DNA from: Gemmatimonadota bacterium
GTDB taxonomy: Bacteria > Gemmatimonadota > Gemmatimonadetes > Palauibacterales > KS3-K002
DNA length: 36,160 nucleotides
NCBI GenBank assembly: GCA_016209945.1
Contig: JACQVD010000046.1
Location: 1 to 36,160 of the forward strand
Reading direction: 5' to 3'
This document shows positions 1 through 36,160 of this stretch, in pieces. The notes beneath the pieces are model-generated. The model was not told the origin of the DNA and made no database searches. It worked only from the letters and a program-made list of their open reading frames with translations. The position numbers and the translations under genes are program-made. The first letter of the stretch is position 1. The number at the start of each line of letters is the position of its first letter.

Positions 1-78
1 GAGCCGGGCGAGCCGATGGAGCCGGGGGAGCGGCGGGAGGAGCGGCGGGAGGAGCCGCCGCGCCAGGAGGGGGCATAA
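1..78 (+). CDS. C-terminal tail of an upstream protein (partial), low-complexity Glu/Arg/Pro
   Basis: Frame 1 reads EPGEPMEPGERREERREEPPRQEGA* with TAA at 76-78, just upstream of ybeY. Identity not visible. Confidence 0.45.
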   Translation, partial: EPGEPMEPGERREERREEPPRQEGA

Positions 79-142
79 GCGCAATACGAAAGCGGCCGGC
101 CGGAGCGACCGGCAGGCCCGGCGCGCTGGCGCTGCACGCGGC

Positions 143-568
143 GTGACCGTTTCCGCCAACCGCGTTTCCCTATGCCGCGGGCGGCTCACCCGGAGGGAGG
201 TTCGGCGCGCCGTCCACGCCGCCTTCCGCGCCCGTCGGGCCCGACCCTTCCCCGTGTCCGTCACGTTCGTCAGCCGCCGGGAGATCGCGGCGCTCAACCG
301 GCGGTTCCTCGGCCGGCGCGGCGCGACCGATGTGATCGCGTTCACGCTCAGGATGCCGGGTGGCGGCCGTGCGGGCGACATGTACATCTGCCCCGATGTC
401 GCCCACGACTCGGCCCGCCGGTTCGGCGTGGCCCTGCGGCAAGAGCTGCTCAGGCTGGTCGTGCACGGGACGCTCCACGTTCTCGGGTACGACCATCCTG
501 AGGGACGCGGGCACGAGAGGAGCGGCTTCTTTCGAGCGCAGGAGCGCATCGTCACGGACCTTGTATGA
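143..568 (+). CDS. ybeY: Endoribonuclease YbeY (rRNA maturation)
   Basis: ALNRRFLGRRGATDVIAF and HGTLHVLGYDHPEGRGH, the YbeY zinc-binding HGxLHxxGYDH motif. Confidence 0.92.
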   Translation: MTVSANRVSLCRGRLTRREVRRAVHAAFRARRARPFPVSVTFVSRREIAALNRRFLGRRGATDVIAFTLRMPGGGRAGDMYICPDVAHDSARRFGVALRQELLRLVVHGTLHVLGYDHPEGRGHERSGFFRAQERIVTDLV

Positions 569-644
569 GGGCCCGCAGCCCGCGGTGTCCCCTGTGAGTG
601 GGGCGCAAAACGGTCGTGTTCTTCGGATGAGGTGAGGTGACGCG

Positions 645-1319
645 ATGTCGAAGGGAAAGGTGTGGTCGAGGGTTCGGCGCTCGCTCGTGATCGGCGTGAT
701 CGTGATCGCGCCGCTGTGGGTGACGGTCTTCGTTCTTCTCTGGATCTTCGAGAGGCTGGACTCGGTTCTCGGACGATACTTCGTCCCGTATCTGGGGACC
801 GTGTGGGGAGTGCGGATTCCAGGCCTCGGGCTCGTCGCGCTTCTCCTGGTGGTGATGGCGGTCGGCTGGCTCGCCCAGAAGGCCGTGGGCCGTCAGATCA
901 TCGGGTGGTGGAACAGCCTCCTGGCGCGCCTCCCCTTAACACGGACGCTGTACAGCGCCGCGAGCCAGATCGTCCAGACGGTGCTCACCAAGGATCGGAA
1001 GCTGCTGAAGAGTTGCGTGTTGATCGAGTATCCGAGGCCGGGTTGCTGGGCTCTGGGGTTCCTGACGGAGCGGGGGGCGCGCGAGGTGTGCGACACCGTG
1101 GGCGCGGAGTGCGTGAGCGTCTTCCTCCCTACGGTGCCGAACCCCACGACCGGCTACATCCTCTTTCTCCCGAACGATCAGGTGCGGCCGCTGCGCATGA
1201 GCATCGAGGACGGCTTCAAGCTGGTCATCTCGGGCGGCGCGGTCGTGCCGGAGGCCCCGGGCCGGCTCGTGCGGGGTCTCGATCTCGAGACGCTGCTGCG
1301 CGAGGAACAGCTTCCTTGA
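645..1319 (+). CDS. DUF502 family membrane protein
   Basis: Two N-terminal TM helices, then GLGLVALLLVVMAVGWLAQKAVGRQIIGWWNSLLARLPLTRTLYSAASQIVQTV, typical of DUF502. Confidence 0.85.
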   Translation: MSKGKVWSRVRRSLVIGVIVIAPLWVTVFVLLWIFERLDSVLGRYFVPYLGTVWGVRIPGLGLVALLLVVMAVGWLAQKAVGRQIIGWWNSLLARLPLTRTLYSAASQIVQTVLTKDRKLLKSCVLIEYPRPGCWALGFLTERGAREVCDTVGAECVSVFLPTVPNPTTGYILFLPNDQVRPLRMSIEDGFKLVISGGAVVPEAPGRLVRGLDLETLLREEQLP

Positions 1320-1351
1320 CCGCCTCTCGTGCCGGCGGCAGTTTTGGCGCT

Positions 1352-2482
1352 GTGGCGAGCACCGAGCTCCCGGTGAAGATCCGTGACCTCGTCGCCGCGT
1401 TCGACGCGGGCGATGCGGGCGCCCTCGCACGCGCGATCACCTGGGTCGAGACGGGGCGACCCGGGTTCGAGGATCTCCTGCGAGCCGTGCACCCCCGGGT
1501 GGGGCGCGCGCACAGGATCGGCATCACGGGCCCTCCGGGCGCGGGGAAGTCCACCCTCATCCTCCAACTCGTGCGCTGTCTTCGCGAGCGCGGTGAGCGG
1601 GTGGGGATCGTGGCCGTGGATCCCACCTCGCCGTTCACCGGAGGCGCGCTCCTCGGCGACCGGATCCGCATGAACGAGGTGTCCACGGATTCCGGCGTCT
1701 TCATCCGGTCGATGGCGAGCCGCGGGTCTCTGGGCGGGCTCGCCATGGCGACGCGGGAGGCCGCCGACCTCCTCGACGCCTTCGGATTCGAGCGCGTGAT
1801 CGTGGAGACCGTGGGCGTCGGGCAGACCGAGCTGGAGGTCGTGCGCGCAGCGGACACGACGGTCGTCGTTCTCGTGCCCGAGTCGGGCGACTCGATCCAG
1901 GCGATGAAGGCGGGCCTCATGGAGATCGCAGACCTGTACGCGGTCAACAAGGCGGACCGCCCGGACGCCGATCGCCTGGCCAGGGAGATCGAGGTCGTGC
2001 TTCACCTGCGGGCGGGCGCCGCGCTGCGGGGGATCCCCGCGCATCACGGCGTGGACCTGAGTGCCATCGGCGAGCGAGGGAAAGCGGGCCGCCCGTCGGG
2101 AGGCGCGGGCGGCAGCGTCGGAGGGAGCGTGGGGTCGAGCGCGGGCCCGGAGGAGCGCGCCGGTCGCAGCGGGGTTGAGCCTTCGGCGGCGTGGCGCCCC
2201 CCGGTGCTGAAGACGGTCGCACGCAGCGGTGAGGCCGTCACTGACCTCCTGGATGCGATGGATCGTCATCGGGCGTGGCTCGCGGAGACGGGGCTCTTGG
2301 AGGCCCGCCGCCGCGAGAGGCTCGCGGAGCACGTCCGCGCGGTTGTGCAGCGACGCCTCCACGAGCGAGTCTGGAACCGGCTGGGCGGCGACGCCATACT
2401 GGCAGAGCGGCTGGCCGCCCTTTCACGCGGCGAGACGACACCCTACGAGGTGGCGGACCTCATCCTGGCCCGACTCCGATGA
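1352..2482 (+). CDS. meaB: MeaB/ArgK-type GTPase, chaperone of B12-dependent acyl-CoA mutase
   Basis: GITGPPGAGKSTL, VDPTSPFTGGALLGDRIRM, VETVGVGQTE and NKAD. True start is GTG 1352; the ORF track's upstream extension to 662 overlaps DUF502 out of frame. Confidence 0.92.
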   Translation: MASTELPVKIRDLVAAFDAGDAGALARAITWVETGRPGFEDLLRAVHPRVGRAHRIGITGPPGAGKSTLILQLVRCLRERGERVGIVAVDPTSPFTGGALLGDRIRMNEVSTDSGVFIRSMASRGSLGGLAMATREAADLLDAFGFERVIVETVGVGQTELEVVRAADTTVVVLVPESGDSIQAMKAGLMEIADLYAVNKADRPDADRLAREIEVVLHLRAGAALRGIPAHHGVDLSAIGERGKAGRPSGGAGGSVGGSVGSSAGPEERAGRSGVEPSAAWRPPVLKTVARSGEAVTDLLDAMDRHRAWLAETGLLEARRRERLAEHVRAVVQRRLHERVWNRLGGDAILAERLAALSRGETTPYEVADLILARLR

Positions 2483-2493
2483 GCTAAGCCGAC

Positions 2494-4194
<1,701 letters not shown>

Positions 4195-4236
4195 GGAAGC
4201 ATTCTCGAACGGCGCGGCGTCCGGCCGCGGCCGTCT

Positions 4237-4320
4237 CTCCCCTGTCCGGTCCTCTATGCCGTCCTCGGGTACCTCTTCGTGGCAATCGGCTGCGGGCTCT
4301 ACAACCTCGTCGCGCGCCCG
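4237..4320 (+). pseudogene. Fragment of a small membrane-protein C-terminus (PVLYAVLGYLFVAIGCGLYNLVA)
   Basis: Short in-frame stretch resembling the conserved C-terminus of small proteins ending ...YNLVAxxxGGIE; no upstream gene body. Confidence 0.35.
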
Positions 4321-4570
4321 ATCTCGCGCTCGAAGAACCCGCGCTCCTTGAAGAGCCCATCGACTCGCTGGATGTAGTCCTCGACGGAGACGAACAACGC
4401 CCGGGGTCTCGTCTCACCTTGAGGAGCGCCCACGGGGATCATTCGCGCGTCCGGACGGAAGAGGGAGCGGAAGCGATCCCAGTCGCGCCCCTGTCCCGCC
4501 GGCCCGGAGATCACGTCGTAGATCGCCGGGAGGACGGCGTCCAGCGAGGCCACGTCGGCGGGACTGGCGC
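4299..4570 (-). pseudogene. Truncated NTF2/SnoaL-like protein
   Basis: PADVASLDAVLPAIYDVISGPAGQGRDWDRFRSLFRPDARMIPVG...FFEREIGRATRL*; lacks an in-frame signal peptide and the C-terminal half. Confidence 0.5.
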
Positions 4571-4635
4571 GCGGAGCCGCCGCTGGCGGCTGACCGGGAT
4601 GGGAGACGGGGTTTCATGGTCCCTCCGCGAGTCCG

Positions 4636-6501
4636 TCAGTTCCGGTTGACCACACCCTGTTCGAGCCATAGGTGCTCGCCTCTGAGCACCTCCTGGGCGA
4701 GGCCGTACGTCGGCACGTCGTCGTTGCTCCACAACCCTTTGAATTTCAGCCTCACGCGCCGCCGCGCGTGCTGACAGAAGAGGTCCGCGATCCGCACGGC
4801 GCGCTCGCCCGCGGCCCCGTCGGATCGGAGCAGCATCTGGGCGCGGGCGCACACAGCGGCCATGGCGAAGAGCTCCGCTCCCACGTCCACCAGGCGGAAG
4901 AGGAGCGCCTGCCTGTGCTCGAGCTTCGGCCCGTGCCGGACCATGCAGTGAAAGACGCCGCGGGCAAGACGCCGGGCGCTGCGCTCTACGAAGCGGAGGT
5001 GGCCGGCGAGGGTTCCGAACTCGCGGTAGCGCGGCCACCGGCTCCAACCGAGCCAGCGCGAGGGATACCACCACGCGTAGAAGAGCGCCGCCCGGACGAA
5101 CGCACGCAGTTTCTCGCTTCCCGATGTGCCGGGGACGATGAGGTCGCCGGCGATCTGAAGGTGTCTATCGAGGGCCTCGCGCGCGATGAAGAGGTGCATG
5201 ATCTCGCTCGACCCCTCGAAGATCAGGTTGATGCGGAAATCGCGCATGATCCGCTCGACCGGGACGGGCTTCTCGCCCCGGGCGCGCAGCGAGTCCGCGG
5301 TCTCGTAGCCCCGGCCGCCTCGGATCTGCACCGTGTCGTCGATGATCCGCCATCCCGTCTCGGAGTTGTAGAGCTTCGCGATCGCGGCCTCCAGCCGGAT
5401 GTCGTAGCCGCGCTCGGAGAGGAAGCCGCACAGCTCCGCGACCGCCTCGGCTGCGAAGGTGCTGGCGGCCATGGCGCCGATCTTCTGCGCGATCGCGTCG
5501 TGCTTCCCGATGGGGCGGCCCCACTGCACCCGCTCGGCGGCCCACTCGCGCGAGATCCGCAGGCAGTTCTTTCCGGCGGCGACGGTCGTGATCGGAAGAG
5601 TCAGGCGCCCCGTGTTCAACGTGACGAGCGCCAGCTTGAGGCCTTTCCCTTCTCCCCACAGCACGTTCTCCCTGGGGACGCGGACGTTGTGGAAGCGGAG
5701 GGCCCCGTTGTACATGGCCTTCAGACCCATGAAGTCGCAGCGGTGGCCGACCTCGACTCCCGGCCAGCTCGTGTCCACGAGGAAGGCCGTGATCTGCCGC
5801 TTCTCTTTGCCGTCCACGATCTTGGACGGCGTCCGCGCCATGACGACGACCAGGTCCGCGACGGGGCCGTTCGTGCACCAGAGCTTCTCGCCGTTCAGGA
5901 TCCACGCCGTCCCGTCCTCGCTGGGCACCGCCGTGGTCTCCATCGCCGCGGGATCGGAGCCGACGCCGGGCTCGGTCAGCGCGAACGCGGAGACGGCGCC
6001 GCGGGCGAGACGCGGGAAGTACGTCTTCTTCTGCTCCTCCGTGCCGAACAGCTTGAGCGGCTGCGGAACCCCGATCGATTGGTGCGCCGAGAGGAGCGCC
6101 GTGAGCGAGCCGCAGACGCTCGCTACGAGCTCCATGGCGCGCATGTAGGAGATCTGGGAGAGGCCGAGACCGCCGTACTCGCGGGGGATCTTGATCCCGA
6201 ACGCACCCAGCTCCTTGAGCCCCGCGATGACCTCCGGTGGGATCTCGCCCTCGCGATCGATGCGATCCGCGTCCACCTTCTCGCGCAGGAACTTCTCCAG
6301 GGCCGCGAGAAAAGGCCGCGCGCGCGCATCCTCCTCGGGGTCGGTTTGCGGGTAGGGGTGGATGAGGTCCACCCGGAACTTCCCGAGGAAGAGGTCGCGC
6401 ACGAAACTCGCCGCGGCCCACTCTTTTTCACGCGCCGCCTCCGCCACTTCCCGGGCCTCGGCCGCGCTCACCCTGCGCCCAACCTGTTCGACCGTCGCCA
6501 T
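4636..6501 (-). CDS. Acyl-CoA dehydrogenase (long form, 621 aa)
   Basis: [57 protein letters not shown]-terminal extension as in VLCAD/ACAD9-like enzymes. Confidence 0.92.
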
Positions 6502-6580
6502 GGCTGCTGACCCGCCTTTCGAGTGTCTGTTCCGCCAACCGCACGCCGAACCAAGATACTGCCGCGCTCCCGCACCCGCA

Positions 6581-6592
6581 TGGAACGTTCCA
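6581..6592. promoter_or_regulatory. Perfect 12-bp palindrome TGGAACGTTCCA in a divergent intergenic region
   Basis: Between the starts of the acyl-CoA dehydrogenase (6501, -) and mutase small subunit (6715, +). Confidence 0.35.
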
Positions 6593-6714
6593 GCCGGCCA
6601 AATGGTTCAGCGACCGCCCCGCCAGGCTGCGGGCGCTGCAACTCCCAGGCCCTCTCAATTGATCGGGGGGCGCCGGAGCCGTATTCTTCTTTCGACCTGA
6701 AGGCCGGAGAGCTC

Positions 6715-7227
6715 ATGACGGAACGCAAGATCCGCGTCCTCGTCGCCAAGCCCGGGCTCGACGGGCACGACCGGGGTGCCAAGGTCATCGCCAGCGCCTT
6801 CCGCGACGCTGGGATGGAGGTCGTCTACACGGGCCTCCACCAGACCCCTGAGATGATCGCGAGCGCCGCGATCCAGGAGGACGTGGACGTGGTGGCGCTG
6901 TCGATCCTTTCCGGCGCCCACATGACGCTCTTCCCCCGAGTTCTGCAGCTTCTCCGGGAGCGCGGCCGCGGCGAGATCCTGGTGACGGGCGGCGGGATCA
7001 TCCCGAAGGAGGACATGGAGGAGTTGCAGAAGATGGGCGTGGGCCGGCTCTTCGGACCCGGTACGCCGACCTCGAACGCCGTCGCCTACATCCAGGAGTG
7101 GTTCGCGAAGGGCCGCGCCCGCGAGGAGGCCGCGGAGGCCGCGGAGGCCCCGGACGCCGCAGTGCCGCCCGTGGGCGCAAAGCGCAAGCCAGCGGGCGGC
7201 AGACGGGGAGGCCGCAAGCGCTCGTGA
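6715..7227 (+). CDS. Acyl-CoA mutase small subunit, cobalamin-binding domain
   Basis: [46 protein letters not shown], with the DxHxxG B12 motif and C-terminal GRLFGPGT. The ORF-track start at 6523 is spurious. Confidence 0.93.
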
Positions 7228-8849
7228 GCGGGAAGACGGCCCAGGCCATGCGGACCAGCACGCGCATGCGTCGCATCGCGGACGAGATGCGCGCGCTGGA
7301 GGCGCGCCTGCGCGAGGGCGGCGGCCCCGAGAAGATCGCGCGGCAGCACAAGGCTGGAAAGCTCACCGCCCGCGAACGCGTCAAGCTCCTCCTCGACTCT
7401 GACAGCTACTTCCTCGAGGTGGGTCTCCTGGTCGCGCACGACAAGTACGACGGCCAGGCGCCGGCGGCCGGTGTCGTGACCGGCGTCGGCATGTGCCAGG
7501 GCCGCGAGATCGTGGTCGTGGCGAATGACGCGACGGTGAAGGCGGGCGCCTGGTGGCCCGAGACGATCGGGAAGATGCTGCGCGCGCAGGAGATCGCCAT
7601 GCGCTGCCGCGTCCCGATCGTGTATCTCGTGGACTCGGCGGGCGTGAATCTTCCCTACCAGGGCGGCGTCTTTCCCGGCCAGTACGGCGCGAGCCGCATC
7701 TTCTACTACAACTCGCTCATGCGCCGCTATCTCAAGATCCCGCAGGTCGCGGCGGTCATGGGGCCGTGCATCGCGGGCGGCGCGTACCTCCCCGCGCTCT
7801 CCGACGTGATGCTCATGGTGGAGGGGACGTCGTTCATGGGGCTCGGCGGCCCGAACCTCGTGAAGGGTGCGATCGGCCAGGAGGTGGACGCCCAGGTGCT
7901 CGGTGGCGCCGCCACGCACGTCGAGATCTCCGGCGTCGCCCATCGCAAGGCGAAAAACGATGAGGAGTGCATCACGCGCATTCGGGAGATGATCGCCGAT
8001 CTCCCGCGCACGACGTCGGCGCTCCCCCTCCGCGAGGAGCAGCCGCCGGGCCGCCGGCCGGCCGATGCGTACGATCTCGTCCCCGACGACCACCGCGCCG
8101 CGTACCCCATGCGCGAGCTCCTGGCGACGATCCTCGACAGCGGCGCACTCGACGAGTTCCAGCCGGGCCACGCGCCGGAGATGATCTGCGGGGACGCCTA
8201 CCTGGGCGGGATCCCCGTAGGCGTCCTCGCCAACGACCGGGGGATGTTCAAGGAATCGCGGGGCGGCCCGCCGAAGTTCGGCGGCATTCTGTACACCGAC
8301 AGCGCCGAGAAGTGCGCCTACTTCATCGAGACGTGCGACCGGCACCGCCGCCCGCTCCTCTTCGTACAGGACGTCTCCGGCTTCATGGTCGGCACGGAGG
8401 CGGAGCACTCGGGGATCATCCGCGCGGGCGCCCGCATGGTCGAGGCGATGGCGTGCGCGACGGTCCCGAAGATGGTCCTCACGGTGAACCACGCGAGCGG
8501 GGCCGGCTACTATGCCATGGCCGGGCAGGGGTTCGAGCCTGACTTCCTCTTCTCGTGGCCGACGGGGCGCATGGGGGTGATGGAGGGCGAGTCGGCGGTC
8601 GAGGCGCTCTTCGGGCCGGACCTCGAGGAGGCGAAGCAGAAGGGCGGGATGGACGAGGCGCTCCGGATCGCGGTGGAGAAGACCCGCCAGGACTACGAGC
8701 GGCAGCTCGACGCCCGCTACGCCGCCGCCCGCGGCTTCGTGGACGCCATCTTGCTGCCGGAAGACACGCGGCCCGCGCTCATCCTGGCGCTGAAGGCCTG
8801 CCTGAACAATCCGGGCTCGCACATCGGCCCGTTCGTGTTGCAGGGTTAA
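7224..8849 (+). CDS. Acyl-CoA carboxylase, carboxyltransferase subunit
   Basis: [64 protein letters not shown] start in a 4-nt overlap with the mutase small subunit. Confidence 0.9.
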
Positions 8850-9174
8850 GGTGCGGACCTAGCTCCGCCGTACACGAATGCAGATTTCTTGCACGAGGCG
8901 AACGACTTCGTCAGGAGGACTCCTGAATCCCAGGCACCACGAGCACCGCCAGCGAGTCAGTCTCATGGAAGAAGTCGTACACATGGTCTGCGGGCACCCC
9001 CGCATTTGCGTCGCCTTCGAGGACGGTAGGCCGTGGCGGCGTCCGTGTGGTAGCGCGGTTGGGCGGTATGCGTGAGAGGGGGCGGCGATATGCGCGATGC
9101 CCACGATTGCGGCACCAGCGCTGGGTGTGCGGCCTGCCCCGTCCCCCACACGGGGCTGTAGACGAACCCGGACC

Positions 9175-9203
9175 TTGCGTGTCACAGGAACCTCAAGTAT
9201 TAT
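9175..9203 (+). promoter_or_regulatory. Predicted sigma70-type promoter of abiEi (TTGCGT-17-TATTAT)
   Basis: -35 at 9175-9180, -10 at 9198-9203, 17-bp spacer; the ATG starts 7 nt after the -10. Confidence 0.6.
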
Positions 9204-9210
9204 TTGAGGT
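9190..9210. promoter_or_regulatory. Inverted repeat ACCTCAA-N7-TTGAGGT, candidate AbiEi operator
   Basis: Perfect 7-bp arms (9190-9196, 9204-9210) flanking GTATTAT and ending immediately before the ATG at 9211. Confidence 0.65.
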
Positions 9211-9828
9211 ATGAATGACACGCATGCACGGGGACCGGACCACACTTGCCTGTTCGAGACAGCATCTGAGCAGGGCGGCTACTTCACCTCAAGACAGGCG
9301 CGCGACTGCGGGTTTAGCTGGGCAGTTCTTTCCCATCACGTTGCCACCGCCCGTTTTGTTCGGGTCCGTCGCGGTCTTTACCGTCTGAAGGAGTACCCGT
9401 CGTCTCCGCGGGAAGAAGTCATCTGTGCGTGGCTCGCCGTAGGGAAGGACACGGCTGTCGTGTCGCACGAGAGTGCCCTCGAGCTTCTCGGGCTCTCTGA
9501 CGTGCTGCCCGACGAGGTCCACGTGACGCTACCCCGTACGCGGCGGGGCCGGTCCCAAGTGCCGGGGGTCCGCCTTCATACCACGACGATCCCTCCAGCG
9601 GGGGACGAGATGATGGTGGTCGACGGTGTTCGTATCACTTCCCCGGCTAGATCCATCGCGGATGCCGCGGCCGTGGGCGCATCCCCGGAGCACGTTCTTG
9701 CAGCCGCGCGGCAGGCGCTGGCCCGAGGGATGGTCACGCGCGGGCAGCTCGAGCGCGCCGCCCGGCGACGCGGAGCCTCCGTGGAGCGCATCATCCGTCA
9801 GGTGCTGGACGGGGCGGGCCGGTCTTGA
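9211..9828 (+). CDS. abiEi: Type IV toxin-antitoxin AbiEi family antitoxin
   Basis: ASEQGGYFTSRQARDCGFSWAVLSHHVATARFVRVRRGLYRL, the AbiEi N-terminal winged helix; followed by an AbiEii-type toxin. Confidence 0.87.
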   Translation: MNDTHARGPDHTCLFETASEQGGYFTSRQARDCGFSWAVLSHHVATARFVRVRRGLYRLKEYPSSPREEVICAWLAVGKDTAVVSHESALELLGLSDVLPDEVHVTLPRTRRGRSQVPGVRLHTTTIPPAGDEMMVVDGVRITSPARSIADAAAVGASPEHVLAAARQALARGMVTRGQLERAARRRGASVERIIRQVLDGAGRS

Positions 9829-10712
9829 GGTTCCGCTCCGCAGCAGCATTTCGGTCCGCTCTAGAGCAACGGCTGCGACAGCGCGCCGAGAGCACGGGGA
9901 CGTCGCTCTTGCGGCTGAGGAAGCAGGTCGTGTTCGACCGTCTCCTGGCCAGGCTCGTTTATGCCGCTCCCGGCAGGTGGATTCTGAAGGGAGCCCTCGC
10001 TCTCGATCTGCGGCTGGCGGCGCGGGCCCGCGCGACGAAAGACATGGATCTCGGGCGCTCCGACGGGGAGGAGAAGGCGACCGCGGACCTGCTGGCCGCT
10101 ACGGCCCTCGACCTCGGCGATTTCTTCGTCTTCCGATCCGAGCGGGCCAGAGATCTGGATGAGCTCCCGGAGGGAGCCGCCGTGCGCTATCGAGTGCGGG
10201 CCGAGCTGGCGGGTCGACTCTTCGAGGACGTGGTTATTGACGTGGGATTCTCGCCTGGCCCGCTGCCCCCGGCGGACAAGCTACACGGGTTCGATCTCCT
10301 CGAATTTGCTGGCCTCGGCCCTGTGGAAGTTCCGGTGATCCCTCTGGCGCGTCACGTCGCCGAGAAGGTGCACGCATATACGCGGACGTATGGGGGGGAC
10401 CGCTCGAGCACGCGGGTCAAGGATCTGGTGGGTATTCTGCTGATCGCGCTTTCCTGTCCCGTGGGCAGCGCCGACGTTCGTGAGGCGCTCGAGGCGACTT
10501 TCGAGGAACGTTCGTCGCACCCGCTGCCCGATCGTCTGCCTCCGCCGCCGAAGGAATGGGCGCGTCCCTACGGCGGTCTCGCCAAGGACCTCGATATACC
10601 GCCCGCTCTGGACGAAGGTCACGCGGTGGCGGCCCGCTTCGTCGACTCCGTGCTCCAGGGAGAAAGGGTCGGGCGCTGGGACCCGGGCCGAGCGCGGTGG
10701 ACCCGTGCCTAA
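9825..10712 (+). CDS. abiEii: Nucleotidyltransferase AbiEii/AbiGii toxin family protein
   Basis: WILKGALALDLRLAARARATKDMDLG...RVRAELAGRLFEDVVIDVGFSP; TTG start in a 4-nt overlap (TTGA) with abiEi. Confidence 0.87.
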   Translation: MRFRSAAAFRSALEQRLRQRAESTGTSLLRLRKQVVFDRLLARLVYAAPGRWILKGALALDLRLAARARATKDMDLGRSDGEEKATADLLAATALDLGDFFVFRSERARDLDELPEGAAVRYRVRAELAGRLFEDVVIDVGFSPGPLPPADKLHGFDLLEFAGLGPVEVPVIPLARHVAEKVHAYTRTYGGDRSSTRVKDLVGILLIALSCPVGSADVREALEATFEERSSHPLPDRLPPPPKEWARPYGGLAKDLDIPPALDEGHAVAARFVDSVLQGERVGRWDPGRARWTRA

Positions 10713-10766
10713 TGGTCCAGCGTGAACTCCAGGCGCCTGGGGCGGCCAGCATTTTGGTCAGTGGAT

Positions 10767-10782
10767 TGAGCAATTTTGCTCA
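10767..10782. repeat. Inverted repeat TGAGCAA-TT-TTGCTCA
   Basis: Perfect 7-bp arms with a 2-nt centre, between the AbiEii gene and the methyltransferase remnant. Confidence 0.45.
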
Positions 10783-10804
10783 CGCCAATGAGTAAATCGT
10801 CCAG

Positions 10805-11254
10805 GTGGGTGACTCCATGACGCCGCTGCAAAGACTCCAGGACCTCTTCCGCGAGCTCTTCCAGCTCGACCTCGCCGACCTCGACTTCGGCATCTACCGG
10901 CTTCTCCACCTCAAACGCGACGAAGTGGAGGCGTTCCTGACCGAGCAGTTGCCGCGGCGGGTGTGGGAGGCCTTCGTCGGCATGGCCGAAGGCGAGAAGG
11001 CCGCGCTCGAGCGCTCGGTCGCCGAACTCCAGGCCCCGCGATTTCGGGCAGGACGAGCTCACGGTGCGGCCTTCACGGCTCGCCGGAAGCGAGAGGCGGT
11101 TCTTGGAACACCTGAAGGGATTTTGGCAGACGCACCACGATTCGGAGGACTTTGCCCATACCGAGGTGTACGTGCTCCGAAACCGGAGCGGGACTACCCT
11201 CTCCTTCGGCAGGATGACGACGGCGCATACATCTCCAAGGTCCTCGCCGTGTGA
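10805..11254 (+). pseudogene. Restriction-modification remnant: N-terminus of a site-specific DNA methyltransferase joined to a helicase/nuclease-like fragment
   Basis: LQRLQDLFRELFQLDLADLDFGIYRLLHLKRDEVEAFLTEQLPRRVWEAF is typical of large site-specific DNA methyltransferases; in another frame (from ~11045) SERRFLEHLKGFWQTHHDSEDFAHTEVYVLRN. Confidence 0.65.
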
Positions 11255-11353
11255 CGCTCTGGGGGTCCACATTCGGCTTTCCCGTGCGCGCGATCTTCGT
11301 TAGTCTTTCTCGGACAATTCGGTAGCCTGTGAATTCGAAATGGGAGGGCGTGG

Positions 11354-11815
11354 ATGATGCAGATATCCCGCTTTCAATACGTCGCCGTGACAGGCCTCTT
11401 CGTGCTGTCGGCCTGCCGCCGGGAGCGGCCGGCGGAGAAGCCTGCGGAGGAGGCGCCCGCGATGCTCGGCCGGGCCACGATCCTGTTGCCTGTGGATGGC
11501 GACACGGTCGGGCCCGATAGCGTGCGCGTCGTGCTCGCCGCCGAAGGCGTCATCGTGGAGCCGGCCACGGGCGAGCGGATCGAAGGGCGAGGCCACCATC
11601 ACATCTTCGTGGACAAGGACGTGACACCGGACACGGCGGCGATCCCGAAGGATGTGGAGGGGATCATCCATCTAGGCACGGGCGCGAGCGAGTTCACCGT
11701 GAAGGGCCTCACGCCCGGCGAGCATCGGCTCATCGCGGTCCTCGCCTACGGCGATCACGTGCCGATGGAGCGGGTGGCGTACGACACGCTGCGGATCTAC
11801 GTGCGGGCGCCGTAG
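11354..11815 (+). CDS. DUF4399 domain lipoprotein
   Basis: Lipobox LSAC; GHHHIFVDKD...GIIHLGTGASEFTVKGLTPGEHRLIAVLAYGDHVPM. Confidence 0.85.
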   Translation: MMQISRFQYVAVTGLFVLSACRRERPAEKPAEEAPAMLGRATILLPVDGDTVGPDSVRVVLAAEGVIVEPATGERIEGRGHHHIFVDKDVTPDTAAIPKDVEGIIHLGTGASEFTVKGLTPGEHRLIAVLAYGDHVPMERVAYDTLRIYVRAP

Positions 11816-11873
11816 GCTCGCGCCGTCCAGCCGCCTGAGACTCGCGCGCGCCCGCAGCGCGTTGTGACTGAGC

Positions 11874-13247
11874 GTGAAGCGTTTCATCCGCATCGCGTCC
11901 GGCCAGGGCTTCTGGGGCGACTGGCTTGAGGCCCCCGTCCGCCAGGTCGAGGGCGGGCCGATTGACTACCTCATGCTCGACTACCTGGCCGAGATCACCA
12001 TGTCGATCCTCCAGAAGCAGAAGGCCCGCGATCCGAAGATGGGCTACGCCCGGGACTTCGTGCCCCTCATGCAGCGGATTCTCCGCACATGCGCTGAGCG
12101 CGGGATCGCCGTGTGCACGAACGCGGGGGGCGTGAATCCCACGGCGTGCAGGGACGCTGTGGTGGAGGTCGCGCGCTCGTGCGGGCTCGCAGGGCGCGCG
12201 CGGATCGGCGTCGTCCTCGGCGACGATCTCATGGACCGGCTCGACGATCTCCTCGCTCGCGGCCATCGCCTGGAGAACCTCGAGACCGGCGAGCCACTCG
12301 AGCGCGTGCGCGACCGCGTGCAGGCCGCGAACGCCTACCTGGGCGCGCGGCCTCTGGTCGAGGCGTTGAAGCAGGGCGCCCACGTCGTCCTCGCTGGCCG
12401 CACGACGGACACGGCGATCACCTACGCGCCCATGATCCACGAGTTCGAGTGGCGCGGCGATGACTGGGACAGGATCGCGGCCGGGATCGTCGCGGGGCAC
12501 ATCAACGAGTGCGGGGCACAGGCCTCGGGCGGCAACACCGGCGTGGACTGGCAAACGATCGACTTCGTGAATATCGGCTATCCGATCATCGAGGCGTACC
12601 CCGATGGCAGCTTCGTCGTCACGAAGCACGCGGGGACGGGCGGTCGCGTGACGCGCGCGACGGTGACGGAACAACTCGTCTATGAGATGGGCGACCCGCG
12701 GGAGTACATCACCCCCGACGGGATCGCGGACTTCACGACGATCCGGCTGGACGAGATCGGCCGCGACCGCGTGCGCGTGTCTGGTATTCGCGGCCGGCCG
12801 GCGACGCAGCACCTGAAGGTCTCGATCGCCTACGGTGCGGGCTACAAGGCGGTGGGGACGCTCGTCTACTCTTGGCCCGACGCGTATGCCAAGGCGTCCG
12901 CCGCGGACCGTACGATCCGCGGGCGGTTGGAGAGGCTGGGCCTGCGATTCGACGAGATCCGCACGGAGATCATAGGTGCGGGCGCGTGCCACGGCCCGCT
13001 GGCCGGCGAGGCGTCGCCCGACCTCCCGGAGGTGGAACTTCGGATCGGCGTGCGCTCGGCCACCGATCAGCCAGCGGTCGAGCGCTTCACGAGAGAGATC
13101 GCGCCCTTGATCCTCGCCGGGCCGCCCACGGCCACAGGCTTTGCCGGCGGTCGGCCGAAGGTCGAGGAGATCGTCGCGTACTGGCCCGCGCTGATCCTGA
13201 AGTCCGAGGTGGAGCCGCACGTGCGCGTCGAGGTCGCGACCGCCTGA
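11874..13247 (+). CDS. Acyclic terpene utilization AtuA-family protein (DUF1446)
   Basis: [84 protein letters not shown]. Confidence 0.9.
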
Positions 13248-13263
13248 GGACACAGGGGACGCC

Positions 13264-13611
13264 ATGCGCATGAAGCTCCTGCATCTCGCCCATGCCCGCT
13301 CGGGCGACAAAGGCGATACCGCCAACGTCGGCCTTATCGCCCTGCGGCCGGAGATCTATCCGATCCTCGAGCGCGAGGTGACGGCGGAGCGCGTGAAGGA
13401 GCATTTCCGAGGGATCTGCCTCGGGCCGGTGGAACGCTTCGAGCTGCCGAACCTGTACGCGCTGAATTTCCTGCTGCACAACGGGCTGGGTGGAGGCGGC
13501 ACCGTGTCGCTCAAGACCGACGCCCAGGGGAAGACGTACGGCGCGGCGCTGCTGCGCATGGAGATCGACGTGCCCGACGACGTCGCACGCAAACTCGGCC
13601 TTTCTCAGTGA
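13264..13611 (+). CDS. Stand-alone AtuA C-terminal-like domain
   Basis: LLHLAHARSGDKGDTANVGLIA...LNFLLHNGLGGGGTVSLKTDAQGKTYGAALLRMEIDVP. Confidence 0.87.
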   Translation: MRMKLLHLAHARSGDKGDTANVGLIALRPEIYPILEREVTAERVKEHFRGICLGPVERFELPNLYALNFLLHNGLGGGGTVSLKTDAQGKTYGAALLRMEIDVPDDVARKLGLSQ

Positions 13612-13618
13612 GGGCCAC

Positions 13619-14401
13619 GTGAGCAGCACATATCAGCGCCTCACCGTCCGCGTGGACGAGGCCACGGGGATCTGCCAGATCACGCTCAACCGGCCGGAGA
13701 AGCGGAACGCGATCGACCCGCTCATGGTGGATGAGCTCACCGACGCCCTCGCCTGGGCGGACGCCGACGACCGGGTGCGCGTGGGCCTCCTGCGCGGTGC
13801 CGGCAGGGATTTCTGCGCCGGCCTCGACCTCACCGCGCTCGCCGAGATGAAGGAGGCGCAGATCGAGGAGCACCTGGCGGACGCGGACGCGCTGGGTGAT
13901 CTCGTTCTCCTCATGCGCCGCGTGCGCATGCCGCTCATCGCCGGCGTGCACGGCAACGCGCTGGCGGGTGGCTGCGGGCTCGCCACCGCTTGCGACATCA
14001 TCCTCGCGTCGGACGACGCGACCTTCGGGTATCCCGAAGTCAAGGTCGGGTTCGTACCCGCGATGGTGATGGCGATCCTGCGACGCGCCGTGGGCGAGAA
14101 GCGCGCGATCGAGCTGGCTCTGACGGGCCGGAGCTTGGACGCCCACGAGGCGCACCGGCTGGGGCTCGTGCATCATGTGTTCCCGGCGGCGGAGTTCGAG
14201 GAGCAGGTCGAGGCCTACGCGACGGAGTTGGCCGAGCGGAGTGCGACGGCGCTAGCGCTCACCAAGCGGCTCCTCTACGAGACCGATGCGGCGTCCTTCG
14301 AGGCCGCGATCCGTGCCGGCGCCGAGATGAACGCGCTTGCGCGCCAGACGGAGGACTTCCGGCAGGGCGTGGAGAAGTTCCTCAAAAGGAAGAGGTCTTG
14401 A
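13619..14401 (+). CDS. Enoyl-CoA hydratase/isomerase family protein
   Basis: GTG start; ITLNRPEKRNAID, GAGRDFCAGLDL, VHGNALAGGCGLATACDIILASDDATFGYPEVKVGFVPAMV. Confidence 0.9.
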   Translation: MSSTYQRLTVRVDEATGICQITLNRPEKRNAIDPLMVDELTDALAWADADDRVRVGLLRGAGRDFCAGLDLTALAEMKEAQIEEHLADADALGDLVLLMRRVRMPLIAGVHGNALAGGCGLATACDIILASDDATFGYPEVKVGFVPAMVMAILRRAVGEKRAIELALTGRSLDAHEAHRLGLVHHVFPAAEFEEQVEAYATELAERSATALALTKRLLYETDAASFEAAIRAGAEMNALARQTEDFRQGVEKFLKRKRS

Positions 14402-14619
14402 AGGTGAGGCGGTACCTCGCCTGGAAACTCGGCCTTGGGGTAGCGGGCGCGGCGGCGGCGCTCGGCGGCGAACGGGTGGGCGCACCGTGGCTCTTCGCGC
14501 CGGGCCTGGGGCTCGTCCTCCTTGCCCTTCTTCTCCCCGCATATCGCGGCCAGACGCTACGCGAGAAGATCGACGCGTGGGCTCGCCACCTGCCCGGCGC
14601 TCGATGGCTTCGGCGCTGA
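14398..14619 (+). CDS. Small hydrophobic protein (about 73 aa), translationally coupled
   Basis: TTG (or GTG 14404) start overlapping the preceding stop; VRRYLAWKLGLGVAGAAAALGGERVGAPWLFAPGLGLVLLALLLPAYRGQTLREKIDAWARHLPGARWLRR*. Confidence 0.5.
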   Translation: MKVRRYLAWKLGLGVAGAAAALGGERVGAPWLFAPGLGLVLLALLLPAYRGQTLREKIDAWARHLPGARWLRR

Positions 14620-14641
14620 ACCTAACACACGCGCCTCCCCG

Positions 14642-15499
14642 TTAGCTCGGGCAGTCGGCAGGTCTCGCGAGTGGCGCGATCCCCGAGTTCCCGACGGCCG
14701 TAAGGTTGCTGCCCGCGATCGTCGTCACGCCGCAGAGCCCGTTGTTGAGCAGCACGGCCGAGCTGCCGTCGACGACCACGGCGCCCTCGACCCGGCTGAA
14801 CGAGATGCCGGCGTCGCTGCCTGGAACGCTCAGACTCCCGGTGATCCGCGCGCCACGGATTCGGTTTCGGCTCCCGCTCACGGTCACATTCCCCACGAGC
14901 GTCACGCGTCCGCCGCGTTCACCCTCGCCGAAGAGTGTGACGTTGCTCCCGCTGAACGTGAGGTCGCCGGTGTACGTTCCCCCGCGGAAGAAGATGATGA
15001 TGTTGCTCCGCTCGAGGAGGTCGTTCACCTGGGTGATGGGCGTCGAGGGCGTGACCTCCACAACCTCGCCGCCGAATCGGTAGACGACCTGCGTGATCAG
15101 GGCGGCGCCGCTCGACCCGAGCGCGATCGCTGCCTCTTGGAGATCCCGGTCGTCAATGTTCACAGAAACGCTCCCGCTCTGGCCGGGGGCGCTCAGCGAG
15201 ATTCTCCGCGTCCCAGGGGCGACAGGAGCCAGGACTGCGATGCCGTTCGCGTCGGTCGTGCCGCTGGGCCCCCCGTCCACGGAGACCGTCACCCCCGAGC
15301 GCACCGTCCCAGGCTGGGGGACCGCTACCTCGTTGGCATCGTTCACGACTGGATTGACGACCACGACGAGCGTCGTCTCGCCGAACCTCACCTCCGGGGG
15401 CGCCGTGACATCACCGTCGTCCCCGCACGCGGCGACGGCCAGCAGGCATGCGCTCAGCAGGCCGCTTCCGACCCCGCTTTTCCTCCTCGCGCTCATCAT
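14642..15499 (-). CDS. Secreted lipoprotein with short right-handed beta-helix-like repeats
   Basis: Lipobox LAVAAC after MMSARRKSGVGSGLLSACL; Ig/CarboxypepD_reg-like GVTVSVDGGPSGTTDANGIAVLAPVAPG; C-terminal GDLTFSGSNVTLFGEG..GRVTLVGNVTVSGSRNRIRGARITGSLSV repeats. Confidence 0.65.
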   Translation of the reverse strand: MMSARRKSGVGSGLLSACLLAVAACGDDGDVTAPPEVRFGETTLVVVVNPVVNDANEVAVPQPGTVRSGVTVSVDGGPSGTTDANGIAVLAPVAPGTRRISLSAPGQSGSVSVNIDDRDLQEAAIALGSSGAALITQVVYRFGGEVVEVTPSTPITQVNDLLERSNIIIFFRGGTYTGDLTFSGSNVTLFGEGERGGRVTLVGNVTVSGSRNRIRGARITGSLSVPGSDAGISFSRVEGAVVVDGSSAVLLNNGLCGVTTIAGSNLTAVGNSGIAPLARPADCPS

Positions 15500-15687
15500 C
15501 CCTCGCCCCCCTTCCTGGAAGAGATTCTCCCCACGGTGAGCTTCCTGTCGTACCGGATGGGGCCGGGTGTGGATGGCATTTCGGCAGGGGGGCAAAACGC
15601 AGGTTAACGCGACACCGGGGCGGCGTCAAGGTTCCGATGGACCTGCTTTGATACGCTGGTGATGCCCGCTGGCATGATGCTCTCAGC

Positions 15688-17658
15688 ATGCGCGGCACGG
15701 CGGACCTCGACGCGGCGCTCGGCCTGCTCCGGCGCCATTACGGCTATCGTGCCTTTCGCCTAGGGCAGCGCGAGGCGGTCGAGGCGGCTCTCACGGGACA
15801 GGACGCGCTCGTCGTCATGCCGACGGGCGGGGGGAAGTCGGTCTGCTATCAGATCCCGGCCCAGATCCTCCAGGGAGTCACCCTCGTCGTCTCTCCCCTC
15901 ATCGCGCTCCAGAAGGACCAGGTGGACGGGCTTCACGGCCGCGGGATCCCCGCCACCTACGTGAACTCGACACTGCGACGGCAGGAGATGGATCTCCGAC
16001 TGGCCGAGATCGGCAGGGGCGCCATCAAGCTCCTCTACCTCGCGCCGGAACGGTTCGACGATCCGCGCTTCAGCGCCTGGCTCCAGACGGTCACGGTCTC
16101 GCTCCTCGCCGTGGACGAAGCGCATTGCGTGAGTGAGTGGGGCCACGACTTCCGGCCCTCGTACTTCCGGCTCGCCGATGTGCGCGAGCGCCTGGGCGGC
16201 GTTCCAATGGTGGCGCTCACGGCGACGGCGACGCCGGAGGTGCGGCGCGACATCGTGGGGCGCCTGCGGCTACGCGATCCCGTCATCCTCATCCGGGGGT
16301 TCGACCGCCCGAACTTGCACTGGCACGTGATGCGGGAGGAGCGGACCGGAGCGAAGAACGCGCTCCTCGTGCGGCTTCTCCACGCAGCGCCGCCGGACGC
16401 GCCGACGCTGGTCTACGCCTCGACCCGCAAGGCGGTGGTCGGGCTCGCTGCCCTTCTCAGGACGCACGGGCTCGCCGCGGGCGGTTACCACGGCGGGATG
16501 CCGTCGGTGCGGAGGCGGGAAGTGCAGGACGCGTTCGCGTGCGGTGACCTCCGGATGGTCGTCGCGACCAACGCGTTCGGCCTCGGGATCGATCTCGCGA
16601 ACATTCGCCGCGTCATCCACTACCATATGCCCGGCTCGCTGGAAGCCTACTATCAGGAAGCGGGCCGCGCGGGGCGCGACGGCGAGCCCGCGGACTGCAT
16701 CCTTCTGCATTCGTACCGTGACCGCTTCGTGCACGAGCACTTCATCGATGCGGCCCACCCGTCCCGGGAGACGATTCGCGCGGTGTGGACGGCGATGCGC
16801 GCGCGCGCCGATCCCTCGGGCCTCGTGCCCGGGCGCGTGGTCTCGTGGGCGCGCACGTGCCCCGGCGAACCGCACCAGGTGTACGCGAGCCTCCGGGTGC
16901 TCCAGCGCGCGGGGATCGTGGATCGGCTGCGTGGGCGGCGCGCCTGCTACGTGCGGGGGGTGGCGCGGCTTGACGCACCTCCGCTGGACGGCATCGACGA
17001 GGCTGCCCGGCAGGTATGGGAGCGGCTCGTGGAGACGGCGGGGGAGAGCCTGGTGCGCGGTGTGGTGGTGCCCAAGTCGTGGCTCGCGCGCTGGGCGGGC
17101 GGCGTGGAGCGCGGGCGCTGGGCGCTCGACAGGCTCCGGGCCTCGCAAGCCCTCGAGTGGTGCGATCTGGAGAGAGAAGGGGGATGCCGGCTGCTGGACA
17201 CGCGACCCGAGTTCGACGGGCTCCCGATCGGCTGGACAAGTCTGCAAGCTCATCGCGAGCTCGAGCTGACGAAGCTTCGCCGGATGGAGCGCTACGCCTA
17301 CCACAAGGGCTGCCGGCGCGCCTACCTCCTTCGCTACTTCGGCGAGCGCACACGCTCTTCCTGTCACGCGTGCGATGCCTGCGCGCGCACGCGCCCGTGG
17401 ACCGCGCGGGATGAGCACCGGCGCCCCGTCCCGGAGGCCGCCGCGCTCCGCGCCCTGCGCGCGCTGCGCGGGCGACTGGCGGCGAGGCACCGGCTCCCTG
17501 CATACTTCGTCCTGGAGGATCGCGTCATCGTCGAGATCGCGAGACGGCGGCCGAGGAATTTGGAGGAACTCCTTGAAGTTCCGGGCGTGTCACGCGTCTT
17601 CGCCGAACGGTACGGCGCCGCGCTCCTGCGGACGTTGAAGGGCGCCGCGCGCGCCTGA
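15688..17658 (+). CDS. recQ: ATP-dependent DNA helicase RecQ
   Basis: MPTGGGKSVCYQIPA, VDEAHCVSEWGHDFRP, QEAGRAGRDGEPADC, zinc-binding C-x16-C-x2-C-x2-C region, HRDC-like C-terminus. Confidence 0.95.
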   Translation: MRGTADLDAALGLLRRHYGYRAFRLGQREAVEAALTGQDALVVMPTGGGKSVCYQIPAQILQGVTLVVSPLIALQKDQVDGLHGRGIPATYVNSTLRRQEMDLRLAEIGRGAIKLLYLAPERFDDPRFSAWLQTVTVSLLAVDEAHCVSEWGHDFRPSYFRLADVRERLGGVPMVALTATATPEVRRDIVGRLRLRDPVILIRGFDRPNLHWHVMREERTGAKNALLVRLLHAAPPDAPTLVYASTRKAVVGLAALLRTHGLAAGGYHGGMPSVRRREVQDAFACGDLRMVVATNAFGLGIDLANIRRVIHYHMPGSLEAYYQEAGRAGRDGEPADCILLHSYRDRFVHEHFIDAAHPSRETIRAVWTAMRARADPSGLVPGRVVSWARTCPGEPHQVYASLRVLQRAGIVDRLRGRRACYVRGVARLDAPPLDGIDEAARQVWERLVETAGESLVRGVVVPKSWLARWAGGVERGRWALDRLRASQALEWCDLEREGGCRLLDTRPEFDGLPIGWTSLQAHRELELTKLRRMERYAYHKGCRRAYLLRYFGERTRSSCHACDACARTRPWTARDEHRRPVPEAAALRALRALRGRLAARHRLPAYFVLEDRVIVEIARRRPRNLEELLEVPGVSRVFAERYGAALLRTLKGAARA

Positions 17659-17729
17659 GGGAGCTGCCCGGGCCCGGGCCGCGAACGACGCCGCCGCGGT
17701 CCCTGCGCAACTCGTACGGAAGGAGTCCC

Positions 17730-18980
17730 ATGGAGCTCGTTTCCAGCGTGGACGATCGCTACCTCACCGACGAACACCGCACCATCCGCGACCTCGTGCA
17801 GGAGTTCGCCAGGGAGCGCGTGGCACCCGTGGCCCGCGATCTCGACATCCGCGCCGAGTTCCCCTGGGAGAACGTGGCCGAGATGGCGCGCATGGGCCTC
17901 TTCGGGATCCCGTTTCCGGAGGAGTGCGCCGGCGTCGGCCTCGACACGCTTGCCCTCCTTGTCGTCATCGAGGAGCTCGCGAAGGTGGACGCCTCCCATG
18001 CGATCGCGGTGGGAGCCCACACCTCTCTCTGTGCCGCGCCGATCTATCTCTTCGGCACGGAGGAGCAGCGGCACACCTACCTCACGCGGCTTGCGGCGGG
18101 GAAGGTGCTGGGTGGGTTTGGCCTCACCGAGCCGCAGGCCGGCTCCGACGCCGGCGCGAGCCGCACCCGCGCCGTCGAGAAGCGTGACCACTGGGTCCTG
18201 AACGGAAGCAAGATCTTCATCACGCACGGGGGCGTGGGCGAGATCTTCGTCATCACGGCCGTGACCGGCGGGACCGATGGGAACAAGGAGATCTCCTCCT
18301 TCATCCTCACGAAGGAGACGTGTGATCTCGACAGGGCCCGGGCCGTCGGGGTCGGCCACGACGACGCGCTCACGCCGATCCCGGGGTTCCGCTCCGGGAA
18401 GAAAGAGGACAAGCTCGGCTGGCGCGCGTCCGATACCCGGGAGCTCATCCTGGAGGACGCGATCGTCCCGAAAGAGAACCTGCTGGGGAAGCGGGGCGAA
18501 GGCTTCAAGAACTTTCTGAGGACCCTCGACTCCGGCCGCATCGGCATGGCCGCCCTCGCCCTGGGAATCGCCGAGGGCGCGCTGGAGCGGACCCTCGAGT
18601 ACACGGGCCTGCGCCGCCAGTTCGGTCAGCGGATCTGCGACTTCCAGGCCGTACGGTTCGACTTGGCGGACATAGCGTTGGGGATCGAGGTGGGGAAGCA
18701 CCTCACGTACCATGCCGCCACGCTGAAGGACGGGGGGAAGCCCTTCACCAGGGAGGCGAGCATGGCGAAGCTCTACTGCTCGGAGCTCGCCATGCGCGCC
18801 AGCATCAAGGCAGTCCAGCTCCACGGCGGCTACGGGTACACGACCGAGTACCCCGTCGAGCGCATGATGAGGGACGCGAAGATCTGCGAGATCGGCGAGG
18901 GGACGAGCGAGATCCAGCGGCTCGTCATCGCCCGTCAGATCCTCGGCGAGCCGGAGGAGATCATCGAGGGCGAGCGCTAG
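17730..18980 (+). CDS. Acyl-CoA dehydrogenase (short/medium-chain type, 416 aa)
   Basis: GGFGLTEPQAGSDAGASRTRA, LNGSKIFITHG, HGGYGYTTEYPVERMMRDAKICEIGEGTSEIQRLVIARQIL. Confidence 0.93.
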   Translation: MELVSSVDDRYLTDEHRTIRDLVQEFARERVAPVARDLDIRAEFPWENVAEMARMGLFGIPFPEECAGVGLDTLALLVVIEELAKVDASHAIAVGAHTSLCAAPIYLFGTEEQRHTYLTRLAAGKVLGGFGLTEPQAGSDAGASRTRAVEKRDHWVLNGSKIFITHGGVGEIFVITAVTGGTDGNKEISSFILTKETCDLDRARAVGVGHDDALTPIPGFRSGKKEDKLGWRASDTRELILEDAIVPKENLLGKRGEGFKNFLRTLDSGRIGMAALALGIAEGALERTLEYTGLRRQFGQRICDFQAVRFDLADIALGIEVGKHLTYHAATLKDGGKPFTREASMAKLYCSELAMRASIKAVQLHGGYGYTTEYPVERMMRDAKICEIGEGTSEIQRLVIARQILGEPEEIIEGER

Positions 18981-19051
18981 CGTTGGCCTTGGACAGTTTG
19001 CAGCCCGGCGGGTAGAATGGCAGGGACGAACGTTCTAACAGGGGCGACAGC

Positions 19052-19417
19052 GTGGGCGTGACCTTCGTGGAGGGAACTGTCCGGGGGGCCGATGGGGGGC
19101 AGGCCGATGTCCGGTTTCTTGTGGACAGCGGCGCGACCTATACCGTTCTCCCGCATGATGCGTGGCACGCGATCGGACTGACGGCGAAGCGGTCGGCCGT
19201 CTTCACACTGGCCGATGGGACGACGGTCGAGCGTGCCGTCTCGGAGTGCTACATCATCCTCCCGTTGGGCGAGGCCCACACCCCGGTGATCCTGGGTGAA
19301 CCTGGCGACGAGGCGCTTCTGGGTGTCGTCACGCTGGAGATCCTTGGGCTCGTCCTGAACCCCTTCACCCGCCAGCTGCAACCGATGCGGTTGCTTCTGG
19401 CGCAGTCCCTCGCATAG
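19052..19417 (+). CDS. Retropepsin-like (clan AA) aspartyl protease
   Basis: GTG start; FLVDSGATYTVLP single active-site motif, about 121 aa, implying a dimeric protease; ILGEPGDEALLGVVTLEILGLVLNPFTRQL. Confidence 0.82.
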   Translation: MGVTFVEGTVRGADGGQADVRFLVDSGATYTVLPHDAWHAIGLTAKRSAVFTLADGTTVERAVSECYIILPLGEAHTPVILGEPGDEALLGVVTLEILGLVLNPFTRQLQPMRLLLAQSLA

Positions 19418-19598
19418 ATTTTTCACAGCCTTAGTACCAAACCCGTGGATTCCGGGGTCGGTTTGGGCCGGCCCCGATGCGCATTTGTGATTTCGTTCTT
19501 CCAAGGAGGGCCCGTGGCATCCGCGTACGCAGGGGACATGACTCTTCTCCGGAGCATGCCCGCATCTGTGGACGGGGCATGGCGCGGGCGTGTGTGGA

Positions 19599-21134
19599 AT
19601 GAAGCGGCAGATCCTCATCAACGCGGCGTCCCACGAGACCCGCGTGGCGATCCTCGAGGACGGGGCCCTGGTCGAGCTCATGCTGGACCGGCCGGACTCC
19701 GCCCGCATGGTGGGAGACATCTACCTGGGCCGGGTGGAGGCGGTCCTCCCGGGCATCCAGGCGGCGTTCGTAGACATCGGGGCTGACAAGGCGGCGTTCC
19801 TCCACGTCTCCGACCTCGCGGACGAGGTCCGCGAGGAGAACGGCGAGGACGAATCGAACGGCCCGACGAGGCTCGTCGAACGGGGCCGGTACCCGGCCAT
19901 CCAGACGCTGGCCAAGAAAGGCCAGCCGATCGTGGTCCAGGTCACCAAGGAGCCGATCGGCACGAAAGGCCCGCGCGTGACCGCTCAGATCTCGCTTCCC
20001 GGGCGCTTCCTCGTCTACATGCCGGAGAGCGAGCACATCGGCGTCTCCCGGAAGATCGAGGACCGCCCGGAGCGCGTCCGGCTCCGCAGCCTCGCCCGGG
20101 AGCTCCTCCCACCGGGGAAGGGCGGCGTCATCATCCGCACCGTGGGCGAGGAGCTGACCCGCGAGACGTTCCAGCGGGAACTCAGCCTGCTCACGAAGAC
20201 GTGGGAGAAGATCCACCGGCGCGCGAGCCACCTGAAGCCGCCCACGCGGCTGCACCGCGAGGCGAAGCTCACCGCCGGCCTCATCCGCGACGTGTTCAGC
20301 GAGAAGGTGGATTCCCTTCTCATCGACAACCGCGACGTGTACCACGAGGTGCGCGCGTACCTGGAGAGCGTGGACCCCGACCTGCTCGACCGTGTGCAGC
20401 TGTACGACGAGGACGCGCCACTCTTCGACAGGCACGGGATCGAGGAGGAGATTCGGAAGGCGTTCGAGCGCAACGTGGATCTCCCGGGCGGCGGCTACAT
20501 CGTGATCGAGCCTACGGAGGCGCTCGTCTCCATCGACGTGAACACGGGCCGGTACACGGGACGGAAGGAACCGGAGAAGACGATCCTGCGGACGAACCTC
20601 GAGGCGGCCCGTGAGATCGCGCGCGAGCTCCGGCTCCGCGACATCGGCGGGATCATCGTCTGCGACTTCATCGACATGGAGGATCCGGAGGATCGCGAGC
20701 GGGTGCTCCAGGAGCTGCGAACCCATCTCGGTCGGGACCGTGCACGGACGAAGGCCTTCGAGATCACGGAGCTGGGACTCGTGCAGATCACCCGCCAGCG
20801 GGTCCGGCCGAGCCTATACGACACGCTCACGCAGCCGTGTCCCTACTGCCGCGGGGGTGGTCGGGTCTTCACGCCGGCGACGGTGGTCCGGCGGATCGAG
20901 CGGGCCGTGCGCCGCGCAGCGGCGGCAGGGTCGGAAGGGCCGCTCGTCGTGCGCGTCCACCCCGCGGTGGCGCTGCACATCCTCGAGGAGGAGCCCGACT
21001 TCCTCCGGCGGCTCCGCTCGGAGGTCCGCGTGGATGTGCAGATGCGCGACGACCCGCTCGTGAAGGTGGACGAGTTCCGGCTGCTCTCCGGCCGTGCGGA
21101 TGTGGATCTCACAGCGCGATACGCCGTGGCCTAG
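19599..21134 (+). CDS. rng: Ribonuclease G/E family protein
   Basis: MKRQILINAASHETRVAILEDG, YLGRVEAVLPGIQAAFVDIG, DVNTGRYTGRKEPEKTILRTNLEAAREIARELRLRDIGGIIVCDFIDM. Confidence 0.93.
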   Translation: MKRQILINAASHETRVAILEDGALVELMLDRPDSARMVGDIYLGRVEAVLPGIQAAFVDIGADKAAFLHVSDLADEVREENGEDESNGPTRLVERGRYPAIQTLAKKGQPIVVQVTKEPIGTKGPRVTAQISLPGRFLVYMPESEHIGVSRKIEDRPERVRLRSLARELLPPGKGGVIIRTVGEELTRETFQRELSLLTKTWEKIHRRASHLKPPTRLHREAKLTAGLIRDVFSEKVDSLLIDNRDVYHEVRAYLESVDPDLLDRVQLYDEDAPLFDRHGIEEEIRKAFERNVDLPGGGYIVIEPTEALVSIDVNTGRYTGRKEPEKTILRTNLEAAREIARELRLRDIGGIIVCDFIDMEDPEDRERVLQELRTHLGRDRARTKAFEITELGLVQITRQRVRPSLYDTLTQPCPYCRGGGRVFTPATVVRRIERAVRRAAAAGSEGPLVVRVHPAVALHILEEEPDFLRRLRSEVRVDVQMRDDPLVKVDEFRLLSGRADVDLTARYAVA

Positions 21135-21154
21135 CGGTCCGCGCAGCGCACGGG

Positions 21155-21193
21155 GAGCGCGGGGCGAGCGCGGGCGAGCGCGGGGGAGCGCGG
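21155..21193 (+). repeat. Four direct GAGCGCGG repeats spaced 10-11 bp
   Basis: Copies at 21155, 21166, 21176 and 21186, just upstream of TTGACA at 21199. Confidence 0.7.
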
Positions 21194-21198
21194 TTCCG

Positions 21199-21227
21199 TT
21201 GACAGGGTTCGGCTCACGGGATACACT
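21199..21227 (+). promoter_or_regulatory. Predicted promoter of rplU (TTGACA-17-TACACT)
   Basis: Consensus -35 at 21199-21204, -10 candidate TACACT at 21222-21227, rplU ATG at 21237. Confidence 0.6.
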
Positions 21228-21236
21228 GAAGCTCCC

Positions 21237-21779
21237 ATGTACGCGATCTTCCGAGCCGCCGGGTTCCAGGTTCGGGCAGAGCCCGGGACTCTCTTGAAAC
21301 TTCCGCCGCTTCCGGCCCAGGCCGGGGAGGTGGTCACGTTCGACGAGGTCCTCCTCGGTTCGACGGGGGAGGATGTGCTCGTCGGCCGGCCGCTCCTCCC
21401 GGGCGCGCGGGTCGATGCGGAGGTCCTTCGCCACGGCCGCGGGAAGAAGATCATCGTCTGGAAATTCCGGCGCCGCAAGAACTACCGGCGCAAGCGCGGC
21501 CACCGGCAGGGCTTCACTGAGGTCCGCGTGAGCCGGATTGACCTCGGCGACGGACGCGGCGCGGAAGGTCTTGCGCCGGCGGCTGAGGCGAAGGCGGCGT
21601 CACCGAAGGCCGAGGCTGGAGCGGCCGTGGCGCCTGCGAAGAAGAGGCGTGCGGCCCCGAGGGCGAAAGCGGAAGGGGCTGCGAAGCCCAAGACACGGGC
21701 GAAGGCGACCGGGGCGGCCTCGGAAAAAGAGAAGGGCGCAAAGAAGAAGACGAGCCCCCGCAAGGGGAAAAAGGAGTAA
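21237..21779 (+). CDS. rplU: 50S ribosomal protein L21 with long Lys/Ala-rich C-terminal extension
   Basis: MYAIFRAAGFQVRAEPGTLLKLP...KKIIVWKFRRRKNYRRKRGHRQGFTEVRVSRI, then about 75 aa of low-complexity basic sequence. Confidence 0.95.
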   Translation: MYAIFRAAGFQVRAEPGTLLKLPPLPAQAGEVVTFDEVLLGSTGEDVLVGRPLLPGARVDAEVLRHGRGKKIIVWKFRRRKNYRRKRGHRQGFTEVRVSRIDLGDGRGAEGLAPAAEAKAASPKAEAGAAVAPAKKRRAAPRAKAEGAAKPKTRAKATGAASEKEKGAKKKTSPRKGKKE

Positions 21780-21785
21780 CGTCGC

Positions 21786-22058
21786 ATGGCTCACAAGAAG
21801 GGCCTTGGATCGAGCCGGAACGGGCGCGACTCCGCGGGTCGGCGCCTTGGCGTCAAGCGATTCGGCGGCCAGTGGGTCCGCGCCGGGAGCATCCTGGTAC
21901 GGCAGCGCGGCACTCCCGTGCATCCCGGCCCGAACGTCGGGCGCGGCAGGGACGACACCCTGTTCGCGCTCGTGGACGGGGTTGTGCGTTTCGGCGAGAG
22001 CCGGGGGCGCAAGATCGTGGATGTGGTTCCCGCAGGCGAGGCGGTGGCTCAGGCGTAA
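21786..22058 (+). CDS. rpmA: 50S ribosomal protein L27
   Basis: [43 protein letters not shown]. Confidence 0.97.
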
Positions 22059-22097
22059 CAGCGATCAGGGCGCTCCGCGGACGCCCCTCCGCCAAAG

Positions 22098-22124
22098 AAA
22101 GCCCGGCTTGCGACCGGGCTTTTT
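22098..22124 (+). terminator. Rho-independent terminator after rpmA
   Basis: AAAGCCCGG-CTTGCGA-CCGGGCTTTTT hairpin with T-run. Confidence 0.87.
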
Positions 22125-22142
22125 CGCCTCGGTGCCTTCCGA

Positions 22143-22622
22143 ATGAACGAGGAGAGGGAAAAGGCCCGGGACCTCTTCGAGCAGGCCTACCGGGCTCAAA
22201 TGCGCGGCGAGCTGGACCGTGCGCTGGAGCTCTATCGCGCCTCGATCGCCCTCCACCCGACGGCGGAGGCGTGGACCTTCCTCGGGTGGACGCTGTCCTT
22301 CCAGGGCAGATTGCACGAGGCGATCGAGGCGTGTAGGAAGGCGATCGAGGTGGACCCGACGCTGGGGAACCCGTACAACGACATCGGCGCCTATCTTCTC
22401 GAAACGGGTCAGCCAGCGGACGCCGTTCCATGGCTTCTCAAGGCCACGGAGGCGGCCCGCTACGCGTCGTACCATTTCGCGTGGACGAACCTTGGGCGCG
22501 CCTACGAGCGCCTGGGTCGCTGGGAGGATGCGCTGAAGGCGTACGGGAAGGCGCTGGAGGTCGAGCGGGGCTACGACCCCGCGCTCACGGCACTGCGGGC
22601 CCTCCAGGCGCGAATGAACTGA
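22143..22622 (+). CDS. Tetratricopeptide repeat protein
   Basis: TPR units such as AYRAQMRGELDRALELYRASIALHP and LGRAYERLGRWEDALKAYGKALEVERGYDPAL. Confidence 0.88.
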   Translation: MNEEREKARDLFEQAYRAQMRGELDRALELYRASIALHPTAEAWTFLGWTLSFQGRLHEAIEACRKAIEVDPTLGNPYNDIGAYLLETGQPADAVPWLLKATEAARYASYHFAWTNLGRAYERLGRWEDALKAYGKALEVERGYDPALTALRALQARMN

Positions 22623-22632
22623 GTCTGGGGTT

Positions 22633-23470
22633 CTAGCCGCCGAAGAGCTTCTTCGCGCGCTCCGCGATCTCGGCCGATGTCACATCTTCCTTGTGCGTGG
22701 CCAGGCTCCAGCGGTGACCGAACGGATCCTGGACGATCCCGTAGCGGTCGCCCCAGAAGGCGTCTTCGAGCGGATACAAGACCTTCGCGCCCGCCCTGTT
22801 GGCGCGATCCGACGCTGCGCCCGTCTCCACGGCCCCGAACGCCTTCTTGTAGAACTCGATGGCGGCGGCCGCACCGTTCACGACGAGGTGCGGCGTCACG
22901 GTCTGGTAGCCCTCGGGGATCGCTTTCACGTTCGCCATCCTCTTCGTGTACTTGATCTCCATCGTCTTCCACTCGCTACCATCCTCATTCACGAAGTACA
23001 TCTCGTAGAGCTGCTCCGTGTCGCTGAGGATGGTCGTGATCCCTTTGAGCTTCATGACCTTCTTGGTGTAGGGATCCTGGTACTCCCCCGCCATGACCAT
23101 CCTGCCCCCGTCGCTGAAGTTGCCGGTCATGGCGAGGATCCCCGTCCCCATGTTGTCCACCCATCTGACCCTGGACCTCCTCCACCAGATACCGGCCGCC
23201 CATGATCATCTTGCGCTCGCAGGTGGCGGTCGAGAGCTGCGCCGGCGCGCCGGGTTGCTGCCACCACTTCACGGTGAGGGTGTAGCGGCCGGCCAGCGAA
23301 GCCAGTTTCTCGTGCGCCGTTCCCGGCGTGGCAGCGGCTTGGTACGCGGCCATCATCGCCTTCTCTTCCTCCGTCATCTTCGGCTGGTCCTGGGCGGCGA
23401 CCGCGGCCGGAAGGAGCGTGATCCCGCTGAAGAGGGCAGCAGCGACAAGGGTTCGGGGTCTCATACGCAC
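22633..23470 (-). pseudogene. Frameshifted DUF1579 protein fused to a VOC/PhnB-like protein with missing core
   Basis: N-part MRPRTL...LASLAGRYTLTVKWWQQPG...ERKMIMGGRYLVEEVQGQ, frame change at ~23160, VDNMGTGILAMTG...MEIKYTKR, then MANVKAIPEGYQTVTPHLVVNGAAAAIEFYKKAFGAVE|TGAASDRANRAGAKVLYPL...DPFGHRWSLATHKEDV. Confidence 0.7.
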
Positions 23471-23510
23471 CTCGCAGAGAATGGAGGGCGCGAGTTTTCC
23501 AGAGGAGGGC

Positions 23511-24293
23511 CTACCGGCCCTTGAACTGCGGCGTCCGTTTCTCCAGGAAGGCCTTCACACCCTCCTCCTTGTCCTCCGTCGAGAAGAGGAGTCCGAACAG
23601 GACCTTCTCGTATCTCAAGCCTTCTCCCAGCGGCATGCGGGCGGCGGCCTTCACGGCCTCCTTCGCCGCCTGAAGCGCGGCCGGACTCTTGGAGGCGATC
23701 CTTCGCGCCAGCTCCATGGTACGGGGACGGAGCTCCTCGTGCGGGACCACGTCGTCCACGAGGCCGATCTCCTTCCCCTGCGCCGCGTCGATCATCTCGC
23801 CCGTGTAGATGAGCCGGAGCGCCATCCCCTCGCCCACGAGGCGCGGAAGGCGCTGAGTCCCGCCGGCGCCGGGGATGATCCCCAGGCTGATTTCCGGCTG
23901 GCCGAGTTTCGCGCGGTCGCTCGCGATCCGGATGTCGCACGCCATGGCGAGCTCGCAGCCACCGCCGAGGCAGTACCCGTTGAGCATGGCGATCACGGGC
24001 TTCGGGAAGAGGTCGAAGACGGAGTACACATCGCCCGCCTGCATGGCACGGTACTGCTGCACGGCCGTGCGGCCCTCGAACTCCGCGATGTCGGAGCCCG
24101 CGATGAAGGCCTTGTCGCCCGCCCCCGTCAGGACGAGGACGCGCGCCTCGGCGTCGTCGCGCAGCGCCGCGAGGGCATCGAACATGGCACGCCGCACCTC
24201 CGCGTTCATCGCGTTCAATTTCTCGGGGCGGTTCACCGTCAGAGTAACGACGGGACCGTCACGCTCGATGAGAAGAACTTGGGATGACGCCAT
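23511..24293 (-). CDS. Enoyl-CoA hydratase
   Basis: [70 protein letters not shown]. Confidence 0.93.
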   Translation of the reverse strand: MASSQVLLIERDGPVVTLTVNRPEKLNAMNAEVRRAMFDALAALRDDAEARVLVLTGAGDKAFIAGSDIAEFEGRTAVQQYRAMQAGDVYSVFDLFPKPVIAMLNGYCLGGGCELAMACDIRIASDRAKLGQPEISLGIIPGAGGTQRLPRLVGEGMALRLIYTGEMIDAAQGKEIGLVDDVVPHEELRPRTMELARRIASKSPAALQAAKEAVKAAARMPLGEGLRYEKVLFGLLFSTEDKEEGVKAFLEKRTPQFKGR

Positions 24294-24353
24294 GGCTCAG
24301 GTCTCCGCCTCGGCCGATCCTGGCCGCTGTCCAAGAGTCGAGCGGGATCTGCG

Positions 24354-25367
24354 CTAAATCGGCGCAGGCTGGGGTTTCCCCGTCTCGTCCCAGCGATAGA
24401 AGCCCAGACCCGTCTTCTTCCCGAGCCGGCCCTGGCGCACGAGTCGCCGGAGGATTTCGGGCGGCCGGAAATGTTCAAGCCTCAGTTCCCGGTACAGGTA
24501 CTCGGCGATGGCGAGCCGGACGTCGAGGCCGATGAGGTCGGAGAGCTTGAGCGGCCCCATCGGGTGCCGGTATCCGAGCTCCATCGCCGTGTCGATGTCC
24601 TGCGGGGCGGCGACCCCCTCCTCGACCGTCCGCATGGCTTCGAGTCCCAGCAGGACCCCGAGGCGCGTCGAGGCGAAGCCGGGCGAGTCGTCCACGAGCA
24701 CCGGGGTCTTGCCGAGCCGGCGGACGAGATGGACGGCCGTCTCGATCGCGTACTGCGAGGTCTGCGGTCCGCGGACGACCTCCACGAGCGCCATGATGTG
24801 CGCGGGGTTGAAGAAGTGCAGGCCGAGCACGCGATCGGGGCGCTGCGCGGCCTGCGCCAGGGAGGCGATCCGGATCGACGAGGTGTTCGAGGCGAGGATC
24901 GCGCCCGGCCGGGTGAGCCGGTCGAGCTCGCGGAAGAGGTTGCGCTTGAGTTCGACGTCCTCGGGCACGCATTCGATGATGACGTCGGCGCCGCGTGCGG
25001 CGTCGGCGAGGTCGTTCACGGGCTCGATCCTCTGGAGCGCGGCCTGCGCGTCGCGCTTCGAGACTTTCCCGAGCTTCATGCCCTGTTCCAGGTTCGCCCG
25101 GATGCGCCGAAGCGCCGTTTGCAGCGCGGCGGCCAGGGCGTCGTGCAGGAGGACGCGGCAGCCGGCCATGGCGGCCACCTGGGCGACGCCGTGCCCCATC
25201 GTTCCCGCCCCGATGACGGCGAGCGTGACCGGCGGAGGAGGCGGCGTCTTGGCCGCCCTTGCCTTCGCTGCCGCTTTCGTCCGTTTCGGCTTCGAGGGCT
25301 GCGCGCGCTTCTTCGGCGCGGCCTTCGCCCTTCTCTTCGCGACCGTCGTGCTGGACTTACGTGCCAC
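24354..25367 (-). CDS. 3-hydroxybutyryl/3-hydroxyacyl-CoA dehydrogenase with basic N-terminal extension
   Basis: VIGAGTMGHGVAQVAAMAGCRVLLHD, LGLHFFNPAHIMALVEVV, DSPGFASTRLGVLLGLEAMRTVEEGVAAPQDIDTAMELGYRHPMGPLKLSDLIGLD. Confidence 0.93.
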   Translation of the reverse strand: MARKSSTTVAKRRAKAAPKKRAQPSKPKRTKAAAKARAAKTPPPPPVTLAVIGAGTMGHGVAQVAAMAGCRVLLHDALAAALQTALRRIRANLEQGMKLGKVSKRDAQAALQRIEPVNDLADAARGADVIIECVPEDVELKRNLFRELDRLTRPGAILASNTSSIRIASLAQAAQRPDRVLGLHFFNPAHIMALVEVVRGPQTSQYAIETAVHLVRRLGKTPVLVDDSPGFASTRLGVLLGLEAMRTVEEGVAAPQDIDTAMELGYRHPMGPLKLSDLIGLDVRLAIAEYLYRELRLEHFRPPEILRRLVRQGRLGKKTGLGFYRWDETGKPQPAPI

Positions 25368-26154
25368 GGAACTTCGGCTCCCGCTTTTCGAGGAATGCGC
25401 GCACGCCCTCGCGGGCGTCCTCGCTGGCGAAGCATTCGGTCTGGGCGCGCAGCTCGAACTCCAGCATCCCCTCCAGGGTCGCGCCGAGGCTCTTGTTCAG
25501 CGCCTCTTTGGCCAGGGCGAGGGCGCGGGGAGGCCGTGCGGCCAACTGCCGGGCGAGGCCGCGCGTCTCGGCCATCAGCCGGTCCTGCGGGACGACGCGA
25601 TCGAAGATGCCCAGCCGATGCGCCTCCTGCGCGTCGATCATGTCGCCCGAGAAGATGAGCTCGGCCGCCTTCGCGGGCCCCACGAGCCTCGGCAGGAAGT
25701 ACGTCCCGCCCCAGTCGGGGTGCAGTCCCACGCGTCCGAACGTCTCCCCGATGGAAGCGCGATCGCTCGCGATGCGGATGTCACACGCGAGCGCCAGGTT
25801 CGCCCCGCCACCCGCGGCCGGGCCGTTCACGGCCGCGATCACCGGCTTCGGCGCGCGCCGGATCGCGGTGATCGCGCGGCGCCCCGCTTGGAGCAGTTTC
25901 GCCGCCTCGTCGAGGTTCCGCTCCTCGATGAGCCGTCCGAGGTAGTCGAGATCGGCGCCGGCGCAAAAGCCACGCCCTGCACCGGTGATGATGATGACCC
26001 GCACGTCCGCATCCGCTGCGAGCCGCTCCAGGGCATCCGGCATGTCGTCGCGCATCGTCCCGTCGAACGCGTTGAGCCGCTCCGGCCGATTGAGCGTGAG
26101 GGTGCCGATCTGCTCGGAGACCTCGACGAGCACGGATTGCTGCTTGTAGCTCAC
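25357..26154 (-). CDS. Enoyl-CoA hydratase/isomerase (PaaG-like)
   Basis: GTG start in a 4-nt overlap with the thiolase; [80 protein letters not shown]. Confidence 0.9.
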
Positions 26155-27359
26155 GCCTCGCGCTCCACGATCGTCGCGATCCCCTGGCCGACGCCGATGC
26201 ACATGGTGCAGAGCCCGTAGCGTCCGCCGCGGCGCCGCATCTCGTGCACAAGCGTCGTCATGAGTCGCGCGCCCGTGCAGCCGATGGGGTGTCCCAGGGC
26301 GATGGCGCTGCCGTTCACGTTCGTCTTCTCCCAGGGGAGCCCCAACTCGCGCATGCAGGCGAGGGTCTGAGAGGCGAACGCCTCGTTCAGTTCGATGAGG
26401 TCGAAGTCGCCCAGGCGCAGCCCTGCGCGCTCCAGCACGCGGCGCGTGGCGGGGATCGGTCCGATTCCCATGCACGAAGGATCGACCCCGGCCACTGCCG
26501 ACGCGACGATGCGGGCCACAGGCCGGAGCCCGAGCCTCTCCGCCGCCGACCGACTGACAACGAGCAGGGCCGCCGCGCCGTCGTTCAGGCCCGAGGCGTT
26601 CCCCGCAGTCACGGTTCCTCCGCCGCGGAACGCCGGCGGTAGGGCGGCAAGACGCTCGAGGCTCGTGTCGGGCCGCGGGTGCTCATCCTGCTCTACACGC
26701 ACGGGCCGGCCCCGGGCGTCCACGGTCTCCACCGGCACGATCTCGTCCCGGAAGCACCCTTCGGTGGTCGCGCGCGCCGCGCGCCGCTGGCTCTCCAGCG
26801 CGAACTCGTCCTGCTCCTGTCGCGTGATCCCGTATTGCTCCGCGACGATCTCCGCTGTCTCCCCGAGGCTCACGGTCCACGGCGGTGGCATCTGCGGGTT
26901 CACGAACCGCCACCCGAGGACGGTGTCCGCGACCTCGGGAGTCCCACGGGCGAAGGGATGATCGGGTTTGAGCATGACGTACGGCGCCCGGCTCATGCTC
27001 TCCACGCCGCCCGCGATCACGACGTCCGCCTCGCCGGCCGCGATCGCGTGCGCCGCGCTCACGACCGCCTGGAGGCCTGATCCGCAGAGCCGGTTGACGG
27101 TGAACCCCGGCACCTCGACCGGCAGCCCGGCGCGGAGCGACGCCATGCGCGCCACGTTCCGGTTGTCCTCTCCTGCCTGGTTGGAGCACCCGGCGACCAC
27201 ATCGTCGATCTCCGTCACCGGGATGCCCGTCCGCTCCACCAGCGCCCTAATCGTGAGCGCGAGCAGATCGTCGGGCCGGACCCGGGCGAGCGCGCCGCCG
27301 TGACGGCCGACTGGGGTGCGCACGGCGTCGATGATGAGCGCGTCGCGCGGGCCCTTCAC
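26151..27359 (-). CDS. Acetyl-CoA C-acyltransferase (thiolase)
   Basis: [87 protein letters not shown]. Confidence 0.95.
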
Positions 27360-28813
27360 GAGAGATCCACCCAGACGCTCTTCACCTGGGTGTACTCGTT
27401 GAGCGCGTGCATCCCCAGGTCGCGCCCAAAGCCGCTCTGCTTGGTTCCGCCGAAGGGAGAGGCGGGGTCGTACCGGTTAAACGTATTGATCCACACGGTG
27501 CCGGCCTGGATCGCGCGCGCGACGCGGTGGGCTTTCTTCACGTCGCGGGTCCAGATGCCCGCGGCGAGCCCGTACATGGTGCGGTTCGCGATGGCGATCG
27601 CCTCTTCCTCGTCTTCGAAGGTGAGCGTGGCGAGCACGGGCCCGAAGATCTCCTCCTGGGCGATCGTCATGTCGGGTTGTACGCGATCAAAGACCGTCGC
27701 CGAGACGTAGTAGCCGCGCTCGCCCACGCGCGCGCCGCCGCACAGGAGCGTAGCGCCCTCGCGCTTCCCGGTATCGACGTAGCCGAGCACCCTCTGCATC
27801 TGCCGCTCGGAGACGAGCGCCCCGAGCCGGGTCTTCGGGTCGAGGGGGTCTCCCGGCACCGTCTTCTTCGCGCGCTCGACGAGCTTCTCCAGGAACACGT
27901 CGTGGATCGAGCGTTGCACGAGGAGGCGCGAGCCCGCCGAGCAGACCTCGCCTTTTCCGTAGAAGATGCCGACGGCGGCCCCGCGCACGGCCGCCTCCGG
28001 GTCGGCGTCGGCGAAGATGATGTTCGGGGACTTGCCGCCCAATTCGAGCTGCACGTTCTTGAGCGTCGCCGCCGCCTCGCGCATGATGATCCGGCCGGTC
28101 TCGGTGGAGCCCGTGAACGCGATCTTGTCCACACCGGGATGCCGCACGAGCGCGGCGCCCGTCACCTCACCATATCCAGGCACGACGTTCCAGACGCCGG
28201 GCGGGAAGCCGGCTTCGCGGGCCAGCGCCGCCAGGCGCAGCGTGGAGAGCGGCGTCTCCTCCGCAGGCTTCAGGATGACGGTGTTCCCACAGGCGAGCGC
28301 AGGGGCGATCTTCCACATGGCAATGACGATCGGGAAGTTCCACGGCACGATCGCCGCCACGACGCCGGTGGGCTCGCGCAACGTGTAGTTCAGGAACGGC
28401 CCCGCCACCGGGATCACCTCGCCCTGCCATTTGTCCGCCCAGCCCGCGTAGTACCGCAGGATCGAGATCGCCTCCGGGAGATCGATCTGCCGCGACTCGA
28501 AGATCGGCTTCCCGTTGTCCAGGGTCTCGATGCGCGCGATCTCGTCGATCTCGCGCTCGATGAGATCAGCCAGGCGATACAGCAGGCGCCCCCGGTCGCG
28601 CGCGCTCATCGTGCGCCAGTCGCCGCCCTCGAACGCCGCCCGCGCGGCCGCGACGGCGCGGTCCACGTCCGCGGCCTTCGCCTCCGCCACCTGCGCGAGC
28701 AGCTCGCCCGTCGCGGGGTTCACCGTCGGGAACGTGGACCCGTCGGCGGCGTCCACGAACTCGTTCGCGATGAAGAGCCGCGTCTCGAACCTCGCCGTCG
28801 TGGCGACCGGCAT
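27356..28813 (-). CDS. Aldehyde dehydrogenase family protein
   Basis: [87 protein letters not shown]. Confidence 0.95.
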
Positions 28814-28815
28814 CG

Positions 28816-29598
28816 TCAGCGCCCTTTGAAGACGGGCTTCCGCTTCTCCACGTACGCCGCGAGGCCCTCCTTCGCGTCCTCGGACTCGAAGAGCTGCTGC
28901 TGCATCTCGCGCTCGATGGCGAGCCCTTCCCCGAAGGGGACCTCGAGGCCGCTACAGACCGCGCGCTTGATGCGGCCCACGGCCTTCGCGGCCTTGTTCG
29001 GCGGGCAGAACTGCCGTGCGAATGCCAGCACGTCGTTCCAGAACGTCTCCGCAGGGAAGATGCGGTTCAGGAGTCCCAGCTCGAGCCCCTTCTCGAACTC
29101 GAAGGTCTCGCCGGTCGCCATGAGTTCGATCGCCTTCGACTTGCCCACGAGCCGTCCGAGCCGCTGGGTGCCGCCCGTCCCGGGAAGGACTCCGAGGTTC
29201 ACCTCCGGGAGACCGATCTTCCCGCCGCCCTGCCTGGCGAGTCGAAGGTCGCACGCGAGCGCGATCTCGAGGCCGCCGCCGACCGTGTGACCGTTCAACG
29301 CGGCGATCACCAACTTGGGCGTGTGCTCCAGCCGGTTCAACGTCTCGTTGGCGTGCAGGCAGAAGAAGTACTTGAAATAGGGATCGGCCTTCTGGAGCAT
29401 GCGGATGTCCGCGCCCGCCGAGAAGAACTTCTCGCCGGCCCCGCGGATCACGATCACGTACACCTCGGGATCGAAGCGCGCCTTCAGGACCGCGTCGTCC
29501 AGCTCGCGCATCATCTCGTGGGTGTACGTGTTTGCCGGGGGATCGTTCAGCTCCATGACCGCGACCCCTTCCTCCACTCGATACTCTACGAGCGCCAT
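28816..29598 (-). CDS. Enoyl-CoA hydratase
   Basis: MALVEYRVEEGVAVMELNDPPANTYTHEMM, GAGEKFFSAGADIRML, LNGHTVGGGLEIALACDLRLARQGGGKIGLPEVNLGVLPGTGGTQRLGRL. Confidence 0.92.
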   Translation of the reverse strand: MALVEYRVEEGVAVMELNDPPANTYTHEMMRELDDAVLKARFDPEVYVIVIRGAGEKFFSAGADIRMLQKADPYFKYFFCLHANETLNRLEHTPKLVIAALNGHTVGGGLEIALACDLRLARQGGGKIGLPEVNLGVLPGTGGTQRLGRLVGKSKAIELMATGETFEFEKGLELGLLNRIFPAETFWNDVLAFARQFCPPNKAAKAVGRIKRAVCSGLEVPFGEGLAIEREMQQQLFESEDAKEGLAAYVEKRKPVFKGR

Positions 29599-30257
29599 GG
29601 CGCATCTCCTGGGCCCAGGGGTTCTGCACAGCGATCCAGATGCCGGCCGGCGTCGCCGCTCCGGAGAAACCCGCCGAGGAAGAGCCGGTAGAGCTGCTCG
29701 GCGAGGCGCTCCACGCTGACGTCCTGCTCCGGCCGGTACCAGGTGTAGGTCCAGTTCATCATCCCGAAGAGCGCGAACGCCGCCACGCGCAGGACCACGG
29801 CATCGCCGGAACCGCAAAAGCGGCGCACGTCCCGGAGGATCCCGAGACAGGTCTCCATGTACTCATGGCGGAGCGCGCGGATGTGTTCCCTGTGCTCACC
29901 CGTCAGCGAGTCGTATTCGTGCACCAGAACCTTCATCGCCGGCCGGCGCTGCGCGAAGACGCGCAGGTGGCTGTGCACGAAGATCCGCAGCCGCTCGCGC
30001 GGATCGTGCACGTCGTCGAGCCGGCGGCGCAGGTCGTCGAGCACCGTGCGCAGGAGCCGCTCCTGGATCCGGAAGAGAAGCTCCTCCTTGCTCCGGAAGT
30101 AGTAGTAGAGGCCCGCCAGGCTCACGCCGGACGCTCTCGCGATGTCGCGGATCGAGGTGTTGTGGTAGCCTTTGTCTGCGAAGATCTCGGCCGAGAGCTC
30201 GAGGAGGCGCTCGAGCTTCTCCTGGTGATTCGTTGAGACAGGCGCGGCTTGCCCCAT
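29586..30257 (-). CDS. TetR/AcrR family transcriptional regulator
   Basis: KLERLLELSAEIFADKGYHNTSIRDIARASGVSLAGLYYYFRSKEELLFRIQER. True start 30257; the 653-aa track ORF is extended upstream. Confidence 0.93.
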   Translation of the reverse strand: MGQAAPVSTNHQEKLERLLELSAEIFADKGYHNTSIRDIARASGVSLAGLYYYFRSKEELLFRIQERLLRTVLDDLRRRLDDVHDPRERLRIFVHSHLRVFAQRRPAMKVLVHEYDSLTGEHREHIRALRHEYMETCLGILRDVRRFCGSGDAVVLRVAAFALFGMMNWTYTWYRPEQDVSVERLAEQLYRLFLGGFLRSGDAGRHLDRCAEPLGPGDAPWRS

Positions 30258-30279
30258 GCCGTGTCTCCGGGCGGGGGTT

Positions 30280-30293
30280 CGAACGTCCGTTCG
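30280..30293. promoter_or_regulatory. Candidate TetR operator CGAACG-TC-CGTTCG
   Basis: Perfect 6-bp arms with a 2-bp centre, between divergent tetR (30257, -) and nfeD (30378, +). Confidence 0.65.
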
Positions 30294-30377
30294 GTGCGCA
30301 ACGTATCGGGCCCGCAGGGGCGCCGCAAGCAGGATTCTCGTTTGACGGAGCCGACGGCCCCCGGTAGGTTGCCATCG

Positions 30378-31820
30378 ATGAGGCGCTCCCCTCGACCCGC
30401 CCCTCGCCGGGCGATCCGCGCCCTGGCGGCCACGGCCGTGCTCCTGCTCGCGGGGACGGCCGGCAGCCTTGCGGCAGCCCCGGCCTCCAGCGCCCCCGGC
30501 CTCGCCGGCCTCGCCGGCCTCCCCGGCCTCCCCGGCCCCCCCGGCGCCGGGGATGAGCGGAACAAGATTGTCTACCGGATTCCCATCCACGGCACGATCG
30601 ACATGGGGCTCGCTCCCTACGTGCGGCGGGCCCTGGGAAACGCGAGGAAGGCCGGCGCCGCGTTCGTCGTCCTCGACATCAACACGCCGGGCGGCCGGGT
30701 GGACGCCGCTTGGGAGATCGTGGACGCGGTCCAGGAATCCCCCGTCGCCGTCTACGCGTACGTGGACCGCGCGATCTCCGCGGGCGCCATGATCGCCCTC
30801 GCCGCGACGGGGATCTACACGCGCCCCGGGGCGAGCATCGGCGCCGCGACGCCCGTGAGTCTCACGGGCGAGAAGGCGCCGGAGAAGGTCGTGAGCGTCA
30901 TGCGCTCGGAGTTCCGCGCGCTCGCCGAGGCGCGGGGCCTCGATCCCAGGATTGCCGAGGCGATGGTGGACGAGGAGGTGGAGCTCCCCGGCGTGAAGGA
31001 GAAGGGAAAGCTCCTGACGCTCACGTCGGAGGAGGCGCTGCGCCTCGGGTACTCGAAAGGAGAGTTCGAGGACTTCGAATCGCTCCTCGCGGCACTCGAC
31101 GCCGCCGGCGCGGAGGTGATCGTGCCCGGCGAGAACTGGGCGGAGAGGGTCGTGCGCTTTCTCACGAGCCCGCTCGTGGCGCCGATCCTGTTGAGCCTGG
31201 GGATGCTCGGCCTCCTGATCGAGCTCCAGACCCCGTCGTTCGGGGTCGCCGGGATCACGGGCTTGATCCTGCTGGCCCTCTTCTTCGGCGCGCACCTCAT
31301 CGTCGGGCTCGCCGGCCTGGAAGAGCTTCTGCTCCTCCTCGCGGGCCTCGTTCTCCTCGGCCTGGAGGTCTTCGTGATTCCCGGCTTCGGGCTCGCGGGG
31401 ATCCTCGGGATCGTCGCGATTGCGGCCGCCATCTTCCTGGCACTCCTGGGGCGGTTCCCGAGTGTGAATGACATCACCCGGGCGGTCGGGACGTTGGGCG
31501 TGACGCTCCTGATCTTCATGGCGACGGCGTACTACTTCGTCCGCCACCTGCCGTGGAGCAAGCGTCTGGGCGGGATTTTCCTCCGGGAGGCGGAGGCGCG
31601 GGCGGTGGGCTACATCTCCGCGGAGCCGCGCCAGGACCTCGTGGGCAAGATCGGCGTCGCGGTCACGGACCTCCGGCCCGCGGGGATCGGGCTGTTCGAC
31701 GGCGAGCGGGTTGACGTGGTCAGCGAAGGCGACTACGTGAAAGCGGGCGCCAGGATCAAGGTGCTACGCTCCGAAGGCTACCGGCACATCGTGCGGCTGG
31801 TGGAGGGAAAGAGACTATGA
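30378..31820 (+). CDS. NfeD family membrane-bound ClpP-class serine protease
   Basis: [81 protein letters not shown]-terminal TM region and OB-like domain. Confidence 0.92.
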
Positions 31821-32848
31821 ACGAGCTCTTGGCAGGGACCTCGCTGGTTTTCGTCGTTCTCGTTCTCATCGCGCTCCTGGTCGTCCTGTATTTCGTCCCG
31901 ATCCGCCTGTGGATCGAGGCGCTGGCCGCGGGAGTGCACGTCAGCATCCCGACGCTCATCGGGATGCGACTCCGGAAGGTGAACCCGTTCGCCATCGTGC
32001 GGCCGCTGATCGCCGCGACAAAGGCAGGTCTTGAGCTCGACATCGGCGGGCTGGAGGCGCATTACCTGGCCGGCGGTGATGTGCAGCGCGTCGTCACCGC
32101 GCTCATCGCGGCCGACAAGGCCGGGATCGACCTCCCGTTCCAGCGGGCGACGGCGATCGATCTCGCCGGCCGCGACGTGCTCGAGGCGGTGAAGGTGTCC
32201 GTGAACCCGAAGGTGATGGAGACGCCTCGGGTCGCGGCGGTCGCCAAGGACGGGATCCAGCTCATCGCCATGGCGCGCGTCACGGTGCGCGCCAACATCG
32301 CGCGCCTCGTGGGCGGCGCGGGCGAACAGACGATCCTGGCCCGGGTGGGGGAGGGGATCGTGAGCACGATCGGGTCGGCGCAGTCGCACAAGGAGGTGCT
32401 GGAGAACCCGGACAGGATCTCCAAGACGGTGCTCGAGAAGGGGCTCGACGCGGGCACGGCGATCGAGATCCTCTCCATCGATATCGCGGACGTGGACGTG
32501 GGGAGGAACATCGGCGCCCAGCTTCAGACCGACCAGGCGGAGGCCGACAAGCGCATGGCGCAGGCGCGCGCGGAGGCCCGGCGCGCCATGGCGGTGGCCG
32601 CCGAACAGGAGAACCGCGCCCGCGTCGAGGAGATGCGCGCCCGGCTCGTGGAGTCCGAGGCGCAGGTCCCGCTCGCCATCGCGGAGGCGTTCCGGGCGGG
32701 CCGGCTGGGGGTCTTCGACTGGACGCGCTGGCGGAACGTGATGAGCGATACGGAGATGCGCGAGTCGATCGCGGGCCGTGACCGCGAGGAGCGGCCGAGG
32801 CGCGGCGGGGGCGCCGGGGGCGGCGGGGGCGCCGGCGAGACCGCGTAG
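31817..32848 (+). CDS. floA: Flotillin-like protein FloA
   Basis: [94 protein letters not shown]; 4-nt overlap with nfeD. Confidence 0.93.
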
Positions 32849-32862
32849 AGACAGCGCAAGAG

Positions 32863-33510
32863 ATGGATGATCTCGGCAGCCTGATCATCTTCCTCGCCGT
32901 AGTGTTCTTCTGGGTGCTTCAGGCGCTCAGGCGCCAGAGGCGGCCGCCGCAGGAACGACCGCGCGAGGGGCCACCGGCGGGCGAGGGGCGCCCGAGGGCG
33001 GCAGCGCCACGCCGGCGCCCCGTCGGTCGCCGGGCCCAGCCTGCCGGCGCTCGCGCGCCCGCTGAGGCGGCCGGACCCACCCCGCGGCGACCGGGAGCCG
33101 CGCCTGCCGCTCCCGAGACGCTGGAGGAGGCTTTCGAGTGGGTCTTCGGCATCCCCCGTGAGGAGATTCCCCAGCCGCCGGTTCCCGAGGCCCCGCCGCC
33201 GGAGGAGGCGCCGGTCGCTGTCTCGCTGGAGACGCCCTCCCTCGAGGAAGTGGGCGCGCCTCCTGAAGTTCTAGAGCGCGTCGAGGTCATCGCTGCGGAG
33301 GAGGCCCAGGCAGGTCCTGCCATGGTGCCACTCGCCGAGGTGGCTCCGCCCGTAGAGGTCGAGCGTCGGCGGCGTGTCCGGGGCTTCCCGGCGCTTGAGT
33401 ATTTGACGCCGGCCCAGCGGGCGCTCGTCTGGGCGGAGATCCTGGCGCCGCCTCTCGCGCTGCGCGAGCCGGCGCCCGGTGCGCCGACGGAGACGAAGCC
33501 GCCCACATAG
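32863..33510 (+). CDS. Hypothetical Pro/Arg-rich protein with N-terminal TM anchor
   Basis: MDDLGSLIIFLAVVFFWVLQALRRQ, then a long disordered segment; short ETLEEAFEWVFGIPREEI motif. Confidence 0.7.
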   Translation: MDDLGSLIIFLAVVFFWVLQALRRQRRPPQERPREGPPAGEGRPRAAAPRRRPVGRRAQPAGARAPAEAAGPTPRRPGAAPAAPETLEEAFEWVFGIPREEIPQPPVPEAPPPEEAPVAVSLETPSLEEVGAPPEVLERVEVIAAEEAQAGPAMVPLAEVAPPVEVERRRRVRGFPALEYLTPAQRALVWAEILAPPLALREPAPGAPTETKPPT

Positions 33511-33517
33511 GCGGCCC

Positions 33518-33853
33518 ATGAAGCGGCTGCTGCTCTTTGCTTGCGCGCTCGGGCTTGTGCTCGGTGTCGTGGGCACGCTGCTCGCGCCGCGGCTGGTCCG
33601 GCCGCTACTCCCGGAGGCGATCCGTGGAAGTCCCGAGGTTGTCTCGGGCATGGTCCTGAAGGAGCGGCGGGAGCCCGAGCAGCTGCTCCTCACGCTGGAT
33701 ACGCCGCGGGGCGCCATCCTCGCGATCTTCCGCAAGGACGTGACCGAGGTGGATCTCCTCGTAGATCAGGGGGACAGCATCGGCCTCGCCCTGCGCCGCT
33801 ACGAGCCGTTCGTGCGCAACCCGGAGATCCGGCGGGTCGGGAAAAACAGGTAA
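33518..33853 (+). CDS. Hypothetical membrane-anchored small protein (111 aa)
   Basis: [104 protein letters not shown]. Confidence 0.7.
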
Positions 33854-33859
33854 TTGCTG

Positions 33860-33889
33860 TTGACGATGACGTGCTGAGCGGGCTATCCT
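33860..33889 (+). promoter_or_regulatory. Predicted promoter for the malate synthase/isocitrate lyase genes (TTGACG-18-TATCCT)
   Basis: -35 at 33860-33865 and -10 at 33884-33889 by eye. Confidence 0.45.
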
Positions 33890-33934
33890 GCACGGGTTCG
33901 TCGAGCGAGGCTCGCCCACCCACAGGAGGTCGCC

Positions 33935-34041
33935 ATGCGCATCCCCAGGTCGCTCCTTCTAGCCCTCCCGCTGGTTCTCGTGCTCCCGTCGGTCGCAAGC
34001 CGGCTGCGCTTCCGCCATCGCGCTCTCGCGCAAGGAGGAGA

Positions 34042-34045
<4 letters not shown>
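33935..34045 (+). CDS. Short signal-peptide-like leader ORF (36 aa) overlapping the malate synthase start
   Basis: AGGAGGT SD at 33924-33930; [39 protein letters not shown] overlaps the malate synthase ATG (ATGA). Confidence 0.45.
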
Positions 34046-35649
<1,604 letters not shown>

Positions 35650-35671
35650 GAGGACTAGCCAAGGAGCCTCT

Positions 35672-36160
35672 ATGATCAAGCAAAACGAAGTCGTGGAGCT
35701 CGTGCAGTCCTGGTCCACGGATGCGCGCTGGGAAGGGATCCACAGGCCCTACTCCGCCGGGGACGTCCTCAAGCTCCGCGGCTCGATCCGCCTCGAGCAT
35801 ACCCTCGCTCGCATGGGCGCGGAGCGGCTCTGGAAGCTGCTCCACGAGGAGCCTCTGGTCCGCGCGCTCGGCGCCCTCACGGGGAACCAGGCCGTCCAGC
35901 AGGTCGCGGCGGGGCTCAAGGCCATCTACGTGAGCGGCTGGCAGGTGGCGGCCGACATGAACGACGCGGGCCAGATGTACCCGGATCAGAGCCTCTACCC
36001 GGTGGACTCGGCACCGAACCTCGTCCGCCGGATCAACAACGCGCTCCTGCGCGCGGACCAGATCCAGCACATGGAGGGGAAGAACGAGGTCTACTGGTTC
36101 GCGCCGATCGTCGCCGACGCCGAGGCCGGCTTCGGCGGGCCCCTCAACACGTTCGAGCTC
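35672..36160 (+). CDS. aceA: Isocitrate lyase (partial, runs off the window)
   Basis: [57 protein letters not shown]...[40 protein letters not shown]. Confidence 0.95.

Follow-up and report, generated by a model that had tools for sequence, protein, structure and literature searches.

The window, i.e. the whole analysed stretch of 36,160 nt from a Gemmatimonadota draft genome, contains a tetR gene (29586-30257, minus strand) that leads an operon of six enzyme genes on the same strand. Its divergently oriented neighbour is nfeD (30378-31820, plus strand), and the two genes are separated by 120 bp (30258-30377). This space contains a 14-bp dyad, CGAACG-TC-CGTTCG (CGAACGTCCGTTCG; 30280-30293, no strand assigned; CGAACGGACGTTCGAA in the tetR sense), whose 6+6 arms are perfectly complementary around a non-symmetric central TC. 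A gap of 22 bp (30258-30279) separates it from the tetR start codon (30257). The coordinates bear out the dyad sequence, the gap and the length of the divergent region given in a previous sequence-only reading of this DNA, and the genome scan proposed there showed this dyad to be the one exact copy of the motif CNAACGNNCGTTNG across the entire 1.73-Mb draft genome, the 36-kb window included. With one mismatch allowed, the window contains 1 site against 1.39 expected from window shuffles; the motif frequency is therefore not significant by itself, as ten fixed bases occur about once by chance in a genome of this size. The dyad stands out from chance because it is placed just past a promoter and is conserved before orthologous genes. 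Nothing relevant came from searching the literature for the motif. The second-best site of the draft genome (C137:753-768) is located just after a Lon-like gene, where a promoter role is not clear.

Read on the tetR strand, a −35-like hexamer TTGCGG (30323-30328, minus strand) is followed, after a 17-bp spacer, by a −10-like hexamer TACGTT (30300-30305, minus strand), then by 6 bp and the dyad. Transcription of the tetR-led operon would thus be expected to start within the dyad. The promoter-like sequence of nfeD, TTGACG-N17-TAGGTT (30342-30370, plus strand), starts 48 bp beyond the dyad and does not overlap it. Both promoters are consensus matches, with starts that are predicted rather than mapped. 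Since the nfeD promoter lies outside the dyad, a repressor bound there should block tetR and the operon, not nfeD. The sequence-only reading had proposed autorepression with control of the downstream operon, for which this placement argues, and a possible effect on nfeD-floA. Direct control of nfeD-floA was rejected on the promoter geometry, and nfeD was not counted in the regulon. The nfeD gene adjoins tetR in all seven loci of the family, as well as in some other relatives. Beyond floA (33960-36160), visual inspection of the translation picked out reading frames resembling malate synthase and isocitrate lyase, which would suit growth on acetyl-CoA.

The tetR product (223 aa; TetR_N and TetR_C_24 domains) was assigned to the TetR family by profile matches (PF00440, 62 bits; PF17932, 97 bits) and by its predicted structure (pLDDT 86), which matches TetR folds. 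Another trait of this family, a palindrome near its own gene, is present here in the form of the candidate operator. The scores against the models of FadR of the Bacillus type (NF053878, 72.8 bits) and of the SACE_7040 family (NF050111, 91.3 bits) are under the respective cut-offs of 200 and 250. By sequence and fold, the closest solved proteins are (i) PfmR of Thermus thermophilus HB8 (TTHB023, PDB 3vpr; 35.7% identity), the best PDB match by single sequence and fold, and (ii) AibR of Myxococcus xanthus (PDB 5k7f/5k7h/5k7z; 26-28% identity), the best profile match in PDB, followed, among those with a known role, by FadR and KstR2. The PDB comparison includes solved complexes of AibR with isovaleryl-CoA and of FadR with stearoyl-CoA, both CoA thioesters. 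The effector of the window regulator is likely to belong to the acyl-CoA class.

The tetR gene is followed, on the minus strand, by (i) ech1 (28816-29601), encoding a crotonase-fold enoyl-CoA hydratase, a candidate oxepin-CoA hydrolase, (ii) aldh (27356-28813), encoding an NAD(P) aldehyde dehydrogenase, a candidate for the semialdehyde step performed elsewhere by PaaZ, (iii) thl (26151-27359), encoding a 3-oxoadipyl-CoA thiolase-like protein of the PcaF/PaaJ type (576 bits, cut-off 605), (iv) ech2 (25357-26157), encoding a PaaG-like enoyl-CoA hydratase/isomerase (TIGR02280, 240 bits, cut-off 345), (v) hbdh (24354-25367), encoding a 3-hydroxyacyl-CoA dehydrogenase, PaaH-like in the profile search, and (vi) ech3 (23511-24293), encoding a PaaF-like enoyl-CoA hydratase (PaaF model, 268 bits, cut-off 371). 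The best named models thus include the PaaF, PaaG, PaaH and PcaF/PaaJ types, none of them at its equivalog cut-off. Together, the six enzymes could account for oxepin-CoA hydrolysis, for the oxidation of the aldehyde and for the lower phenylacetate/aryl-CoA pathway, with the steps assigned by analogy to the known pathway. Neither a PaaA/BoxB-family gene nor PaaK was found in the draft genome of the window; as this assembly is 84% complete, both may simply be missing from it.

Of 394 genomes compared within the class, 94 encode an orthologue of the regulator (E <= 1e-35); named relatives in a second collection identify the phylum as Gemmatimonadota. The motif is conserved before orthologous tetR genes, where its absence would, according to the sequence-only reading, have spoken against the proposal: the best upstream match to CGAACGNNCGTTCG has at least 11 of the 12 arm bases in 59 of 93 orthologues (12/12 in 31 and 11/12 in 28), as against a mean best match of 7.95/12 in first-order shuffles of the upstream regions, a control that ignores the shared descent of the genomes. 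A −10-like hexamer occurs 0-8 bp before 55 of the 59 conserved sites (23% of shuffles), accompanied by a −35-like hexamer in 44. In family f8 (Longimicrobiaceae included), many tetR promoters carry a copy with one decayed arm, whereas the paaA promoters of the same genomes mostly carry a perfect copy, which suggests that autoregulation may be weaker there than target control. Three sister genomes (G001, G003 and G006) have kept tetR and the operator without ech1-aldh-thl and without paaA, and some family members retain only ech3 or ech2-hbdh-ech3. The operator also turns up in further MAGs: upstream of tetR-ech1-ech2-boxB in those of Acidobacteria, upstream of tetR-boxB in one of Bacteroidetes and in unclassified ones, and upstream of a tetR of 36% identity in one of WOR-3. 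Some homologues of 41-46% identity, from Planctomycetota, Binatia and Deltaproteobacteria MAGs, have no good copy of it.

Genes of the PaaA-like ring-epoxidase type were identified in 146 of the 394 genomes. Where the regulator is present, their promoters contain the operator (at least 11/12) in 29 of 38 genomes; where it is absent, this holds for 1 of 36 genomes sampled (Fisher P 1.3e-11, a value that ignores shared descent and overstates the independence of kindred genomes, though this presence and absence was seen across several families). In five of the nine exceptions tetR is the gene immediately upstream of paaA and is itself preceded by the operator; the others are G205 (10/12), G296, and G004 and G005, whose paaA has no operator. 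Approximately 21 of the 29 sites, as counted by eye, extend as CGAACGNNCGTTCGAACG. Two full operators overlapping by two bases precede paaA in G049, G152 and G162 (L040:8878-8907; also L108 and L109), an arrangement consistent with the binding of two dimers. Plain co-occurrence of tetR and paaA shows no enrichment (38/94 versus 108/300 genomes), because many relatives hold paaA without the regulator; the operator is the informative comparison.

In other lineages, a second type of oxygenase is encoded within the tetR-led operon itself. In the 61 relatives' loci that extend 4.5 kb or more downstream of tetR, ech1 is present in 47, aldh in 47, thl in 48, paaA-paaC in 3, and a gene for a BoxB-like diiron oxygenase in 30 (L026:14448-15581 and 29 other loci); no paaA was found in the genomes with a locus of this BoxB type. 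The BoxB-like protein scores 226 bits (BoxB cut-off 499), the PaaA-like proteins approximately 130 bits (cut-off 280) and the PaaC-like proteins 107-123 bits (cut-off 133). Large tetratricopeptide-like proteins were seen by eye within the operon of G004 (L021:1266-5862) and beside that of G002 (L019:165-2462).

In 40 genomes, perfect CGAACGNNCGTTCG sites exceed those of the reversed pattern (84 versus 12, summed by hand). A wider regulon was rejected, as the other perfect sites inspected often lie in coding DNA and their promoter geometry is inconsistent. A few are located near etfB, a gene for a molybdenum-hydroxylase subunit or a ferredoxin gene. These include dyads near genes that, judged by eye from the first residues of the protein, resemble those for electron transfer flavoprotein beta (L323 and L325; G242 and G280), and dyads near a ferredoxin-like gene, a possible electron donor, with unclear promoter geometry (L316, L317 and L318; G049, G211 and G197).

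The dyad at 30280-30293 is very probably the operator of the adjacent TetR repressor. From the computed dyad, its position relative to the promoter, its conservation, its co-occurrence with the regulator and the operon content, we infer the following on binding, repression, the identity of the effector and the exact reaction that each enzyme performs. A TetR dimer on the dyad would cover the transcription start and block the tetR-ech1-aldh-thl-ech2-hbdh-ech3 operon, which would give both autorepression and control over the enzyme genes. Throughout the phylum, this regulator-operator pair would also control a ring-epoxidising oxygenase feeding these enzymes: in some lineages a PaaABC-type oxygenase, usually encoded elsewhere in the genome behind its own, often tandem, operator copy, and in others a BoxB-like oxygenase from within the tetR-led operon. 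The repressor would be released by an aryl-CoA thioester, most plausibly phenylacetyl-CoA, benzoyl-CoA, a close relative or a pathway intermediate. The regulon content, i.e. enzymes of aryl-CoA pathway types and ring epoxidases, fits the aromatic acyl-CoA inducer that had been suggested from the window. The pair is most likely an on/off switch for the use of an aromatic compound as food, and we regard this reading as a whole, from predicted operator to aryl-CoA release, as well supported by genome comparison and probable.

The best-surviving alternative is that the regulator is a true PaaR, which responds to phenylacetyl-CoA and controls the standard phenylacetate pathway. PaaR of T. thermophilus HB8 (TTHA0973; Sakamoto 2011) is a TetR repressor with the operator CNAACG-N2-CGTTNG and phenylacetyl-CoA as inducer, as cited in PMC6651687 and PMC9493321; the motif had been given correctly in the sequence-only reading, as PMC6651687 confirms. 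The window dyad matches this published operator motif, CNAACGNNCGTTNG, exactly, a likeness at the level of the operator. It disagrees, in the spacing of the half-sites, with the consensus AACnAACGTTnGTT of a later selection study of Thermus PaaR. In several relatives the regulator leads or adjoins an operon with a paaA-type epoxidase, in some genomes in the order tetR-paaA-paaC, and the lower-pathway enzymes are PaaG/F/H/J-like. The relatives differ from Thermus, however, in having no convincing PaaK and, in many cases, a BoxB-like epoxidase, present in about half of the loci compared. Among genomes with a full or nearly full operon, PaaK (TIGR02155) had no match in G004, G043 and G045 and weak matches, far under the cut-off, in G002, G005 and G049. 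The one genome with a PaaK-like protein (560 bits, cut-off 646) is G007, whose 65%-complete assembly lacks a regulator orthologue. The PaaA-like scores are likewise far under their cut-off. Plasmids of T. thermophilus (L043:7998-14693 and L044:7998-14698) contain a second paaA-paaC cluster, which also includes ech and aldh and has a different TetR. We rejected these plasmid clusters as a guide to the effector, since the enzymes are similar but the TetR is unrelated and the sites are of the TGACCGGTTAG type. This identity as a true PaaR is plausible but falls short of an even chance, and phenylacetyl-CoA in particular is possible as effector at about the same level. Two other TetR regulators of aromatic catabolism are comparable in logic. 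PaaR of Burkholderia cenocepacia controls paa genes and is released by phenylacetyl-CoA (PMC9493321), but its operator ACCGACCGGTCGGTT is unlike the window dyad. MbdR of Azoarcus sp. CIB is a repressor with an aryl-CoA inducer and an operator over the transcription start (PMC4424350); it differs in its operator, ATACN10GTAT, and in serving an anaerobic pathway.

The effector might also be a non-aromatic acyl-CoA (fatty, branched-chain or dicarboxylic) from general beta-oxidation, with the link to epoxidases being secondary. The crotonase, thiolase and dehydrogenase types of the enzymes would suit this, as would the family members reduced to ech3 or ech2-hbdh-ech3 and the nearest folds (PfmR, AibR, FadR and KstR2). 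PfmR regulates genes of acyl-CoA metabolism; its operator is TACCGACCGNTNGGTN, observed at its own site in L042, and the window dyad, CGAACG-N2-CGTTCG, does not conform to it. AibR resembles the window regulator, as predicted here, in being a TetR protein with an acyl-CoA effector, encoded inside the operon that it controls (PMC9131029), but it is the isovaleryl-CoA-bound form that downregulates, and the pathway is another one. As this operator recurs before ring-epoxidase genes, or the operon itself includes them, in many genomes, we consider a non-aromatic effector unlikely.

A TetR paralogue of G001 (G001:C1:2559075-2559623, locus L016; 28.6% identity to the regulator) is associated with a separate dyad, TTTGAACG-AC-CGTTCAAA, in which the core is identical and the flanks differ. 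The AACG-N2-CGTT core thus occurs with several TetR groups, and the core by itself does not reveal the effector. That the operator serves such another regulator of identical core instead of the adjacent one is nevertheless very improbable, since the site tracks the adjacent tetR from genome to genome and paaA promoters hardly ever carry it where the regulator is lacking. A chance palindrome with no function, to be expected about once in a genome of this size, is already contradicted by positional conservation across 93 orthologues and other phyla and can be dismissed.

A further reading, less likely than not, goes beyond the switch itself: a single pair, retained widely in Gemmatimonadota as well as in Acidobacteria and further phyla, would govern ring epoxidases that can replace each other (PaaABC-type or divergent BoxB-like) on a shared lower pathway without recognisable PaaK. 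We suggest tentatively that this could mark an undescribed aerobic aryl-CoA route, with another starting compound or another way of making the CoA ester. The missing PaaK raises the question of how this ester is made, and CGAACGNNCGTTCG just past a promoter may serve as a sequence tag for finding the rest of the pathway. For a phylum of which few members are in culture, the pair offers an easily testable candidate repressor and operator (CGAACGGACGTTCG) of aromatic degradation. That one regulator is paired with either of two dissimilar epoxidases points to a modular assembly of aryl-CoA pathways.
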